NCBI GenBank assembly: GCA_017856235.1 | Contig: JAFMFH010000002.1 | Location: 1 to 64,000, forward strand | Length of the DNA stretch: 64,000 bases | From: Flavobacteriaceae bacterium | GTDB lineage: Bacteria > Bacteroidota > Bacteroidia > Flavobacteriales > Flavobacteriaceae | Direction: 5' to 3' | Shown here: positions 1 through 64,000 of the stretch, piece by piece | Layout of the letters: every line of letters begins with the position of its first letter | Position numbering within the stretch: position 1 is the stretch's first letter | Translations under genes and position numbers: made by a program | The notes under the pieces: generated by a model | What the model saw: only the letters and a program-made list of their open reading frames with translations | What the model was told of the DNA's origin: nothing | Databases searched by the model: none

Positions 1-116
1 ATAGGCTTACAGAGCCAAAGGATATATCACCATTAGTATCACTAATAGTTTCTGGTAAAATGGATCATTCAACAGGATCTACAATAGATGTAAACGGTGG
101 AAGCTTTCTTAGATAA
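1..116 (+). CDS. C-terminal end of a short-chain dehydrogenase/reductase (cut by left edge)
   Basis: The reading frame is open from the left edge and stops at 114-116. The 38 visible residues end in VNGGSFLR, preceded by a Ser-Gly-Lys-Met-Asp-His-Ser-Thr-Gly stretch. This resembles the C-terminal segment of classical SDR enzymes, where a 'tG..i.vdGG' motif closes the Rossmann fold. Catalytic and cofactor motifs lie outside the window, so the substrate cannot be named. It reads toward the two secreted paralogues that follow after a 68-bp gap; whether they share a transcript is unclear. Confidence 0.6.
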   Translation, partial: RLTEPKDISPLVSLIVSGKMDHSTGSTIDVNGGSFLR

Positions 117-184
117 ATTTATTTTTAACATTTAATTAATCTTTGATTATTATATTTAAAAATTAATACAAAACAATTTATAAA

Positions 185-874
185 ATGAAAAAATTATTAA
201 TATTATTTAGTGCAATAACTTTGTCTGTTTCCTCTTTATCGGCTCAACAACAAATTTATTGGACAGAAGTTGCTCTAGAGGTAGCTCCTGGAAAAGCATC
301 TTTAGTGTATAAACTTGTAGATGATTTTTATTCAAGTATAGATTTCCCAGAGGGATCTTCTTTAACATTAAATGCAATTCAAAATAAATCTGAGTGGACT
401 AAAGCTACTCATTTTCTAAATTTTGCTGGAACACCAGATGGCCTTGCTCAGTTGAGAGAACTTAGATCTGGAGAGGCATATGAAGCATATGTTGAAAATC
501 TTGAAGGTTTAGCTAAAATTGTAGCAATGAAACAAGGCCAATCCTTAGTTAGAATACAAGGAGAAAATGGCTCTTACTCTGAACAAATGTGGTCTTTTTA
601 TGTAGATGATCCTGGAACATTTGCACAAGCATTTATTGAATTAAATGAAGGCTTTTCAAATGGTAACTATATATCTCTTGGTCAATATACTGGAGGTGAA
701 AGAAATGAAACTCATTATATTTACACCACTCACTCTGATGCAAAATCTCAGTTTACCTTCTTCCCTGATAATGAAAAAGAACAGGAAGCATTTGCTAAAT
801 TTAATTCTACAATTACTCCTATTTCTCAGTATAGAGGTTCAACAATCTCAACTGTTTTGGGAACATGGAATTAA
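185..874 (+). CDS. Secreted protein of unknown function, paralogue of the next gene
   Basis: The 229-residue product starts with a clear Sec signal peptide (Lys-Lys, a hydrophobic stretch, cleavage near SLSAQ at about residue 21), so it should be periplasmic or outer-surface. I recognise no named family. It is related to the next gene: both mature proteins begin Gln-x-x-x-Tyr-Trp, and both carry a later block of the form W-(x)-V-x-DP-x-x-(A)-x-AF-(I/V)-E-x-N, followed by a THY motif (about residues 136-182 here). This suggests a small tandem family. No Cys lipobox and no catalytic motif are visible. The real stop overlaps an out-of-frame ATG belonging to the next reading frame. Confidence 0.75.
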   Translation: MKKLLILFSAITLSVSSLSAQQQIYWTEVALEVAPGKASLVYKLVDDFYSSIDFPEGSSLTLNAIQNKSEWTKATHFLNFAGTPDGLAQLRELRSGEAYEAYVENLEGLAKIVAMKQGQSLVRIQGENGSYSEQMWSFYVDDPGTFAQAFIELNEGFSNGNYISLGQYTGGERNETHYIYTTHSDAKSQFTFFPDNEKEQEAFAKFNSTITPISQYRGSTISTVLGTWN

Positions 875-888
875 TTAAATCAAAAATT

Positions 889-1581
889 ATGAAAAAAATT
901 ATTTTATTATTTACAATCTCAATTTTAAGTTTTACTCAATTAAACGCTCAAGATAAGTCATATTGGGCATGTATGAATGTTACAGTAGATAACATGGGGC
1001 AATCTCAATTTGTTGAAGCTTTAGATAATTTTATGAACTCAGAAGTTGGTAAGCAAATGCCTTTTACTGTAGCTCTTTTCGAAATAGCATTTACTAACGG
1101 AGATCTAAGCTCAACCCATCAACTATGTTTTGTTGGACCAAATGCCTCATCTTTTGCTTCATGGGGGTCAGGGCCTCCTCCATCTATAGAGGGTATGGCA
1201 TTATTTATTGCTATTAATGAATATGTTGAGTTTGATCAAGTTATTTTAGGCTCTCCATTAATCTTTGATCCATCTAATTTAGACAATGGATTTTCTGTTG
1301 TATGGGCTATGAGTGTTTCAGATCCTGCAAAATATGCTAATGCTTTTGTTGAATTTAATAATTCAACAACTGGTACTTTTGAATTACATGAAGCTATAAT
1401 TGGTGCTCAAAAAGGCGTTACACATTATTTTGTTGCAAGACAAACTAATCTTGGAACTTGGTTGCAAGGTAGAGAAGAAGTTTTTGAATCAGGAGCAGTT
1501 GCGAAATTTCAGGCTGCTAGCGCAGGAAATGCAGAAATTCTATTTAACACTGGATATAATCTAGTGAAACAATATAATTAG
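889..1581 (+). CDS. Secreted protein of unknown function, second paralogue
   Basis: About 230 residues. The frame extends to an ATG at 865, inside the previous gene, but the ATG at 889 starts directly on a Met-Lys-Lys-Ile signal peptide cleaved near NAQ, so 889 is preferred. The mature protein begins near QDKSYWA, parallel to QQQIYWT in the upstream gene. It shares the block V-W-A-M-S-V-S-DP-x-x-Y-A-x-AF-VE-x-N and the THY motif with its neighbour. The gene lies 14 bp after the neighbour and ends just before a strong hairpin terminator, so the two probably form one transcription unit. Function is unknown. Confidence 0.75.
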   Translation: MKKIILLFTISILSFTQLNAQDKSYWACMNVTVDNMGQSQFVEALDNFMNSEVGKQMPFTVALFEIAFTNGDLSSTHQLCFVGPNASSFASWGSGPPPSIEGMALFIAINEYVEFDQVILGSPLIFDPSNLDNGFSVVWAMSVSDPAKYANAFVEFNNSTTGTFELHEAIIGAQKGVTHYFVARQTNLGTWLQGREEVFESGAVAKFQAASAGNAEILFNTGYNLVKQYN

Positions 1582-1610
1582 ACAATAAGTTTTTATACTT
1601 TAAAAAATTA

Positions 1611-1639
1611 AACCCTCTATTTATGGAGGGTTTTTTTTT
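1611..1639 (+). terminator. Rho-independent terminator after the secreted paralogue pair
   Basis: A 7-bp stem AACCCTC / GAGGGTT (1611-1617 with 1626-1632) encloses an 8-nt loop and runs into a continuous T stretch to 1639. It closes the paralogue unit 30 bp after the stop codon and lies 21 bp before the glpK ATG. The glp operon promoter must therefore overlap it or lie upstream of it; in the second case the hairpin would act as a leader attenuator. Confidence 0.85.
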
Positions 1640-1660
1640 AAATTGCACAAAATCATTAAA

Positions 1661-3151
1661 ATGAAAAAAAAATACATCTTATCTATTGACGCTGGAACAA
1701 CAAGCTCAAGAGCAATTCTTTTTAATAAAAATGCTAAGGTAATTGAAATTGCTCAATATGAGTTCAATCAATTTTTTCCAAAGGAAGGATGGGTAGAACA
1801 TGATGCTATTGAAATATGGAATACTCAACTAAAGGCTATAAAAGATGTAATTAGTAAATCAAAAATTGATCCTAAAGAAATAGACTCGATTGGTATTACA
1901 AATCAAAGAGAAACAACAATAATTTGGGATAAGCAAACAGGAAAACCAGTTTATAATGCAATTGTATGGCAGGATAGAAGGACTGCAAGTTTTTGTGATG
2001 AATTAATTGAGAAAAATAAAACCTCTTTGATTCAACAAAAAACAGGTCTTGTCATAGATGCTTATTTTTCAGGAACAAAAATTAAATGGATTCTTGATAA
2101 TAATAAAGAGTTAAGAGAAAAAGCAGATGAAAATAAATTGTTGTTTGGAACTGTAGATACATGGTTAATTTGGAATCTAACAAATGGAAAGTCCCATATT
2201 ACTGATCCTTCAAATGCAAGTAGAACTTTGTTATACAATATAAAAGATGATAAATGGGATGAAGACTTACTAGAACTATTTGATGTTCCAGAAAACATAT
2301 TACCTATCGTTGTTGATTCATCTTCAGTATCTGCTAATATTGATAAAGAAATTCTAGGTGTAGAGATTCCAATTTCAGGAATTGCAGGTGATCAACAGGC
2401 AGCATTATTTGGTCAATTATGTATTAATGAAGGTGATATCAAAAACACTTATGGTACAGGTTGTTTTTGTATGATGAACACAGGAGAAAATTTTGTAATG
2501 TCAAAAAACAAAATGCTTTCAACAATTGCATGGAGAATTAATGGAGAAATTACATATGCACTTGAGGGGAGTGTCTTCGTCGCAGGAGCCTTGATTCAAT
2601 GGCTACGTGATAAACTTGGAATTATAAAATCATCTCCTGAAGTTGAAGAGTTGGCCAAAACAGTTAATGACAATGGAGGTTTAACATTTGTTCCAGCATT
2701 ATCTGGACTGGCTGCTCCATATTGGGATCCATACGTTCAAGGAACAATTTTTGGAATAACAAGAGGTACTGAAAATGGTCATATAGCTAGAGCAGCTCTA
2801 GAATCTATTGCACTAAGAACAAGAGATATAGTTATTGAAATGGAAAAAGATGCTGGAATAAAATTTAAAGATTTAAAAGTTGACGGTGGTGCCAGCAATA
2901 ATAACTTATTAATGCAAATCCAAGCAAATTTACTTAGCACAAATGTTGTTAGACCAAAAACAACTGAAACTACTGCTTTAGGTGTTGCTTTTCTTGCAGG
3001 ACTGGCGACAGGTTTTTGGAAAGAGATATCAGATTTAAAAAAACTATGGATAGAGGATATGTCTTTTCATCCAGATACAAGTTTTAAGTCAAATGATATT
3101 ATAGAACTTTGGCAAAATAGAATTACGAAACTACTCAAGGTTAATGAATAG
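1661..3151 (+). CDS. glpK: Glycerol kinase
   Basis: This 496-residue FGGY-family kinase phosphorylates glycerol to sn-glycerol 3-phosphate with ATP in the cytoplasm. The N-terminal SIDAGTTSSRAI is the phosphate-binding loop of the ASKHA fold. NQRETTIIWD and VWQDRR follow, then the family segments GIAGDQQAALFG and TYGTGCF, and near the C-terminus VDGGASNNNLLMQ. The frame extends to a TTG at 1643, but the ATG at 1661 gives the usual family length and start. It overlaps glpD by 8 bp and leads a glp operon in which glpF imports glycerol and glpD oxidises the product. Confidence 0.96.
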   Translation: MKKKYILSIDAGTTSSRAILFNKNAKVIEIAQYEFNQFFPKEGWVEHDAIEIWNTQLKAIKDVISKSKIDPKEIDSIGITNQRETTIIWDKQTGKPVYNAIVWQDRRTASFCDELIEKNKTSLIQQKTGLVIDAYFSGTKIKWILDNNKELREKADENKLLFGTVDTWLIWNLTNGKSHITDPSNASRTLLYNIKDDKWDEDLLELFDVPENILPIVVDSSSVSANIDKEILGVEIPISGIAGDQQAALFGQLCINEGDIKNTYGTGCFCMMNTGENFVMSKNKMLSTIAWRINGEITYALEGSVFVAGALIQWLRDKLGIIKSSPEVEELAKTVNDNGGLTFVPALSGLAAPYWDPYVQGTIFGITRGTENGHIARAALESIALRTRDIVIEMEKDAGIKFKDLKVDGGASNNNLLMQIQANLLSTNVVRPKTTETTALGVAFLAGLATGFWKEISDLKKLWIEDMSFHPDTSFKSNDIIELWQNRITKLLKVNE

Positions 3152-4691
3152 ATCAGATTCTTTAGATAAGTTAAATAAAGTTAGTCAATGGGATATAATC
3201 ATAATTGGAGGAGGAGCCTCTGGTCTAGGAATAGCTGTTGATGCATCAAAAAGGGGATATAAAACTTTACTTTTAGAAAAGTATGATTTTGGAAAAGGCA
3301 CTTCATCTAGAAGTACAAAGCTTATTCATGGAGGTGTTAGATATCTTCAAAATGGTGATATAACTCTTGTAATTGAATCTTTAAAAGAGAGAGGAATTTT
3401 AAAGAGAAATGCACCTCATCTAGTTCGAGATTTAAGCTTTGTAATTCCATCATATGACTGGTGGTCTAATCCTTTCTATGGTATAGGTATGAAAATTTAT
3501 GATTTGATGGCTGGAAACTTAGGCTTAGGAAAATCAATTATGATTTCAAAAGATGAGACTCTTGAATTAATTCCCAATGTTAGCAAAAAAGGATTAAGGG
3601 GAGGTGTCATTTATCATGATGGACAATTTGATGACTCTAGAATGGCAATTACTCTTGCACTAACTGCAAATTCAAAAAAAACTGCTTTATTAAATTACTG
3701 CAGTGTTGAGAAACTTTTAAAGGATGAAGATGAAGTAATAGGTCTAGAATTCGAGGATACTATAAACTCAAAAAAATATAAGATCAAAAGTAAAGTTGTT
3801 ATTAATGCTACTGGAGTATTTGCAGAAGAAATTATCAGGATGGATCAACCAAATATTGATAAAATGATTCAACCAAGTCAGGGAGTTCACATAGTTTTAG
3901 AAAAAAAATTCTTAAAAAGTAAACATGCAATTTTAATACCACAAACTTCTGACGGTAGAGTTTTATTTGCAGTGCCATGGAAAGATTATGTTGTTGTTGG
4001 AACAACAGATACTCATGTTAAAACAGCAAGTATTGAACCAAAACCACTAAAAGATGAAATTGATTTTATATTAAAGAACGCTAGTAAATATATGACCTTA
4101 AAGCCTAAGAGGTCTGATATAAAATCAATATTTGCAGGCCTAAGGCCATTAGCAGCAACATCAAACAAGAAATCAACAAAGGAAGTCTCTAGAAGTCATA
4201 AGATAGATATTGCGCCATCAGGATTAATTAGTGTTCTTGGTGGTAAGTGGACAACTTACAGAAAAATTGCAGAAGATGCAATTGATGCTGCAATTTCAAT
4301 TAATAGATTGAAAAAGAAGAAATGTAAAACAGAAAAAATAAAACTAGTTGGATTTAAGAAAAAAGTTGATTGGAATGACCCAATGCATGTTTATGGATCT
4401 TTTAAGAGAAAAGTTCAATCTCTTGGTGGATTAGATGATAATAGATCCCTATCTAAAAAGTTTCATATAACAAATAATATTATTGAGTGGTCAATTCTTC
4501 ATGAAATGGCACTTACACTTGAAGATGTTTTAGCGAGGAGAACAAGATGTATTTTTCTAGACGCAAAAGAGTCTAAAAGAATTGCTCCAAAGGTGGCAGA
4601 TAAAATGGCTGAGTTTTTAGACAAGGATCAAAAGTGGATTGACGAAGAGTTAAAAAATTTTAATAAATTCATCAAAAATTATATAGTATGA
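3144..4691 (+). CDS. glpD: Aerobic glycerol-3-phosphate dehydrogenase (FAD, quinone-linked)
   Basis: This 515-residue flavoprotein oxidises glycerol 3-phosphate to dihydroxyacetone phosphate and passes electrons to membrane quinone. The FAD-binding Rossmann motif GGGASGLG is near residue 22, followed by LLLEKYDFGKGTSSRSTKLIHGG, which is highly characteristic of GlpD. The C-terminal GGKWTTYRKIAEDA (about residues 372-385) and the all-helical DAO_C domain are present. The start overlaps the glpK stop by 8 bp, and the stop overlaps glpF by 4 bp (ATGA), so the three genes are probably translationally coupled. Confidence 0.96.
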   Translation: MNRSDSLDKLNKVSQWDIIIIGGGASGLGIAVDASKRGYKTLLLEKYDFGKGTSSRSTKLIHGGVRYLQNGDITLVIESLKERGILKRNAPHLVRDLSFVIPSYDWWSNPFYGIGMKIYDLMAGNLGLGKSIMISKDETLELIPNVSKKGLRGGVIYHDGQFDDSRMAITLALTANSKKTALLNYCSVEKLLKDEDEVIGLEFEDTINSKKYKIKSKVVINATGVFAEEIIRMDQPNIDKMIQPSQGVHIVLEKKFLKSKHAILIPQTSDGRVLFAVPWKDYVVVGTTDTHVKTASIEPKPLKDEIDFILKNASKYMTLKPKRSDIKSIFAGLRPLAATSNKKSTKEVSRSHKIDIAPSGLISVLGGKWTTYRKIAEDAIDAAISINRLKKKKCKTEKIKLVGFKKKVDWNDPMHVYGSFKRKVQSLGGLDDNRSLSKKFHITNNIIEWSILHEMALTLEDVLARRTRCIFLDAKESKRIAPKVADKMAEFLDKDQKWIDEELKNFNKFIKNYIV

Positions 4692-5425
4692 TAAGTCCTT
4701 ATATAGCTGAGTTTGTAGGAACTGCAATTTTACTTCTTTTAGGATCTGGAATTGTAGCAAATGTTAGCCTTTCAAAAACTAAAGGTTTTGATCAAACACC
4801 TTTAATCACAATTACTACAGCATGGGGTTTTGCTGTCTTTGTCGCAGCATATATTACAGGACAATTTAGCGGAGCTCATCTTAATCCAGCTGTAACTATT
4901 GGTCTTTTAGTTGCTGGTAAATTTTCATCTGAATTAGCTGTTGGATATATTATAGCACAGATATTAGGTGCAATGCTGGGCAGTTGGCTAACTTATATAT
5001 TTTACATCGACCATTATAGGGCTACAAAAAATGAAGCTACTGTAATGGGCTCATTTTGTACTTCTCCAGCGATAAGAAATTTTAAGAATAATTTTTTTAG
5101 TGAGTTTCTTGCAACATTTATGTTAATATTTGGAATATTATATATAGTTGAACCAAATATAATAGTTGAAGGATTAGATGCTAATTTTGGTATTGGATCA
5201 CTTGGTGCCCTTCCGGTTGGTATATTAGTTTGGGTTATAGGTTTAAGCTTGGGTGGTACTACAGGTTATGCAATTAATCCAGCAAGGGATTTAGGACCAA
5301 GAATTGTGTATCAGTTAATACCCAGGAAAAATAAAATTTCAGATTGGGCTTATAGTTGGGTCCCTGTTTTAGGTCCTTCACTAGGTGCTGTTGCTGCAGG
5401 CTTATTATATGTATATTTCAGTTAG
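4688..5425 (+). CDS. glpF: Glycerol uptake facilitator (MIP/aquaporin family)
   Basis: The 245-residue inner-membrane channel carries both MIP half-repeats with NPA boxes: AHLNPAVTIG near residue 68 and AINPARDLGPR near residue 198. The Arg-Asp after the second NPA (NPARD) is typical of glycerol facilitators rather than strict water channels (family knowledge). Hydrophobic segments fill the whole length. Its place directly after glpK and glpD supports glycerol as substrate. The stop abuts the next start with no spacer. Confidence 0.93.
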   Translation: MISPYIAEFVGTAILLLLGSGIVANVSLSKTKGFDQTPLITITTAWGFAVFVAAYITGQFSGAHLNPAVTIGLLVAGKFSSELAVGYIIAQILGAMLGSWLTYIFYIDHYRATKNEATVMGSFCTSPAIRNFKNNFFSEFLATFMLIFGILYIVEPNIIVEGLDANFGIGSLGALPVGILVWVIGLSLGGTTGYAINPARDLGPRIVYQLIPRKNKISDWAYSWVPVLGPSLGAVAAGLLYVYFS

Positions 5426-6184
5426 ATGAGAGACAATAAAAAGATAGCACTAATAACTGGAGCAACTTCAGGAATTGGGGAATCAACGGCATATGAATTA
5501 GCCAATAAATATTCATTGATTCTATGTGGAAGAAATAAAGAAAAACTTGATAAACTAGAGGAGAATCTATCATCAACAACAAAAGTCATAACTCTCGAAT
5601 TTGATGTAAGGAACCATCAAGAAGTTTCTGAAAAAATTTCATCACTAGATAATTCATGGAAGAAAATTGAACTTCTTATCAATAATGCTGGTAATGCACA
5701 TGGACTTGATTTTATTTATGAAGGAGATATTGAGGATTGGGATATGATGATAGATACTAATGTAAAAGGGTTACTATATGTTACAAAATATGTGTTAGAT
5801 TCTATGATCAAAAATAATAGCGGACACATAATTAATATAGGTTCAATTGCTGGAAAAGAAGTATACCCTAAAGGAAATATTTACTGTGCTTCAAAATTTG
5901 CTGTAGATGCAATATCTCAGGGCATGCGAATTGACTTAAATAAATATAATATTAAAGTTTCACAGGTAAACCCTGGTCTTGTTGAGACTAATTTCTCAAT
6001 GGTTAGATTTAAAAATGATAAAAATAGATCTAAATCCGTATATGAAGGATTAAACCCTTTGATTGGAGATGATATTGCCAAGGTCATATCATTTATTGTA
6101 AACTGCCCAGATAATGTTAACATAAGTGACTTAACAGTCCTTGCAAAATCTCAGGCATCATCTACAGTATTAAATAGAAAATAG
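5426..6184 (+). CDS. Short-chain dehydrogenase/reductase, YdfG-like
   Basis: A 252-residue classical SDR. It has the nucleotide-binding TGATSGIGE motif at about residues 12-20, NNAG near residue 87, and the catalytic Ser-Tyr-Lys set in NIGSIAG...YCASKFAVDA (about residues 138-160). It most resembles the YdfG group, which oxidises small hydroxy acids such as serine and 3-hydroxypropionate with NADP; the actual substrate is not visible. It sits inside the glp operon, starting on the base after the glpF stop and overlapping the GDPD start by 1 bp. Confidence 0.85.
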   Translation: MRDNKKIALITGATSGIGESTAYELANKYSLILCGRNKEKLDKLEENLSSTTKVITLEFDVRNHQEVSEKISSLDNSWKKIELLINNAGNAHGLDFIYEGDIEDWDMMIDTNVKGLLYVTKYVLDSMIKNNSGHIINIGSIAGKEVYPKGNIYCASKFAVDAISQGMRIDLNKYNIKVSQVNPGLVETNFSMVRFKNDKNRSKSVYEGLNPLIGDDIAKVISFIVNCPDNVNISDLTVLAKSQASSTVLNRK

Positions 6185-6939
6185 TGCATAGAAATATATT
6201 ATTACTAATATTTACTACTTTTTTAGGTTCTTGTCTTTCTAATAAGGATGTAATAGTAGTAGGGCATAGAGGCGCTATGGGACACGCTTTAGAAAACACT
6301 GTTGAGTCAGTCAAAAAAGCAATTGAGCTAAATGTTGATGGAATCGAAATTGATGTATTCAAATCAAAAACTGGAGAGTTGGTAGTTTACCATGATCCAT
6401 TTTTAACTCGGTTATCAAATTCAAATGCATTTATTGAGCAAATTTCTTTAGACTCAATTAAAAAAGTAAAATTAGTAGGAGGATTATCCATACCAACACT
6501 AAATGAGATAATAGATATAATTCCTGAAAATATATTTTTAAATATTGAGCTTAAAGGAAAAAATACTGCACTTGGGACTAATAAAATTTTAACTGAACAT
6601 ATAAGGAAGTTTAATCTTCCTCCCTCAAAATTTATTATATCAAGTTTTAGATGGGATGAGTTGATAAACTTTAGAAATGCTAATAAGGATGTTCCAATTG
6701 CAATATTAGTAGATTCATTATATAAAATTGATGATGCAATTAAATTAGCAAGAAAAATTAATGCTATTGCTTTAAACCCAAATAATAAATTTTTAACAAA
6801 GCAAATAGTAAAAAAGATTCAGTCTAATAATATTCAAGTTCATCCCTACACAATTAATGATCCTTCAAATATAAAGAGGATGAAATCAATGGGAGTTGAT
6901 GCAATTATTACTGACTATCCAGAAAGAATAAATAAATAA
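6184..6939 (+). CDS. Glycerophosphodiester phosphodiesterase, lipoprotein
   Basis: A 251-residue GDPD-family TIM barrel that would hydrolyse deacylated phospholipids to glycerol 3-phosphate and an alcohol. Family motifs are clear: VVGHRGAMGHALENT at about residues 25-39, DGIEIDVFKSKTGELVVYHD, ELKGK for the metal site, and IITDYPE at the end. The signal peptide ends LGSC (Cys17), so the enzyme is probably a lipoprotein outside the cytoplasm. The start is GTG at 6184, overlapping the previous stop by 1 bp. Its placement suggests it supplies glycerol or glycerol 3-phosphate to glpK/glpD from phospholipid debris. Confidence 0.9.
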   Translation: MHRNILLLIFTTFLGSCLSNKDVIVVGHRGAMGHALENTVESVKKAIELNVDGIEIDVFKSKTGELVVYHDPFLTRLSNSNAFIEQISLDSIKKVKLVGGLSIPTLNEIIDIIPENIFLNIELKGKNTALGTNKILTEHIRKFNLPPSKFIISSFRWDELINFRNANKDVPIAILVDSLYKIDDAIKLARKINAIALNPNNKFLTKQIVKKIQSNNIQVHPYTINDPSNIKRMKSMGVDAIITDYPERINK

Positions 6940-6941
6940 TT

Positions 6942-7619
6942 ATGAAAATAACTTTTTTAGGTCATGCTACATTAGAGATAAAAATTAATGAATTCTCAAT
7001 TATTGTTGATCCATTTATTTCCGGAAATCCAATAGCATCAGATATTAATTTAGATGATTTAAAACCTGACTTTATATTGATCACTCATGCACATCAAGAT
7101 CACACTTTAGATGTTGAAAAACTTGCAAAGCAAAATGATTCAGTTATAGTTTCTAATTTTGAAATCGTAAATCATTTCCAGAATAAAGGTCTAAAAGGCC
7201 ACCCAATGAATCATGGTGGAAAATGGGATTTTCATTTTGGTGAAGTAAAGTATGTAAATGCGATTCATACTTCAACTTTTCCTGATGGATCAAATGGAGG
7301 ACAACCAGGAGGATTTATAATTTCTTCAAATAACAAGTCATTATATATAGCAGGGGATACTGCACTTACATATGACATGAAACTTATTCCACTTCAATAT
7401 AAATTAGATCTTGCGATCCTTCCAATTGGAGATAATTTTACAATGGGTTACAAAGACGCAATAATTGCCTCAGACTTTTTAAAATGTAATAAAATTTTAG
7501 GATATCATTTTGATACGTTTGGTTTAATTGAAATTGATCAGGCTAAGGCAATTAACGAGTTTAAAAGAGTTAAAAAAGAACTCATAATCATTAAACCTAT
7601 GGAACATATAACAATTTAA
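6942..7619 (+). CDS. UPF0173 metal-dependent hydrolase (metallo-beta-lactamase fold)
   Basis: A 225-residue cytoplasmic protein with the start MKITFLGHATLEI that typifies the UPF0173/YtkL family. The metal-binding HAHQDH motif is near residue 50, followed by HGGKWDF, the TSTFPDG stretch, GDTAL near residue 145 and a final GYHFDTFG. Length fits the family. The natural substrate of these hydrolases is not settled. It follows the GDPD by 2 bp and belongs to the same operon. Confidence 0.88.
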   Translation: MKITFLGHATLEIKINEFSIIVDPFISGNPIASDINLDDLKPDFILITHAHQDHTLDVEKLAKQNDSVIVSNFEIVNHFQNKGLKGHPMNHGGKWDFHFGEVKYVNAIHTSTFPDGSNGGQPGGFIISSNNKSLYIAGDTALTYDMKLIPLQYKLDLAILPIGDNFTMGYKDAIIASDFLKCNKILGYHFDTFGLIEIDQAKAINEFKRVKKELIIIKPMEHITI

Positions 7620-7621
7620 CA

Positions 7622-7921
7622 ATGAAAAAAATATATCTTATTTTATGTATACTGGGAACTATATTACCATATTATAATCTCTATAAATTTTTAGAGCTTA
7701 ACAATTGGTCAATGGAAGGTTTCTGGGGACTACTTTATGAAAATTATGCAGTATCTATGATTTCATATGACTTAAGTATTGCCGCACTTACTTTCTTAAT
7801 ATATATAATTTATACATATTGGTCTAAGCCAAAAAAAATATTTAAGTATTTATTACCTTTCTTTGTAGGCTTCTCTTTAGCATTACCATTTTATCTTTAT
7901 GACACTTATGAGTCTAATTAG
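7622..7921 (+). CDS. DUF2834 small membrane protein
   Basis: A 99-residue protein with three hydrophobic segments: about residues 4-20, 43-66 and 76-91. The pattern Gly-x-x-x-Pro-Tyr-Tyr near the start, and SYDLSIAAL ahead of the second helix, match the DUF2834 family of uncharacterised inner-membrane proteins. It follows the UPF0173 gene by 2 bp and ends the glp-type operon. Its stop overlaps the convergent small gene by 8 bp. Function unknown. Confidence 0.75.
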   Translation: MKKIYLILCILGTILPYYNLYKFLELNNWSMEGFWGLLYENYAVSMISYDLSIAALTFLIYIIYTYWSKPKKIFKYLLPFFVGFSLALPFYLYDTYESN

Positions 7922-8102
7922 ATAATTCTTTGGTTTTTATCATTATGCATGCACCTGCATTTATTAGCACTAATGAAACTGTGCCTATTAAGAAAAAATC
8001 AAGATTTTGGAATTTTCTTATTATAGCCTCTCCAAATACGCATAAACCAGAGCTAAAAATTAGAATACCTAAAGTTCCAACTATTGTATACTTATTTATC
8101 AT
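7914..8102 (-). CDS. Small hydrophobic protein of unknown function
   Basis: A 62-residue protein with two hydrophobic segments: about residues 7-25, and 35-54 ending in NAGACIMIK. It starts with ATG. It fills the only gap between the DUF2834 gene and the M48 protease and converges on the former. A frame of similar size on the plus strand covers the same bases but has no plausible start or composition. The hydrophobic pattern favours the minus-strand reading. No family recognised. Confidence 0.5.
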   Translation of the reverse strand: MINKYTIVGTLGILIFSSGLCVFGEAIIRKFQNLDFFLIGTVSLVLINAGACIMIKTKELSN

Positions 8103-8143
8103 CTTTTATTACATTTAAAACTAATTTATTCAAATTCAAATTT

Positions 8144-9370
8144 ATGACAACAGAAAGTTGGTTTTTTATTATTATAGGGCTAGTGATTTTTAATTACTTG
8201 TTCTCAAATATTTTAGATTATATAAATCATAAAAATTGGAAAGATGATATTCCAACTGAATTGAAAGACTTTTATGAAAAAGAAAAATATAAGAAAGCTA
8301 AAGATTACTCTATATCAAAAAATAAGATAGGCTTTCTTTCAAGTACTATAAGTTTCTTGTTAGTATTTTCTCTTTTAGTTTTTAATGGTTATGGTATAAT
8401 TAACGATTTGGTTAGCAGTTTTGAATCAAGCTATATTAAATCGGGACTATTCTTTTTAACTTTATTCTTGATAAATACCCTAATTTCATTACCATTTTCA
8501 TATTATAACACATTCGTAATTGAAGAAAAATTTGATTTTAATAAGACTACTAAAACAACTTTTTTTCTGGATATAATTAAGTCTTCTGTTCTATCCATTT
8601 TAATTGGAGGAGCTCTACTTTTTCTTGCACTATACCTTTATGATAAAATAAATCAAGGTTTTTGGCTATGGTTATGGATAGGTCTATCAATATTAATGAT
8701 ATTTATCAATATGTTTTATGCAGATTTGATTGTTCCAATATTCAACAAATTGACACCACTAGAAGATGGAGAATTAAGGAATAAGATAGAAGATTACTCA
8801 AAGAAGGTTGGGTATTTACTAAAAAATATTTATGTGATTGATGGCTCAAAAAGATCAACAAAAGCAAATGCATTTTTTAGTGGTCTAGGTCCCAGAAAAA
8901 CTATAGCATTGTATGACACTTTGATAGAGAAACATACTGAAAACGAATTGGTAGCCGTTCTTGCCCATGAGGTTGGTCATTTTAAGAAAAAACATATTTT
9001 TTCAGGTTTAGTATTCTCAATAATTCAAATTGGAATAATGACTTTTTTCTTTGAACTATGTTTAAGCCTTACTGAAATTTCTTTGGCATTAGGAGGCTCA
9101 GATATTTCTTTCCATCTTGGATTGATAGGATTTAGTATAGTTTTTTCTCCAATCTCAATGTTATCAGGAATTCTAATGAACTATATAAGTAGAAAAAATG
9201 AGTTTGAAGCAGATGCCTATGCAAAGCAAACCTTTAATGGAGAAGATTTAGCACTAGCATTAAAGAAACTATCTGTTGATAGCCTTTCTAATATCTATCC
9301 ACATCCCTTGTATGTATTCTTTCATTACTCTCATCCTCCACTTATAAAAAGACTTAAAGCATTAAACTAA
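8144..9370 (+). CDS. M48 family zinc metallopeptidase (Ste24/HtpX-like CAAX protease)
   Basis: A 408-residue integral membrane protease. The zinc motif AHEVGH is at about residue 275-279, inside VAVLAHEVGHFKKKH. A downstream NEFEADAYA (third zinc ligand Glu) and HYSHPPLIKRLKAL at the C-terminus are as in the Ste24 group. Several transmembrane helices precede and follow the site. The frame extends to a TTG at 8084, but the ATG at 8144 starts directly on the first helix and avoids running into the opposite-strand small gene, so 8144 is chosen. In bacteria such enzymes act in membrane protein quality control; a specific target cannot be inferred. Confidence 0.9.
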   Translation: MTTESWFFIIIGLVIFNYLFSNILDYINHKNWKDDIPTELKDFYEKEKYKKAKDYSISKNKIGFLSSTISFLLVFSLLVFNGYGIINDLVSSFESSYIKSGLFFLTLFLINTLISLPFSYYNTFVIEEKFDFNKTTKTTFFLDIIKSSVLSILIGGALLFLALYLYDKINQGFWLWLWIGLSILMIFINMFYADLIVPIFNKLTPLEDGELRNKIEDYSKKVGYLLKNIYVIDGSKRSTKANAFFSGLGPRKTIALYDTLIEKHTENELVAVLAHEVGHFKKKHIFSGLVFSIIQIGIMTFFFELCLSLTEISLALGGSDISFHLGLIGFSIVFSPISMLSGILMNYISRKNEFEADAYAKQTFNGEDLALALKKLSVDSLSNIYPHPLYVFFHYSHPPLIKRLKALN

Positions 9371-9374
9371 AACT

Positions 9375-10331
9375 ATGAAAAGACGAAACTTTATTTTTGA
9401 TATATTTAGTGTTGGTATAGTATCTGCTATGTCAACTAAATTAAGAGCTGTAAACTTAAATTTTACCCCTATGGTAAGATCAATATCAACTTGGAAAACA
9501 ACTGAAGCAAATCAAAAAGCTGGTCAGATGCTAGATAAAGGTGAACATGCATTAGATGCTGCTGTCGCAGGTGTTGCAATCGAAGAAGAAAATCCAAAAA
9601 ATACAACTGTTGGTTATGGTGGTGCTCCTGATAGAACTGGAAAAGTTACGCTTGATGCATGTGTAATGAATCACCTTGGAGATTGCGGTTCTGTTGTTGC
9701 TGTAGAAAATATAGTAAATGTTGCAAGATTAGCTAAAGATGTAATGGAAAAAACACCACACGTAATGTTATCAGGAAAAGGTGCTGAAGAATTTGCAATT
9801 TCTCAGGGATATAAAAAAACAGATTTATTAACTGATCAATCTAAAAAAGAATGGGAAGAGTGGTTAAAAGATCAAGATTATAGACCTATTATAAATATTG
9901 AGAATCATGATACAATTGGAATGTTATGTATTGATAAAAATAATAACTTATCTGGAGCATGTACAACAAGCGGATTAGCATATAAAATGAAGGGTAGAGT
10001 TGGGGATTCCCCTATTATAGGTTCAGGTCTTTTCATTGATAACAAAATTGGAGGAGCAGTTGCGACAGGTTTAGGTGAAGAGGTTGTGAAAACTGTTGGA
10101 TCTTTTCTAGTCGTTGAGTTAATGAGACAAGGTTTATCACCTCAAGAGGCATGTGAAGAAGCTATTAAGAGAATAGTTTTAAACAATTCACAAAAAGATA
10201 AATTCCAAGTAGCTTATATAGCAATGAATAAAAAAGGTGAAGTAGGCTCTTATAGCATTGAACCAGGATTTACATACATGGATTATGTAAATGGAGAAAA
10301 TAAAGAGGTTTTTACTAAGTCTGAATTATAA
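9375..10331 (+). CDS. Glycosylasparaginase / isoaspartyl peptidase (Ntn-hydrolase)
   Basis: A 318-residue T2-family Ntn-hydrolase that would cleave N4-(GlcNAc)-Asn or isoaspartyl/asparagine bonds. The autoprocessing site is NHDTIGML, with Thr180 expected to become the N-terminal nucleophile of the beta chain. GRVGDSPIIGSG and GGAVATGLGEE form the substrate pocket. HDT-IGM followed by GRVGDSP matches the glycosylasparaginase branch. The N-terminus has KRRNF and a hydrophobic stretch, so export, possibly by Tat, is likely. The gene lies 4 bp after the M48 protease. Confidence 0.88.
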   Translation: MKRRNFIFDIFSVGIVSAMSTKLRAVNLNFTPMVRSISTWKTTEANQKAGQMLDKGEHALDAAVAGVAIEEENPKNTTVGYGGAPDRTGKVTLDACVMNHLGDCGSVVAVENIVNVARLAKDVMEKTPHVMLSGKGAEEFAISQGYKKTDLLTDQSKKEWEEWLKDQDYRPIINIENHDTIGMLCIDKNNNLSGACTTSGLAYKMKGRVGDSPIIGSGLFIDNKIGGAVATGLGEEVVKTVGSFLVVELMRQGLSPQEACEEAIKRIVLNNSQKDKFQVAYIAMNKKGEVGSYSIEPGFTYMDYVNGENKEVFTKSEL

Positions 10332-10332
10332 T

Positions 10333-11106
10333 TTAAGAAAAAATTGACTTCATCTTTTCCATTTCCTCTTCAGCTAGTGATGGATCAACTAAAATTCTAC
10401 CGCTATATTCGTCAGTGATTATTTTTTGTCTTGAGGCAATTTCCATTTGAACTTGAGGTGGAATAGTAAAATATGATCCACCAGATGCATTTCTCTCGAT
10501 AGGAACAATTGCTAGACCATTGTTTACATTTGACCTTATTCTTTTGTATGCAGATATCAAGTTATCTTCAATCTTTTTCTCAAATTCTTTAGACTTTTCT
10601 ATAAGAGTTTTTTCTTCTTTCTCAGTTTCTTTAAGAATTTCTTCTAATTCAAGTTTTTTATTTTTTAAATGAGATTTAAGATCTTTAATTTTATCTTTTA
10701 ATTCATTTATAACCGAAGACTTACTCTCTATAGTTTCATTATATTGTAAAATCTTCTTCTCAGATAGTTTTATTTCAAGCTCTTGAAACTCTTGCTCTTT
10801 AACTATCGCATTATATTCTCTATTATTTCTAACTTTTTTTAAGTCAGTTTCATATTTTTTATGATTGGCCTTAGAAGTTGTAATAGTATTCTCTTCTAGT
10901 TTAATTCCAGCTTCACTTTCTTTAATCTCGTTTTCATAACTTTCAAGTCTTTTATTTAATCCAGCTATTTCATTTTCGAGATCTTCCACTTCTAATGGTA
11001 GCTCACCTCTTATACTTCTTATTTGATCAATTCTTGAATCAATTAACTGAAGATCAAAAAGTGCTCTTAATTTTTCTTCTACTGATGTTTCAACTTTTTT
11101 TGCCAT
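10333..11106 (-). CDS. Coiled-coil protein of the CT398/zinc-ribbon family, ribbon cysteines missing
   Basis: A 257-residue protein with a long charged coiled coil (about residues 10-180) and a C-terminal segment that aligns with the C4 zinc ribbon of the CT398-like family (GGSYFTIPPQVQMEI ... TDEYSGRILVDPSLAEEE). The cysteines that normally frame IPPQ and GRILVD are Ser, Tyr and other residues here, so the ribbon should not bind zinc. It overlaps nothing but lies 1 bp before the upstream NIF3-like gene; the pairing with NIF3 is common in bacteria (family knowledge). Proposed roles for the family include flagellar or adaptor functions; none can be assigned here. Confidence 0.8.
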   Translation of the reverse strand: MAKKVETSVEEKLRALFDLQLIDSRIDQIRSIRGELPLEVEDLENEIAGLNKRLESYENEIKESEAGIKLEENTITTSKANHKKYETDLKKVRNNREYNAIVKEQEFQELEIKLSEKKILQYNETIESKSSVINELKDKIKDLKSHLKNKKLELEEILKETEKEEKTLIEKSKEFEKKIEDNLISAYKRIRSNVNNGLAIVPIERNASGGSYFTIPPQVQMEIASRQKIITDEYSGRILVDPSLAEEEMEKMKSIFS

Positions 11107-11107
11107 T

Positions 11108-11899
11108 TTAATAATAGTTTACAGGGTTAATATTTTGTTCGGACAAAAGGATCGTAAAATTAGGTAATTTTTTATTAAGAAATTCCTTAATAAACAATTT
11201 TATATGTTTTTCACTTTCATAATGTCCAATATCAATTAGTATAGCTTTATTCTCAGCTTCAAAGAAGTTATGATATTTCAAGTCTGAGGTAATAAAAGCG
11301 TCAACGTTTGACTCAATTGAATCTTTTATTGCAAAGCTTCCTGAACCAACTACAATTGAGACCTTGGAAATCTTTTTATTAAGTTTATTAGTATGTCTTA
11401 AATATTTTAAATTTAATTTATTTTTGAGGTAGTCAAAAAATGTAATTTCGTCCATAGGTTTTTTTAATTCTCCAATAGACCCCATACCTATTCTAATTTC
11501 ATTTAATTTTTCTTCTTTAGGAGCAAGAACAGAAATATTCTTTAAGCCAATTAAATCTGATAGCAGATAACTAATACCTTTTGGATGATTATCCAATGAA
11601 GTGTGAATTGCATATACTGAAATATTATTTTTAACTGCTTTAATAACAGATTTTTGAACGTAGTTATCATTAGTGATCTGTTTTAAACCACTAAAAATTA
11701 TTGGATGATAACTAACTATCAAATTACAATCCTTATTAATAGCCTCGTCTACTACATCTTCTGTAGTATCAAGAGTAACTAATATTGAAGTTAATTTTGA
11801 TTCTGGGTCACCTACAATAAGACCTACATTATCAAAATCTTCTGCTATAGAAGTTGGCATCCAATTGTCAATAATTTTTGCAATTTCAATAACTCTCAT
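11108..11899 (-). CDS. NIF3-like dinuclear metal-centre protein
   Basis: A 263-residue NIF3/YbgI-family protein. Visible metal-site motifs include DNVGLIVGD at the start, SYHPIIF (about residues 63-69), HTSLDNHPKG near residue 99, and DIGHYESEK near residue 224. Together these match the two-metal hexameric fold. The length is that of the compact form, without the extra PII-like insert that makes many Bacteroidota members about 365 residues. Biochemical role is unsettled; GTP cyclohydrolase-like and metallochaperone roles have been proposed. A TATATTTG box lies 17 bp upstream of the ATG. Confidence 0.88.
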   Translation of the reverse strand: MRVIEIAKIIDNWMPTSIAEDFDNVGLIVGDPESKLTSILVTLDTTEDVVDEAINKDCNLIVSYHPIIFSGLKQITNDNYVQKSVIKAVKNNISVYAIHTSLDNHPKGISYLLSDLIGLKNISVLAPKEEKLNEIRIGMGSIGELKKPMDEITFFDYLKNKLNLKYLRHTNKLNKKISKVSIVVGSGSFAIKDSIESNVDAFITSDLKYHNFFEAENKAILIDIGHYESEKHIKLFIKEFLNKKLPNFTILLSEQNINPVNYY

Positions 11900-11916
11900 T
11901 GGTATTAGATTGATTG

Positions 11917-11924
11917 CAAATATA
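11917..11924 (-). promoter_or_regulatory. -7 promoter box for the NIF3/coiled-coil pair
   Basis: Read on the minus strand this is TATATTTG, an exact match to the Bacteroidota -7 consensus TAnnTTTG. It places transcription start about 12 bases ahead of the ATG at 11899. No clear -33 TTTG is at standard spacing. Confidence 0.5.
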
Positions 11925-11949
11925 ATATTATCTTTTAGGTGATAAAAAA

Positions 11950-12966
11950 ATGAAGTTTCTGTTATATCCTTTATCGATTATATATGACTTAATTACAACT
12001 TTAAGAAACTTTTTGTTTGATATAGGTTTAATTAATTCAGTTCAGTACAAAATTCCAACTATTGGAGTTGGGAACTTGTCAACGGGAGGGACAGGAAAAT
12101 CAATGTTAGTTGATTATTTAATAGAACTTTTAAAAGTAAAATATACTTTAACTACCTTAAGTAGAGGGTATAATAGGGATACAAGTGGTTTTATTCAAGC
12201 TACTTCAAAATCATCGGCATATGAGATTGGAGATGAACCTTATCAATTTTACTCAAAACATCCTGAAATTAATGTTGTTGTTTGTGAGGATAGAAGAAAA
12301 GGAATGAAGTTAATTTTAAATAGTTTGCCTAATACTCAAATAAGTATTTGGGATGATATATTTCAACATAGATATGTCAAGCCTGGATTAATGCTATTAA
12401 CTACAACTTTTAAATACCCATATTACAAAGATGAAATTCTTCCTGTTGGTAATCTAAGAGAGAATAAAAATTCATCTAAAAGAGCTGATCTAATAATTGT
12501 TACCAAATGTCCAGAAGATTTGTCAAATAAAGATAAATTAGATTTTATAAAGAAATTAAATCCTGATGAAAACCAAAAAGTTTTTTTTAGTACTATTTCT
12601 TACAAAAAAACCCTAAAATCGGATGATTTAAGTATTCACATTGAAAATCTTAAAGAAGAGGAATTCACATTAGTAACTGGAATTGCAGATTCCTCTTATA
12701 TTGTTAAATACCTTGAGCATAAAAATCTAAAGTTCAAACACCTAAAATATTCAGATCATTATAATTTTAAAAAATCTTCAATTGATAAGATAGTTTCTGT
12801 TTCAATGAATAAAAAAATTATAACAACAGAAAAAGACTATGGCAGATTAAAGCCAAAAATAAATAGAGGTGATATATATTATTTAGAAGTATCAATTGAA
12901 TTTCCATATAATTTGAATCAAACAAGTTTTGATCAAGTAGTAAATGAGTTTGTAGAAAACTATTAA
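11950..12966 (+). CDS. lpxK: Tetraacyldisaccharide 4'-kinase
   Basis: A 338-residue membrane-associated kinase that phosphorylates the lipid A disaccharide precursor at the 4' position. The Walker A segment is [11 protein letters not shown] at residues 41-51, typical of Lpx[12 protein letters not shown] follows, then [13 protein letters not shown], and DDIFQHRY (usually DDGFQHR) near residue 138. An N-terminal hydrophobic region anchors it to the inner membrane. The window also carries waaA for Kdo transfer. The stop interlocks with the convergent lipA stop (TTAA). Confidence 0.93.
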
Positions 12967-13889
12967 TGAATGTGTTTGTGTGCTTTGTATGAAGATCTAA
13001 CAAGAGGACCACTTTCAACATGTCTAAAGCCCAAATCCTTACCTATAATTTCATATTCTTTAAACTCATCTGGTTTAATAAAGTCAACAACAGGTAGGTG
13101 TTTTTTTGAAGGCTGAAGATATTGACCTAGAGTAACTATATCAACTCCTACTCTTCTTAAGTCTTCAAGAGTTTCAATAACTTCCTCTTTCTTTTCACCT
13201 AAACCAAGCATTACACCTGATTTTGTTCTCGATATACCACTTTCTTTTAGATACTTCAAAACCTCTATACTCCTATCATATTTAGCTTGTATTCTTACCT
13301 CTTTTGTAAGTCTTCTAACAGTTTCTAGATTATGAGAAACAACTTCAGGAGCAACTTTGATTATTCTGTCAATATTATCAGTTTCTCCCTTAAAATCAGG
13401 AATTAAAGTTTCAATAGTTGTATTAGGATTTAGATCTCTAATTGCTTTAACAGTTTCTGCCCAAATAATGGAGCCACCGTCTTTTATATCATCTCTATCA
13501 ACAGATGTAATAACTGCATGTTTAACACCCATTATATTAATTGACCTGGCAACTTTAAAAGGTTCAAGCTCATCGACTGGCAATGGACTTCCAGTCTGGA
13601 CATTACAAAAACCACATGATCTGGTACAAATATTTCCTAATATCATAAAAGTAGCAGTACCTTCAGTCCAACATTCACCCATATTTGGGCAATTTCCGGA
13701 AACACATATTGTATGAAGTTTATTTTCCTCTACTGTTGATCTTAGTTGAGTATACTTTTTACCAATTGGAAGTTTAACTCTAATCCAATCAGGTTTTTTA
13801 GTCCTAATCTTTTCTTTGATGCTAGACTTTGGAAGATTTAGTTTTACCCACCCTTGGTTTACTGTTTTTATCTCAGACATATCATACAA
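12963..13889 (-). CDS. lipA: Lipoyl synthase (radical SAM)
   Basis: A 308-residue enzyme that inserts two sulfurs into octanoyl groups on lipoyl domains. It carries the auxiliary cluster cysteines [13 protein letters not shown] (Cys62, 67, 73) and the radical [11 protein letters not shown] (Cys88, 92, 95). The C-terminal VRSSYKA supplies the conserved serine ligand of the auxiliary cluster. An internal ATG three codons downstream (13880) is an equally good start. Its product is needed by dehydrogenases such as the pyruvate complex whose E1 beta gene lies at 27.2 kb. Confidence 0.95.
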
Positions 13890-13898
13890 AGATACAAA

Positions 13899-15113
13899 CT
13901 ATATAAACCTGGTCAAAATGTATCCAAATGCAAAAAAACTTAAAAATAAAATTCCAGTTACACTTAAAATCCTTAATGATTTAGAGGGTTTATGCTGATC
14001 AGGCATATTTTTACTAGTAACAAGTTTATAATTTAGTATGGCGTAAAATGGAGCAGTAATAAAGGATAATATAGTTGCTATTTCAACTAAGGCACCCATT
14101 TCAGATAGTAAGAAATAAAATATTAACATTGTGCCTATTGCTAATATAGATATCCAATGAAAATAGTAATTCTTATTAGAATTCTTTGTTAACAATTGGG
14201 TAGCTCTAGACATCGTTCTTGGAGATGCATCAAGAGTAGTAATTGTAGTACTAAGCATAGTAGTAAATGCACATATTGATATAATTAAATATAAATTGTC
14301 TCCTAAGTTTGAAGTATAAAGTTCTATAAGTTGACCTGCAAACACACCTCCACTAGTTGAAAAACTAATTCCTGAGTTATACATTACAAGTGCACCAAGA
14401 CTAATAAAACAGATACCTAAAAATACAGTTGCTATATATCCAACATTGAAATCAAACATACTATCTTTTTTTGTTATTTTTTGACTTTTAGTTTTTTCTA
14501 TTGCCCAAATAGAATGCCAAATAGAAATATCCAAAGGAGCTGGCATCCAACCCATAAATGCTACTAAAAATACCAAACCTGCACCTGAGGGAAATACCTG
14601 TTCAAAAGTGTATGTTTGTAAATTATTTAACGAAGCTATTCCAGTAGAAAAAATTGTACTAATTGCTAGAATTAAAATAATAATCTTAATCATCTTATCT
14701 AGAAGCTTATATTTACCAACTAATAAAATTAAGTAGCACGATACAGTTATAATTAAACTCCAAATAATCATGTTTTCAGTAAGGCCAAATAGACTTGAAG
14801 CAAGACCAGCGGTAACTATCGTAACGGCAGTCTGTATAGTAAACATTGTTAAAATGTTTAAAACAAAATATGCTATTAAAAAAAACCTACCAATTTTATA
14901 ATATCCATCTAATAAACTTTCTCCAGTTGCAATTGCATATCTAGGCCCATATTGGAAGAAAGGATATTTAAATAAATTTACTAAAACAAGTGCCCAAATT
15001 AATCCAAAACCAAAATCAGCCCCTGCTCTAGTTGATTGTACTAAATGAGAAACACCAATAGCAGCCCCAGCAAAAAGTAATCCTGGTCCAAGTTTTGAAA
15101 TAGCTTTAATCAT
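13899..15113 (-). CDS. Nramp-related transporter with altered metal site
   Basis: A 404-residue protein with about 11 transmembrane helices. The start KLGPGLLFAGAAIG and the ST-R-AGA-D-FGF pattern align with TM1 of Nramp Mn2+/Fe2+ transporters (GPG..., then the DPGN metal motif). Here the DPGN position reads GVSH (residues 20-23). In TM6 the MPHN motif reads MPAP (190-193), so the methionine ligand is kept but the Asp and Asn ligands are lost. Substrate is therefore uncertain; related non-canonical Nramp proteins carry other ions. It shares a 4-bp overlap with the upstream small Cys-rich gene, so the two are probably one operon. Confidence 0.82.
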   Translation of the reverse strand: MIKAISKLGPGLLFAGAAIGVSHLVQSTRAGADFGFGLIWALVLVNLFKYPFFQYGPRYAIATGESLLDGYYKIGRFFLIAYFVLNILTMFTIQTAVTIVTAGLASSLFGLTENMIIWSLIITVSCYLILLVGKYKLLDKMIKIIILILAISTIFSTGIASLNNLQTYTFEQVFPSGAGLVFLVAFMGWMPAPLDISIWHSIWAIEKTKSQKITKKDSMFDFNVGYIATVFLGICFISLGALVMYNSGISFSTSGGVFAGQLIELYTSNLGDNLYLIISICAFTTMLSTTITTLDASPRTMSRATQLLTKNSNKNYYFHWISILAIGTMLIFYFLLSEMGALVEIATILSFITAPFYAILNYKLVTSKNMPDQHKPSKSLRILSVTGILFLSFFAFGYILTRFI

Positions 15114-15307
15114 TTGGAGTCAATTGCACATTCAGAACTTGTTGGAATCTTACCACATATTCCGCATGGTTCATTAGAATTTTGAAGAAATGGGCTTTGA
15201 CTAGCACAAGTTCCTGAAAACTCTCCATTTTTTTTAATTATTAGCTTTATGGCTATTCCCGAAAATGCAATAGCAACTAATATAATTGAGATTAGAAATA
15301 TCTCCAT
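15110..15307 (-). CDS. Small membrane-anchored four-cysteine protein
   Basis: A 65-residue protein with one N-terminal transmembrane helix (about residues 3-24) and a short tail with Cys34, Cys48, Cys51 and Cys60, including a CGIC pair. The sequence type (GTCASQSPFL...CGxCGK) is one I associate with short 'membrane or secreted protein' entries in Flavobacteriia, often near redox or ion-transport genes (recollection, not verified). Its stop overlaps the Nramp-like start by 4 bp. A role in metal or redox handling for the transporter is an inference only. Confidence 0.65.
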   Translation of the reverse strand: MEIFLISIILVAIAFSGIAIKLIIKKNGEFSGTCASQSPFLQNSNEPCGICGKIPTSSECAIDSK

Positions 15308-15341
15308 TGGACAAAGCTATAAAAAAATTGTAATTTTAGTT

Positions 15342-15812
15342 GTGCTTAACTTAATTAACAATAACATTAAGTTCTCTAAGAAGTGGTTAATAATTTTAAT
15401 CATTAATTACTCCTGTACTAATAATCTTAAAGTTTCAGAATCTGAGATTTTATCAGCTTCTTCTTGGTCTAAAAATGATCAGCTACCAACCTTTGAGGAA
15501 TGTGTTGACCTTAATGGCGATGAAGGTTTATTATGTTTTAGAAATATAATTGAAACCGAAATGAATGAGTTTATCTCTGATAAGATTTTTCCATTAGATA
15601 CAACTCAGTATAGACTAACAATAAAGATAGATTCAGAGGGAAATTTTATTTTAGATGAATTATATCCTTACAATAGATTAGATGATGCGTATTTAAAAAT
15701 ATTAAAAGATGCTGTAAGTGGTATTAAAAAAGCTCTTCCTGCTATTAAAACAAACGTAGAAGAATTTGTTGAAGTTAAATTTAATTTGCCCTTTAGGTTT
15801 AATTATGAATAA
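15342..15812 (+). CDS. Conserved putative lipoprotein upstream of ruvC
   Basis: About 156 residues from a GTG at 15342. The frame runs open from 15249, but that start lies inside the divergent Cys-rich gene. From 15342 the product has a basic-hydrophobic leader ending NYSC, an imperfect lipobox; an ATT codon at 15369 would give a more typical short leader. The body has ECVDL...CFRNIIETEM and a C-terminal part resembling TonB-type C-terminal domains (LTIKIDSEGNFILDE ... VKFNLPFRF). Function unknown. It overlaps the ruvC start by 8 bp, so it is probably co-transcribed with ruvC. Confidence 0.6.
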   Translation: MLNLINNNIKFSKKWLIILIINYSCTNNLKVSESEILSASSWSKNDQLPTFEECVDLNGDEGLLCFRNIIETEMNEFISDKIFPLDTTQYRLTIKIDSEGNFILDELYPYNRLDDAYLKILKDAVSGIKKALPAIKTNVEEFVEVKFNLPFRFNYE

Positions 15813-16368
15813 TAAAGCTCCAGATAATACAATAATAATGGGAATAGATCCAGGAACTAATATTACTGGATTCGGAGTAATTAGAATAAAAAATAATCAA
15901 ATGAAACTTGTTGATCTAATTGAATTTAAACTGTCAAAAAAAAATGATCATAGCGAAAAACTTTCAGAAATTTTTAACAAGACTTCAGAGTTAATAAAAC
16001 TTCATAATCCTAATTTTGTAGCAATTGAATCTCCATTTTTTGGCAAAAATGTTCAATCTATGTTAAAATTGGGAAGAGCTCAAGGTGTATCAATGGCTGC
16101 AGCTCTTAATCTTGATATTCCAATTACAGAATATTCTCCAAAAAAAATTAAAATGGCAATTACAGGTAATGGTAACTCCTCTAAAGAGCAAGTTGCCAAA
16201 ATGCTAAGAACTATGTTAGATATAAAAGAAATGCCAAAAAATCTTGATTCTACTGATGGATTAGCAGCTGCAGTTTGCCATTATTTTAATTTTGGTAACT
16301 CTAACTCAAAGAAAGAATTTTCAAATTGGGCTAGTTATGTAAGTAAAAATCCTGACAAACTAGTCTAA
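15805..16368 (+). CDS. ruvC: Holliday junction resolvase RuvC
   Basis: A 187-residue endonuclease that cuts Holliday junctions after RuvAB branch migration. Catalytic acidic residues fit the family: Asp15 in MGIDPGTNITG, Glu75 in AIESPFF, and Asp148/Asp151 in LDSTDGLAAAVCHYF. LGRAQG lies at the usual place after the second motif. The frame extends upstream to 15766, but the ATG at 15805 puts the first motif at the normal distance. The stop interlocks with the convergent M20 peptidase stop (CTAA). Confidence 0.95.
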   Translation: MNNKAPDNTIIMGIDPGTNITGFGVIRIKNNQMKLVDLIEFKLSKKNDHSEKLSEIFNKTSELIKLHNPNFVAIESPFFGKNVQSMLKLGRAQGVSMAAALNLDIPITEYSPKKIKMAITGNGNSSKEQVAKMLRTMLDIKEMPKNLDSTDGLAAAVCHYFNFGNSNSKKEFSNWASYVSKNPDKLV

Positions 16369-17738
16369 TTCCCAAAATACTTATAGAAATTTTGAATTGT
16401 ATCAATTCCAATGAAGAAATTTTTTAATCCAAAGTTTTCATTTGGAGAGTGGATCGCATCACTGTCTAATCCAAATCCCATAAGCACTGTTTTTATTCCT
16501 AAAATACTCTCAAACATTGGCACAATCGGAATACTTCCTCCATCTTTTTGAGGTATTGGGTCTCTACCAAAACTGTCTTTATATGCATTTATAGCAGATT
16601 TATAACCTTTAAAATTTTCAGGAGTTACATATGGATTACCTCCATGATGAGTCAAAACTTCAACTGAAACAGATTTTGGAGCAATTTTTTTTATATGATC
16701 TTTAAATAGTTTACTTATTTTTTTCCAATCTTGATTGGGAACAAGTCTCATCGAAATTTTTGCACTTGCTTCTCTTGGAATTACAGTTTTAGATCCCTCG
16801 CCAGTATAACCTCCCCAGATCCCATTTACATCTAAAGTTGGTCTTATAGACTTTCTTTCCAAAGTAGTATAACCTAACTCTCCCTTTAAGAGCTCTAGAC
16901 CTAAAGATTTTTTAAAATTTTCTTCATCAAAATTTGATTTTTCCTCAATTAAAGCTCTACTTGATTTTTCAATTTCAAATACATCATCATAGAAACCTGG
17001 AATTGTAATCTTACCTTTATTATCGATAAGTGAGCTTATTATATCTGATAAGATATTTATTGGATTAGCCAATGTACCACCATATGTTCCTGAGTGAAGA
17101 TCTCTATTGGGTCCGGTAACTTTTAATTCCATGTAAGCTAATCCTCTCAATCCAACAGTTAAAGTTGGATTGTTTAGATTGCCAAGACCAGTATCTGAAA
17201 TTAAAATAACATCTGCGCCTAATTTATCTTTATTCTCTCTTAAAAAACTTTCAAGATTTTCACTTCCAATTTCTTCCTCTCCTTCAATCATAAACTTTAC
17301 ATTACAATTAAGTTTATTATTTTTTATTAATTGTTCGAAAGCTTTAAGATGCATAAATACTTGACCTTTATCATCACATGCACCTCTTGCAAATATTGCA
17401 CCATCTGGATGAATCTCAGTCTTTTTAATTACTGGATTAAATGGAGGATTTGTCCATAGCTCAATTGGATCAGGCGGCTGAACATCATAATGACCATAAA
17501 CTAGAATAGTAGGCATAGATTCATTCACTATTTTTTCTCCATATACAATTGGATGTCCATTAGTTGAATATATATAAGATGAATCACAACCTGATTTTAT
17601 AAGTTGTTTAGACAACCATTCAGCAGTCTTTTCCATAGTATCATTATATCTTGAATCAGCACTAATAGATGGTAATTCAAGAAATTCAAAAAGTTGATTT
17701 ATATAATTCTTTTTTTCCTTTTCAGATAATGTACTCAT
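16365..17738 (-). CDS. M20 family dipeptidase
   Basis: A 457-residue zinc dipeptidase of the M20 (carnosinase/PM20D-like) group. The first metal motif is YGHYDVQPPDP at about residue 81, followed by ARGACDDKGQ (bridging Asp), MIEGEEEIGSE (catalytic Glu pair) and ISDTG. The dimerisation domain contains GPNRDLHSGTYGG, and AIHSPNENF supplies the last metal ligand. No signal peptide is visible, so it should be cytoplasmic. The gene stands alone between ruvC and the tRNA. Confidence 0.92.
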   Translation of the reverse strand: MSTLSEKEKKNYINQLFEFLELPSISADSRYNDTMEKTAEWLSKQLIKSGCDSSYIYSTNGHPIVYGEKIVNESMPTILVYGHYDVQPPDPIELWTNPPFNPVIKKTEIHPDGAIFARGACDDKGQVFMHLKAFEQLIKNNKLNCNVKFMIEGEEEIGSENLESFLRENKDKLGADVILISDTGLGNLNNPTLTVGLRGLAYMELKVTGPNRDLHSGTYGGTLANPINILSDIISSLIDNKGKITIPGFYDDVFEIEKSSRALIEEKSNFDEENFKKSLGLELLKGELGYTTLERKSIRPTLDVNGIWGGYTGEGSKTVIPREASAKISMRLVPNQDWKKISKLFKDHIKKIAPKSVSVEVLTHHGGNPYVTPENFKGYKSAINAYKDSFGRDPIPQKDGGSIPIVPMFESILGIKTVLMGFGLDSDAIHSPNENFGLKNFFIGIDTIQNFYKYFGN

Positions 17739-17764
17739 AGTTAATTTATATTTAAAAACTTATT

Positions 17765-17772
17765 TATATTTG
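17765..17772 (+). promoter_or_regulatory. -7 promoter box for tRNA-Leu
   Basis: TATATTTG, an exact TAnnTTTG box, ends 10 bp before the mature tRNA 5' end, giving a start point a few bases ahead of the tRNA. No good TTTG is seen at -33. Confidence 0.55.
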
Positions 17773-17782
17773 TTCACCTTTT

Positions 17783-17864
17783 GCGGGTGTGGTGAAATTG
17801 GTAGACACGCTAGACTTAGGATCTAGTGCCTAACAGCTTGGGGGTTCGAGTCCCTTCACCCGCA
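17783..17864 (+). tRNA. tRNA-Leu (anticodon TAG)
   Basis: An 82-nt class II tRNA without encoded CCA. The acceptor stem GCGGGTG (17783-17789) pairs with CACCCGC (17857-17863), with discriminator A at 17864. The anticodon stem CTAGA / TCTAG encloses the loop CTTAGGA, giving anticodon TAG at 17817-17819 (reads CUN leucine codons). A long variable arm and a GGTTCGAGTCC T-arm are present. The T-rich tract directly after it probably ends transcription. Confidence 0.97.
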
Positions 17865-17917
17865 CTTTTTTCTTTTCTTTAACTCTAATATATTTCTAGT
17901 AATTAAAAGTTTAATTA

Positions 17918-19531
17918 TCATTCAGTTGGAGGATTATATCCAGAGCCTCTTACAAATCGTCCGGGGAAATTACCAGTATGATTTCCGTTTAACAATACCT
18001 GAATACCATTTACAAAAACATGTTCTACGCCTTCAGCAAATTGCAAAGGATCTTCAAAAGTTGCTTTATCCTGAATTCTATCTGGATCAAAAACAACAAT
18101 ATCTGCAAAATACCCAATCTTTAAATATCCTCTTTTTTTAATTCCAAGATTATCAGAAGGAAAACCAGATAATCTTCTAATTGCCTCTTCCATTGGAATT
18201 AATTTTTCTTCTCTAACATATTTCCCTAAAATTCTTGCAAAACTACCAAATGCTCTAGGATGAGTTATAAAATCTTTTGATATATCTGAATATGAACCTG
18301 CATCTGAATCAAATGAAACCCATGGAAGCATAATTTTTTTTCTGACATTATCTTCTGACATACTAAAATAAATACATTGTATTCTGCTTTCATCCTCAAT
18401 TATAAGATTTACAATTGTTTCTTCAGGAGTTTCACCTCTAAGTTCAGCAGCCTCAGCAATAGTCCTACCTCTATACTTATCAGACATAGACTGTTTATTA
18501 AACCCTACCATTAATATGTCTTCGGGTGGCTGTTCTGAAAGTTCTTTTCTAATATCCTTAAAAAGCCTTTCTCTTATATCCGGCCTTTTCATTCGGTTAA
18601 TCCAAGCTTGCCTTCCTCCTTCCTGAACCCAGGTTGGAATAACTCCAGTTAATCCAGTTGATGATGCTGGGTATGTATACATATCTGCAGTTATTTTTAG
18701 ACCACTTTCTCTTGCTTTTTCAACCTTCATAATAACTGAGTCTAATAGGTGCCAATTTGGTTTTCTTGAAGCTTTAAGGTGATATATTTGAGATGGTATA
18801 CTTGCTCTTTCAGCAATCTCAAGCAATTCATCTACTGCCTCTAAAACTCTCGAATCCTCATTTCTAATGTGAGATATATAACTTCCTCCATAAGATGATG
18901 CAATTTTTGATAATTCAACTAATTCATCTGTATCAGCATAATCTCCAGGAGCGTAGATTAATGATGATCCGATACCCATTGCTCCTTCCTCCATAGCAAT
19001 TTTTACAATATTTTTCATTGAATCCATTTCATACTCTGTAGCCTTTCTATTCTCAAAACCTATTTCTTGAATTCTAACTGTTGCTGCTCCTAGATATGAG
19101 GCAATATTTGTTGAAACTCCACTTTGTTCAAGTTCTTCCATGGCTTCTCCAAATCCAACAAAATTATTATTTTCTATTGATCCTCTTGGACCAGGAGATG
19201 TTCCTTCTCCAAAAACCTCAAGGGTAACACCTTGCTTGAGATCACTAAGAGATCTCCCATCTTGCATTAAAGTATTATATCCCCAACTAAGCATATTTAC
19301 AAAACCAGGTGAAATAATTTTATTAGAGGCATCTATTGTATCTTTTGCAATGAAATTCTGTTTTTTGCCAACATAAAAAATAGTATCATTTTTAACTGCA
19401 ATATTTCCAACAAAACCTTTTTTACCTGACCCATCATGTATAGTTCCACCCATAATTAATATATCAACATCATATGTATTATTTGTACAAGAAAGAGTTA
19501 AAAAAATAATTGCGAATAGAAATTTTTTCAT
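17918..19531 (-). CDS. D-aminoacylase-like amidohydrolase, lipoprotein, HxH motif lost
   Basis: A 537-residue amidohydrolase of the N-acyl-D-amino-acid deacylase type. The signal peptide ends LTLSC (Cys15), so it is probably a lipoprotein. Family features include DILIMGGTIHDGSG at residues 23-36, YISHIRNED and QIYHLKAS (the two later His ligands), and SFDSDAGSYS (catalytic Asp). The HxH motif expected in SPGFVNMLSWG reads Leu81-Ser-Trp83, so the first metal site is absent. It overlaps the start of the alkaline phosphatase gene's end by 4 bp on the same strand and follows it in one unit. Confidence 0.85.
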   Translation of the reverse strand: MKKFLFAIIFLTLSCTNNTYDVDILIMGGTIHDGSGKKGFVGNIAVKNDTIFYVGKKQNFIAKDTIDASNKIISPGFVNMLSWGYNTLMQDGRSLSDLKQGVTLEVFGEGTSPGPRGSIENNNFVGFGEAMEELEQSGVSTNIASYLGAATVRIQEIGFENRKATEYEMDSMKNIVKIAMEEGAMGIGSSLIYAPGDYADTDELVELSKIASSYGGSYISHIRNEDSRVLEAVDELLEIAERASIPSQIYHLKASRKPNWHLLDSVIMKVEKARESGLKITADMYTYPASSTGLTGVIPTWVQEGGRQAWINRMKRPDIRERLFKDIRKELSEQPPEDILMVGFNKQSMSDKYRGRTIAEAAELRGETPEETIVNLIIEDESRIQCIYFSMSEDNVRKKIMLPWVSFDSDAGSYSDISKDFITHPRAFGSFARILGKYVREEKLIPMEEAIRRLSGFPSDNLGIKKRGYLKIGYFADIVVFDPDRIQDKATFEDPLQFAEGVEHVFVNGIQVLLNGNHTGNFPGRFVRGSGYNPPTE

Positions 19532-20580
19532 TGATTTACTATTTCAAACAATTTATTAAAAATTTCAGTATTATCATATACACCCTTAAATTTGTGGGCT
19601 TTATATCCATAGCTAAAAACAGGAACCATAGTAGCAGTATGACTTCCAGAAACATACTTGTTTTCAACATTAGATTTTAATAAATCACCTCCTGTTATTG
19701 CAGCTCCCCCAGTCTCATGATCAGCAGTTATGACAACAATAGTATTATCATCCTTATCGATAAAATCAAAAACTGTTTTAATTGTATTATCAAATTCAAT
19801 CATCTCGCTGTTCATGTGCTTAGGATCATTATCATGACCCCCCCAATCTATTTGAGCTGATTCAACAAGAAGAAAAAAGGGTTTATTTAGACTCTCTAAC
19901 TTTTGAATTGTAGATTCAACCAGACTGGGTAAAGATGGTTCTCTGCCTTTATGCTTTTCAATAGGGTCGTCATAACTAGTTAAATATCCAATTTTATTAG
20001 AATTATTATTCTTATATGTCTCAATACTGGTTGCAAAAAAATAGTCTTCCATCTCAGCTAATAAATTTCTATTATCTGATCTATTATTAAAATATCTTTC
20101 ACCTCCTCCAACAAAGAAATTTATTCCACTTTTTGCAAGCTGACTAGCAATATCTTCGTATTGATATCTACTTTTTACCTTTGAATAGTATGATGCAGGA
20201 GTTGCATGAACTATAGTAGAGGTGACTATTATTCCAGTAGAGTAGCCTAAATCTTTACAAATTTCTAAAATACTTTTAACTGGTTTATAATTATCATCCA
20301 TTCCAACCAATCTATTTTTTGTTTTTACTCCAGATGACATTGCAGTTCCAGCTGCAGCAGAATCGGTAATTAAGTTACTTGAAGAGTGAGTCTTAATCAA
20401 TCCTACATATTTGGATCTCTCTAAAGATGTATAATTATTATTAGAGTACATTCCAGATGAAATTTGGGAAAGGCCCATACCATCTCCAATCATCATAATA
20501 ATATTTGGTTTTTTAGAGTTCTGACTTTGGACTGTAAAGCAACTTAAAGTAACTAAAAGAAAAAGGGTTTTTTTAATCAT
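19528..20580 (-). CDS. Alkaline phosphatase (PhoA family)
   Basis: A 350-residue secreted phosphomonoesterase. The signal peptide is cleaved near VQSQ at residue 20. Motifs are IIMMIGDGMGLSQ (metal Asp), the nucleophile Ser74 in LITDSAAAGTAMSSG, WGGHDND near residue 247 and VITADHETGGA near the end. It is on the short side for the family. A TAACTTTG box lies only 4 bp before the ATG, suggesting a leaderless mRNA. With the GDPD lipoprotein at 6.2 kb it gives the cell two extracytoplasmic routes to release phosphate or glycerol from organic phosphorus. Confidence 0.92.
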   Translation of the reverse strand: MIKKTLFLLVTLSCFTVQSQNSKKPNIIMMIGDGMGLSQISSGMYSNNNYTSLERSKYVGLIKTHSSSNLITDSAAAGTAMSSGVKTKNRLVGMDDNYKPVKSILEICKDLGYSTGIIVTSTIVHATPASYYSKVKSRYQYEDIASQLAKSGINFFVGGGERYFNNRSDNRNLLAEMEDYFFATSIETYKNNNSNKIGYLTSYDDPIEKHKGREPSLPSLVESTIQKLESLNKPFFLLVESAQIDWGGHDNDPKHMNSEMIEFDNTIKTVFDFIDKDDNTIVVITADHETGGAAITGGDLLKSNVENKYVSGSHTATMVPVFSYGYKAHKFKGVYDNTEIFNKLFEIVNQ

Positions 20581-20584
20581 AATG

Positions 20585-20592
20585 CAAAGTTA
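20585..20592 (-). promoter_or_regulatory. -7 promoter box directly upstream of alkaline phosphatase
   Basis: Read on the minus strand this is TAACTTTG, an exact match to TAnnTTTG. It ends 4 bp before the ATG at 20580, so transcription should start at or next to the start codon. Confidence 0.55.
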
Positions 20593-20607
20593 AATTTATA
20601 ATGAAGA

Positions 20608-21843
20608 TTATCGTAAAGTTTTTATTAATGAATCAATAACTTTACTGTTGTTTTTTTCATTTTTGTAAACATAGTCTGAATTGATTTTACCTAATTTTTT
20701 TTCTTTTTCTTTTCTATGACATAGTTCATTAAATATTTTTGAAAATTCAACAGAATTGTTGATTGATATTACACCACCTAAATCAATTAAATCTTCAGCC
20801 TCTTTAAATCCATGATATAAATTTCCTATAATAACTGGACATGAAAAAACAGAAGGCTCAAGAATATTATGAAGACTATTATTAGAAAAACCCCCGCCTA
20901 CATAACAAAAGTTTGCATATTTATACATATACCTAAGTTTACCAATTGAGTCAACAATTAATACCTTTTTTTGAAAGTCTTCTTCTTTTACTAGGCATGA
21001 TAGTTTGACACAAGAATTTCCAAAAATATTCTCTAACTCCTTTATTTGTCTTTTGGATACTTCATGGGGCGCAATAATGGATTTGATATTATTGTTTGTT
21101 ATAGATTCTTTTATAATTTTTATATCTCTTCTCCAAACACTTCCTGCAATAAAACATTTATTATTATTAACAAACTTTTCAATAATATCAATCCTTTTAT
21201 TTTCATTAAGTGTTTTAATTACAGATGTAAATCTTGAGTCGCCTGATTCAACTACATTTTGGATGGAGTACTTATTAAGTATTAATTTTGAATTATTGTC
21301 TTGAACATAAAAAAAATCAATCATTTTTAATCTGTCTAAAAACCATTTACCAAAAATTCCAAAATAAAAATTACCCTGCTTAAATTTTGAAGAAACAGAA
21401 TAAATAATTGAGTTGTTCTTTTTTAATTCAGATATATAGTTTGGCCATAAATCATTTTTGATAATTACTGCAACTTTAGGATTTACATATTTAATAAACT
21501 TTTTAGCGTTATTTGATAAATCAACTGGTAAATAAGTAATAGAATCTGTATGCTTATAATTTTTAACATTTTCATATCCAGATGGTGAGAAAAATGTGAC
21601 AATAATTTTTAAGTTATTGACTTTAACTTTTAATTCTTCAATTATTGGTTTGGCAATTTCAAATTCTCCCAGTGATGATACATGAAACCAAATATTTTTT
21701 TCATTGGGATTAATATCCTTTTTCAAAATTCTAAAGGTATCTTTTCTTCCTTCGTGAAATAGATCTATTTTTTTTGAAAACAGTCTAAATGGTATGCTTA
21801 AAGCATTAATAGTAATGATAAATATTTCATAAATAATTTTCAC
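20608..21843 (-). CDS. waaA: 3-deoxy-D-manno-octulosonic acid (Kdo) transferase
   Basis: A 411-residue GT30 glycosyltransferase that adds Kdo to lipid A at the inner membrane. An N-terminal hydrophobic anchor precedes IWFHVSSLGEFEIAKP, with the general base Glu60. The C-terminal half has IAGSVWRRD, IIAPHE, and YVGGGFSNNSLHNILEPS, which is the donor-binding signature. The start is GTG. It is divergent from a sugar aminotransferase gene with a 41-bp shared promoter region. Works with lpxK (11.9 kb) in lipid A/core assembly. Confidence 0.93.
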   Translation of the reverse strand: MKIIYEIFIITINALSIPFRLFSKKIDLFHEGRKDTFRILKKDINPNEKNIWFHVSSLGEFEIAKPIIEELKVKVNNLKIIVTFFSPSGYENVKNYKHTDSITYLPVDLSNNAKKFIKYVNPKVAVIIKNDLWPNYISELKKNNSIIYSVSSKFKQGNFYFGIFGKWFLDRLKMIDFFYVQDNNSKLILNKYSIQNVVESGDSRFTSVIKTLNENKRIDIIEKFVNNNKCFIAGSVWRRDIKIIKESITNNNIKSIIAPHEVSKRQIKELENIFGNSCVKLSCLVKEEDFQKKVLIVDSIGKLRYMYKYANFCYVGGGFSNNSLHNILEPSVFSCPVIIGNLYHGFKEAEDLIDLGGVISINNSVEFSKIFNELCHRKEKEKKLGKINSDYVYKNEKNNSKVIDSLIKTLR

Positions 21844-21856
21844 CAGTCCCTTTTTC

Positions 21857-21864
21857 CAAAAATA
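21857..21864 (-). promoter_or_regulatory. -7 promoter box for waaA
   Basis: Minus-strand TATTTTTG matches TAnnTTTG. It lies 13 bp before the GTG start at 21843. Confidence 0.5.
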
Positions 21865-21870
21865 CTTTTT

Positions 21871-21878
21871 TAATTTTG
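21871..21878 (+). promoter_or_regulatory. -7 promoter box for the sugar aminotransferase
   Basis: TAATTTTG matches TAnnTTTG exactly and ends 6 bp before the ATG at 21885, giving a near-leaderless transcript. It sits 6 bp from the opposing waaA box, forming a compact divergent promoter. Confidence 0.5.
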
Positions 21879-21884
21879 TTTTTA

Positions 21885-23015
21885 ATGAAAAAAATAAATA
21901 TGGTTGACCTTAATGGTCAATACAAAAAAATTAGATGGCAAATTAATAGAGAGATTAAAAAAGTAATTAAATCATCATCTTTTATTAATGGTCCGTCAGT
22001 TAAAGAATTTCAGCATAATTTACAGAACTTTTTAGGTATTAGGCATGTAATTCCATGTGCAAACGGTACAGATGCTCTTCAAGTTGCATTAATGTCTCTT
22101 CAATTAAATAAAGGAGATGAGGTTATCACTACAAACTTCTCTTTTGCATCAACTATAGAAGTAATTCTTCTTCTTGGATTAAAGCCTGTTTTAGTAGATA
22201 TTGATCCAAAGACCTTTAATATAAATCCTAGCTTAATTAAAGATAAAATTAGTGAAAAGACTAAAGTTATTATCCCAGTTCACTTATTTGGACAAACATG
22301 TAATATGCAAGAAATACTTGAAATAGCTAATAAACATAACTTATTTATTATTGAGGATAATGCTCAAGCTCTTGGCTCTAAATATAAATTTTCAAATTCT
22401 GAAAAACAGATGGCTGGTACTATTGGGGATATTTCTACTACCTCATTTTTCCCTTCAAAGAATTTAGGTTGTTATGGTGATGGTGGAGCAATAATGACAA
22501 ATTCAGATAATTTAGCATATAAAATAAAGGGACTGGTTAATCATGGTATGTATGAGAGATATTATCATGATGAAGTTGGTGTAAACTCTAGACTTGATTC
22601 CATTCAAGCTGCAATTTTAAACGTTAAGTTAAAGTATCTTAATAAATATAATACCGCCAGACAGGAATCAGCAGAACTTTATAATGAAAAGTTTGAAAAG
22701 ATTGACTCTCTTGAGATTCCATTTGTTGAATCTGATCCTGATACTCATGTTTACCATCAGTACACCTTAAAGGTTAAAAATGGAATGAGAGAAAAATTAG
22801 CTGAGTGTCTTTCAAAAAATAGCATTCCATTTGGTATATATTATCCTCTTGGATTCCATGAACAAAAGGCTTATAAACAAGAATTTATATCTGACAATGA
22901 CTTTCCAGTTACTAATCAAGTAAAAAATGAAGTCATCTCTTTACCGATGCATTCAGAGCTTTCAAAGAGACAGATAAACTATATAACAAATACTGTTTGT
23001 AATTTTTTTGAATAA
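21885..23015 (+). CDS. DegT/DnrJ/EryC1/StrS family sugar aminotransferase
   Basis: A 376-residue PLP enzyme of the type that aminates nucleotide keto-sugars for LPS or O-antigen. CANGTDALQVAL at about residues 58-69 binds PLP phosphate. IEDNAQALGSKY carries the cofactor Asp. The Schiff-base lysine is in TTSFFPSKNLGCYGDGG. The C-terminal HVYHQYTLKV and IYYPLGFHEQKAY are also family features. The frame extends to a TTG at 21876, but ATG 21885 is preferred. The divergent waaA neighbour supports a role in LPS sugars; the exact sugar is not visible. Confidence 0.88.
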   Translation: MKKINMVDLNGQYKKIRWQINREIKKVIKSSSFINGPSVKEFQHNLQNFLGIRHVIPCANGTDALQVALMSLQLNKGDEVITTNFSFASTIEVILLLGLKPVLVDIDPKTFNINPSLIKDKISEKTKVIIPVHLFGQTCNMQEILEIANKHNLFIIEDNAQALGSKYKFSNSEKQMAGTIGDISTTSFFPSKNLGCYGDGGAIMTNSDNLAYKIKGLVNHGMYERYYHDEVGVNSRLDSIQAAILNVKLKYLNKYNTARQESAELYNEKFEKIDSLEIPFVESDPDTHVYHQYTLKVKNGMREKLAECLSKNSIPFGIYYPLGFHEQKAYKQEFISDNDFPVTNQVKNEVISLPMHSELSKRQINYITNTVCNFFE

Positions 23016-23037
23016 TTACCCATTTCTTTTACTTTAG
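23007..23037 (+). promoter_or_regulatory. Promoter for the secreted amidohydrolase
   Basis: TTTG (23007-23010), a 19-bp spacer and TACTTTAG (23030-23037), one base off TAnnTTTG. The -33 element lies inside the end of the aminotransferase gene. The box ends 12 bp before the ATG at 23050. Confidence 0.5.
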
Positions 23038-23049
23038 CAAAAACTAAAC

Positions 23050-24321
23050 ATGAGAATATTAATTCTAATTCTATCTACTTTGACTCTTTCAGGTCAAGAA
23101 ATATATATACACGCTGGAAAAATTTATGACACTAACTCTGGAGAAATAAGTTTAGAAAAAACTATTATTATTTCAAATGATAAAATTAAATCAATTGAAA
23201 ATGGATTTAAAGAGTCAAGTGATGAAAATATTAAAATTTATGACTTGACATCTAAATTTGTCATGCCGGGATTAATTGATTTTCATGTTCATATGGAGAG
23301 TGAGTCAGGAGGCCCTGAGAAATATATTAGTAGGTTTCAAGATAACAAATCAGATATTGCTTTCAAATCCTCAGTTATTGCTAAAAAGACCCTTATGGCG
23401 GGCTTCACAACAGTTAGAGATGTCGGGGGATCTGGTGTAAATATCTCTTTAAGAAATGCAATTAATAATGGTGTTGTTCCTGGACCTAGAATTTTTACTT
23501 CGGGAAAAACAATTGCAACAACTGGTGGTCATGGTGACAGAACTAATGGCTATAGAGATGATCTTGTTGATGATCCAGGTCCGGAGCAAGGAGTTGTAAA
23601 CTCTATTGCTGATGCTAGAAAAGCTGTTAGATATAGATATAAGAATGGAGCTGATTTAATTAAAATTACTGCAACAGGGGGAGTAATGAGTTTAGCAAAA
23701 AATGGTCAAAATCCTCAATTTACAGAAGAAGTAATAAGAGAAATTGTTAAAATTGCAAATGACTATGGTATGCATGTTGCAGCACATGCTCATGGGGATG
23801 AAGGCATGTATAGAGCTGTAAACGCTGGAGTTACTACTATTGAGCATGGATCAATTATGTCAGATAGAACAATGAAACTTATGAAAGAAAAACAAACTTA
23901 TTTAGTTCCAACGATAAGTGCAGGAGAACATGTAGCTAAAATGGCTAATATTCCTGGATATTACCCTGAAATAATAATACCAAAGGCTCTTGAAGTTGGG
24001 GTTCAGAATAAAACTACTACAAAAAAAGCATATAAAATGGGTGTTCCAATTGCTTTTGGAACTGATGCAGGTGTTTTTCCCCATGGAGATAATGCGGGAG
24101 AATTTATATTCATGAAAGAGATTGGAATTCCTACTGAATACTCCCTAAAATCTGCTACAATAACAAATGCAAAACTCTTAAATATGGAAAACCTATTAGG
24201 CCAATTAAGGGAGGGATTTTATGCTGATATTATTGCAGTCAACGAAAGTCCGTTAGACAATATTGCTACTTTAAAAAATGTAATTTTTGTTATGAAAGAT
24301 GGTAAAGTATACAAAAATTAG
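23050..24321 (+). CDS. Secreted amidohydrolase (Xaa-Pro dipeptidase/imidazolonepropionase-like)
   Basis: A 423-residue metal-dependent hydrolase with a short signal peptide (cleavage near SGQE). Both metal sites are intact: MPGLIDFHVHME (HxH, about residues 74-85), LIKITATGG (bridging Lys), HVAAHAHGDEG and TIEHGSIM (His ligands), and AFGTDAGVFPHG (catalytic Asp). The TSGKTIATTGGHGD segment is typical of the group that includes prolidase-like and Sgx9260-type dipeptidases. Likely substrates are N-acyl amino acids or dipeptides in the periplasm. The stop interlocks with the fabD stop (TTAG). Confidence 0.88.
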   Translation: MRILILILSTLTLSGQEIYIHAGKIYDTNSGEISLEKTIIISNDKIKSIENGFKESSDENIKIYDLTSKFVMPGLIDFHVHMESESGGPEKYISRFQDNKSDIAFKSSVIAKKTLMAGFTTVRDVGGSGVNISLRNAINNGVVPGPRIFTSGKTIATTGGHGDRTNGYRDDLVDDPGPEQGVVNSIADARKAVRYRYKNGADLIKITATGGVMSLAKNGQNPQFTEEVIREIVKIANDYGMHVAAHAHGDEGMYRAVNAGVTTIEHGSIMSDRTMKLMKEKQTYLVPTISAGEHVAKMANIPGYYPEIIIPKALEVGVQNKTTTKKAYKMGVPIAFGTDAGVFPHGDNAGEFIFMKEIGIPTEYSLKSATITNAKLLNMENLLGQLREGFYADIIAVNESPLDNIATLKNVIFVMKDGKVYKN

Positions 24322-25190
24322 ATTTTTGATACTGATACTTCAGGATTGATTTTTCTTATTAAACCTTGTAGAGTATTACCCGGCCCAACCTCTACAAACT
24401 CATTAATTCCGTCATTTATCATTTCATTTACACTCTGAGTCCAAAGCACTGCTCCTGTCAATTGACTCAATAAATTCATTTTTATTATTTCTGGGTCTTT
24501 TACTGGTTTAGCACTAAAGTTTTGATATATTTTGCAGATAGGCTCTTTAAATTCAGTTTGATCAATTCCTTTTTTGAGATCTTTGATTGCGGATTCCATT
24601 AGATCTGAATGGAATGCACCACTAACTGGAAGTATTAATACTCTTCTGGCACCTTTTTCTTTAAGAGTTTGACAAGCTTTTTCAACTGCATTGTATTCTC
24701 CAGAAATTACCAACTGACCTGGACAATTGTAGTTAGCAGGTTTTACAACTTCATGAATTTCATTACATACATCTTCAACAATTTTATTTTCCAGTCCTAA
24801 AATTGCCGCCATTGTTCCATTAGTTTTTTGACAAGCTTCTTGCATCGCATTTGCTCTAATTGAAACTAATCTTAATCCTTCTTCAAAACTTATTGCTTTA
24901 GTTGATACTAGTGCAGAGAACTCTCCAAGTGAATGTCCGGCGCATGCTTGAGGCTTAAACTCTTTTGAAGTTAAGGCAGATATTACTGAATGAATGAAAA
25001 TTGCTGGTTGAGTAACTTTTGTTTGTAAAAGATCTTCAGGTGTTCCTTCAAACATTAAGTTAGTGATATTAAATCCCAAAACTTCATTTGACTTATTAAA
25101 TAAGTTTCTAGACTCAATAATATTATCATAAATTTCTTTACCCATACCAGGTTTCTGTGATCCTTGACCAGGAAAAATATATGCTTTCAT
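24318..25190 (-). CDS. fabD: Malonyl-CoA:ACP transacylase
   Basis: A 290-residue enzyme that loads malonyl groups onto acyl carrier protein for fatty acid synthesis. AYIFPGQGSQKPGMG opens the protein. The catalytic Ser87 lies in CAGHSLGEFSAL, and the partner His lies in LPVSGAFHSDLM near residue 195. EVGPGNTLQGLIRKI closes it. It follows folA by 1 bp and appears to be the last gene of a DUF151-thyA-folA-fabD unit. Confidence 0.95.
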   Translation of the reverse strand: MKAYIFPGQGSQKPGMGKEIYDNIIESRNLFNKSNEVLGFNITNLMFEGTPEDLLQTKVTQPAIFIHSVISALTSKEFKPQACAGHSLGEFSALVSTKAISFEEGLRLVSIRANAMQEACQKTNGTMAAILGLENKIVEDVCNEIHEVVKPANYNCPGQLVISGEYNAVEKACQTLKEKGARRVLILPVSGAFHSDLMESAIKDLKKGIDQTEFKEPICKIYQNFSAKPVKDPEIIKMNLLSQLTGAVLWTQSVNEMINDGINEFVEVGPGNTLQGLIRKINPEVSVSKI

Positions 25191-25191
25191 A

Positions 25192-25686
25192 TTATTTCTT
25201 TATATATGTTAAAAAAGAATATTTCATATTACTATCATCATCTAAATAATTAACTAACTCGTTAACAAGTTCAAACTTGTTTATTGGAATTTCAGGAAAA
25301 AAAGCATCTCCTTGATAATCTTTATAAACTCTTGTTAATTCTATTTTATCTACTAAATTAATTGTCTGAGAGTATATTTCTCCTCCACCAATTATAAATG
25401 GTTGTTGGTCATCTTTACACTCGTAAATAGCATCTTCTATATTTCTAAATACTTCAATACCTTCCGGAGAATAATCTTTATTTCTTGTAATAACAATATT
25501 TCTTCTGTTTGGTAATGGACTAGGAAGAGACTCAAAAGTCTTTCTGCCCATAATAACTGAATGACCTTGAGTCAAATTTTTAAATCTTTTTAAATCTTTT
25601 GGTATATTCCAAATTAACCTATTATCAAATCCAATAACATTATTGGTTGATGCTGCTGCGATGATTGTTAATTCACTTTTAATCAT
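25192..25686 (-). CDS. folA: Dihydrofolate reductase
   Basis: A 164-residue NADPH-dependent enzyme that regenerates tetrahydrofolate, needed because ThyA releases dihydrofolate. AAASTNNVIGFDNRLIWNIPKDLKRFKNLT covers the active site, with the catalytic acidic residue as Asp (KDLKRF). GHSVIMGRKTFESLP binds NADPH, and FIIGGGEIYSQ is the second cofactor motif. It is directly downstream of thyA (2-bp gap), the usual pairing. Confidence 0.95.
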   Translation of the reverse strand: MIKSELTIIAAASTNNVIGFDNRLIWNIPKDLKRFKNLTQGHSVIMGRKTFESLPSPLPNRRNIVITRNKDYSPEGIEVFRNIEDAIYECKDDQQPFIIGGGEIYSQTINLVDKIELTRVYKDYQGDAFFPEIPINKFELVNELVNYLDDDSNMKYSFLTYIKK

Positions 25687-25688
25687 AA

Positions 25689-26513
25689 TTAAATAGAAAT
25701 CTTACCACTTATTGATGGATGTGAATTATAATCTATGATTTCTATATCCTCATATTTAAAATCCTCAATTTTTTTTACAAGAGGGTTAAGTTTAAGTTTA
25801 GGTAATTTCATTGGCTTTCTTGTCAACTGAAGATCAACTTGTTCTAAATGATTTAAATAAATATGAGTGTCACCAAATGAATGGACGAAATCTCCCACAT
25901 CATATTCACATACTTGAGCTATCATATGAGTTAAAAGAGAATAAGAAGCTATATTAAATGGAACACCTAGAAATACATCTGCACTTCTCTGATACATCTG
26001 ACAAGATAGTTTATTATCAGAAACATAAAACTGAAAAAATGCGTGACATGGAGGCAAAGCTGCCTTTCCATTTTTAACATTATCACCGAATGATTTTGAA
26101 CTATCAGGAATAATATTTGGATTCCAAGCTGTCACTATCATTCTTCTACTTGATGGATTATTTTTAAGCGAATAAATTACCTCCTTTAACTGGTCTATGC
26201 CATCAGAATTCCAATTTCTCCATTGGTGCCCATAAATCGGACCAAGATTTCCATTACTATCAGCCCACTCATCCCATATTGTTACACCATTTTCTTTAAG
26301 ATACTTTATGTTTGTGTCACCATTTATGAACCATATAAGCTCATGTATTATTGATCTTAAATGGAGTTTCTTAGTAGTCACAAGAGGAAAACCCTCTTGA
26401 AGATTAAACCTCATTTGATATCCAAATACACTAATTGTACCTGTGCCAGTCCTGTCCTCTTTTTTTACTCCTTTTTCTTTTATGTGATGAAGTAAATCTA
26501 GATATTGTTTCAT
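25689..26513 (-). CDS. thyA: Thymidylate synthase
   Basis: A 274-residue enzyme that methylates dUMP to dTMP with methylene-tetrahydrofolate. [11 protein letters not shown] binds phosphate, and the catalytic Cys156 lies in [33 protein letters not shown] and HIYLNHLEQ follow as in the family. Its start overlaps the end of the DUF151 gene by one base. Because thyA is present, a thyX-type enzyme is not needed. Confidence 0.96.
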
Positions 26514-27136
26514 TATACCTTTTTTCTAAAATCTAATTCATCTCTTAATCTAGCAGCTAATTCATACTCTTCATTTTGAATACTTTTTTCTAACATTTTT
26601 TTAATGTTTCTAGTTGAAATTTTTTTAATATCCTTAGTGCTTTCAGTTTTAGAATCAGTTGAATCAAATAAGTTATCCTTAAAAAAGTTTTTATCTGTGA
26701 GATTAATCCCATCGGAGTATCTCATATCATCTTCAAACCCTGCTTCATCTAAAATTTCTTTAGTTACAAAAATAGGAGCTTTAAATCTAATTGATAAAGC
26801 AATAGCATCAGACGTTCTTGAATCAATTTTTACCACTTCACTATCTTTTTCACATACCATATTTGAATAGAAAACACCTTCACTCAATTTATGAATGATT
26901 ACATGGTTTAAACTTATATCAAACTTATCAGCAAACCCTTTAAATAGTTCATGAGTAAGAGGCCTGGTAGTCTTAATTTTTTTTTCAAGAGCAATTGCTA
27001 TTGACTGTGCTTCAAAACCTCCTATTACAATTGGTAATTTTTTATTACCATTAACCTCATCTAAAATCAATGCAAAGGCTCCTGAAGCATTATCACTATA
27101 TGAAATTCCATGAATTTTTAGCTCTACCAATTCCAT
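26513..27136 (-). CDS. Bifunctional nuclease family protein (DUF151) with UVR motif
   Basis: A 207-residue protein. The N-terminal DUF151 domain (about residues 1-130) has the hallmark [18 protein letters not shown] near residue 34, RPLTHELF, and [19 protein letters not shown]. The C-terminus carries a UvrB/UvrC-type helix ([20 protein letters not shown]). This arrangement is common in Bacteroidota. Nuclease activity has been reported for plant and some bacterial members; the role here is unknown. It heads the thyA-folA-fabD unit, divergent from pdhB. Confidence 0.88.
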
Positions 27137-27215
27137 TTAAAATTATAATTTCACAAATTAATTAAATAAAATTTAAATCTCATTAATGGACTATAGGAAA
27201 TATTTTTTTTATCAT

Positions 27216-27223
27216 TAAATTCG
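27216..27223 (+). promoter_or_regulatory. Weak -7-like box for pdhB
   Basis: TAAATTCG is one base off TAnnTTTG and ends 16 bp before the pdhB ATG. No -33 TTTG is seen at normal spacing. The rest of the 103-bp gap between DUF151 and pdhB is AT-rich, with no other signal noted. Confidence 0.3.
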
Positions 27224-27239
27224 CTTAAAATTTAAATCT

Positions 27240-28217
27240 ATGAAGACAATTCAATTCAGAGAAGCTATATGTGAAGCAATGTCAGAGGAAATGAGAAGAG
27301 ATGAAAGTGTCTATCTAATGGGTGAAGAAGTTGCTGAATATAATGGTGCTTATAAGGCATCAAAGGGAATGCTAGATGAATTTGGTGAATTGAGAGTAAT
27401 AGACACACCTATTTCTGAGGCTGGTTTCTCAGGTGTTGGTGTTGGTTCTACAATGGTAGGTGCTAGACCAATAATTGAGTTTATGACATTTAACTTCTCA
27501 TTGGTTGGAATTGATCAAATAATAAATAATGCTGCTAAAATAAGACAAATGTCCGGAGGTCAATTTCCATGTCCAATTGTTTTTAGAGGTCCAACAGCTT
27601 CTGCTGGTCAACTTGGTGCTACCCACTCTCAAGCATTTGAAAGCTGGTTTGCTAACTGTCCTGGTCTAAAAGTAATTGTTCCATCAAATCCATATGATGC
27701 TAAAGGACTTTTGAAATCTGCAATAAGAGATGATGATCCAGTTATTTTTATGGAATCAGAACAGATGTATGGAGATAAGGGTGAAATTCCTGAAGGTGAA
27801 TATACTTTACCAATCGGTGTTGCAGATATTAAAAGAAAGGGAAAAGATGTAACATTAGTTTCATTTGGAAAGATTATAAAGGAAGCATTTATAGCTGCTG
27901 ATATTCTTGAGAAAGAAGGTATTGAATGTGAAATCATTGATTTAAGAACACTTAGGCCTATTGATTATAATACCATACTAGAATCGGTTAAAAAAACAAA
28001 TAGATTAGTTATTCTTGAAGAGGCTTGGCCCTTTGGAAATGTATCTACTGATATTTCGCACAAAGTTCAGAACGAACTCTTTGATTTTCTTGATGCACCA
28101 ATTGAAAAAGTAAATAATGCAGATACCCCTACTCCTTATTCTCCAGTTTTATTAGAAGAGTGGCTTCCAAATAGTGAGGAAGTAATTAAGGCAGTTAAAA
28201 AAGTTCTCTATATTTAA
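27240..28217 (+). CDS. pdhB: Pyruvate dehydrogenase E1 component, beta subunit
   Basis: A 325-residue thiamine diphosphate-dependent subunit. It has [19 protein letters not shown] (about residues 27-45), [15 protein letters not shown], and [22 protein letters not shown], all typical of PDH E1 beta. The C-terminal transketolase domain ends with [12 protein letters not shown] and DTPTPYSP. No alpha subunit or E2 lies next to it, so those must be encoded outside the window. Lipoyl groups of the complex depend on lipA (13 kb). The stop interlocks with the hppA stop (TTAA). Confidence 0.93.
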
Positions 28218-30337
28218 CCTACTAGAAGTGGAGCTATTACTAGAGCAACAACAGCAATTAATTTTAAAAGAATATTAAGGGATGGTCCAGATGTGTCTTT
28301 GAAAGGATCACCAACTGTATCACCTACAACTGCTGCTTTATGAGCTTCAGTACCTTTTCTCCCATCTTCTTCAATCATCTTTTTTGCGTTATCCCAAGCA
28401 CCACCTGCATTTGATTGAAAAATTGCCATTAAAACACCACATGATGTTACACCAGCCAAAAGACCACCAAGCATTTCTGCACCACCAGTAAATCCAATTA
28501 TAACTGGAACTGAGATAGCCATTAACCCAGGAAGAATCATCTCTCTTAAAGCAGCTTGTGTTGAAATTTCAACACATTTACTATATTCTGCTACACCGTC
28601 AGCATCATTAAAGATTTTTAGATCTTCTTTTGATGCTTTAGAAAGGTCTGAATCATACTTTCTCATTACTTCAAGAGCTGCTTTTAATTTTGGCAAGTCT
28701 TTAAATTGTCTTCTTACTTCTTCGATCATGCTCATTGCTGCTTTACCAACTGCCTTCATTGAAAGGGCAGAAAAAACAAATGGCAGCATTGCACCAAGAA
28801 GAAGACCAGCCATAACAACTGGCTTTGAAATATCAATAGCAGTAATTTGGGCAGTTTGCATATATGCTGCAAATAAAGCTAAAGCTGTTAATGCTGCTGA
28901 TGCAATAGCAAAACCTTTTCCAATTGCTGCTGTTGTATTTCCAACTGCATCAAGCTTATCTGTTCTTTCTCTAACCTTAGGATCAAGCTCTGCCATTTCT
29001 GCTATACCACCAGCATTATCTGAAATAGGACCGTATGCATCTACTGCTAACTGAATACCTGTATTAGCAAGCATACCTACAGCAGCAATTGCTATTCCAT
29101 ATAGACCTGCAAATTCATATGATAGTAATATTGCAGCACAAATAAATATAATAGGAAGAGCAGTGGAAATCATTCCAACACCAAGACCGGCGATTATAGT
29201 AGTTGCAGGACCAGTTTCTGCCTGTTCAACTATTGAAAGAACAGGTTTTTTACCAGTTGCAGTGTAATATTCAGTTACTTTACCGACAAGAAGACCAGCT
29301 ATTAATCCGCTAATTGTTGCAATGAAAACGCCATTTGAGGTATATTCAATTTCATTAAAAATCCATGACTCTGGAAGTAAATATTGTATTAGAGAATAAG
29401 TAACAGCAATCATCAATCCAGCAGATATAAACTCACCCATATTTAAAGCCTTGTGAGGATCTCCACCTTCTTTAACTTTAACGAAGAAGGTTCCTATAAT
29501 AGACATAATTATTCCAGATGCAGCGATAAATAATGGAAGTAATACTGCATTAATTTCGATTCCAGAAAATTCACTTAAACTAACAAAAGCAGCACCTAAA
29601 ACCATTGCTCCAATAATTGACCCGACAAACGACTCAAATAAGTCTGCTCCCATTCCAGCAACGTCTCCAACATTATCTCCAACATTATCTGCAATAGTAG
29701 CAGGATTAAGAGGATGATCTTCAGGTATGCCAGCTTCAACTTTTCCAACTAAGTCAGCACCGACATCTGCAGCTTTAGTATAGATTCCTCCACCAACTCT
29801 TGCAAATAATGCAATAGATGAAGCACCAAGTGAAAATCCAGATAAAACTTGTATAACAGTATTAATATCTTCAAACATAGGTCTGTAAATTATAAATAAA
29901 GAGCCAACACCTAAAACCCCTAGACCAACTACACCCATTCCCATTACAGAACCACCAGAAAAAGCAATTTCTAGGGCTTTTCCAAGGGAATCTTGAGCAG
30001 CATTAGTTGTTCTTACATTGGCTTTTGTTGCAACTTGCATACCAATAAAACCTGCAAGACCAGAACAGAATGCTCCAACGACAAAAGATACTGCCACCAA
30101 CCAGCTACTACCTTCATTAATACCTTTAAATGCTAGTAATACAGCAGTAATTAATACAAAAACTGACAATATTTTATATTCAGCCTTTAAAAATGCCATT
30201 GCACCATCAGCAATATTTTTTGCAATTTTTGCCATTTTTGCATTTCCAACTTCTTTTTTTGAAACTGATGAATTTTTAATAAAAACAAATATTAATGCAA
30301 TTACACCAGCTAGTGGGATAAGATTTATGTAGTCCAT
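28214..30337 (-). CDS. hppA: Membrane-bound ion-pumping pyrophosphatase
   Basis: A 707-residue integral membrane pump that couples PPi hydrolysis to H+ or Na+ export. The hydrolytic centre motifs [43 protein letters not shown] are present in full, with the later [10 protein letters not shown] and [17 protein letters not shown]. The [10 protein letters not shown] segment has Ala where K+-independent enzymes have Lys, so it belongs to the K+-dependent class. H+ versus Na+ specificity cannot be settled by eye. About 16 helices fill the protein. In a Na+-NQR-bearing cell, Na+ pumping is plausible. Confidence 0.95.
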
Positions 30338-30352
30338 TTTTTAAATTTTTGT

Positions 30353-30360
30353 CAAATATA
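30353..30360 (-). promoter_or_regulatory. -7 promoter box for hppA
   Basis: Minus-strand TATATTTG matches TAnnTTTG and lies 15 bp before the hppA ATG. The -33 region is only TTTA. Confidence 0.5.
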
Positions 30361-30396
30361 ATACAATGAGTTAATTGCTTAAAATTATATACAAAA

Positions 30397-30420
30397 AAAG
30401 GTGGTCATTTGACCACCTTT
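30397..30420 (-). terminator. Hairpin terminator after the PKD lipoprotein gene
   Basis: A perfect 10-bp stem AAAGGTGGTC / GACCACCTTT with a 4-nt loop. On the minus strand it is followed by a T run (A run at 30393-30399), so it ends the PKD gene 21 bp after its stop and isolates hppA from upstream transcription. Confidence 0.88.
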
Positions 30421-30441
30421 TATTTTTGCTATATATTAGTT

Positions 30442-31275
30442 TTAATTCTTAACTAATTCTAAAGTCCACCATACTCCTCCACCAGCTTCAATTGCAATTT
30501 GCATTGTTGTTGGAGAAATGTTTAGAACATCGTATGATCTGCTGGAAGCAATTCCATCTTGACCATTGTTAGTAGCTTTAGGAAGAACCAAGTAGGCTCC
30601 GTCTCCATTCAGAGTTAAAACATCTCCTGTAGCAAGAGACCAGGTGAATGAACCATCAACGTATGGAGAAATAGGAGTTCCACAGTAATCTCCATTACCT
30701 GTTTGCCAATCTTCTAGCCATGTTCCATCTCCGTGACTTATAGTAAACTTACCGTCAGAAGTAAATGTATAAACATCATCCTCTAGACATGGTCTAGAGC
30801 CATTTGCTCCATAGTTCCACCACTCTCCACTGCCAGCAGAAGGTCCAACATATAAGTTATATGGTCTCCATGTTCCTGGAATATAATCAATTGCTTTAGG
30901 TCCTTCAATAGAAATACTTTGAGTTAACTGATCTGCAGGACCAAGAAGGGTTCCTGTAGCAGGAATACCATACACAGTTAACTTAACAGTATAATCACCA
31001 GCTCTAGAGTATGTGTGAGTTGGATTTGGTTCACTTGATGTGTTACCGTCACCAAAATTCCAAACAAAAACAGAGGTGTTTTCTAAAACAGAATTAAATT
31101 TATAAGTGTATCTTGAATCTAAATCTTCACCTAAAGCTGAAGCAGTAAAAGAAGCACTTGCGTTAATTGGTTGATCGATTTCTATTGTTTGGGTGTTTTC
31201 ATCATCATCGTTTTTATCACAAGAATATATGACAAATAAGGATGTAATTAGTAATAGGTTAAGTTTACGTTTCAT
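30442..31275 (-). CDS. PKD-domain lipoprotein
   Basis: A 277-residue surface or periplasmic lipoprotein with lipobox VIYSC (Cys19) and an acidic DKNDDDEN tail after the cysteine, a pattern linked to surface export in Bacteroidota (family knowledge). A PKD domain at about residues 35-120 shows FVWNFGDGNTSSEPNPTHTYSRAGDYTVKLTV. The remaining about 150 residues, starting PGTWRPYNLYV, are Trp- and Gly-rich with beta-strand-like DDVYTFTSDGKFTI segments, possibly a lipocalin-like ligand domain. No catalytic motif is visible. A weak promoter (TTG at 31328-31330, 17-bp spacer, TATCTTTC at 31303-31310) lies upstream. Confidence 0.8.
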   Translation of the reverse strand: MKRKLNLLLITSLFVIYSCDKNDDDENTQTIEIDQPINASASFTASALGEDLDSRYTYKFNSVLENTSVFVWNFGDGNTSSEPNPTHTYSRAGDYTVKLTVYGIPATGTLLGPADQLTQSISIEGPKAIDYIPGTWRPYNLYVGPSAGSGEWWNYGANGSRPCLEDDVYTFTSDGKFTISHGDGTWLEDWQTGNGDYCGTPISPYVDGSFTWSLATGDVLTLNGDGAYLVLPKATNNGQDGIASSRSYDVLNISPTTMQIAIEAGGGVWWTLELVKN

Positions 31276-31396
31276 AATTTATATTAGATTTTAATTTTGA
31301 TAGAAAGATATATAAATTCTCTAAAATCAACAACTTAAACAGTATTTTATAGTTTACTAATACTCGTAGTTTATTTATTTGAGGTTTTGAAAGTAT

Positions 31397-32011
31397 TTAG
31401 ATTTCTTTTTTAATTAAAGATAAAATTAACTCATAATCAGATTTTTTTTCTACGAAATCTATATCATCAACATTAATTTTTAAAAGCTTTCCACTATTAT
31501 AATTTGTTATCCACGCCTCATACCTCTCATTAAGTCTACTTAGATACTCTATACTAATTGTTTTCTCGTATTCTCTTCCTCGTTTATGAATTTTATTTAC
31601 AAGATTGGGGATACTGCTTTGAAGGTAAACTAAAAGATCTGGTGGCTTGACAAGATTAAGCATCGTGTCAAAAAGAGATAAATAATTTTCATAATCTCTT
31701 TGTGTCATTAAGCCCATTGCATTTAAGTTGGGAGCAAAAATGAACGCGTCTTCATAAATTGTTCTATCTTGAATTACGTCTTCGTTACTTCTTTCAATAT
31801 CTAACAGCTGTTTGAATCTACTATTTAAAAAATAAATTTGAAGATTAAACGACCATCTTTCCATGTGACTGTAAAAGTCATCCAGATATGGGTTTGCAAT
31901 TATATCTTCATAATATGGTTTATACTTTAAGCTTTTTGATAGCTGCTTAGTTAAACTTGTTTTACCAGCACCAATATTTCCTGCAATTGCTATTCTCATA
32001 ATTTTTGGCAA
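31397..32011 (-). CDS. Deoxynucleoside kinase
   Basis: A 204-residue dNK/dGK-type kinase for nucleoside salvage. The P-loop IAGNIGAGKTSL is at residues 8-19, then YEDIIANPYLDDFY for substrate binding. QDRTIYEDAFIFA holds the DRx catalytic motif, and RGREYEKTISIEYL forms the lid. Length matches bacterial dNKs. It is divergent from metK and transcribed alone; no terminator hairpin is seen after its stop. Confidence 0.9.
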   Translation of the reverse strand: MPKIMRIAIAGNIGAGKTSLTKQLSKSLKYKPYYEDIIANPYLDDFYSHMERWSFNLQIYFLNSRFKQLLDIERSNEDVIQDRTIYEDAFIFAPNLNAMGLMTQRDYENYLSLFDTMLNLVKPPDLLVYLQSSIPNLVNKIHKRGREYEKTISIEYLSRLNERYEAWITNYNSGKLLKINVDDIDFVEKKSDYELILSLIKKEI

Positions 32012-32047
32012 AATAGTAGGTTTTTTTTAAAGAAAAAAGCAGAATAA

Positions 32048-32077
32048 TTTGAAATTATTTTTTTTTAATTAATTTTG
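32048..32077 (+). promoter_or_regulatory. Promoter for the metK operon
   Basis: TTTG (32048-32051), an 18-bp spacer and TAATTTTG (32070-32077), both exact Bacteroidota consensus elements. Predicted start is near 32083, only a few bases before the riboswitch P1 stem at 32086. The -33 element sits inside an A/T-only inverted repeat (32043-32059). Confidence 0.65.
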
Positions 32078-32084
32078 TTAGAAA

Positions 32085-32135
32085 CAGAGGAAGGATTTGA
32101 CTGATTGCAACCTCTTAAAAAATTGCTAAAGCAGT
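32085..32135 (+). promoter_or_regulatory. SAM-II-type riboswitch aptamer upstream of metK
   Basis: A compact H-type pseudoknot matching the SAM-II class. P1 is AGAGG (32086-32090) with CCTCT (32111-32115). The P1 loop holds ATTT (32095-32098), then ACTG (32100-32103) and GATTGCAA. The 3' segment contains the conserved GCTAAA (32125-32130) followed by CAGT (32132-32135), which pairs with ACTG to close the pseudoknot. This order matches the known SAM-II core (GATTTAAC ... ATTGCA ... GCTAAA). It precedes metK-metY-metX, the expected regulon. SAM should bind and lower expression. Confidence 0.83.
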
Positions 32136-32166
32136 AATTCTTTTACAAGCAATCACGTCTTTTTTT
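32099..32166 (+). promoter_or_regulatory. Possible expression platform overlapping the SAM-II aptamer
   Basis: GACTGATTGC (32099-32108, in the aptamer loop) can pair with GCAATCACGTC (32149-32159) through 10 bp with one bulged C, directly followed by seven Ts (32160-32166). A second option pairs ATTGCT (32122-32127) with AGCAAT (32148-32153). Both exclude the ligand-bound pseudoknot. Whether either one terminates transcription is unclear, because the naive logic (terminator without SAM) is opposite to the expected control. Confidence 0.4.
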
Positions 32167-32183
32167 CTCATAAACTTAATTCA

Positions 32184-33437
32184 ATGTCGTACTTATTTAC
32201 GTCTGAATCTGTTAGTGAAGGACATCCTGATAAGGTTTCTGATCAAATCAGTGACGGAATATTAGATAATTTTCTAGCTTTTGATCCAAATTCAAAAGTT
32301 GCCTGTGAAACATTAGTTACAACTGGACAAGTAGTTTTATCTGGAGAGGTTACTAGCTCTACATATATTGATGTTCAGAATGTTGCAAGAGAAATCATCA
32401 AGGATATAGGATATAATAATGATTTGTATAAGTTCTCAGGAGAATCTTGTGCAGTTATGTCATTAATTCATGAGCAGTCAGAAGACATATTAAGAGGAGT
32501 AGAAAGAGATATAAAGGAGGATCAAGGTGCAGGAGATCAAGGAATAATGTTTGGGTATGCATGTAATGAGACTGAAAACGGTATTCCTCTTACTCTAGAT
32601 ATTGCTAATAAATTACTTTTTGAACTCTCACGTCTGAGAAGATCAAAAACAATTCCTTATTTAAGACCGGATTCAAAGTCTCAAGTTACTATCGAATATG
32701 ATGAAAATGACAATCCTCTAAGAATAGATACCATTGTAATCTCAACTCAACATGATGAGTTTGATAGTGATGATAAAAAAATGCTAGATAAAATAAGAAA
32801 AGATATAATTGAGGTATTAATTCCAGAAGTAAAGAAGTGTTATCCTGCTAGTATTCAAAAACTATTTAATAATAATATTAAATATCATGTAAATCCTACT
32901 GGTAAATTTGTTATTGGTGGACCACATGGAGATACAGGCCTAACAGGACGAAAAATAATTATTGATACTTATGGAGGGAGAGGGGCGCATGGTGGAGGAG
33001 CATTTAGTGGAAAAGATCCAAGTAAAGTTGACAGAAGTGCAGCATATGCAGCAAGACATATATCTAAGAATTTAGTAAAAGCAGGCGTTTCTAATGAGAT
33101 TTTAATTCAGGTTGGATATGCTATTGGAGTTGCTGAGCCAGTATCACTTAATGTAAATACATGCGGTAAATCAAAATTAAATATTTCAGATTCAAAATTA
33201 TCGAACATTGTCAATGAGATATTTGACTTAAAACCTCACTCGATAGAATCAAGATTTAACTTAAGAGACCCAATATATCTTGAAACTGCCTCATATGGAC
33301 ATATGGGTAGAAAATCTGAAAAAAAAACCAAAACTTTTAACTCAAAATATTCTGGAGTTAAAAAAATCGAGGTTGAGCTTTTCCCATGGGAAAAGCTAGA
33401 ATATGTTGAACAAATAATTAAATCACTAAAACTATGA
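32184..33437 (+). CDS. metK: S-adenosylmethionine synthetase
   Basis: A 417-residue enzyme that makes SAM from methionine and ATP. SEGHPDKVSDQISDGILD (about residues 8-25) binds ATP and metal, GAGDQGIMFGYA is the hexapeptide motif near residue 115, and GGGAFSGKDPSKVDRSAAYAAR is the second signature near residue 271. Slightly longer than the E. coli enzyme, as is usual in this phylum. It is the first gene after the riboswitch and overlaps metY by 4 bp. Confidence 0.97.
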   Translation: MSYLFTSESVSEGHPDKVSDQISDGILDNFLAFDPNSKVACETLVTTGQVVLSGEVTSSTYIDVQNVAREIIKDIGYNNDLYKFSGESCAVMSLIHEQSEDILRGVERDIKEDQGAGDQGIMFGYACNETENGIPLTLDIANKLLFELSRLRRSKTIPYLRPDSKSQVTIEYDENDNPLRIDTIVISTQHDEFDSDDKKMLDKIRKDIIEVLIPEVKKCYPASIQKLFNNNIKYHVNPTGKFVIGGPHGDTGLTGRKIIIDTYGGRGAHGGGAFSGKDPSKVDRSAAYAARHISKNLVKAGVSNEILIQVGYAIGVAEPVSLNVNTCGKSKLNISDSKLSNIVNEIFDLKPHSIESRFNLRDPIYLETASYGHMGRKSEKKTKTFNSKYSGVKKIEVELFPWEKLEYVEQIIKSLKL

Positions 33438-34705
33438 ATCAAAATGATCAAACACTTGCATTACATGTAGGTCATAATACAAAAAAGACAGAGGGGACTA
33501 GAGCTGTCCCAATATATCAAACTACATCTTATGTTTTTGATAATACTGACCATGCTGCTAATCTATTTTCACTAGCAGAACCAGGATATATATATACAAG
33601 ACTCAACAACCCTACAGCTGATATTCTTGAACAAAGATTGGCTTCTTTGGAAGGCGGAATTGCTGCAGTAGCTACTTCTTCAGGATCTGCTGCTCTAGCT
33701 ACAACTCTTTTAACATTATTAAAAACTGGAGATCATATTGTAGCTTCAAATAGTCTATATGGAGGAACTTATAATTTATTAAACGTTACACTTCCAAGGT
33801 ACGGTATAACAACAACATTTGTAGATCCTGATGATCCAAATAATTTTTTTAATGCAATAAAAGATAACACTAGGGCTGTTTATATTGAAAGTATTGGTAA
33901 TCCTAAGCTAGATATATTAGATGTTGAATCCATCTCTAAAATTGCTAAAAAAGCGAAACTACCATTAATAGTTGATAATACTGTAGCTACTCCATTTTTA
34001 TTAAAACCAATTGACTATGGTGCAGATATTGTAATTCATTCTACTACAAAATATATAACTGGAAATGGAACTTCAATAGGAGGTATTATAATTGATGCTG
34101 GTAATTTTGATTGGAGTAATGGACTATTTAATGAATTCACTGAACCATCTGCCGGGTATCATGGTCTTGTATACCATGATGCACTTGGACCTGCAGCATT
34201 TATTGCAAAAGTTAGAATTGAGGGACTAAGAGATCTAGGTAGTGCTCCAAGTCCATTTAATTGTTTTCAAACAATTCAAGGATTAGAAACCCTATCTGTT
34301 AGAATTAAAAAACACTCTGAGAGTGCCTTAAAAGTTGCTGAATGGCTTGAAACACAAGATGAAGTAGCGTGGGTAAATTACCCAGGTCTGAAATCATCTA
34401 AATATTATAGTCTTTCTAAGAAATATCTAAAGGGAGGTCAAAGTGGAATTGTTACGTTTGGATTAAAAGGAGGGTTTGAATCAGCAAAAAAATTGACAGA
34501 TAGTACCAAAATATTTTCTTTGCTTGCAAACTTTGGTGATTCTAAATCTCTTATAATTCATCCTTCAAGCACAACTCATCAACAACTAAATGAGGATCAA
34601 CAAAAATCCACAGGGGTTACATCAGATCTAGTTAGACTAAGTATAGGTCTTGAAGATCCTAATGATTTAATTAATGATTTAAAAGAGGCAATTAAGTCTA
34701 TATAA
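33434..34705 (+). CDS. metY: O-acetylhomocysteine sulfhydrylase
   Basis: A 423-residue PLP enzyme of the Cys/Met metabolism family that makes homocysteine from O-acetylhomoserine and sulfide. PIYQTTSYVF is the N-terminal signature, followed by YTRLNNPT and SSGSAALATTLL for PLP phosphate binding. The Schiff-base lysine is in IVIHSTTKYITGNG (about residue 208). SLIIHPSSTTHQQL near the C-terminus is also typical. Its length favours MetY over MetB/MetZ. It uses the product of the next gene. Confidence 0.93.
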   Translation: MNQNDQTLALHVGHNTKKTEGTRAVPIYQTTSYVFDNTDHAANLFSLAEPGYIYTRLNNPTADILEQRLASLEGGIAAVATSSGSAALATTLLTLLKTGDHIVASNSLYGGTYNLLNVTLPRYGITTTFVDPDDPNNFFNAIKDNTRAVYIESIGNPKLDILDVESISKIAKKAKLPLIVDNTVATPFLLKPIDYGADIVIHSTTKYITGNGTSIGGIIIDAGNFDWSNGLFNEFTEPSAGYHGLVYHDALGPAAFIAKVRIEGLRDLGSAPSPFNCFQTIQGLETLSVRIKKHSESALKVAEWLETQDEVAWVNYPGLKSSKYYSLSKKYLKGGQSGIVTFGLKGGFESAKKLTDSTKIFSLLANFGDSKSLIIHPSSTTHQQLNEDQQKSTGVTSDLVRLSIGLEDPNDLINDLKEAIKSI

Positions 34706-34706
34706 T

Positions 34707-35672
34707 TTGCAAGATGAATTAAAACATATTTTAATCGAAGATTTTGAAATTCAATCAGGATTAAAAATCAAAAAGATTGAACTTACATATCAAATCTTTG
34801 GTATGCCTATTGGGAGTTCTCCAGTTATTCTTGTAAATCATGCTTTAACTGGAAACTCACTTGTTTCAGGAAATAATGGATGGTGGAGAGACATTGTAGG
34901 CGACGATAAACCTATAGACACTAAAAAATTCTCTGTAATATGTTTTAACATACCTGGTAACGGATTTAATGAAAAAAGTTTTGATTATTCTCTAAATATT
35001 AATTTGGGTGATGTAGCCTTATTATTTATAGAGGCATTAGAAAAATTAAAAATTCCTAAATTATTTGCAATAACTGGAGGTTCAATTGGAGGTTGTATTA
35101 CATGGGAAATGTTAGCTATAAAAAATGATATTGCTGATAAAATAATTCCTATTGCTTCAGATTGGAAGGCAAATGACTGGTTAATTGCAAATACTTTTCT
35201 TCAAAATAGAATTCTTGAAAATTCAAGAGATCCAGTTGCAGATGCAAGAATCCATGCAATGACTTTTTACAGAACACCAAGGTCTTTAAATGATAGATTT
35301 AAAAGAACAATAAATAATGATAAAGGTTTATATAATGTTGAATCCTGGCTTGATCACCATGGTGTAAAGTTACATCAAAGATTTAGTCTTAACTCATATA
35401 AATTTCTAAATAAATTATTAAGATCAACTGATATAACTAGGGATGGTGAAAGTTTCGAGATGAAAATTCAAAATGTAAAATCAGAAATGCATATAATATC
35501 GATTGATTCTGATATTTTCTTTCTTCCAGATGAAGATTATGATACTACAACTATTTTAAAGTCTAATAAAATTAAGGTAAATAATCACATTGTTAAATCA
35601 ATTCATGGACATGATGCCTTTTTAATAGAAACCTATCAAATTTCAAATATCTTTACAAAAATTTTAAAATAA
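34707..35672 (+). CDS. MetX-like homoserine O-acetyltransferase (alpha/beta hydrolase)
   Basis: A 321-residue alpha/beta-hydrolase that would acetylate homoserine to supply MetY. VNHALTGNS is the oxyanion segment. The nucleophile serine is in ITGGSIGGCITWEM (about residue 133). DSDIFFLPDED supplies the Asp and SIHGHDAFLIE the His. It is shorter than most MetX proteins (about 350-380), as the lid region is small. The start is TTG, 2 bp after the metY stop; no ATG lies near it. Clustering with metK and metY and the shared riboswitch support the call. Confidence 0.82.
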   Translation: MQDELKHILIEDFEIQSGLKIKKIELTYQIFGMPIGSSPVILVNHALTGNSLVSGNNGWWRDIVGDDKPIDTKKFSVICFNIPGNGFNEKSFDYSLNINLGDVALLFIEALEKLKIPKLFAITGGSIGGCITWEMLAIKNDIADKIIPIASDWKANDWLIANTFLQNRILENSRDPVADARIHAMTFYRTPRSLNDRFKRTINNDKGLYNVESWLDHHGVKLHQRFSLNSYKFLNKLLRSTDITRDGESFEMKIQNVKSEMHIISIDSDIFFLPDEDYDTTTILKSNKIKVNNHIVKSIHGHDAFLIETYQISNIFTKILK

Positions 35673-36100
35673 TGGCAATTTATTTAGATAGAGTTAATGA
35701 CAAATACCTATTTGAATTATCAAATGAAAATGGTTATAAAGTTCTTTTAGATAGAAAGCACTCAACAGATTATCAAGTTCAAGGTGCCAGTCCAATGGAA
35801 CTTTTACTTATGGGAGTTGCAGGTTGCAGTAGTATAGATATTATTTCTATTTTAGAAAAACAAAAGTTAGATCCTAAATCATACAAAATGGAGGTTGTGG
35901 GTGAAAGAGAATCTGAACCAGGAAGACCATTTAAAAGGATTCATGTAAAACTATTGATTGAAGGAGAAATTCCAGGTGATAAAATAATACGTGCAGCAAC
36001 ACTAAGTTTTGAGAAGTACTGTTCCGTTTCAAAAAATCTCGAGAAATCAACTTTGATAGAGCACTCAATTTATCTTAATGGAGAGCTTATTAAAAAATAG
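35672..36100 (+). CDS. OsmC family protein
   Basis: A 142-residue OsmC/Ohr-fold protein. The first redox Cys is in GASPMELLLMGVAGCSSIDI (about residue 50), and the second is in FEKYCSVSKNLEKS near residue 113, as in peroxide-reducing members. The short form with these positions fits the general OsmC group rather than Ohr. Its ATG overlaps the stop of the MetX-like gene by one base, so it ends the SAM-controlled operon. Its link to methionine synthesis may be oxidative protection of thiols (inference). Confidence 0.87.
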   Translation: MAIYLDRVNDKYLFELSNENGYKVLLDRKHSTDYQVQGASPMELLLMGVAGCSSIDIISILEKQKLDPKSYKMEVVGERESEPGRPFKRIHVKLLIEGEIPGDKIIRAATLSFEKYCSVSKNLEKSTLIEHSIYLNGELIKK

Positions 36101-36109
36101 TATAAAAAG

Positions 36110-36140
36110 TTTGATATTTTAAATACCTATTATACTTTTG
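36110..36140 (+). promoter_or_regulatory. Promoter of the Phe/Tyr operon leader
   Basis: TTTG (36110-36113), a 19-bp spacer and TACTTTTG (36133-36140), a full match to the Bacteroidota consensus. Transcription should start near 36146, next to the leader-peptide ATG at 36148. It lies just after the osmC stop, so the phe operon is separate from the met operon. Confidence 0.75.
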
Positions 36141-36147
36141 TTAAGTT

Positions 36148-36207
36148 ATGAAACAAAATTTTAATTTTTATTACTCATATTACTTCTCTTATCAGAAGAA
36201 GGGATAA
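36148..36207 (+). CDS. Phe/Tyr-rich attenuator leader peptide
   Basis: A 19-codon ORF encoding MKQNFNFYYSYYFSYQKKG, too short for normal gene calling. Eight of 19 residues are Phe (3) or Tyr (5), packed between positions 5 and 15. It starts 7 bp after a consensus -7 box, and a terminator hairpin follows 28 bp after its stop, right before pheA. This is the layout of ribosome-mediated attenuation: stalling at Phe or Tyr codons when charged tRNA is scarce would favour an antiterminator and let pheA-tyrA-DAHP synthase be transcribed. No SD-like sequence is seen, consistent with leaderless initiation. Confidence 0.78.
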   Translation: MKQNFNFYYSYYFSYQKKG

Positions 36208-36239
36208 TTATGTATAATTAAATTAAAATATAATAGTCC
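36183..36239 (+). promoter_or_regulatory. Candidate pause hairpin and antiterminator of the phe attenuator
   Basis: CTTCT (36183-36187, in the Tyr-Phe-Ser codons) pairs with AGAAG (36194-36198). GGGATAATTAT (36201-36211) can pair with ATAATAGTCC (36230-36239) with one wobble, one mismatch and one bulge, which would break the terminator's left arm (36235-36241). The stems are AT-rich and only moderately convincing by eye; energies were not computed. Confidence 0.45.
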
Positions 36240-36262
36240 TGTCAAATCAGGACTTTTTTTTT
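36235..36262 (+). terminator. Attenuator terminator hairpin before pheA
   Basis: A perfect 7-bp stem AGTCCTG / CAGGACT (36235-36241 with 36248-36254) with a 6-nt loop and nine Ts (36254-36262). It ends two bases before the pheA ATG at 36265, so it cannot serve the upstream osmC gene alone without also blocking pheA; it makes sense as an attenuator. Confidence 0.88.
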
Positions 36263-36264
36263 AT

Positions 36265-37074
36265 ATGAAAGTATCAATACAGGGAATTAAAGGTTCATTC
36301 CACCATATGGTGGCAAACGAGTATTTTAATTCTTTTGAATTACTAGAATGCTCAACCTTTGAAAATTTAGTTAAATCAATTGATAAAGAAGAATCTGACT
36401 TTGGTGTCATGGCAATTGAAAATTCAATTGCGGGATCAATACTTCCTAATTATGCCCTAATTGACGAGTATAATTTATGTATAACAGGAGAACATAATTT
36501 AAATATAAATCATAATTTAATGTGTCTAGCTGGTCAAAAAATTGATCAAATTCATGAAGTCCAATCACACCCAATGGCTTTACTTCAATGTTCCAAATTT
36601 TTTAATAATTATCCTCACATCAAATTGATTGAGAGTGAGGACACAGCTTTATTTGCAAAAAAAATCAAAGATGAAGAAATTAAAGGTGTTGGAGCCATTG
36701 CAAGTAAAGAAGCCTCTGAAATTTATAATTTAGAAATTCTAGAAGAATCAATCCAAACTATCAAAAACAACAAGACAAGATTTGTGATTCTTGAAAAAAA
36801 GAATACAAATATTGAATTTAATAAAGCTGCACTAAAGTTTATTCTTGATCATAAAAGAGGAAGTTTAGCATCAGTTTTAAATGTGATGAGTGATTGTAGT
36901 CTTAATCTTACTAAAATTCAATCTTTACCTGTAATACAGACCCCAGGTAAATATGCTTTTTTTGTTGACATTACTTTTAACTCAGTAGATAATTACAATA
37001 AAGCAAAAAAAATTATTGAAATAATGGCTCAAGAATTTAAAGTTTTAGGTGAATTTAAAATTAAAGAATTATGA
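36265..37074 (+). CDS. pheA: Prephenate dehydratase
   Basis: A 269-residue enzyme that converts prephenate to phenylpyruvate. The dehydratase domain (about residues 1-180) has IQGIKGSFHHMVA, FGVMAIENSIAGSI, VQSHPMALLQC and the catalytic NNKTRFVILEK (the TRF motif). A C-terminal ACT domain from about residue 190 (HKRGSLASVLNVMSD and KIQSLPV) is in the place that senses Phe, though GALV and ESRP are altered. No chorismate mutase domain is fused here; it is fused to the DAHP synthase below. Overlaps tyrA by 4 bp. Confidence 0.94.
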   Translation: MKVSIQGIKGSFHHMVANEYFNSFELLECSTFENLVKSIDKEESDFGVMAIENSIAGSILPNYALIDEYNLCITGEHNLNINHNLMCLAGQKIDQIHEVQSHPMALLQCSKFFNNYPHIKLIESEDTALFAKKIKDEEIKGVGAIASKEASEIYNLEILEESIQTIKNNKTRFVILEKKNTNIEFNKAALKFILDHKRGSLASVLNVMSDCSLNLTKIQSLPVIQTPGKYAFFVDITFNSVDNYNKAKKIIEIMAQEFKVLGEFKIKEL

Positions 37075-37919
37075 ACGTAGGAGTAATTGGCTTGGGATTA
37101 ATTGGAGGGTCTATAGCGTTAAAGATTAAGGAAATAGATATAAATACAGTAATCTATGGACTTGATAAAGATTTTGATTCAATGAGTTATGCATTAGGCA
37201 AAGGTATAATAGATAAAAAACTAGATATAAACTCAATTGATAACTTAAATTTCATTTTTATTGCAATACCTGTAGATGCTATCAAAAGTGAAATAGAGTC
37301 AATATTGAGTAAAATCTCAAATAATACTTTAGTTGTTGACTTAGGTTCAACAAAGCATGAGATATGTAAAAAAGTAGAAGACCATTCTAATAGAAAAAAT
37401 TTCCTTGCAGCACATCCAATAGCTGGTACGGAGTTTTCAGGCCCTTCAGCTGCAACTAAAGATCTTTTTGAAAATAAAGTTTTAATTCTTTGTGAAACAG
37501 AAAAAACTGATCAAGATTTATTATCGGATGCTCTAAAAATTTTTGATTCTATGAATATGAATATTATCAATATGGGTTCAATTGAACATGATAAGCATAT
37601 AGCTTATGTATCACATCTTTCACATGTTTCGTCTTTTATGTTAGGAAAGACAGTAATGAACAAGGAAGAAGATCAAGATTCCATTTATAATATGGCTGGA
37701 AGTGGATTTGAGTCAACTGTTAGGTTAGCAAAAAGCTCACCTGAAACATGGGCATCAATTTTTGTTGAAAATAAAAATAATATTGTTGAATCACTTAATG
37801 AGTATATATCTAATATCAATAACTTTAAAATTTTAATTGAAAAAGGTGATAAAGAAAAATTAAGTGCTGAAATGAAAAAAATAAATGGTATTAGAGAAAT
37901 ACTTAAAGAAATTAAATAA
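37071..37919 (+). CDS. tyrA: Prephenate dehydrogenase
   Basis: A 282-residue NAD(P)-dependent enzyme that turns prephenate into 4-hydroxyphenylpyruvate. The Rossmann motif VGVIGLGLIGGSIA starts the protein, DLGSTKHEI and AAHPIAGTEFSGP contain the catalytic His region, and HVSHLSHVSSFML near residue 183 is family-typical. Its ATGA overlap with pheA suggests coupled translation. Together with pheA it forms the branch point that the Phe/Tyr leader peptide would sense. Confidence 0.94.
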   Translation: MNVGVIGLGLIGGSIALKIKEIDINTVIYGLDKDFDSMSYALGKGIIDKKLDINSIDNLNFIFIAIPVDAIKSEIESILSKISNNTLVVDLGSTKHEICKKVEDHSNRKNFLAAHPIAGTEFSGPSAATKDLFENKVLILCETEKTDQDLLSDALKIFDSMNMNIINMGSIEHDKHIAYVSHLSHVSSFMLGKTVMNKEEDQDSIYNMAGSGFESTVRLAKSSPETWASIFVENKNNIVESLNEYISNINNFKILIEKGDKEKLSAEMKKINGIREILKEIK

Positions 37920-37925
37920 ATAAAT

Positions 37926-39008
37926 ATGGAAAATAAAAAGGAGTTTAGAAGTTGGTTAGACAATATGAACCTTGGCCACCCATTAGTTATAGCTGGACCT
38001 TGTAGTGCAGAAACTGAAGAGCAAGTTTTAAAAATTGCACATGAACTCAAAGATTCAGATGTATCAGCATATAGAGCAGGTATATGGAAACCAAGAACTA
38101 GACCTGGAATGTTTGAAGGTGTAGGTGCAATTGGTCTAAATTGGTTAGAAAAAGTTAAAAAGGAAACAGGTTTAATGATTGCAACAGAAGTTGCAAATTC
38201 AGTGCATGTAGATCTTGCACTTAAACATGATGTTGATATATTATGGATTGGAGCAAGGTCTACAGTATCTCCATTCATTGTTCAGGAAATTGCCGATGCG
38301 CTAAAAGGGACTGATAAAATTATACTAGTTAAAAACCCAGTTAATCCTGATTTATCTCTATGGTTAGGTGGGATTGAAAGAATATACTCCTCAGATATAA
38401 ACAAAATAGGTGTTATACATAGAGGATTCTCATCTTATGACAAATCTAAATATAGAAATAATCCAGAATGGCAAATTGCAGTTGAACTCCAAAATAATTT
38501 TCCTGATCTACCTCTAATATGTGATCCATCACATATTGCTGGAAAAAGAGACTTAATTTTTGATTTAAGTCAATCTGCACTAGATTTAAATTTTGATGGG
38601 TTAATGATTGAGACCCATTGTGACCCTGATAATGCTTGGAGTGATGCTGCTCAACAAGTAACTCCAAAAAGATTGATAGAAATAATGAAAGATTTGAAAA
38701 TTAGAGAAAAGACTTCAGAGGGAGAAGATTATTTAAAAAAACTTAAAAAACTTAGATCTCAAATTGATGTTGCAGATCAAAATTTATTATCAATATTAGG
38801 TAAGAGGATGAAAGTCGCAAAGGAAATAGGTAAACTAAAATCCGACAACAATGTTGCAATTTTACAAAATAAAAGATGGAACGAAATTCTTGGAAAAATG
38901 ATTTTAGATGGTGAGGAACATGGGTTAAGTGAAGAATTTATTTTAAAAATTTTTAAAGCAATTCATCAAGAATCAATTAATAATCAAAAGAAAATATTAA
39001 ATAAATAA
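37926..39008 (+). CDS. Bifunctional DAHP synthase / chorismate mutase
   Basis: A 360-residue fusion. The N-terminal DAHP synthase (about residues 1-255) is the KDO8P-synthase-like type, with IAGPCSAET, AGIWKPRTRPGMFEG, LWIGARSTVSPF, VIHRGFSSYDK, CDPSHIAGKRD and ETHCDPDNAWSDAAQQ. The C-terminal chorismate mutase (about 270-360) has LRSQIDVADQNLLSILGKRMKVAKEIGKLK, an AroQ helix. It carries out the first step of the shikimate pathway and the step leading to prephenate, so it feeds pheA and tyrA. The AroQ domain may give feedback control by prephenate. Confidence 0.93.
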   Translation: MENKKEFRSWLDNMNLGHPLVIAGPCSAETEEQVLKIAHELKDSDVSAYRAGIWKPRTRPGMFEGVGAIGLNWLEKVKKETGLMIATEVANSVHVDLALKHDVDILWIGARSTVSPFIVQEIADALKGTDKIILVKNPVNPDLSLWLGGIERIYSSDINKIGVIHRGFSSYDKSKYRNNPEWQIAVELQNNFPDLPLICDPSHIAGKRDLIFDLSQSALDLNFDGLMIETHCDPDNAWSDAAQQVTPKRLIEIMKDLKIREKTSEGEDYLKKLKKLRSQIDVADQNLLSILGKRMKVAKEIGKLKSDNNVAILQNKRWNEILGKMILDGEEHGLSEEFILKIFKAIHQESINNQKKILNK

Positions 39009-39015
39009 TCTAAAA

Positions 39016-40197
39016 ATGTTATCAGAAAAAATAAAGTCTTTGCCTATATCTCAGACGGTTGCAATGACAGCTAAAGCACATGATTTGAAAAACCAAGGAA
39101 TAGATGTTATAACTCTAAGTGCAGGTGAACCTGACTTCAATATTCCAGATTACATAAAAGAAGCAGCAGTTGAGGCTATTAACAATAATTATCATAAATA
39201 TTCTCCAGTTGATGGCTATCTTGACTTGAAAAAAGCAATTTGTAAAAAATTTAAAAGAGATAATAACTTAGATTATGATGTGGATCAAATAGTTGTTTCA
39301 ACAGGAGCAAAACAATCAATAGCAAATGTATGCATGTCATTAATAAATCAAGGAGATGAAGTATTAATCCCGACACCATACTGGGTAAGTTACAGTGCCA
39401 TGGTCGCTTTAGCTGAAGGAGTACCTGTATTTATCAATCCATATGAAAACTCAAATTATAAAATTACTGCTGAACAACTTGAGTCTGCAATAACAGATAA
39501 AACAAAAATGTTAATGCTTAACTCACCTAATAATCCAAGTGGATCAGTTTTTACTGAAAAAGAGTATCTTGAGTTTTCTAAAATCCTTGCAAAGTATCCA
39601 GATATAATTATAGTATCAGATGAAATTTATGAACATATAAACTATGGAGTAAAATCAGTAAGTTTTGCTAGCTTACCCGGAATGTTTGATAGAACAGTTA
39701 CTGTAAATGGTATTTCAAAAGCTTTTGCAATGACTGGTTGGAGAATAGGTTATTTGGGAGCACCTAAAGTAATTGCTAAAGCTTGTAATAAAATGCAAGG
39801 TCAGATAACAAGTGGAGCAAATTGTATTGCACAAAGAGCTACAATCAAAGCACTAGAAGAGTCGCCTGATAAAATTCAATACATGATTGATGAATTTAAG
39901 ATTAGAAGGGATTTTATTATAGATCGTGTTAAAAAAATCAATGGTTTTAAAATAGAACAACCTCCTATGGGGGCATTTTATATTTTTCCAGATATCTCAG
40001 AATTATTTGGTAAAACATTTAGGGGTGTAACTATCAATGATGCTAATGATTTATCAATGCTTATTCTTGAAAAAGCTCATGTTGCTACAGTTCCTGGAGA
40101 TGCTTTTGGATACCCAAACTGTATTAGAATTTCTTATTCAGCTTCAAGAGAACAAATTGAAGAAGCAATAAAAAGAATAAAAGACTTATTATCTTGA
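39016..40197 (+). CDS. Class I aminotransferase (aspartate / aromatic)
   Basis: A 393-residue fold-type I PLP enzyme. YSPVDGYLDLKKAI, STGAKQSIANV (PLP phosphate), NSPNNPSGSVF and SDEIYEHI (cofactor Asp) precede the Schiff-base lysine in VNGISKAFAMTGWRIGYLG (about residue 236). The subgroup resembles type Ib aspartate aminotransferases, some of which also transaminate prephenate or aromatic keto acids. Its place after DAHP synthase suggests it performs the last step to Phe and Tyr. A second aminotransferase lies at 56 kb. Confidence 0.9.
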   Translation: MLSEKIKSLPISQTVAMTAKAHDLKNQGIDVITLSAGEPDFNIPDYIKEAAVEAINNNYHKYSPVDGYLDLKKAICKKFKRDNNLDYDVDQIVVSTGAKQSIANVCMSLINQGDEVLIPTPYWVSYSAMVALAEGVPVFINPYENSNYKITAEQLESAITDKTKMLMLNSPNNPSGSVFTEKEYLEFSKILAKYPDIIIVSDEIYEHINYGVKSVSFASLPGMFDRTVTVNGISKAFAMTGWRIGYLGAPKVIAKACNKMQGQITSGANCIAQRATIKALEESPDKIQYMIDEFKIRRDFIIDRVKKINGFKIEQPPMGAFYIFPDISELFGKTFRGVTINDANDLSMLILEKAHVATVPGDAFGYPNCIRISYSASREQIEEAIKRIKDLLS

Positions 40198-40817
40198 CTG
40201 AAATAGATAAACATTTTCCAAAATTAACCCAAGCACAAAGAGAGAAGTACACTAAACTAGTTCACCTATATAGATACTGGAATTCAAAAGTAAATTTAAT
40301 TTCTAGAAAGGATATAGATAATCTGGAAATTAATCATATCCTTCATTCACTATCTATCGTAAAAATCATAAGCTTCAAAGATTCAACATCAATACTTGAT
40401 GTTGGAACTGGGGGAGGTTTGCCTGGCATACCTTTAGCAATTTTTTTTCCAAAAGTAAATTTTACATTAATAGACAGTATTGGAAAAAAAATACAAGTTG
40501 TAAAATCAATTTGTGATGAGCTATCAATTAATAATGTAGAGGCTATAAATGATAGAGTAGAAAATCATCTAGATCATTATGACTTCATATTATCAAGAGC
40601 TGTTACTAGAATGAATAAATTTTATGAAATAGTAAATAAAAATTTCAAGTTTAATTCATCAAATGAAATAAAAAATGGAATTATTTCATTGAAAGGTGGC
40701 AACCTAGATGATGAATTAAAAGATTTTAAAGAAAAAAATATTTATGATATAAATGATTATTTAAGTTATGAATTCTTTCAAACAAAAAAAATTGTGTATA
40801 TCCCTTTTCAGAAATAA
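40194..40817 (+). CDS. rsmG: 16S rRNA (guanine-N7)-methyltransferase RsmG (GidB)
   Basis: A 207-residue SAM-dependent enzyme that methylates G527 of 16S rRNA. The SAM motif is SILDVGTGGGLPGIPLAIFFP (about residues 65-85), followed by TLIDSIGKKIQVV and AINDRVE, as in GidB. SRAVTRMNKF and SLKGGNLDDEL complete the family picture. The start is TTG at 40194, with TTG and the previous stop TGA overlapping by two bases. It seems to be a passenger in the Phe/Tyr operon. Confidence 0.92.
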   Translation: MTEIDKHFPKLTQAQREKYTKLVHLYRYWNSKVNLISRKDIDNLEINHILHSLSIVKIISFKDSTSILDVGTGGGLPGIPLAIFFPKVNFTLIDSIGKKIQVVKSICDELSINNVEAINDRVENHLDHYDFILSRAVTRMNKFYEIVNKNFKFNSSNEIKNGIISLKGGNLDDELKDFKEKNIYDINDYLSYEFFQTKKIVYIPFQK

Positions 40818-41525
40818 ATGATGAATCAAAAAATAGTTTTAATATTATTTAGCCTAACATTTATTTATAGTTGTAAAGGATTAGGTGATAAATCAGAAAT
40901 TAAAAATGACAATTTTGAAGATTTAAAAGTTGAAATTAAAAAAGAAGAAATAATTGATAATCCAATAAATGATTTTAGGCTTACTGATGAAAATATTATT
41001 GAATTTTTATATAAGTATGAAATAAATAATAAAGAGAATAAAGTCAGAATATATACCGACTTTGGGCAGATTGAAATATTATTATATGATAATACGCCTT
41101 ACCATAGATCAAACTTCATTTTCTTAGTTAAGAAAAAATATTTTGAAGGAACTCAATTTTATAGAGTGATCAATAATTTTGTTATTCAAGCTGGCAATAG
41201 TGATAATATTTCTGTTTCCAACAAAAGAAAAAATATTGGCAAATATCTTCTTCCAAATGATTTCAATAAAGGACACTCTCACAAAAGAGGGGCTATAAGT
41301 ATGCCAAGTAGCTCTTTAGATAACCCATATAAAATGGCTTCACCTTTTGAATTTTTTATTGTCCAAAAAAAAGATGGAGCAAATCATTTAGATGGCAACT
41401 ATACAGTTTTTGGAGAAGTCATAAACGGAATGGAAATAGTTGATAAAATAGCATCTATTCCAACAGATGAAATTGACTGGCCTATAGATAATATTTATAT
41501 CAATAAAGTTGAGATAATTGATTAA
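40818..41525 (+). CDS. Peptidyl-prolyl isomerase (cyclophilin), lipoprotein
   Basis: A 235-residue lipoprotein with lipobox FIYSC (Cys17) and an acidic linker of about 55 residues, followed by a cyclophilin domain (about residues 75-233). The domain shows VRIYTDFGQIEILLYDNTPYHRSNFIFLVKKKYFEGTQFYRVI, FVIQAGNSD and ISMP, then FFIVQ and HLDGNYTVFGEVINGMEIVDKIA. It probably helps fold outer-membrane or surface proteins in the periplasm. It follows rsmG directly and is the last gene of the operon; its stop lies 3 bp from the pruA stop. Confidence 0.9.
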   Translation: MMNQKIVLILFSLTFIYSCKGLGDKSEIKNDNFEDLKVEIKKEEIIDNPINDFRLTDENIIEFLYKYEINNKENKVRIYTDFGQIEILLYDNTPYHRSNFIFLVKKKYFEGTQFYRVINNFVIQAGNSDNISVSNKRKNIGKYLLPNDFNKGHSHKRGAISMPSSSLDNPYKMASPFEFFIVQKKDGANHLDGNYTVFGEVINGMEIVDKIASIPTDEIDWPIDNIYINKVEIID

Positions 41526-41528
41526 AAA

Positions 41529-43154
41529 TTATCCCATAAATGGGTATTTGAAATCTTTTGGTGGAACAAAAACTTCTTTAATTAACCTGGGCGAAACCCA
41601 TCTTAATAAATTTAGATAGGACCCAGCCTTATCATTTGTACCTGAGCCCCTAGCTCCTCCAAATGGTTGCTGACCGACAACAGCTCCGGTACATTTATCA
41701 TTAATGTAAAAGTTACCTGCACAATTTTTAAGTTTGTCAACAGCTTCGCTAAGTATATATCTATCATCACAAAAAATAGCGCCTGTTAAAGCATATTCTG
41801 ATGTCTCATCAACTAGCTTTAATGTTTTAGCCCAATCTTTATCATCATATTCATATATAGTTACTAAAGGTCCAAAGAGTTCAGTTTCCATTGAGTAATA
41901 TTTTGCATTAGAAGTTTTGATAACAGTTGGCTCAATAAAGTATCCTTTTGACTTATCATATCCACCTCCTATTAGAATCTCAGCATCCTTATCTGACTTA
42001 ACTTTTTCAATAACACCTACAAGTTTATCAAATGAATTTTCATGAATCACAGCAGTCATAAAATTTTTAAAATCTTCTGGACTTCCCATTTTTATTTTTA
42101 AAATTTCAGACTTTAATTTTTTATAAAAATCTGTTGATATAGATTTTGGAACATATACTCTTGAAGCAGCAGAACATTTTTGTCCCTGAAACTCAAAAGC
42201 ACCTCTTATAACTGCAGTAACAAATTCATCAATATTAGCTGAGTTATGAGCTATTATAAAATCTTTACCCCCTGTTTCTCCAACAATTCTTGGATATGAA
42301 TTATAGTTCTCGATATTTGCTCCAATTTTTTTCCACAAACCTTTAAAAACTGATGTTGAGCCAGTAAAATGAATACCAGCAAAATGTTTAGATTTGAGAA
42401 TAGTATTTGTAATCATTTCAGGATCACCATAAACAGCATTTATTACTCCATCTGGTAAACCAGCTTCTCTAAAAACATCAATTACGACTTTGGCAGAATA
42501 AATTTGATGATCACTAGGTTTCCAGACAACAGTGTTACCCATCATTGCTGCACTAGCAGGAAGATTCCCTGAAATTGCAGTAAAATTAAATGGAGTAACA
42601 GCATATACAAATCCTTCAAGAGGTCTATATCCAAGCTGATTCCAAACACCAGGATCAGATTTTGGTTGCTGACTATAGATATGCTGCATACTATGTACAT
42701 TAAATTTTAAAAAATCTATAAGTTCACATGCTGCATCAATTTCTGCTTGAAAGATTGTTTTAGATTGAGCTAACATTGTAGCAGCATTAATTTTATCTCT
42801 ATATGGTCCAGCAACTAATTCGGCAGCCTTTAAAAAGATGGATGCTCTTTCTTCCCATCTCATATTAGACCAATTTTCTTTTGCATCTAAAGCAGATCTT
42901 ATCGCCAATTCAACATGTTTTTTTTCAGCTAAATAGTATTTTCCTAAAATATGTTTATGATCATGAGGAGGAGACATATTAGAAGTCTTTGAACTTTCAA
43001 TAAATTTTCCATTAATCCACATTTTGACATCAGTTTTTGAGTTTCTAAGTTTTTTATATTCTTTTAGAACAGACTCTTTTTCAGGACTATTGTTTCTATA
43101 TTCTTTTATTGGTTCATTGATTGGAGTTGGAATATTTATTATAGAGTTATTCAT
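41529..43154 (-). CDS. pruA: 1-pyrroline-5-carboxylate dehydrogenase
   Basis: A 541-residue aldehyde dehydrogenase that oxidises glutamate semialdehyde (from proline or ornithine) to glutamate. Family motifs include VYAVTPFNFTAISGNLPASAAMMGNTVVWKPSDH, IHFTGSTSVF, and the catalytic Glu in RIVGETGGKDFI. The nucleophile Cys is in FQGQKCSAASRVYVP (about residue 309). VVGQQPFGGARGSGTNDKAG near the end is specific to this subfamily. It stands alone; no putA-type proline dehydrogenase is nearby. Confidence 0.93.
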   Translation of the reverse strand: MNNSIINIPTPINEPIKEYRNNSPEKESVLKEYKKLRNSKTDVKMWINGKFIESSKTSNMSPPHDHKHILGKYYLAEKKHVELAIRSALDAKENWSNMRWEERASIFLKAAELVAGPYRDKINAATMLAQSKTIFQAEIDAACELIDFLKFNVHSMQHIYSQQPKSDPGVWNQLGYRPLEGFVYAVTPFNFTAISGNLPASAAMMGNTVVWKPSDHQIYSAKVVIDVFREAGLPDGVINAVYGDPEMITNTILKSKHFAGIHFTGSTSVFKGLWKKIGANIENYNSYPRIVGETGGKDFIIAHNSANIDEFVTAVIRGAFEFQGQKCSAASRVYVPKSISTDFYKKLKSEILKIKMGSPEDFKNFMTAVIHENSFDKLVGVIEKVKSDKDAEILIGGGYDKSKGYFIEPTVIKTSNAKYYSMETELFGPLVTIYEYDDKDWAKTLKLVDETSEYALTGAIFCDDRYILSEAVDKLKNCAGNFYINDKCTGAVVGQQPFGGARGSGTNDKAGSYLNLLRWVSPRLIKEVFVPPKDFKYPFMG

Positions 43155-43235
43155 AGCATAATTTTTGGTTATTAAAATTAGTTTAATTTGATAATAATTT
43201 GATTAAAATACTTTTTTTTCTTAGCCTGTTTATAG

Positions 43236-43243
43236 TAAATTTG
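43236..43243 (+). promoter_or_regulatory. -7 promoter box for the nqr operon
   Basis: TAAATTTG is an exact TAnnTTTG box ending 20 bp before the nqrA ATG. The -33 region is a T run (43212-43219) without a clear TTTG. Confidence 0.5.
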
Positions 43244-43263
43244 CACACGTAAATTATAAATTT

Positions 43264-44613
43264 ATGTCCAAAGTCATAAGCATCCCTAGCGGTGCTAATT
43301 TAAATTTAAAAGGACTTGCTTCAAAAGAATTTGAAGTTGCAAATAAAAGCTTGACCTACGCTTTAAATCCGGACGACTTCTTTGCTCTAGTTCCCCGTAT
43401 GCTTGTTAAAGAGGGTGATTTTGTCATGAAAGGTGATCCTGTCTTTTTTGATAAAAATGATCAAAATATTAAAATTGTTTCTCCAGTAAGTGGAAAAATT
43501 AAACAAATTGTAAGAGGAGAAAAAAGAAAAATTTTAAATGTTATAATCCAAAGGATTGGAGATGATGTCAGAAACTTCGATATTCCTGATTTAAAAAGTA
43601 TTTCTGTTGAGAGTATTATTGAACTATTAACAAAATCAGGTACGTTAGCATACATTAGACAAAGGCCATATAATATTATTGCCAGACCTAACAGGCTTCC
43701 TAAATCCATCTTTGTCTCTTCATACAATACAGCGCCATACGCAGCTGATTATGAATTTTTAATGAGTGATAGGCTAAATGATTTACAAGTTGGAATTAAT
43801 GTATTAGGAAAAATTATTAACAAGCCAATTAACTTCTGTTTCTCATCGACTAAGGAAAGTATTTTCAATCAACTTAAAAATGTTGACTTATATAATATTA
43901 AAGGTAATCATCCAGCTGGAAATGAAAGCTTTCAAATTAATAGAATTGATCCGATTAATTCAGGTGAAGTAGTTTGGGTTGTAAAACCTGAAGATCTAGC
44001 TAATATTGGATCTTTTTTCAAAACTGGTCAATATTGTTCTGATAGAACTATAGCAATTTCTGGGGATTCTATTAATTCATCAAAATATTTTAAGACAACT
44101 ATTGGTTCTGAGATTTCTTCATTATTCAATAAAAAGGATAATTTACCCACTTTAAACTTTAGAATAATTAACGGAGATCCACTTAGCGGATCTAAGGTTG
44201 ATTATTCAGGATATATTGGATATTATAATAATACAATATCTGTAATTAAAGAAGGAAACAATTACAGAATGTTAGGATGGCTTCCATTCATGTATAACTC
44301 AGTTCCTAGTCTATCTAAAACTTCATTGTCATGGTTAATAGGAGGTGAGAAAAAAGTTAATACAAACCTAAACGGTGAAGAAAGAGCAATAGTTGTAACT
44401 GGAGAAATGGAAAAATATTTTCCTATGGATATTTTTCCAATGCAATTAATTAAAGCGTGTATGAGGGGTGATATTGAAAAAATGGAATCTCTGGGTATCT
44501 ATGAAGTTATACCTGAAGATTTCGGTCTAGTTGATTTTTCATGCACTTCAAAAATTGAGGCACAAGAAATTATAAAAAACGGAATTGAAATAATGTTAAA
44601 AGAAGTAGGCTAA
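43264..44613 (+). CDS. nqrA: Na+-translocating NADH:quinone reductase subunit A
   Basis: A 449-residue soluble subunit of the Na+-NQR complex. The start with KVISIPSGANLNLKGLA and the lipoyl-like barrel around VKEGDFVMKGDPVFFDK...VSPVSGKI are typical of NqrA. Later segments such as GQYCSDRTIAISGDS, GDPLSGSKVDYSGYIGYYNN and FPMDIFPMQLIKACM also match. It is the first gene of a complete nqrABCDEF-apbE operon that exports Na+ with electrons from NADH to quinone. The next gene overlaps by one base (TAATG). Confidence 0.95.
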   Translation: MSKVISIPSGANLNLKGLASKEFEVANKSLTYALNPDDFFALVPRMLVKEGDFVMKGDPVFFDKNDQNIKIVSPVSGKIKQIVRGEKRKILNVIIQRIGDDVRNFDIPDLKSISVESIIELLTKSGTLAYIRQRPYNIIARPNRLPKSIFVSSYNTAPYAADYEFLMSDRLNDLQVGINVLGKIINKPINFCFSSTKESIFNQLKNVDLYNIKGNHPAGNESFQINRIDPINSGEVVWVVKPEDLANIGSFFKTGQYCSDRTIAISGDSINSSKYFKTTIGSEISSLFNKKDNLPTLNFRIINGDPLSGSKVDYSGYIGYYNNTISVIKEGNNYRMLGWLPFMYNSVPSLSKTSLSWLIGGEKKVNTNLNGEERAIVVTGEMEKYFPMDIFPMQLIKACMRGDIEKMESLGIYEVIPEDFGLVDFSCTSKIEAQEIIKNGIEIMLKEVG

Positions 44614-45770
44614 TGGATTTTATTAGAAAACAAGTTGATATGCTAAAAAAACCTTTCGATAAGGGAGGTAAATTAGAAAAGTTATATCCTGCATTTAATG
44701 CATTTGAGACAATGCTCTTTGTTCCTAACCACACTACATCTAAAGGATCTCATATTAGAGATGGTGTTGATTTAAAAAGAACAATGATAACAGTAATAAT
44801 AGCTCTTGTTCCTGCATTGTTTTATGGAATGTATAATACTGGTTATCAATATTATATTCAAACTGATATTCAGTTTACTTTTATTGATGCAGTTCTGCAT
44901 GGTGCTTATAAAATTTTCCCAATGATTGCTGTTTCTTACGCTGTTGGTTTAGCTATAGAATTTGCATTTGCAGTTTACAGAAATCATCCAGTTAATGAAG
45001 GGTATTTAGTTACGGGACTACTTATTCCAATGATAATGCCAATTGATATGCCATTATGGATGCTTGCAATATCAGTTGTTTTCGCAGTATTAATTGCAAA
45101 AGAAGCTTTTGGTGGAACAGGAATGAACATCTTGAATCCAGCTTTAACTGCTCGTGCATTTGCTTTTTTTGCATATCCTACATTTATGTCAGGTGATAAG
45201 GTGTGGGTTTCAGAAGCATCAAATGTAGATGGAATTTCTGGAGAAACCATACTAGGATCATTAGCTGCAAATGCAGAAGTTTCTTATTCTTCTTTTAGTA
45301 TGTTCATGGGATCAATTCCTGGTTCAGTTGCTGAGACCTCAGTATTTTTCGTTTTGATTGGTGCATTACTTCTTATAGCTACGGGAGTTGGAAGCTGGAG
45401 AATTATGTTAAGTGCTGTAATTGGAGCTTCTGTAGTTGGAATTTTATTTAATCTTTGGGGTGCAAATTCACTGATGAGTTTTGAATGGTATAATCATCTT
45501 TTAGTTGGAGGTTTTGCTTTTGGTATTGTATTTATGGCTACTGATCCTGTCTCTGCAGCTCAAACAACAAAGGGAAAATGGATATATGGATTCTTAGTTG
45601 GTGTATTCTGTATACTTATTAGAGTATTTAATCCTGCTTATCCTGAAGGAGTAATGCTTGCGATTTTATTGATGAATGTTTTTGCACCATTAATAGACCA
45701 CTATGTTATAGAATCTAATGTTAGTATGAGAAGAAAAAGATGGCAAAGTATTAAATTAAAAACTACATAA
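44613..45770 (+). CDS. nqrB: Na+-NQR subunit B
   Basis: A 385-residue membrane subunit that carries covalent FMN and riboflavin and forms the Na+ path. N-terminal FDKGGKLEKLYPAFNAFETMLFVPNHTTSKGSHIRDGVDLKR and about ten helices match the family. FGGTGMNILNPALTARAFAFFAYP precedes the flavinylation site. That site reads DGISGET (residues 206-212), with Thr212 as likely acceptor, where the usual motif is SGAT. MATDPVSAAQTTKGKWIYG near the C-terminus is also typical. One-base TAATG overlaps exist on both sides. Confidence 0.95.
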   Translation: MDFIRKQVDMLKKPFDKGGKLEKLYPAFNAFETMLFVPNHTTSKGSHIRDGVDLKRTMITVIIALVPALFYGMYNTGYQYYIQTDIQFTFIDAVLHGAYKIFPMIAVSYAVGLAIEFAFAVYRNHPVNEGYLVTGLLIPMIMPIDMPLWMLAISVVFAVLIAKEAFGGTGMNILNPALTARAFAFFAYPTFMSGDKVWVSEASNVDGISGETILGSLAANAEVSYSSFSMFMGSIPGSVAETSVFFVLIGALLLIATGVGSWRIMLSAVIGASVVGILFNLWGANSLMSFEWYNHLLVGGFAFGIVFMATDPVSAAQTTKGKWIYGFLVGVFCILIRVFNPAYPEGVMLAILLMNVFAPLIDHYVIESNVSMRRKRWQSIKLKTT

Positions 45771-46486
45771 TGAATAGGGAGTCTAATAAACATACATACA
45801 TTTTTGCTACTATAATGGTTGTATCTGTTGCTTCAGTATTGTCGTTTACATCTGAGTCTTTGAAAGATCTTCAGAATGCTAATATTAAAAAAGAAAAGAT
45901 GCAAAATATACTCTCTTCAGTAGGTATAAATGTAAGTAGAGATGAATCAGAGTCTCTATATGATGATTATGTAAAAGAAGAGCTTTCTTTAAAATCTGAT
46001 GGATCTATTGACGATCAAGTAAATGCTTTTAATATTAATCTTGCACTAGAAGTTAAAAAAGATAAAGATCTCCAAAGATTTCCATTGTATATTGCTAATG
46101 TTGAAGGTGAAAAATTTTATGTAATACCATTAAGAGGAGCAGGTTTATGGGCAGAGATATGGGGTTATATTGCTCTTAAGGATGATATTAACACTATAAA
46201 GGGAGTCTCTTTTGATCATAAGTCCGAAACTGCAGGACTTGGTGCTGAAATAACTGAGGATTGGTTTATTGATAGTTTTAATGATGAAAAAATAAAAGAT
46301 TCAGATGGAAACTTTGTTGGAGTGTATCTTACAAAGACTAATAATGATCCTGGAAACTCTGACAAAATGGATAATGAAATTGATGCAATATCAGGGGCAA
46401 CAATTACTGGTGATGGAGTATCAGATATGATTATTGAGAGAGTTAAAAATTATCTACCATATTTTAATAGCTTAACTAATGAGTAA
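45770..46486 (+). CDS. nqrC: Na+-NQR subunit C
   Basis: A 238-residue subunit with a single N-terminal transmembrane helix (about residues 10-26) and a periplasmic FMN-binding domain. GLWAEIWGYIALKDDINTIKGVSFDHKSETAGLGAEI is the family core. The ApbE target site is DAISGATITGDGVSDMI, with Thr211 the expected FMN phosphoester. It overlaps nqrD by 8 bp. The intact SGAT here contrasts with the SGET of NqrB. Confidence 0.95.
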   Translation: MNRESNKHTYIFATIMVVSVASVLSFTSESLKDLQNANIKKEKMQNILSSVGINVSRDESESLYDDYVKEELSLKSDGSIDDQVNAFNINLALEVKKDKDLQRFPLYIANVEGEKFYVIPLRGAGLWAEIWGYIALKDDINTIKGVSFDHKSETAGLGAEITEDWFIDSFNDEKIKDSDGNFVGVYLTKTNNDPGNSDKMDNEIDAISGATITGDGVSDMIIERVKNYLPYFNSLTNE

Positions 46487-47126
46487 AGAAAAAGAACCTT
46501 TTTTTTCAAAAAAGAATAGAGCATTATTAACTGATCCGTTGGATGATGATAATCCAATAACAGTTCAGGTTTTAGGTATTTGCTCTGCTTTAGCTATTAC
46601 TGTTAAACTTGAGCCTGCTGTTGTTATGACACTTTCAGTAATTTTTGTAATGGCAGCTGGAAATGTTATTGTTTCTATTTTAAGAAATGTTATACCAACA
46701 AGAATCAGAATTATTGTGCAGCTATTAGTAGTAGCAACACTTGTTGCACTCGTTGATCAATTCTTAAAAGCCTATGCTTACGATGTAAGTAAACAACTTG
46801 CAATTTTTATTGGACTAATAATAACTAATTGTATAATAATGGGAAGATTTGAAGCTTTTGCCCTTGGGAATGGTGTATGGAAATCTTTTCTAGATGGAGT
46901 AGGGAATGCCGCAGGTTACGGATGGATTTTGATAGTTGTTGCTTTTGTTAGAGAGTTATTTGGCTCAGGTGAGTTGTGGGGAGTCCCAGTTATTCCTCAG
47001 TTTATATATGATCTAGGTTATCAAGATAATGGACTAATGTTACTTTCACCTATGGCATTAATTGTTGTTGGTATTTATATATGGATTCAGAGATATTATA
47101 ACAGAAAACTAATAGAAAAAGATTAG
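46479..47126 (+). CDS. nqrD: Na+-NQR subunit D
   Basis: A 215-residue integral membrane subunit with six helices. NPITVQVLGICSALAITVKLEPAVVM and RIIVQLLVVATLVALVDQFLKAYAYDVSKQLAIFIGLIITNCIIMGR are characteristic. The first stretch contains the Cys that, with a Cys in NqrE, binds the intramembrane [2Fe-2S] cluster in known structures. FALGNGVWKSFLDGVGNAAGYGWIL and VRELFGSGELWG complete the match. Directly followed by nqrE with no spacer. Confidence 0.95.
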   Translation: MSKEKEPFFSKKNRALLTDPLDDDNPITVQVLGICSALAITVKLEPAVVMTLSVIFVMAAGNVIVSILRNVIPTRIRIIVQLLVVATLVALVDQFLKAYAYDVSKQLAIFIGLIITNCIIMGRFEAFALGNGVWKSFLDGVGNAAGYGWILIVVAFVRELFGSGELWGVPVIPQFIYDLGYQDNGLMLLSPMALIVVGIYIWIQRYYNRKLIEKD

Positions 47127-47744
47127 ATGGAAGATTTAGTTAATTTATTTGTTAAGAGTATATTCATTGAGAATATGGTATTTGCTTACTTCCTTGGAAT
47201 GTGTTCTTATCTTGCAGTTTCAAAAACAGTAAAAACAGCTGATGGGTTAGGTAAGGCAGTAATCTTTGTTTTAACAATTTCTGTTCCTATCAATTATTTA
47301 ATTGACCAATATTTGTTAGCTCCAGGAGCCTTAACATGGATAGGGCCTCAATTTCAAGATGTAAATTTATCTTTTTTAACATTTATTATGTTTATCGCTG
47401 TCATTGCATCAATGGTCCAATTAGTTGAAATGATTGTTGAAAAACTTTCTCCTACTTTATATGGAAGTTTAGGAATTTTTCTTCCACTTATTGCAGTTAA
47501 CTGTGCAATACTTGGAGGTTCACTTTTTATGCAACAAAAAGATTTTGTAAATACTTTTGAATCCGCTGTTTATGGCTTTGGTTCAGGAATTGGTTGGTAT
47601 CTAGCAATAGTCGCCATTGCAGCAATTAGAGAAAAAATTACATATTCTAATATTCCAGATCCATTAAAAGGTTTAGGAATAACTTTTATTATCACTGGTT
47701 TAATGGCTCTAGGTTTCATGAGTTTTATGGGAATTAAAATTTAA
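47127..47744 (+). CDS. nqrE: Na+-NQR subunit E
   Basis: A 205-residue membrane subunit homologous to NqrD in inverted topology. [30 protein letters not shown] (about residues 15-44) and [18 protein letters not shown] (near residue 130) supply conserved Cys residues. [53 protein letters not shown] ends the protein as in the family. Three bases separate it from nqrF. Confidence 0.95.
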
Positions 47745-47747
47745 ATA

Positions 47748-49043
47748 ATGGATATAAATGTAATTATAGCTAGTACCATCGGGCTTTTTGTAATAACTCT
47801 TCTTTTAGTTACAATGCTTCTTGTTGCAAAAGAGAGACTTTTACCATCTGGTCCTGTAAAACTTGTAATAAATGGTCAGAAAGATGTAGAAGTAAGTTCT
47901 GGTGATACCTTGCTAACTACACTTGGAAATAATAAAATTTTTCTTCCGTCTGCATGTGGAGGAGGAGGAACTTGTGTGCAATGTAAATGTCAAGTATTAG
48001 AAGGAGGGGGTGAAATACTTCCAACTGAAGAACCTCATTTTACAAGAAAAGAAATATCTGAGGGTTGGAGGCTTGGATGTCAAGTTAAAGTTAAACAGGA
48101 CATGAAGATTGAAGTACCTGAAGAAGTCTTTGGTATAAAAAAATGGGAGGCTAAAGTTAAAAGTAATTTCAATGTTGCATCATTCATTAAGGAGTTTGTT
48201 ATAGAGATACCTGAAGAAATGGATTATAAAGCAGGAGGTTATATTCAGATTGAGATTCCAGAATGTGATATTGATTATAATGATATTGATATAACATCTC
48301 ATCCTAAAGAACATCCTGATGATCCTCAAAAATTTAAACTAGAATGGGATAATTTTAACTTATGGTCACTTAAGATGAAAAATTCAGAAACTGTTGAGAG
48401 AGCATATTCAATGGCATCATATCCTGCTGAGGGTAAGGAAATAATGCTTAATGTTAGAATTGCAACTCCCCCATGGGATGGTAAAAAAAATCAATGGATG
48501 TCAATTAATCCAGGTATAGCATCTTCATATATTTTCTCAAAAAAGCCTGGTGATACAGTTACAATATCCGGTCCTTATGGTGAATTCTTTATTAATGAAT
48601 CGGAAGCAGAGATGCTATATGTTGGTGGTGGTGCTGGAATGGCACCTATGAGATCACACTTATATGAGCTTTTTAGAACTATTAAAACAGGCAGAAAAGT
48701 AACCTTTTGGTATGGGGGTAGATCAAAAAGAGAGCTTTTTTATGTTGATCACTTCAGAGCTTTAGAAAAAGATTATCCAAACTTCAAGTTTTATATTGCT
48801 CTTTCAGAACCATTAAAAGAAGATAACTGGAAAGTTAAAGATTCTCTAGATGGACAAGGCGATGGTTTTGTCGGATTTATTCATCAAGTTGTTATTGACA
48901 ATTATCTTTCTAAACATGACTCGCCCGAAGATATTGAAGTCTATTTCTGTGGTCCTCCATTAATGAATCAAGCAGTTGAAAAGATGGCTGAAGATTTTGG
49001 AGTTCCTCCTGAGAATGTAAGGTTTGATGACTTTGGTGGTTGA
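47748..49043 (+). CDS. nqrF: Na+-NQR subunit F (NADH dehydrogenase, 2Fe-2S and FAD)
   Basis: A 431-residue subunit that takes electrons from NADH. One N-terminal helix (about residues 6-27) is followed by a [2Fe-2S] domain with Cys70, Cys76, Cys79 and Cys111 ([12 protein letters not shown] and LGCQVKV). FAD binds at [13 protein letters not shown], and NADH binding is around [15 protein letters not shown] and [13 protein letters not shown]. The C-terminal [11 protein letters not shown] and FDDFGG are typical. It overlaps apbE by 4 bp. Confidence 0.96.
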
Positions 49044-50038
49044 TGAAATCAAAAACACTTCTTTTACTCACACTAACTCTATTAAATAGTTGCAATACAA
49101 AAACTAATTTGTATAAAAGTATTAGAGGAAATGCTCTTGGAACAACGTATAGCGTTATAGTTGAGACGAAATCTAATGAAGGTTTCATTGAAGATCAAAT
49201 TGATTCTATTTTTAATCAAGTTAACTTATCAATGTCTACATACATTGATAGCTCAATAATTACAAGAGTCAATAAATCATCAAAACCTGTTGAAGTTGAC
49301 ACTAATTTTATTAATGTATTTAATAAGTCAAAAGAGATTTGGTTAAACTCAAATGGTTTCTTTGACCCAACTGCTGGATCTTTTGTTAATTTTTATGGAT
49401 TAGGTCCAGAAACTACTAGCCAACAGATTAATGATTATAAAATTGATAGTTTAAAAAATATTGTGGGGTTTGGTAAAGTGACTCTTAATAATAACAATGA
49501 AATTGTTAAATTAAATAAAGACATATTCTTGGACTTTAATGCAATTGCAAAAGGATACTCAGTTGATTTAATTAATGATTTATTTATTAAAAGTGGTTAT
49601 GAAAACTTTTTAATTGAGGTTGGGGGAGAAGTTATAGCAAAAGGTATTTCCAATAAGGGAAATAGATGGAAAGTTGCAATTCAAAACCCTCTAGAGATGA
49701 ATAAATTCTACTCTGAAATATATCTTGATAATAAGTCTCTCGCAACTTCAGGTAATTATAGAAAGTTCAGAATCGACCCTATAACTGGAGATAGATATAC
49801 ACATATTATAAATCCTATCACAGGTAAATCAACTTCTAATAATATATTGAGCGCATCTGTTATATCTGACCTATGTATTACAGCTGATGGATGGGCGACT
49901 GCATTAATGTTAATGGATCCAGATCAAAGTATAGATATCATAAATAATATAGAAAATTTGGAGTCATTAATACTTGTTTCAAAAGATGAAAGAATTGTTC
50001 CTATAAAATCTAATGGATGGGATTTAATTACTAAATGA
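49040..50038 (+). CDS. apbE: FAD:protein FMN transferase, lipoprotein
   Basis: A 332-residue periplasmic lipoprotein (lipobox LLNSC, Cys18) that transfers FMN from FAD to Thr/Ser of NqrB and Nqr[63 protein letters not shown] and [11 protein letters not shown] give the full ApbE signature, with the Mg-binding Asp in [14 protein letters not shown]. It closes the nqr operon, which fits its task. The 3' end overlaps the convergent methyltransferase by 15 bp. Confidence 0.95.
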
Positions 50039-50788
50039 TTTTCTAGCAATAGGAATTACATCATTTTCATTTAAACCATATTTCAATTTTATTTCTTGTG
50101 AAAAATTTTCAGTATAATAAACCATCTCTACCTCAAAACCAGCCTTCTCAACTCTATCTTTAAAGTCCAAGCCATATTCTCTTAAATGATCATATTGCCC
50201 AAAATATTTCTCTCTATCTTTTTTAGAAATTATTGATTTATCCTCAAATGTTTCATCTTTTTTAATGTTAATAGGAACTTGAAGAATTGCAACTCCACCA
50301 GACTTTAATACTCTAAAAATTTCATTCAAAGCTTTTGTGTCATCATCAATATGTTCAAGAACATGATTACATATTATTAAATCAAAAGCTTGATCCTCAA
50401 AATTCAGTGACTTGAGATCTCCTTTAATATCTGCTAATGGAGATCTTAAATCAAAAGTTATATAGTCCCAGTTTTGATTTCTTTTAAATTTTTTATAAAA
50501 AATTTGTTCTGGTGCAACGTGTAGGACTTTAAGCTTTGAATCGAGAAAATTTGTTTCGTTAATAAGATACAACCAAAGAAGCCTATGTCTTTCTAGAGAC
50601 AGAGTTCCAGGGGATAATGCATTTCTTCTTATTTTTTTATATCCATAAGATAAAAATTTTGAGTATCCATTTCCATCAATTGGATCATAAAATTTTTTTC
50701 CTTTGAATATAATTTTTAAAATTGGGATAAAGTAAAAGCTGTATTTTATTAATAATTCTCTTGGTAATAACTTTAATATATATTTCAT
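50024..50788 (-). CDS. Class I SAM-dependent methyltransferase
   Basis: A 254-residue Methyltransf_11-type enzyme. Motif I is atypical (KVLHVAPEQIFYKKF, lacking the Gly-rich loop), but YITFDLRSPLADIKGDL, FDLIICNHVLEHIDDDTKALNEIFRVLKSGGVAILQVPI and the later blocks are plain. The VLHVAPE start is shared with a group of methyltransferases seen next to cell-surface glycan genes. The substrate is unknown. It follows map with a 4-bp overlap, in a gpmI-Trx-map-methyltransferase unit. Confidence 0.85.
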   Translation of the reverse strand: MKYILKLLPRELLIKYSFYFIPILKIIFKGKKFYDPIDGNGYSKFLSYGYKKIRRNALSPGTLSLERHRLLWLYLINETNFLDSKLKVLHVAPEQIFYKKFKRNQNWDYITFDLRSPLADIKGDLKSLNFEDQAFDLIICNHVLEHIDDDTKALNEIFRVLKSGGVAILQVPINIKKDETFEDKSIISKKDREKYFGQYDHLREYGLDFKDRVEKAGFEVEMVYYTENFSQEIKLKYGLNENDVIPIARKSFSN

Positions 50789-51597
50789 CTATTAAAAAAA
50801 TTATTGAACTTATCTTCTTCATCAGATTCAATGCCAAGAGCTTGGTATATGTATTTATATGTTGATAACAATTCTGGTTTACTATCAATTACTGCAATAT
50901 TATGCTCAAAATGAGCACTCTGAAGACTATCAGCTGTAACAAAGGTCCATCCATCATCATTTATCTTAATTTTTTCAGTTCCCAGATTTATCATTGGTTC
51001 TATCGCAAGTACTAGACCATTTTTGATAATTTTTCCGGTTCCTTTTTTACCATAGTTTGGAACTTCTGGTAATTCATGAAGACTTTGACCTAATCCATGC
51101 CCAACTAACTCTCTTACAATTCCGTATCCATGAATTTTAATATAATTTTCTATTGCATAACCTATATCACCAATTCTATTCCCCTCTTTCATTGATTCAA
51201 TTCCTATATATAGCGACTTTTTTGTTACATCTAATAATTCTTGAACTTCTTTAGATACCTCACCTACAGAGAAAGTATATGCATGGTCACCATAAAACCC
51301 ATTTTTTAAAACCCCACAATCTATTGAAATTATATCACCGTTTTTTAATGGTGTATCACATGGAATACCATGTACAACCTCATTATTTATACTTACACAT
51401 AGTGTATTTGGAAAATTATCATATCCCTTAAACCCTGGCTCAGCTTTATTGTCAAGAATAAACTCTTCTGCAATCTTGTCAAGATATAAAGAAGTTACGC
51501 CAGGTTTAATTTCGTTTGCCATTAAACCTAAAGTCTTTGAAACTAATTGCGCACTTTCCCTAATTTTTTTTATTTCATCTATATCTTTTAGTATCAT
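50785..51597 (-). CDS. map: Methionine aminopeptidase, type I
   Basis: A 270-residue dimetal enzyme that removes N-terminal Met from nascent proteins. Motifs: PGFKGYDNFPNTLCVSINNEVVHGIP, then metal ligands Asp in ISIDCGVLKNGFYGDHAYTF, His in GHGLGQSLHELPEVPNYG, and Glu in GLVLAIEPMINLG and SAHFEHNIAV. Length is standard for the type I bacterial enzyme. It overlaps genes on both sides by 4 bp. Confidence 0.96.
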   Translation of the reverse strand: MILKDIDEIKKIRESAQLVSKTLGLMANEIKPGVTSLYLDKIAEEFILDNKAEPGFKGYDNFPNTLCVSINNEVVHGIPCDTPLKNGDIISIDCGVLKNGFYGDHAYTFSVGEVSKEVQELLDVTKKSLYIGIESMKEGNRIGDIGYAIENYIKIHGYGIVRELVGHGLGQSLHELPEVPNYGKKGTGKIIKNGLVLAIEPMINLGTEKIKINDDGWTFVTADSLQSAHFEHNIAVIDSKPELLSTYKYIYQALGIESDEEDKFNNFFNR

Positions 51598-52097
51598 TCA
51601 ATAAAATATGCATGTTTGTAATCTTCATCATTTATAATTTTGAGAATATCATTCTCTAGACTTTCTTTTGGAAGTTCAACTATTCTGTTAATCTCAGTAT
51701 TATCTATATTAAAAATAATAGTAGGTGTATTGGTTATATTCTTGTTTACTTCATAACCCATTTTAGACTTTTTATTTGGACTAAGTAAGACAATTTTTAA
51801 TTTTTGTTCAGGAAAATTTAGCTTTTCAAGAATTTTAATTAACCTAGGTATTTCTCTCTGAGAGTCATGGCAAAATGTATTCATAAAAATTTCAATATCA
51901 TAATTATATAACTTAGAGAAATTTTCTTTATTTATTCTTTCAACTGAATAGTTTTGAAAATTTTCCTCAAACCAATATGTTTTTGGTGAGTTTTTCAAAT
52001 AGTCTATATCTACTATTCCTTCATCTTGAAGATAATTTTGATTCTGAGAGCAACTTAAAAACAAAATACCTATAAATAATAAATAGATTTTTTTCAT
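51594..52097 (-). CDS. Thioredoxin-fold lipoprotein with single-cysteine CxxS site
   Basis: A 167-residue lipoprotein (lipobox LFLSC, Cys16). The middle resembles the thioredoxin fold: FMNTFCHDSQREIPRLIKIL (about residues 71-90) takes the place of the CxxC active site but reads Cys-His-Asp-Ser, and NTPTIIFNID (about residue 123) carries the cis-Pro. With one Cys it could act as a monothiol reductase/isomerase or a binding protein. It overlaps map and gpmI by 4 bp each and is co-transcribed with them. No specific partner can be named. Confidence 0.75.
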   Translation of the reverse strand: MKKIYLLFIGILFLSCSQNQNYLQDEGIVDIDYLKNSPKTYWFEENFQNYSVERINKENFSKLYNYDIEIFMNTFCHDSQREIPRLIKILEKLNFPEQKLKIVLLSPNKKSKMGYEVNKNITNTPTIIFNIDNTEINRIVELPKESLENDILKIINDEDYKHAYFIE

Positions 52098-53638
52098 AAT
52101 AGTAACGATTTTCCTTCCATTTCAATTGGCGGGTCTATACCAAGAATATCAAGTATAGTTGGAGCAATATCAGCAAGCACCCCATTCTTAATTTCTTTGT
52201 TTTTAGAATTTACTAGAATTATAGGAACAGGATTAATAGTATGTGAAGTGTTCATTGAGCCATCATCGTTAATCATTTTCTCACAATTACCGTGATCAGC
52301 TATAATAATTGATGTATAGTTTCTTTTCGTTGCCTCCTTTATAATATTTCCGAGATGATTATCTACAGCTTCACAAGCTTTAATTGCAGCATTAAAGTTT
52401 CCTGTATGTCCAACCATATCAGGATTAGCAAAGTTTAGGCATATAAATTCAAATTTACTTTTATTGATTTCTCTAATTACATTTCTTGTTACTTCATCAG
52501 AGCTCATCTCAGGTTTAAGATCATATGTAGCTACTTTTGGAGATGGACATAAAATCCTTTTCTCATTTTTAAACTTTTCCTCATTTCCACCATTAAAAAA
52601 AAATGTAACGTGAGGATATTTTTCAGTCTCAGCAATTCTTAGTTGATTAAGATTATTTTTTGAAATTACCTCTCCAAGAGTATTCTTAATTACTTCATTT
52701 TCAAAAATTGGTTTTGCAATTTTAAAATTTTCGTCATATTTAGTAAGTGTATATAAATTATTTACAGATTTAGACATTTTGAAATCTAGATAATCCTTTT
52801 CACATAAAGCTGATGTAAGCTGTCTTCCCCTATCTGATCGATAATTAAAGAAAATTACAGTATCATTAAAGTTTAATTCATGTATTGGATTACCATCTGA
52901 ATCTGTCTTCAAAAGAGGGTCTATAAATTCATCTGTTATTCCACTTGAATATGAATGATTAATATCATGAATTAAATCAGATGATTTTGTCCCAATAGAA
53001 TTTGAAATTAAATCATATGCTTTCTTTATTCTCTCCCATCTGTTATCCCTATCCATTGAATAGTATCTTCCAATGATAGTTGCAAGTCTGCCTCCATTTT
53101 TTTTACAAAAAGTTTCAAGAGACTTAATATAATTAACTCCAGATTTAGGATCAACGTCTCTCCCATCAGTAAATGCGTGTATATAGATACTGTCTTTTAT
53201 CTGTGATAACGACAGAATAATTTCTTTCAAATGGTCTATATGAGAGTGAACACCTCCGTCAGAAACCAGTCCCATTAAATGGACATTTGAAGAATTTTTT
53301 TTAGTATGTTTAATTATATCATTAAACTGACTTTTATTTCTAAACTTACCTTCCTTAATACTATTATTAATTTTAAGAAGATCTTGAAGGACTATCCTTC
53401 CTGAACCAATATTCATATGACCAACTTCACTGTTTCCCATCTGACCCTTAGGCAAACCAACTTTTTCACCGTGAGTTATTAAAAAATTACTTGGGTTATT
53501 TTTAATTAAGAAATCAAAATTTGGAGTATTAGCCTTATCAGGAGCTGAAGAATCTTTCTTATCTGTAATTCCCCATCCATCAAGAATTAGTAATAGGACT
53601 TTTTTGTTCAATTTTTTGTTTAAAGATACAAATATCAT
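52094..53638 (-). CDS. gpmI: 2,3-bisphosphoglycerate-independent phosphoglycerate mutase
   Basis: A 514-residue Mn2+-dependent glycolytic enzyme. VLLLILDGWGI starts the phosphatase domain, the nucleophile Ser is in GQMGNSEVGHMNIGSG (about residue 71), HAFTDGRDVDPKSG and TIIGRYYSMDRDNRWER line the site, and IIADHGNCEKM and TSHTINPVPIILV complete the metal ligands. The annotated ATG gives MIFVSLNKKL ahead of the usual start; a TTG at 53611 (MNKKVLLLI) would fit the family better. Divergent from rsgA. Confidence 0.94.
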   Translation of the reverse strand: MIFVSLNKKLNKKVLLLILDGWGITDKKDSSAPDKANTPNFDFLIKNNPSNFLITHGEKVGLPKGQMGNSEVGHMNIGSGRIVLQDLLKINNSIKEGKFRNKSQFNDIIKHTKKNSSNVHLMGLVSDGGVHSHIDHLKEIILSLSQIKDSIYIHAFTDGRDVDPKSGVNYIKSLETFCKKNGGRLATIIGRYYSMDRDNRWERIKKAYDLISNSIGTKSSDLIHDINHSYSSGITDEFIDPLLKTDSDGNPIHELNFNDTVIFFNYRSDRGRQLTSALCEKDYLDFKMSKSVNNLYTLTKYDENFKIAKPIFENEVIKNTLGEVISKNNLNQLRIAETEKYPHVTFFFNGGNEEKFKNEKRILCPSPKVATYDLKPEMSSDEVTRNVIREINKSKFEFICLNFANPDMVGHTGNFNAAIKACEAVDNHLGNIIKEATKRNYTSIIIADHGNCEKMINDDGSMNTSHTINPVPIILVNSKNKEIKNGVLADIAPTILDILGIDPPIEMEGKSLLL

Positions 53639-53642
53639 TAAG

Positions 53643-53650
53643 TAGATTTG
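53643..53650 (+). promoter_or_regulatory. -7 promoter box for rsgA-dtd
   Basis: TAGATTTG matches TAnnTTTG and ends 36 bp before the preferred rsgA ATG at 53687. The nearest TTTG (53615-53618) is 24 bp upstream, longer than usual. Confidence 0.4.
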
Positions 53651-53686
53651 TTAATATGATTAGGAAAAAATATATTGGTAGATAAT

Positions 53687-54634
53687 ATGTTAGAGGGTAA
53701 AGTATATAAATCAACAGGGAGTTGGTATCTAGTAAAATCAAATAATTTATTTTTTGAATGTAGAATAAAAGGTAAAATTAGACTCAAGGAAATTTCTACA
53801 ACAAATCCAATATCAGTTGGTGATAATGTAATATTTGAAATTGAAAATGAAAATAATGGTATTATTTCAGAAATTTTACCTAGATCAAATTATATAATTA
53901 GAAAATCAGTAAAACTTTCCAAACAGCATCATATAATTGCATCAAATATTGATTTATCAATACTAGTTATTACCCTCAATAATCCAATAACAACAAATAA
54001 TTTTATTGATAGATTTTTAGTTACCTGCAAGGCTTATAGCATTCCTGTAGTTTTAGCCTTTAATAAAATTGACACTTTCCAAGAAAATGAAAATGATCAA
54101 ATTAAAGAAATGATCCTTATGTATAATAAAATAGGATATAATTGTGACTTAATCTCAGCCAAATATGGGGATGGATTAGATAATTTAATTTTAAAAATGA
54201 AGAACAAAACCTGTATGATTTCTGGTCATAGTGGAGTTGGTAAATCCACTTTAATTAATTACATATCTCCAGGTCTAAGACTAAAGACAAAAGAAATATC
54301 TTCTTATCATAATCAAGGACAACATACAACAACCCATGCTGAAATGTTTGATCTAGATTCAAATATAAGGGTAATAGATACTCCAGGTATAAGAGGGTTT
54401 GGTCTTGTTGATATTTCAAAAAATGAAATTGGAGATTTTTTTCCAGAATTTTTTAAGGCAAAAGAGAAATGTAAATTTAAAAATTGTCTTCATGTAGATG
54501 AACCAAATTGTAACATAAAAAGTGAAATAACCAATGGTGAAATATTTGAATCAAGATATAACACTTATTTAGATATGTTAAAAGATCATAATATTTACAG
54601 AAAATCCGATGAAAGTAGTAATTCAAAGAGTTAG
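53687..54634 (+). CDS. rsgA: Ribosome small-subunit GTPase RsgA
   Basis: A 315-residue circularly permuted GTPase that helps 30S maturation. An OB-fold N-terminal domain (GKVYKSTGSWYLV) precedes permuted G motifs: FNKIDT (G4), SGHSGVGKSTLINYI (P-loop, G1), TTTHAEM and DTPGIRGFG (G3). The zinc domain ends with CKFKNCLHVDEPNC. The frame also allows a TTG at 53675, but ATG 53687 gives the normal start. It overlaps dtd by 26 bp. Confidence 0.94.
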   Translation: MLEGKVYKSTGSWYLVKSNNLFFECRIKGKIRLKEISTTNPISVGDNVIFEIENENNGIISEILPRSNYIIRKSVKLSKQHHIIASNIDLSILVITLNNPITTNNFIDRFLVTCKAYSIPVVLAFNKIDTFQENENDQIKEMILMYNKIGYNCDLISAKYGDGLDNLILKMKNKTCMISGHSGVGKSTLINYISPGLRLKTKEISSYHNQGQHTTTHAEMFDLDSNIRVIDTPGIRGFGLVDISKNEIGDFFPEFFKAKEKCKFKNCLHVDEPNCNIKSEITNGEIFESRYNTYLDMLKDHNIYRKSDESSNSKS

Positions 54635-55061
54635 TAAGTCTTCAGTTGAGATAAATAATAAGATTAAATCTGAAATTCAAAAAGGATTACTTGTTTTTAT
54701 AGGAATTGGTTTAGATGATAATAAACAAGATGTAGAATGGATAGTGAATAAAGTTTTAAACCTGAGAGTATTTAATGATTCAGAAGGAGTTATGAATAAA
54801 TCCTTATTGGATATTAATGGTGAATTAATTTTAATCTCTCAATTTACATTGTTAGCATTAACTAAGAAAGGAAACAGGCCATCTTATATAAAGTCTGCTA
54901 ATCATCAAACTGCAATTCCTCTTTATGAGTATTTTATTAAGACTTGTAAAGATCAGATTGATGATAAGGTAAAAACTGGATCTTTTGGTGCTGATATGAA
55001 AGTTTCACTTATTAATGATGGACCAGTAACAATAATAATTGATTCAAAAAATAAAGAGTAA
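54609..55061 (+). CDS. dtd: D-aminoacyl-tRNA deacylase
   Basis: A 150-residue enzyme that hydrolyses D-amino acids wrongly attached to tRNA. MKVVIQRVSKSSVEI is the family start, SQFTLLALTKKGNRPSYIKSA (about residue 77) is the first active-site motif, and SFGADMKVSLINDGPVTIII near the C-terminus carries the Gly-cisPro-like motif, here Gly-Pro in NDGPVT. Full length for the family. The start lies inside the rsgA 3' end. Confidence 0.94.
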   Translation: MKVVIQRVSKSSVEINNKIKSEIQKGLLVFIGIGLDDNKQDVEWIVNKVLNLRVFNDSEGVMNKSLLDINGELILISQFTLLALTKKGNRPSYIKSANHQTAIPLYEYFIKTCKDQIDDKVKTGSFGADMKVSLINDGPVTIIIDSKNKE

Positions 55062-55063
55062 TA

Positions 55064-56068
55064 TTACATTACAATTACTTCTTCTTCAAGTTCAATATCA
55101 AATTTATTAAAAACTGAGTCCTTAATTCTTTTAGCAAAATTTATAATTTCATTACCTGATGCATTACCTAAATTAATTATTACTAAAGGCTGATTCTTAT
55201 ATACTCCTACATTCTCATCATTAATTTTTTTAAAGCCACATTTATCAATTAACCATGCAGCTGGAACTTTAAAATAATTTGAATCAACTTTAAATAATGG
55301 AATTTCAGTAAATTTTTCTTTAAGTTTTTGAAATTTAGAAAAATCTATAATAGGATTCTTAAAAAAACTTCCACAATTACCAAATTGTTTTGGATCAGGA
55401 AGTTTTGAGTTCCTAATTTTAATTACTTCATTTGAAATCTTTTTTAAATCTAGGTTAAATTCAGAAAGATTATTCAAATCAGGGTAATCAATATTATATA
55501 AATGATTTGATTTTGTAAGATTAAATCTGACAGAAGTTATTATAAATTTATTCTTTAGTTTTTTTTTAAAAATGGATGATCTGTAAGTAAATTCACAATC
55601 TGACTTACTTAAGTTAACTCTATCAAGAGAGTCCGTCATTATACCTGAACAACTATCGAATACATCTTTTAACTCTACACCATAAGCACCTATGTTTTGA
55701 ATTGGAGAAGCACCAACATTACCAGGAATTAAAGACAAATTTTCAACACCTCCAAAATTTTTGTCCACTGCCCACTTAACAAATCTATGCCAGTTCATTC
55801 CAGCAGATACTTCAACTTGAACTTTGTCAGTACCTTCGTCTAAGATCTTTATACTTTCTTCTTTTAGATTAATAATAGTTCCTTGATAATGCTTTGTAAA
55901 TAGTATATTGCTTCCACCTCCAAGAATGAATAGATTGTTATTTAACTCTTTACTGTTTAATGCTTCTAAGAGATCATTAGTGTCATTAGACTCAACTAAC
56001 ACATCACAACTAGCATCTACATTAAATGTATTAAGCTTTTTTAATGAAGCATTTTTATTTACAATCAT
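55064..56068 (-). CDS. murB: UDP-N-acetylenolpyruvoylglucosamine reductase
   Basis: A 334-residue FAD enzyme that reduces UDP-GlcNAc enolpyruvate to UDP-MurNAc in peptidoglycan synthesis. LNTFNVDASCDVLVES, FILGGGSNILFT (FAD), LSLIPGNVGASPIQNIGAYGVEL, FTYRSSIFK and CGSFFKNPII give the type I MurB signature. Catalytic Ser is in GSFFKNP and the Glu in the C-terminal region. Followed in the same unit by nothing; it lies 3 bp after the upstream aminotransferase gene's stop. Confidence 0.94.
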   Translation of the reverse strand: MIVNKNASLKKLNTFNVDASCDVLVESNDTNDLLEALNSKELNNNLFILGGGSNILFTKHYQGTIINLKEESIKILDEGTDKVQVEVSAGMNWHRFVKWAVDKNFGGVENLSLIPGNVGASPIQNIGAYGVELKDVFDSCSGIMTDSLDRVNLSKSDCEFTYRSSIFKKKLKNKFIITSVRFNLTKSNHLYNIDYPDLNNLSEFNLDLKKISNEVIKIRNSKLPDPKQFGNCGSFFKNPIIDFSKFQKLKEKFTEIPLFKVDSNYFKVPAAWLIDKCGFKKINDENVGVYKNQPLVIINLGNASGNEIINFAKRIKDSVFNKFDIELEEEVIVM

Positions 56069-56071
56069 AAA

Positions 56072-57265
56072 CTATCCAATAAACTCTTTAAGACCTAGTT
56101 TAATAATCTTTATTGCATTTTTTAATTTTTCTGAATTTAGAACAAATGCAATTCTTAACTCATCTTTTCCGTAGTTTTCTGAACTATAAAAACCTGAGGC
56201 TGGAGATAGCATTACACTTTGATTTTTATATGAAAAATCTGTCAAAAGAAACTTTGCAAAATCTTCTGAATTTTCAATTGGTAACTTTATAATTGAATAA
56301 AATGCACCCATTGGATTAGAAAATTTAATATTATCAATTTGACTTAATTCATTAATAACAACTTCTCTTCTTTTGGAGTATTCCATTATTACATTTTCTA
56401 TGTAGTCCTCTCTTGAATTTTTTATAGCATGATTCGCAGCAATTAATGCTAAAGTAGGAGGAGATAATCTAGTAAGAGCAAATTTTAAACAAGTCTGAAT
56501 AAATTCAGAGTTTTTAGATACAATAAATCCAACTCGAGCACCACATAGACTATATCTTTTAGAAACTGAATCAATTAAAATAGCATTCTCCCAAAATTTT
56601 TCATCTTCTAGAATTGAAAAATGCTTAGTATCTGAATAAATAAACTCTCTATAAACCTCATCAACAACTATAAATAAATCATTTTTTTTTGCAAGATTAG
56701 CTATGTTTATTATTTCCTCTTTAGAGTAGACATATCCAGTTGGATTACAAGGATTACATAATAAAATTGCTTTTGTTTTACTATTAATCTTCTTTTCAAA
56801 TTCATTAATTGGTGGTAAAGCAAAATTATCTTCAATTTTTGATGTAATTGGAATAACATTAATATTAGAAGCTAATGCGAAACCATTGTAATTTGCATAA
56901 AAAGGCTCAGGAATAATTACCTCATCACCTGGATCACAAATAGAATTCATTGTAAATGAAAGGGCTTCGCTAGCACCAACAGTAGTTATAATGTCATCAG
57001 GAGAAACATATATATTATGCTTTTTGTAATAATTGCAAACATTGTTTCTAAATTCAAGTGATCCTTGAGAATATTCATATTTTAATAAATCTAAATCGGC
57101 TTCCTTAACTGCATTAAGACATTCAACTGGAGATTTTATATCAGGCTGACCAATATTTAAGTAAAGAATCTCAATCCCTCTTTTTTTTGCATCATCAGCA
57201 TATGGTACAAGTTTTCTAATTGGTGAAGGAGGTATCTTATTACCTTTTTTTGATATTGATGGCAT
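56072..57265 (-). CDS. Class I/II pyridoxal phosphate aminotransferase
   Basis: A 397-residue fold-type I PLP enzyme. LYLNIGQPDIKSP is the start of the aspartate aminotransferase-like group, with YEYSQGSLEFRNNVCNYY, TVGASEALSFTMN, EPFYANYNGFA, LLCNPCNPTGYVYSKEEI and VVDEVYREFIY. The Schiff-base lysine is in IDSVSKRYSLCGARVGFIV (about residue 235). It could be a second aromatic or aspartate aminotransferase beside the one at 39 kb; substrate not visible. Cotranscribed with murB. Confidence 0.88.
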   Translation of the reverse strand: MPSISKKGNKIPPSPIRKLVPYADDAKKRGIEILYLNIGQPDIKSPVECLNAVKEADLDLLKYEYSQGSLEFRNNVCNYYKKHNIYVSPDDIITTVGASEALSFTMNSICDPGDEVIIPEPFYANYNGFALASNINVIPITSKIEDNFALPPINEFEKKINSKTKAILLCNPCNPTGYVYSKEEIINIANLAKKNDLFIVVDEVYREFIYSDTKHFSILEDEKFWENAILIDSVSKRYSLCGARVGFIVSKNSEFIQTCLKFALTRLSPPTLALIAANHAIKNSREDYIENVIMEYSKRREVVINELSQIDNIKFSNPMGAFYSIIKLPIENSEDFAKFLLTDFSYKNQSVMLSPASGFYSSENYGKDELRIAFVLNSEKLKNAIKIIKLGLKEFIG

Positions 57266-57279
57266 TTATTTAACTTAAT

Positions 57280-57312
57280 TTTGTAAATATACTTCAAGGT
57301 ATGTTATTTTTG
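57280..57312 (+). promoter_or_regulatory. Promoter for valS
   Basis: TTTG (57280-57283), a 21-bp spacer and TATTTTTG (57305-57312), an exact -7 box. It ends 26 bp before the valS ATG. Confidence 0.5.
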
Positions 57313-57338
57313 TTTTACTTTAAAATTTTTATCATCTG

Positions 57339-59963
57339 ATGCCAATTCCTTCCAAATTTGAACATATTGAAATTGAAAAGAAATGGTATTCATATTGGAT
57401 GAAAAACAATCTTTTTAAATCTACTCCTAATGATAAAGAACCATTTACAATCGTTATACCTCCTCCAAATGTTACTGGACTTCTTCATATGGGTCACATG
57501 CTTAACAACACTATCCAAGATATATTAGTTAGGAGGGCTAGAATGTTAGGCAAAAATGCATGCTGGGTTCCTGGTACTGATCATGCATCAATTGCAACTG
57601 AGGCAAAAGTTGTTGAAAATTTAAAGGAAAAAGGAATAGATAAGTTAGATATTTCTAGGGATGAATTTTTAAAATATGCATGGGAGTGGACTCAAAAATA
57701 TGGAGGCGGAATACTTGAACAATTAAAAATGTTAGGATGTTCATGTGATTGGGATAGAACTAAGTTTACTTTGGATGATGAAATGTATGAATCTGTTTTA
57801 ATTGCATTTAAAATTCTTCATGATAAAGGATTAATTTATAGAGGATACAGAATGATTAATTGGGACCCAGAGGCAAAAACTACTGTTTCTGATGAGGAAG
57901 TAAATTATGTTGAGGAACAATCAAATTTATACTATCTAAAATATAAAATCTTAGATTCAGATCAAGAGTTGATTATCGCAACGACAAGACCAGAAACTAT
58001 ATTTGGTGATACTGCAGTATGTGTTAATCCTAAAGATAAAAGATATAAATCTATAATTGGTAAACAAGCTATTGTTCCAATTTGTAATAGAAAAGTACCA
58101 GTAATTGCTGATCCCTATGTTGATGTTGAGTTTGGAACAGGATGTCTTAAGGTAACCCCTGCTCATGATATAAATGATTATAATTTAGGAAAAAAACATA
58201 ACCTTGATACTATAGATATTTTTGATACAAACGCTAACCTTAATGAACATGGACTTCATTATGAAGGCAAAAATAGATTTGTTGTCAGAAATGAAATGGA
58301 AGATGAGCTTATTAAAAATAAATTATTAATTAAAAAAGAAAATTATGTCCATAATGTTGGGAGATCAGAAAGAACAAATTCTGTGGTTGAGCCCAAAATT
58401 TCAAAACAATGGTTTTTAAAGATGGCTGATATAACTAAGCCAGCTATTAAAAATGTATTACAAAATGAAGACATAAAGTTTTTTCCTAATAAATTTAAAT
58501 CAACATATAAGTATTGGCTTGAAAATATAAAAGACTGGAATATTTCAAGACAACTATCTTGGGGTCATCAAATTCCAGTATTTTATTATGGTAACGATGA
58601 TGAATATATAGTTGCTACTACAAAAGAAAAAGCTTTAAAAATAGCAAATGAAGACTTAAAATTAAATTTAAAAGATTCAGATCTTAGTCAAGATCAAGAT
58701 GTGCTTGATACCTGGTTCTCTTCTTGGTTATGGCCAATCTCTGTATTTGATGGAATTAGAAATCCTGATAATGAAGAAATCAAATATTATTATCCTACAC
58801 AAGATTTGGTTACAGGTCCTGATATAATCTTTTTTTGGGTTGCAAGAATGATAATTTCAGGTTATGAATTTAGAGACGAAAAACCATTTTCTAATGTATA
58901 CTTTACTGGAATTGTTAGAGATAAACTTAAAAGAAAAATGTCTAAACAACTTGGCAACTCACCTGATGCTATTAAATTGATTGAAGAATATGGTGCAGAT
59001 TCTGTAAGAGTCGGTTTAATGCTAAGCTCAGCTGCTGGTAATGATCTCTTGTTTGATGAATCATTGTGTCAGCAAGGTAAAAATTTTACAAATAAACTCT
59101 GGAATGCATTGAGACTTGTTGATGGTTGGGATACTGACTTACAAATTAAACAGCCTAAAGTTAATGAACTAGCAATAAATTGGTACAGAAATAAATTCAA
59201 CAATACTTTAGAGTCTATAGATAGTAACTTTGAAAGTTACAGGATTTCAGATGTTTTAATGTCTTCATATAAATTGATATGGGATGACTTTTGTTCATGG
59301 TTATTAGAAATATTAAAACCTGAATATGGAAAGAAAATTGACCAGAAGTCAAAGTTTGATTTAATTGAATTATTTATTAAAAATTTGAAAATTATCCATC
59401 CATTCATGCCTTTTCTCTCAGAAGAAATATATCATAATCTTGAGGGCAAAGCCTCTAAACCAATAACAATAAGTTCATGGCCAAATAAGGAAGAATATGA
59501 TATACAGCTGATTAATAATTTTGAAATTACAAAAGAAATTATTTCACAAATAAGAAATTATAAAAAGGAAAAAAATATTCCTTTTAAAACATCAATTAAA
59601 TTATACTGCATTCCATCTAATAAACCAATTGATAATATTGATGTTATAAAAAAAATTGGATTTGTCGAGGATATAATTGAATCTGAAAAAGCTGACTTTG
59701 CTTTAGTTAAATCTTTTATAATAAAAAATTATGAGTTTTTTATTCCACTGGATGAAGGTTTTGATAAAGATTCTGAAATAAAGAAATTAAATAAAGAACT
59801 TGAATATAATATTGGTTTTCTTAAGTCTGTAGGTAGTAAATTAAAAAACAAAAATTTTATAAGTAATGCACCTAAAGAAATTATAGATAAGGAAAAGCAA
59901 AAAATTATTGATACAGAACAAAAGATAAAATCTTTAAAAAAGTCAATTTCAGAACTTTCCTAA
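57339..59963 (+). CDS. valS: Valyl-tRNA synthetase
   Basis: An 874-residue class I aminoacyl-tRNA synthetase. The HIGH-type motif is PPPNVTGLLHMGHML (residues about 41-55), the CP1 editing domain contains ATTRPETIFGDTAV and GTGCLKVTPAHDINDY, and the KMSKS loop is KRKMSKQLGNSPD (about residue 530). The C-terminal coiled coil ends with ELEYNIGFLKSVGSKL...FISNAPKEIIDKEKQK, which is specific to ValS. The 3' end overlaps convergent psd by 15 bp. Confidence 0.97.
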   Translation: MPIPSKFEHIEIEKKWYSYWMKNNLFKSTPNDKEPFTIVIPPPNVTGLLHMGHMLNNTIQDILVRRARMLGKNACWVPGTDHASIATEAKVVENLKEKGIDKLDISRDEFLKYAWEWTQKYGGGILEQLKMLGCSCDWDRTKFTLDDEMYESVLIAFKILHDKGLIYRGYRMINWDPEAKTTVSDEEVNYVEEQSNLYYLKYKILDSDQELIIATTRPETIFGDTAVCVNPKDKRYKSIIGKQAIVPICNRKVPVIADPYVDVEFGTGCLKVTPAHDINDYNLGKKHNLDTIDIFDTNANLNEHGLHYEGKNRFVVRNEMEDELIKNKLLIKKENYVHNVGRSERTNSVVEPKISKQWFLKMADITKPAIKNVLQNEDIKFFPNKFKSTYKYWLENIKDWNISRQLSWGHQIPVFYYGNDDEYIVATTKEKALKIANEDLKLNLKDSDLSQDQDVLDTWFSSWLWPISVFDGIRNPDNEEIKYYYPTQDLVTGPDIIFFWVARMIISGYEFRDEKPFSNVYFTGIVRDKLKRKMSKQLGNSPDAIKLIEEYGADSVRVGLMLSSAAGNDLLFDESLCQQGKNFTNKLWNALRLVDGWDTDLQIKQPKVNELAINWYRNKFNNTLESIDSNFESYRISDVLMSSYKLIWDDFCSWLLEILKPEYGKKIDQKSKFDLIELFIKNLKIIHPFMPFLSEEIYHNLEGKASKPITISSWPNKEEYDIQLINNFEITKEIISQIRNYKKEKNIPFKTSIKLYCIPSNKPIDNIDVIKKIGFVEDIIESEKADFALVKSFIIKNYEFFIPLDEGFDKDSEIKKLNKELEYNIGFLKSVGSKLKNKNFISNAPKEIIDKEKQKIIDTEQKIKSLKKSISELS

Positions 59964-60611
59964 CTTGGCTATTTCCGAAATTCCTCCAATAACTTTATCC
60001 CCTTCCTTAACAAGAAGTTGTGATTTCAATGGGAGAAATAGGTCAACTCTTGATCCAAACTTTATAAAGCCTGAGTCCTCACCTTGAACTACCATTAAGC
60101 CTTCATTTGCATAATTAACTATTCTCCTTGCAACCATTCCAGCAATCTGTCTATACATAATATTTCCAAAATTTTTATTTTTTATTACTATAGTTGTTCT
60201 TTCATTTTTATCAGAAGATTTTGGATGCCAAGCTACCAAATATTTACCATGATGATGTTTTGAGTATAATACTTCGCCAGATACAGGATATCTGTTGACG
60301 TGAACATCAAATGGGGATAGAAAAATAGATATTTGTAATTTATTTTCTTTAAAATACTCATTTTCAAATGTCTGCTGAATATTGACTACCTTACCATCAG
60401 CAGGACTTATGATATGATCATTCTTTTTATTTATGTTTCTTTTTGGGTTTCTGAAAAACCATAATATTAATAGTAAAAGAACTAGTGCACTAGTTTGAAG
60501 AAGACTTTTTATAGTTGATGGTTCTTTAAAAAGAACTTCTAAAATAATAACGTCTATAGACACAACTATGAAAAAAAGAATTATAATATTAAAGCCTTCC
60601 TTATGAAACAT
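59949..60611 (-). CDS. psd: Phosphatidylserine decarboxylase (short archaeal/bacteroidete type)
   Basis: A 220-residue membrane-anchored proenzyme that makes phosphatidylethanolamine. Two N-terminal hydrophobic segments (about residues 8-25 and 36-52) are followed by HIISPADGKVVNIQQ and ISIFLSPFDVHVNRYPVSGEVLYSKHHHGKYLVAWHPKSSDKNERTT. The self-cleavage and pyruvoyl site is FIKFGSRVDLFLP (Ser in GSR). It overlaps cdsA by one base, and together they take phosphatidic acid toward PE. A phosphatidylserine synthase is not in the window. Confidence 0.93.
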   Translation of the reverse strand: MFHKEGFNIIILFFIVVSIDVIILEVLFKEPSTIKSLLQTSALVLLLLILWFFRNPKRNINKKNDHIISPADGKVVNIQQTFENEYFKENKLQISIFLSPFDVHVNRYPVSGEVLYSKHHHGKYLVAWHPKSSDKNERTTIVIKNKNFGNIMYRQIAGMVARRIVNYANEGLMVVQGEDSGFIKFGSRVDLFLPLKSQLLVKEGDKVIGGISEIAKLGKF

Positions 60612-61267
60612 TATAAAATGCTTATTATTAGAACAATAAAGGAATTACCAATTGCACTATCTAATCTATCAAATAAGCCTCCGTGTCCAGGTATTAAATT
60701 TCCACTATCTTTTACACCAGCTTTTCTCTTAATTTTGGATTGAACAATATCTCCAAAAAGTCCAAAAATTGGTATAATAAATCCAAGCACTATAGTTTTC
60801 CAGAAAGGGAATATTTCTTGTATAAAATTAAATGAAACATAACTGAATAAAACTGAACAAAATAATCCACCAATAAAACCCTCCCATGTCTTATTTGGTG
60901 AAGCTTCAATTTTTAAGTTAGTCCTACCAAATAGTGATCCAAAAAAATAGGACATTGTATCACTTATCCAAATCAAAATAAAAATTAATAAGATTATAAA
61001 TGGATTGTATATGTTGTCACCACTAAATGGAATATAAATCAATGCTATCATTGATGCTAAAACATATATAGGGGGAATAATAGGATGATTATACCTATAT
61101 CCTTTAGATTTGATTTTTTGATAAAGTGTATAAGCCTCATACGTAGAAATAATTGTAAAAATTGAAAAAACAGCTATGAATGTTTCCATACTAATAACTA
61201 TTGATGTAAAAACAATTACTATATAAAGAATTCCACTAATTAATCTTGGAAGGAAATTAATCATCAC
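60611..61267 (-). CDS. cdsA: Phosphatidate cytidylyltransferase
   Basis: A 218-residue integral membrane enzyme that makes CDP-diacylglycerol. Six or so helices precede the C-terminal signature SPNKTWEGFIGG and FGDIVQSKIKRKAGVKDSGNLIPGHGGLFDRLDS (about residues 170-205), which is the CDS active site. It is shorter than the about 270-residue enterobacterial form but matches Bacteroidota enzymes. The start overlaps the LUD-domain gene by 11 bp; ATG 61264 is an alternative. Confidence 0.94.
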   Translation of the reverse strand: MMINFLPRLISGILYIVIVFTSIVISMETFIAVFSIFTIISTYEAYTLYQKIKSKGYRYNHPIIPPIYVLASMIALIYIPFSGDNIYNPFIILLIFILIWISDTMSYFFGSLFGRTNLKIEASPNKTWEGFIGGLFCSVLFSYVSFNFIQEIFPFWKTIVLGFIIPIFGLFGDIVQSKIKRKAGVKDSGNLIPGHGGLFDRLDSAIGNSFIVLIISIL

Positions 61268-61838
61268 TTAAAATAAGGTAGATATCTTTGGCACTATTGC
61301 CGTAAGCTAAAAAACTATCTTCATTAAGCTTATTTTTAACTACTATAGTTGTAATATTTGATGGATAATTTGTTTTATACTTATTTTTAAGCTTGGACAT
61401 ACCTTCGCTTAAATCTGATACAAATTGATCCATACGAGCTAATATTATTACAACTGGAGGAAGATTATCTATCCGATTATTTTTAATTTGTTTATTACAA
61501 ATCAAGATTCTTCCTGAATTTGAAAGTAAAAATTCACATCCAGTAACCAGTGCTTTAACTTTTTCATTATCAATATTTCGAATTAACCTTATATCAAGAT
61601 TTTTTGATATAGAAGAATCAAGTGAGCAAACATTATCTATTTTCCAATTATTTTCTAAGATTATCTTTTCAAAGATTTCTTTTGTGGAATTTTGATGATC
61701 TAGATAGATAAATCTTCCACCTGAGTCAGTAAAATTTTTTGCAAAAATTAAATCTAGAGAAGATTCATTTGATATAGATATATCCTCAGGCTCCAGGTTC
61801 TTATTTTTATTAGTTTTAAAAAAGTTCCAAAAGCTCAA
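61257..61838 (-). CDS. LUD-domain (LutC-like) protein
   Basis: A 193-residue protein related to the LUD/YkgG family. CEFLLSNSGRILI (about residues 105-117) with LPPVVIILARMDQFVSDLSEGM covers the characteristic nucleotide-like fold, although the full lactate-utilisation motif SAGSGP is not conserved. No partner lutA or lutB genes are nearby; the placement between ftsH and cdsA is shared by many Bacteroidota (recollection). Function in this context is unknown. Confidence 0.78.
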   Translation of the reverse strand: MSFWNFFKTNKNKNLEPEDISISNESSLDLIFAKNFTDSGGRFIYLDHQNSTKEIFEKIILENNWKIDNVCSLDSSISKNLDIRLIRNIDNEKVKALVTGCEFLLSNSGRILICNKQIKNNRIDNLPPVVIILARMDQFVSDLSEGMSKLKNKYKTNYPSNITTIVVKNKLNEDSFLAYGNSAKDIYLILSDD

Positions 61839-61843
61839 AATAA

Positions 61844-63778
61844 TTATTTTTTATTATCATCCTGTTCATCCTTTTTAAAAGGTCTTTCCCCAAGAATTTT
61901 AACAAGATCCTCTTTAAAGATTACCTCTTTTTCTAATAATCTTTTTGCAAGTTCTGATAATTTATTTTTATTCTTACTAATAATATCACAAGCTCTTTTA
62001 TATTGTTTTTCAATAATTAGTGATATTTCTTGATCAATCTTATTTGCAGTTTCTTCAGAGTATGGCTTAGTAAAATTATAATCAGACTGACCACTTGAAT
62101 CATAGTATGTTATGTTACCTATCTTATCACTTAATCCATATACAGAGACTATTGCTCTTGCTTGTTTAGTAACTTTTTCTAAATCACTTAAAGCTCCTGT
62201 TGATATTTTATTAAAAATAATCTTTTCTGCAGCTCTTCCGCCTAGTGTAGCACACATTTCGTCAAGCATTTGTTCAGTCCTAACAATCATTCTTTCCTCT
62301 GGTAAGTACCATGCAGCTCCTAGAGATTGGCCTCTTGGAACTATTGTTACTTTAACAAGAGGAGCTGCATGTTCAAGAAGCCAGCTTACAATTGCATGTC
62401 CTGCCTCATGAAAAGCAATTGTATTCTTTTCTTCCTTTGTAATTATTTTATTCTTTTTTTCTAAACCTCCTACAATCCTATCAACTGCATCAAGGAAATC
62501 TTGTTTACCAACAGATTTTTTATTGTTTCTTGCAGCTATTAATGCAGCTTCATTACATACGTTTGCTATATCTGCACCAGAAAATCCAGGAGTTTGTTTT
62601 GCTAAAAATTCAATATCTAGAGTTCTACTCTTTTTTAATGGCTTCAAGTGAACCTGAAAAATTTCTTTTCTTTCATTCAAATCAGGAAGATCTACAAAGA
62701 TTTGTCTATCAAACCTTCCAGCTCTCATTAATGCTTTATCAAGAACATCAGCTCTATTAGTAGCTGCAATAACTATAACATTAGTGTCTGTTCCAAAACC
62801 ATCCATTTCCGTTAAAAGTTGATTAAGAGTGTTTTCTCTTTCATCATTAGATCCAGTAATATTATTTCTTCCCCTAGCCCTTCCTATAGCATCTATTTCA
62901 TCAATAAAAATTATTGATGGAGATTTATCTTTTGCTTGCTTAAATAGATCTCTAACCCTTGAAGCTCCAACTCCGACAAACATTTCAACAAAATCAGAAC
63001 CTGAAAGAGAAAAGAAAGGAACTTTTGCTTCACCGGCTACTGCTTTTGCAAGAAGAGTTTTTCCAGTTCCTGGTGCACCTACTAATAGAGCTCCTTTTGG
63101 AATTTTACCACCTAAAATAGTATATTTATCTGGATACTTTAAAAAATCAACTATCTCTTGAACTTCTTCCTTAGCACCTTCAAGTCCAGCTACATCCTTA
63201 AATGTTGTCTTTACTTGAGTATTCTGATCAAATAGTTTTGCTTTCGATTTGCCAATATTAAAAATTTGCCCACCTGCACCTCCAGCACCACCAGACATTC
63301 TTCTCATTAAAAAAATCCATACTCCAATTATTATAATAATTGGTAGAAATCCTAAAAGAACATCAAGCCATCTATTCTCCATTGTCATAAATTCTATTGA
63401 GAAATCTAGATCTTGCGTCTGTTTAATTTGTTGAAGATTAGTTTCAAATAACTCTGGAGTACCAATTTCAAATTGGTAGTGAGGACCAGCTAAATTGTCT
63501 TGTCCTAAAAAGTTTTTTGATCTTGCTCTTTTATGGATGTCCTTTTCAAGAGCATTTTCATTTAATGTTACTCGGGCATATCTTTGATTAATTATGGTAA
63601 CTCTCTCTACATCTCCATTTCTAAGATAATTTTCAAAAGATGAGATATCAGTTGGTTGAGTATTTTGAATACCATTATCTCCTCCAAGAAGACCAATACT
63701 TATAATAAAAAAAACAATAGAGGCGTAGAACCAGTATATATTAATCTTAGATTTATTTTTATTTTTTTTGTTTGCCAT
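61844..63778 (-). CDS. ftsH: ATP-dependent zinc metalloprotease FtsH
   Basis: A 644-residue membrane AAA+ protease. Two transmembrane segments (about residues 14-30 and 143-161) flank the periplasmic domain. Walker A is [13 protein letters not shown], Walker B is [11 protein letters not shown], the second region of homology is [20 protein letters not shown], and the zinc site is [10 protein letters not shown] with a later Asp in GALSDLEK. Length is normal. It precedes LUD-cdsA-psd and follows rsfS by 1 bp, on the same strand. Confidence 0.96.
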
Positions 63779-63779
63779 T

Positions 63780-64000
63780 TTATGCGCTTAATTCAACATT
63801 TTTAATTTTTGCATCGCCCCAAAGATTCTCAATATCATAATATTCTCTAATTTCTCTTTGAAAGACGTGAACAACTATATTTACATAATCAATTAGTACC
63901 CATTCTTGATTTTCATTTCCTTCAACACTAAATGGTTTTTCTTTTAGTTGTTTGCTTACATGTTTCCTAATAGAGCTCACAATTGCAGAAACATGAGTAT
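63780..64000 (-). CDS. rsfS: Ribosomal silencing factor RsfS (5' end cut by right edge)
   Basis: The frame reads open from the right edge and stops at 63780-63782. The visible 72 residues include THVSAIVSSIRKHVSKQLKEKPFSVEG and EWVLIDYVNIVVHVFQREIREYYDIENLWGDA, the C-terminal two thirds of RsfS (YbeB/Iojap), which binds ribosomal protein L14 and blocks subunit joining. A GTG at 63980 is an internal codon, not the start, because the family sequence continues upstream of it. Family length is about 120 residues. Confidence 0.9.
   Translation of the reverse strand, partial: THVSAIVSSIRKHVSKQLKEKPFSVEGNENQEWVLIDYVNIVVHVFQREIREYYDIENLWGDAKIKNVELSA

Follow-up and report, generated by a model that had tools for sequence, protein, structure and literature searches.

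What does a protein carry that is built like the manganese and iron importers of the Nramp family but sits on a separate, strongly conserved branch? We address this question for a gene in the window, by which we mean the whole analysed stretch of 64,000 nucleotides of a Flavobacteriaceae contig (JAFMFH010000002.1). The gene is encoded on the minus strand as a frame of 404 amino acids without internal stop, and its position had been given correctly by the initial annotation; frame 1 of the plus strand contains many stops across the same interval. The gene and the sites discussed below are:

13899..15113, minus strand: open reading frame of the Nramp-related carrier (P0001), 404 amino acids, ATG start, stop-free frame
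15045..15056, minus strand: unwound TM1 motif G20-V21-S22-H23 in the DPGN position, located by MAFFT, hhalign and the structural offset
14529..14552, minus strand: unwound TM6 motif G188-W-M-P-A-P-L-D195, positioned by the helix break of the model at 189-195 and by conservation
14217..14231, minus strand: conserved TM8 residues D295 and R299, each found in 122/122 aligned members

The protein matches the Pfam family Nramp (PF01566) with 53.4 bits at a gathering cut-off of 29.8, and no other Pfam family exceeds its cut-off for the 404-residue protein. The same family is matched by 40/40 members of our set A2 at E <= 0.01. The NCBIfam model NF037982 ('Nramp family divalent metal transporter') is matched with 51 bits at a cut-off of 50, over residues 9-207 only, and by 17/17 members of set A1 at E <= 0.01. 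This match supplies a name and not a demonstrated function. Since the protein lies on a separate branch and has a different central binding site, we consider the database name "divalent metal transporter" to be a guess. Among PDB sequences, the single protein matches only 10ky, the Nramp of Bacteroides fragilis, at E <= 1 (E 2.8e-6). A search of the PDB sequences with the clade profile returned nothing real, its single match being a splicing factor at E 2.7.

The fold was assessed with an AlphaFold2 model built on 40 aligned sequences (pLDDT 79.5, pTM 0.80), which was compared to known structures using Foldseek and VIA-align. The best match is the Deinococcus Nramp 6c3i, an entry of the G45R mutant (Z 37.9, 375 residues, rmsd 2.9), followed by the wild-type Deinococcus Nramp 8e60 (Z 37.1), EleNRMT (36.3), the B. 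fragilis Nramp (34.3), a YcsG model (33.8) and plant NRAT (33.7). The top 19 of the 50 structural matches listed are all Nramp-type entries (Z 32.6-37.9). Amino-acid carriers and other members of the APC superfamily (NSS, LAT, AdiC, KimA) rank below them with Z <= 31.6, although rank alone is not an exclusion. As the Nramp entries rank first, we assign the protein to the Nramp-type carriers with a LeuT fold. It thus shares PF01566, the LeuT fold and the broken helices TM1 and TM6 with the canonical Slc11/Nramp proteins (MntH A, B and C; DMT1), but it lacks DPGN, MPH and the TM3 Glu, has a structure-based identity of 11-17% to them and is separated from them by a strong branch.

In TM1, the alignment to the canonical proteins is free of gaps: with both MAFFT and hhalign, GPGLLFAGAAIGVSHLVQSTRAGA is placed on the canonical GP...DPGN...GA. 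The hhalign comparison to five canonical proteins has an E of 4.9e-11 and yields the same register. Furthermore, the structural match, which is given by its range ends only, opens with model residue 8 on residue 44 of the Deinococcus Nramp. The resulting offset of 36 pairs G20 with D56 and H23 with N59, so the canonical Asp and Asn are absent. The initial annotation had read GVSH (residues 20-23) at the DPGN position and had concluded that the metal-binding Asp and Asn are gone; both statements are supported by the three registers, with Gly20 at the Asp and His23 at the Asn. An intact DPGN elsewhere can be discounted, as DPG occurs nowhere in the whole protein. Of the 122 aligned members, the 121 with letters at these positions all have G20, S22 and H23. 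We name the clade SH after the Ser-His that ends its TM1 tetrapeptide; it belongs to PF01566 and lies outside canonical Slc11. The nearest rows in our trees were labelled GAGD and GSGE by us. At the fourth position of the TM1 motif, 21/21 SH rows have His, 8/8 GAGD rows Asp and 8/8 GSGE rows Glu, but the labels are defined by the letter at this position and these letters are thus no independent result. The TM3 Glu of the proton path is replaced by V97 in the family alignment: it is present in 14/14 canonical rows and in 0/21 SH rows, which have Val, Leu or Arg.

The TM6 site is also conserved and harder to align. MPAP occupies residues 190-193, as had been noted before, and MPH is absent from the entire protein sequence. 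W189, M190 and P191 are found in 122/122 aligned members, as is W203; at residue 195, 114 of the 122 have Asp and the other 8 have Glu. The model has its helix break at 189-195, and its confidence is lowest at 189-194, exactly at the TM6 site. In the hhalign alignment, M190-P191 falls on the Met-Pro of MPH only with a two-residue gap on either side, and the same gapping arises for a sister group in which the Met is replaced by Phe or Ala. In the MAFFT alignment of 72 family members, G188 lies on a conserved Gly, the alignment is gap-free to residue 194 and an extra residue follows at 195; here, A192 is on the canonical Met and P193 on the Pro, and Met190 is two residues off. The earlier statement that only the Met is kept thus holds in the hhalign register but not in the MAFFT register, where Ala192 takes the place of the Met. 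Since the TM6 register is ambiguous, the statement is not secure.

Could the protein simply be an Nramp copy in decay whose ligands have been lost? This reading would fit the missing canonical residues. However, the frame is open, and 57 columns are at least 97% conserved across 122 sequences, many of which are closely related, so that this is not a count of independent events. The 122 members comprise the window protein, the best 80 loci of at least 580 relatives and 41 others; identities go as low as about 37%, and Neisseria, Pseudoalteromonas and Photobacterium are represented. The invariant Ser22-His23, Trp189-Met190-Pro191, Asp295 and Arg299 cannot be put down to chance and show that a different site is under selection. 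Together with the at least 580 confirmed relatives, this makes decay extremely improbable.

To place the clade, we inferred three unrooted trees, in which the root is only a midpoint. Tree 1 contains 72 rows; in tree 2, six further sister rows replace six near-duplicates; and in tree 3, which was read for groups, the motif columns of TM1, TM6 and TM8 were removed. Tree 1 recovers the canonical DPGN proteins (branch support 100/100), the NRMT-like proteins (100/99), the MntG-type proteins (99/97) and SH (100/99), and tree 2 recovers the same groups. The groups are also found in tree 3, with supports of 100/98 for SH, 100/100 for canonical, 100/96 for NRMT and 98/94 for MntG. In trees 1 and 2, SH is placed together with GAGD and GSGE, and a branch of 100/99 separates them from the canonical, NRMT and MntG groups. 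The GSGE rows are split into two pieces, and the placement of three long single rows (L183, L203 and L204) is unsure. The ranking of profile comparisons from the SH clade agrees with the trees: E is 4.5e-39 for other SH proteins, 2.7e-20 for GSGE, 1.2e-11 for MntG, 4.9e-11 for canonical and 1.9e-7 for NRMT.

The proposal of a distinct clade is thus borne out, also when the motif columns are left out, and we are highly confident that the protein belongs to a separate clade with an altered site. The proposal that it lost the DPGN and MPHN ligands is not. The canonical rows form one side of a 100/100 branch that does not include the window protein, DPGN is confined to this one group, which joins NRMT and MntG, and the alternative site is strongly conserved. 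Furthermore, in a published tree rooted with NSS carriers, the Nramp-related proteins are paraphyletic to the canonical Nramps (PMC12873925), and with this rooting loss is the less likely direction. It is more likely that the SH lineage never had the DPGN ligands, which our unrooted trees alone cannot show.

Nramp-related proteins without DPGN and MPH have already been published, and the SH clade belongs to that kind. A figure of a 2026 preprint may include it among its groups; apart from the NRMT-like and MntG groups, this preprint calls all Nramp-related groups entirely uncharacterised (PMC12873925). No study of the GVSH/GWMP clade was found among the best matches listed in the open-licence full-text literature.

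Three Nramp-related systems are close enough for a comparison. The first is NRMT, a Mg2+ transporter with the signature DxxG in TM1 and TxxA/T in TM6 (PMC8806188). The fold of EleNRMT is similar to that of our model, and its canonical transition-metal residues are changed too. However, the NRMT-like rows keep the TM1 Asp (12/12) and an acid in TM3 (12/12), both of which are missing in the window protein, and the latter has GxxH instead of DxxG. The second is MntG/YcsG, which also has Gly at the place of the TM1 Asp and no MPH. In contrast to the SH clade, its motifs are GPGT and VPY/VGY, and its group (99/97) joins canonical and NRMT. MntG/YcsG is a hypothesised Mn2+ importer and falls into 'G-motif 3' of PMC12873925. 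The third comprises the uncharacterised GAGD and GSGE proteins, the nearest rows in the trees, which share the ionisable residue at TM1 position 4; GSGE also has an Asp opposite D195. Their TM6 reads GGVGG or GITGVGADE, as opposed to GWMPxPxD in SH.

A second Nramp-related gene is present in the same genome (contig C53:92701-93720). It is of the MntG/YcsG type with GPGT in TM1 and VPYN in TM6, and it is directly followed by a LamB/YcsF-like ORF, which we take to be PxpA-like. Two haloarchaeal relatives (L170 and L174) adjoin hydantoinase/oxoprolinase genes.

With the fold, clade and conserved alternative site calculated here, and the canonical TM1 Asp and Asn, the MPH and the TM3 Glu absent, we consider the window protein to be a putative secondary carrier with a LeuT fold that is functional and belongs to an uncharacterised Nramp-related clade. 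It would work by alternating access, as other LeuT-fold carriers do, and hold its substrate where TM1 and TM6 unwind. The ionisable TM1 residue is the His at position 4 of the tetrapeptide, in contrast to the Asp at position 1 in DPGN and NRMT proteins, and His23 would come near the TM6 segment G-W-M-P-x-P-x-(D/E). We infer that the protein is not an H+-coupled importer of Mn2+ or Fe2+; the initial proposal that another ion or a different solute is moved is plausible. As a weak suggestion, it might import a small organic solute such as an acid or an amino acid, possibly with Na+. We give this substrate, and the explanation as a whole, a probability of about 0.5.

The suggestion of an organic solute comes from the sister group. 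We annotated 13 plasmid loci with sister genes (L165-L169, L180, L181 and L205-L210), judging flanks of 2-5 kb by eye, and found catabolic enzymes next to the gene in four of them and siderophore-type genes in one:

L180: CoA transferases and a thiolase adjoining the sister gene
L169: an aldolase and a dehydrogenase adjoining the sister gene
L208: a UxaA hydrolase adjoining the sister gene
L206: an amidase adjoining the sister gene
L210: siderophore-type genes adjoining the sister gene, which point to iron

The remaining 8/13 loci have neither catabolic nor siderophore neighbours; one of them, L209, has an SLC13 permease downstream. The four loci with catabolic genes tip the balance slightly towards an organic solute and away from a metal. 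In the loci that we examined, no catabolic gene was linked to the window's own subgroup. Furthermore, Bacillus subtilis YcsG/MntG lies in a 5-oxoprolinase operon and yet its overexpression raises cellular Mn2+ (PMC10448178); catabolic linkage thus does not exclude a metal. The L208 locus is on a Rubrobacter plasmid, where two Nramp-related genes flank the UxaA-type hydrolase and a FadR/GntR regulator; dehydrogenases and cyclases are next door, and the cluster is sugar-acid-like.

An extension of the organic-solute reading, which we put forward tentatively and with less confidence, is that SH, GAGD and GSGE, which form one side of the deepest split in our trees, are all organic-solute carriers misnamed 'divalent metal transporters'. 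They would carry their ionisable TM1 residue (Asp, Glu or His) at position 4 and not at position 1, and the window protein would be their marine flavobacterial representative. The name 'divalent metal transporter' comes from automatic annotation, and with it the claim passes into genome models of marine bacteria. A conserved clade with its own motif that is present in cultured strains offers a route to the cargo of this fold before transition metals. If the substrate turned out to be ordinary Mn2+ or Fe2+, the interest would shrink to a variant binding site.

The main alternative, possible though somewhat doubtful, is an importer of divalent or transition metals with a rebuilt site, in which H23 (at the place of the Asn), M190 and D195 replace the Asp, Asn and Met. 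Like NRMT or the clade B Nramps, it would have another metal selectivity and would not use the canonical proton path. Metals are commonly bound by His, Met and Asp, and all three positions are kept (H23 in 121/121; M190 and Asp or Glu at 195 in 122/122). The characterised relatives move divalent cations, Mg2+ for NRMT (PMC8806188) and Mn2+ for YcsG (PMC10448178), and the sister gene of L210 lies beside siderophore-type genes. In addition, no DPGN Nramp was found in the gene's own genome (1.22 Mb, 92% complete). This genome has three PF01566 matches: the GPGT/MntG-type protein, the window protein and, below the cut-off, an ORF of 489 amino acids that looks by eye like another transporter family. 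On the other hand, it already has MntG-type and MgtE-family proteins, and the sister SH proteins lack the Met, with Phe or Ala in 4/4. Neither an M-box nor another metal riboswitch was found, a tRNA being the only Rfam match at E <= 1 in window positions 10000-18000; an M-box precedes some NRMT members only (PMC4072509).

It is improbable that the protein is a marine bacterial system for monovalent cations or for solutes coupled to Na+. The window itself encodes NqrF (47769-49040, 564.6 bits), of the Na+-translocating NADH:quinone reductase. Across 198 genomes, the carrier gene co-occurs with NqrF (both in 19, the gene only in 22, NqrF only in 25, neither in 132; Fisher p 9.4e-5), an association that is confounded by shared ancestry: NqrF above the cut-off is missing from 22 of the 41 carriers, among them all eight f22 g48 genomes. 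Ser and Thr residues in TM8, which might make a sodium site, are present in canonical Nramps too and thus do not discriminate.

The genomic neighbourhood suggests a different role, namely a transporter for lipoate metabolism (octanoate, lipoate, or sulfur or iron supply) in an operon with the adjacent gene:

12963..13889, minus strand: lipA, lipoyl synthase, with matches to Radical_SAM and LIAS_N

lipA lies 9 nt downstream of the carrier gene on the same strand (by the longest-ORF call), and the two are probably co-transcribed. Among the best 80 of at least 580 relatives, lipA is immediately downstream on the same strand in 72/80 loci and within the examined flanks in 75/80. In the same best 80 of at least 580, a small gene, sigma-70-like as judged by eye, lies immediately upstream in 67/80 loci, usually within a few bases, and overlaps its own preceding gene by 4-7 bases. 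This sigma gene forms our cluster 0 (loci L044-L113); in the window's closest relatives (L034-L043), it is gone and lipA is kept. Outside these loci, the linkage dissolves. In 18 further genome stretches, the order sigma gene, carrier, lipA was found only in L130 and L131, both from the window's family; lipA is not adjacent to the carrier in other groups and is unlinked in 16/18 stretches. Conversely, lipA occurs without the carrier next door in 13/13 genomes of the family (the carrier gene being absent in 9 and elsewhere in 4), and in 3 of these the sigma gene is still beside lipA. The order is thus inherited within a single lineage and is not a fixed partnership, which led us to reject the lipoate link. 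Furthermore, LipB is encoded in the genome, which makes internal synthesis of lipoate probable. We consider a role in lipoate metabolism very unlikely.

The 18 further stretches have no partner in common (HlyIII, DUF2911, DUF218, TatD, SRP54-type GTPase, Hsp70 and OmpA were seen, with 10 neighbouring proteins tested against Pfam) and thus give no functional clue. A DUF2911-like gene, of which one member was tested against Pfam, lies near the SH gene in 7/18 stretches from two family codes (L114, L115, L116, L120, L121, L127 and L128). Upstream of the carrier in the window is a divergent ORF of 187 amino acids (15249-15812) that has no Pfam match at E <= 1e-4; relatives of it (cluster 12) are found, in addition to the window, in 20/80 loci, again among the best 80 of at least 580.

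Lastly, we analysed the distribution of the gene. A near full-length relative with at least 37% identity is present in 41/198 genomes sampled from the phylum, and any match at E <= 0.001 in 63/198, the other 22 being weaker. In the window's family (f1), 10/19 genomes are carriers and all 9 non-carriers belong to one genus code; in a second family (f22), 25/25 genomes carry the gene. The named scan confirmed at least 580 relatives, of which the best 80 were retained; the titles of these 80 are nearly all Flavobacteriaceae, Flavobacteriales, Bacteroidetes or genera thereof. The closest named records among the matches listed are uncultured Bacteroidetes genomes, at most 94% identical, which we presume from their titles to be marine. 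By record title, the carriers include cultured Polaribacter, Tenacibaculum and Winogradskyella strains. An SH-clade protein is also encoded in records of Neisseria gonorrhoeae that are filed as plasmids (L162, about 5986-7200); given their size of 2.17 Mb, these records are probably chromosomes. In Neisseria, the frame of the carrier gene is overlapped by a longer antisense frame, and a gene that looks by eye like lysyl-tRNA synthetase lies a short way downstream.

Follow-up and report, generated by a model that had tools for sequence, protein, structure and literature searches.

The pheA leader of Escherichia coli senses Phe only, and the leaders of the enterobacterial ilvGMEDA and thrABC operons hold codons for several amino acids, a shortage of any one of which leads to read-through. 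A comparative survey by Vitreschak in 2004 reportedly lists some attenuators from Bacteroidetes/Chlorobi. In a survey of 2010, leader peptides were described as known only in Proteobacteria and Actinobacteria, to which that work added Firmicutes (PMC2965389). The Bacteroidete tryptophan peptide leader RNA has its own Rfam family (Bacteroid-trp, RF01692). For Flavobacterium psychrophilum, a transcriptome published in 2021 strongly hints that amino-acid operons are attenuated by leader peptides, and it describes a structured 5′ element at pheA that is conserved in Flavobacteriaceae and has no Rfam match (PMC9723704).

In this study, we analysed the pheA locus of a marine member of the Flavobacteriaceae with a small genome, within a 64,000-nt stretch of its genome (the window; contig JAFMFH010000002.1), where an earlier note had proposed a Phe/Tyr leader-peptide attenuator. 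Taking the sequence together with a ribosome-position model, the pheA leader very probably controls transcription by ribosome-mediated attenuation, in response to charged tRNA-Phe and tRNA-Tyr. Its parts and the operon downstream are as follows.

36110–36113, forward strand: −33 promoter element TTTG, read from the sequence
36133–36140, forward strand: −7 promoter element TACTTTTG, Bacteroidota housekeeping sigma factor consensus TAnnTTTG
36145, forward strand: predicted transcription start, from the −7 box offset given for F. psychrophilum in PMC9723704
36148–36207, forward strand: leader peptide ORF MKQNFNFYYSYYFSYQKKG, 19 codons plus stop, with 3 Phe, 5 Tyr and 0 Trp
36160–36192, forward strand: putative control codons 5–15 (F N F Y Y S Y Y F S Y), from the sequence and the ribosome-position model
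36183–36198, forward strand: pause hairpin (region 1), CTTCT-N6-AGAAG, from CUUC/GAAG pairing in the genus
36201–36213, forward strand: region 2, 5′ half of the antiterminator, from covariation with region 3
36228–36240, forward strand: region 3, 3′ half of the antiterminator, from covariation; overlaps the 5′ arm of the terminator
36235–36262, forward strand: intrinsic terminator (region 3:4), 7-bp stem AGTCCTG/CAGGACT and nine T, from a terminator scan
36265–37074, forward strand: pheA, prephenate dehydratase (PF00800, E 2e-55)
37071–37919, forward strand: tyrA, prephenate dehydrogenase (NF006307 above cut-off; PF02153, PF20463)
37926–39008, forward strand: DAHP synthase–chorismate mutase fusion (PF00793 and PF01817)
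39016–40197, forward strand: class I/II aminotransferase of the aspartate/aromatic type (PF00155; best NCBIfam match asp_aminotase_Arch, below cut-off)

Leader ORF, promoter and conservation

Every coordinate that the earlier note had assigned to the promoter, the 19-codon ORF, the terminator hairpin and the nine Ts was confirmed in the sequence. All of the Phe and Tyr codons of the leader ORF lie within 11 codons (codons 5–15), and they specify amino acids made by the operon downstream, as expected of an attenuator. Among 174 distinct pheA leaders, aromatic codons made up a fraction of 0.39 in the leader frame, compared with 0.12 and 0.18 in the two alternative frames. The claim that both end products are sensed holds for the codons found in the genus of the window genome, where Phe and Tyr are both present and Trp codons occur in 0 of 22 leaders; it is too narrow for many relatives, as Trp is present in 72 of the 174 distinct leaders sampled. 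Because Trp codons also occur in so many relatives, the name 'aromatic leader' fits better.

To describe conservation, 198 regions upstream of pheA were taken from the genus, from Flavobacteriaceae more widely and from some further families of the order, and an aromatic-rich ORF was defined by an ATG start, a length of 10–45 codons and at least seven Phe/Tyr/Trp codons in 14. Such an ORF was present in 185 of the 198 regions, including 22/22 in the genus, and was nearly always followed by a terminator; the same definition was matched in 67 of 3960 dinucleotide-preserving shuffles (1.7%) and before 2.9% of 377 other coding genes of the same loci. The leader is also carried by locus L050 and by the Flavobacterium loci examined (for example L111, MASNRFYFSNNFYFFFSRSQDCAMVI). 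Two relatives (L059 and L074) lack the attenuator and have repeats in its place: upstream of their pheA genes are two to three copies of the form GAGTTCGAAGAACGAAATAAAAT...AATCCCGC-N-AAGGCGGGAT, which may represent a REP- or MITE-like element that displaced the leader. Outside the family but within the same class, an aromatic-rich ORF preceded 16 of 27 sampled prephenate dehydratase genes and was accompanied by a terminator in 12 of these cases, in a scan with simple criteria whose control in mononucleotide shuffles gave 0.2% and whose absences may be false. No relative of pheA was found among viral contigs.

The promoter is conserved too. The TTTG element, with a spacer of exactly 19 nt (19 nt also separate it from TACTTTTG in the window), occurs in 22/22 genus members, and TACTTTTG is unchanged in 22/22. 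More broadly, TAnnTT[TA]G lies within 90 nt 5′ of 149 of 174 distinct leaders, compared with 25 in shuffles; the TAnnTTTG consensus is taken from PMC7366714 and PMC9723704. The leader ATG at 36148 lies 7 nt past the −7 box, and the box-to-ATG gap is 6–9 nt in 22/22 pheA leaders of the genus, compared with mostly 10 or 16–18 nt in the rest of the family. In F. psychrophilum, the box spans −12 to −5, and leaderless transcripts make up only 5.5% of the mRNAs (PMC9723704). If the same offset applies here, the 5′-UTR of the Phe/Tyr leader would be about 3 nt in the window, that is, near-leaderless, and predicted 5′-UTRs of the pheA leaders would be 2–5 nt across the genus.

A second leader of this kind precedes trpE in the same genome (locus L253, contig C36). 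It encodes MIKVNTYWWWIHEL with three consecutive Trp codons (WWW), and its terminator, GCTTGTCTCACGACAGGC plus a T run, lies directly before trpE. Where the locus is readable, almost every member of the genus has a trpE leader and terminator (also L237–L242, L246–L252, L255 and L256), with WW or WWW. The −7 box of the trp leaders in the genus, TATATTTG, ends 4–5 nt 5′ of the leader ATG; with the F. psychrophilum offset, the predicted 5′-UTR is mostly 0–1 nt, so that the trp leader peptide is predicted to be leaderless. The occurrence of a WWW leader at trpE beside a Phe/Tyr leader at pheA indicates that the leader codons match the product of each operon. No codon-matched leader was found in the ilvD upstream region of the same genome.

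Pairing, covariation and spacing

The pause hairpin, noted before as a possibility, has its arms at 36183–36187 (CTTCT) and 36194–36198 (AGAAG) and is confirmed by the genus, in which each pair of CUUC/GAAG is kept in 20–22 of 22 members. In the window genome, an alternative stem (36185–36190 with 36199–36204) also hides region 2. Region 2 overlaps the final leader codons and the stop codon. The arms of the antiterminator are GGGATAATTAT (36201–36211) opposite ATAATAGTCC (36230–36239), a pairing that had likewise been put forward as possible and that is supported by the covariation of regions 2 and 3. The terminator has a perfect 7-bp stem (AGTCCTG at 36235–36241, CAGGACT at 36248–36254) with nine T at 36254–36262, and it sits between the leader ORF and the first structural gene, the ATG of pheA being at 36265, as the attenuator class requires. 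The leader as a whole folds with z = −3.6, and 0 of 200 shuffles folded equally well.

The terminator stem arms are invariant within the genus, and the stem is paired in all 170 distinct leaders counted. Three main types of region 3 were seen among these leaders, CTC/GAG (63), CCT/GGA (56) and CCC/GGG (30), and regions 2, 3 and 4 change together across them, with 94.6% of cells paired between regions 2 and 3 and 100% between regions 3 and 4. Covariation was measured by duplex energies and by an anchored count, with a control in which arms were exchanged between loci of different type. The antiterminator arms had a mean duplex energy of −12.6 kcal/mol with their own partners versus −9.0 kcal/mol when swapped, and exact hexamer matches between arms numbered 39 for own partners versus a mean of 3.6 and a maximum of 9 for swapped ones. 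This three-way covariation indicates that antiterminator and terminator are mutually exclusive, both using the 5′ arm of the terminator. With the short ORF and the terminator kept in relatives and the antiterminator kept through compensatory change, the attenuation reading of the earlier note is supported.

Region 2 starts 9.4 ± 2.2 nt past the last aromatic codon (sd 4.9 for swapped arms), although this result hinges partly on how the last aromatic codon is defined, which the swapped control covers only partly. Relative to the leader stop codon, the start lies at −14.5 ± 7.7 nt and is far more variable. Across the pheA leaders L024–L199 of the family, genera differ freely in how long the leader is and where it stops, while the gap separating the antiterminator from the last aromatic codon hardly changes. 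Such a near-fixed distance is possibly a general rule for finding attenuators.

Folding of the leader with the ribosome at different positions, a check proposed at the outset, behaves in the model as attenuation requires. The pairing model uses a footprint value of the E. coli ribosome. Over 185 leaders, regions 2 and 3 paired in the model at 0.74 with the ribosome on aromatic codons versus 0.01 at the stop codon, the ribosome edge being set by the E. coli toeprint rule, from which that of Bacteroidota may differ. In the window, this pairing was 0.82 at F13, 0.49 at Y15 and 0.05 at Q16; in the model, the antiterminator stays free while the A site is on codons 5–14 and is blocked beyond codon 15, which is itself borderline. 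The control codons therefore reach the last position that leaves the antiterminator free. With the E. coli footprint, a stalled ribosome would thus free the antiterminator and a finishing one would block it, and in terms of the model such spacing is what ribosome-mediated attenuation requires. Taken together, these computations establish the parts of the attenuator, their conservation, the three-way covariation and the spacing.

At equilibrium, the terminator prevails in the window (0.93–1.0) at every ribosome position; therefore, either read-through is kinetic and depends on which RNA segments are synthesized first, or the window species has weaker regulation. Region 2 of the window is AGGGA, compared with CAGGA in most close relatives, and its antiterminator is weaker than theirs (−10.5 vs −12.8 kcal/mol).

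Proposed mechanism and alternatives

From these features we infer that the leader is translated, that ribosomes stall on it, that transcription terminates there in vivo and that pheA responds to starvation. Transcription would start a few nucleotides 5′ of the leader AUG, and a ribosome would load immediately. When Phe or Tyr is scarce, the ribosome would stall on one of codons 5–13, its front edge covering an arm of the pause hairpin and leaving region 2 (36201–36213) free to pair with the emerging region 3 (36228–36240); the terminator would then not form, and polymerase would proceed into pheA, tyrA and the DAHP synthase–chorismate mutase and aminotransferase genes. When both amino acids are abundant, the ribosome would reach the stop codon and cover region 2, region 3 would pair with region 4, and transcription would end near 36262. 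In a leader that is not translated, the 1:2 stem would favour termination. Since stalling on either amino acid suffices, the logic would be that of a Phe-or-Tyr shortage.

The hairpin might instead control the initiation of pheA translation rather than transcription, a ribosome on the leader freeing the stem, as a stem 10–30 nt 5′ of the pheA AUG would block ribosome entry. In the genus, the T tract ends 2 nt 5′ of the pheA ATG, so that the read-through mRNA would begin translation right behind the hairpin, and transcriptional and translational effects may act together there. A translational switch needs no T run, however, and a T run after a GC stem is conserved throughout, even where the stem lies 40–130 nt from pheA, which makes control of translation in place of transcription very unlikely. 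A 5′ RNA that binds a metabolite, a protein or a tRNA, in the manner of a riboswitch or T-box, could also sense the amino acids, with the ORF incidental; the structured leader and the terminator that precede this amino-acid operon would be compatible with it. Yet no Rfam aptamer or T-box scored above threshold at the pheA leader, the conserved structure consists only of the small hairpins that attenuation needs, and both the identity of the codons and their spacing to region 2 are conserved, so that we consider such a sensor extremely unlikely.

The upstream gene, osmC, has the same orientation and stops at 36100, and Phe codons arise readily from T-rich DNA; the terminator could thus merely end the metK-metY-metX-osmC transcript, with the Phe/Tyr ORF as a by-product of T-rich sequence. 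Against this, a promoter conserved in 22/22 genus members lies between osmC and the ORF, the aromatic richness is specific to one frame, region 2 covaries with the terminator arm, and the leader is kept in other genera. The idea of a terminator belonging to osmC is rejected on the promoter and covariation evidence and largely refuted by the comparative data, and we give it practically no credence. Attenuation by a ribosome translating the leader remains the preferred reading.

The downstream operon and comparison with known leaders

The operon makes the amino acids that its leader is proposed to sense, through pheA, tyrA, the DAHP synthase–chorismate mutase and the aminotransferase, as is usual for this class. 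The fusion enzyme is the sole DAHP synthase detected in the assembly, which is 92% complete. A second PF00793 match was rejected as another DAHP synthase, being KdsA, and neither a type II DAHP synthase nor hisG (HisG) was found in this 92% complete assembly. The sole DAHP synthase thus stands under a leader that lacks Trp codons, although trpE with its own attenuator is present; Trp shortage alone would presumably not raise the entry enzyme by that route. Further upstream, a SAM-II (long loop) riboswitch lies at 32081–32139 of the window, directly 5′ of metK-metY-metX-osmC, and in an Rfam search of the window only this element and one tRNA reached threshold. With the pheA attenuator, two neighbouring operons of the window would thus be served by two different RNA switches.

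We lean slightly towards a wider view, in which a composite attenuator found across Bacteroidota integrates the shortage of Phe, Tyr and often Trp, with the Trp codons gone in this streamlined marine genus and both of its leaders leaderless or nearly so. If so, one leader would control the pathway entry enzyme together with the Phe and Tyr branches, and transcription of both leaders would start at the leader AUG or within about 5 nt of it. Aromatic amino-acid operons would then commonly be governed by attenuation in a phylum where Shine–Dalgarno signals are largely missing and the sigma factor is unusual, and tight coupling of transcription and translation would be implied. The near-leaderless promoters predicted for both leaders raise the question of how the ribosome loads early enough to control polymerase. 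The pheA leader is well suited to found a new Rfam family and to guide the annotation of overlooked leader peptides.

The earlier note regarded Phe/Tyr attenuation in marine Bacteroidota as not well described. That view has to be softened, given the Trp leader RF01692 and, in PMC9723704, the pheA 5′ element and the clues for leader peptides; no description of the multi-aromatic specificity was found in the literature searched. The F. psychrophilum element concerns the same gene in the same bacterial family and, as here, a structured 5′ transcript, and the main text of PMC9723704 does not give the sequence or codon specificity of a leader, an antiterminator, Trp codons or a range beyond the family. 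New here are the systematic support, the multi-aromatic sensing, the occurrence outside the family and the promoters predicted to be near-leaderless for both leaders of the genus, a novelty limited by those published hints and by the Rfam Trp leader of Bacteroidota.

The proteobacterial Phe_leader (RF01859) likewise has a Phe-rich leader peptide and a pause/antiterminator/terminator layout before pheA, but membership of the pheA leader in that family failed, whole-model alignment giving 22.2 bits for the window and 31.8 bits for locus L025, both far below the gathering score of 55. RF01692 resembles the pheA leader in relying on leader-peptide attenuation, in the same phylum and for an aromatic amino acid, but differs in its Trp codons and its trp operon; it gave no match to the pheA leader of the window, and the trpE leader of the same genome scored 36.2 bits against it, below the gathering score of 49. 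The ilvGMEDA and thrABC leaders share with the pheA leader the use of codons for several amino acids in one leader, but these are branched-chain amino acids or Thr/Ile in proteobacteria, neither aromatic nor in Bacteroidota. Unlike the Phe-only leader of E. coli, the leader of the window carries both Phe and Tyr codons, to which other genera add Trp.
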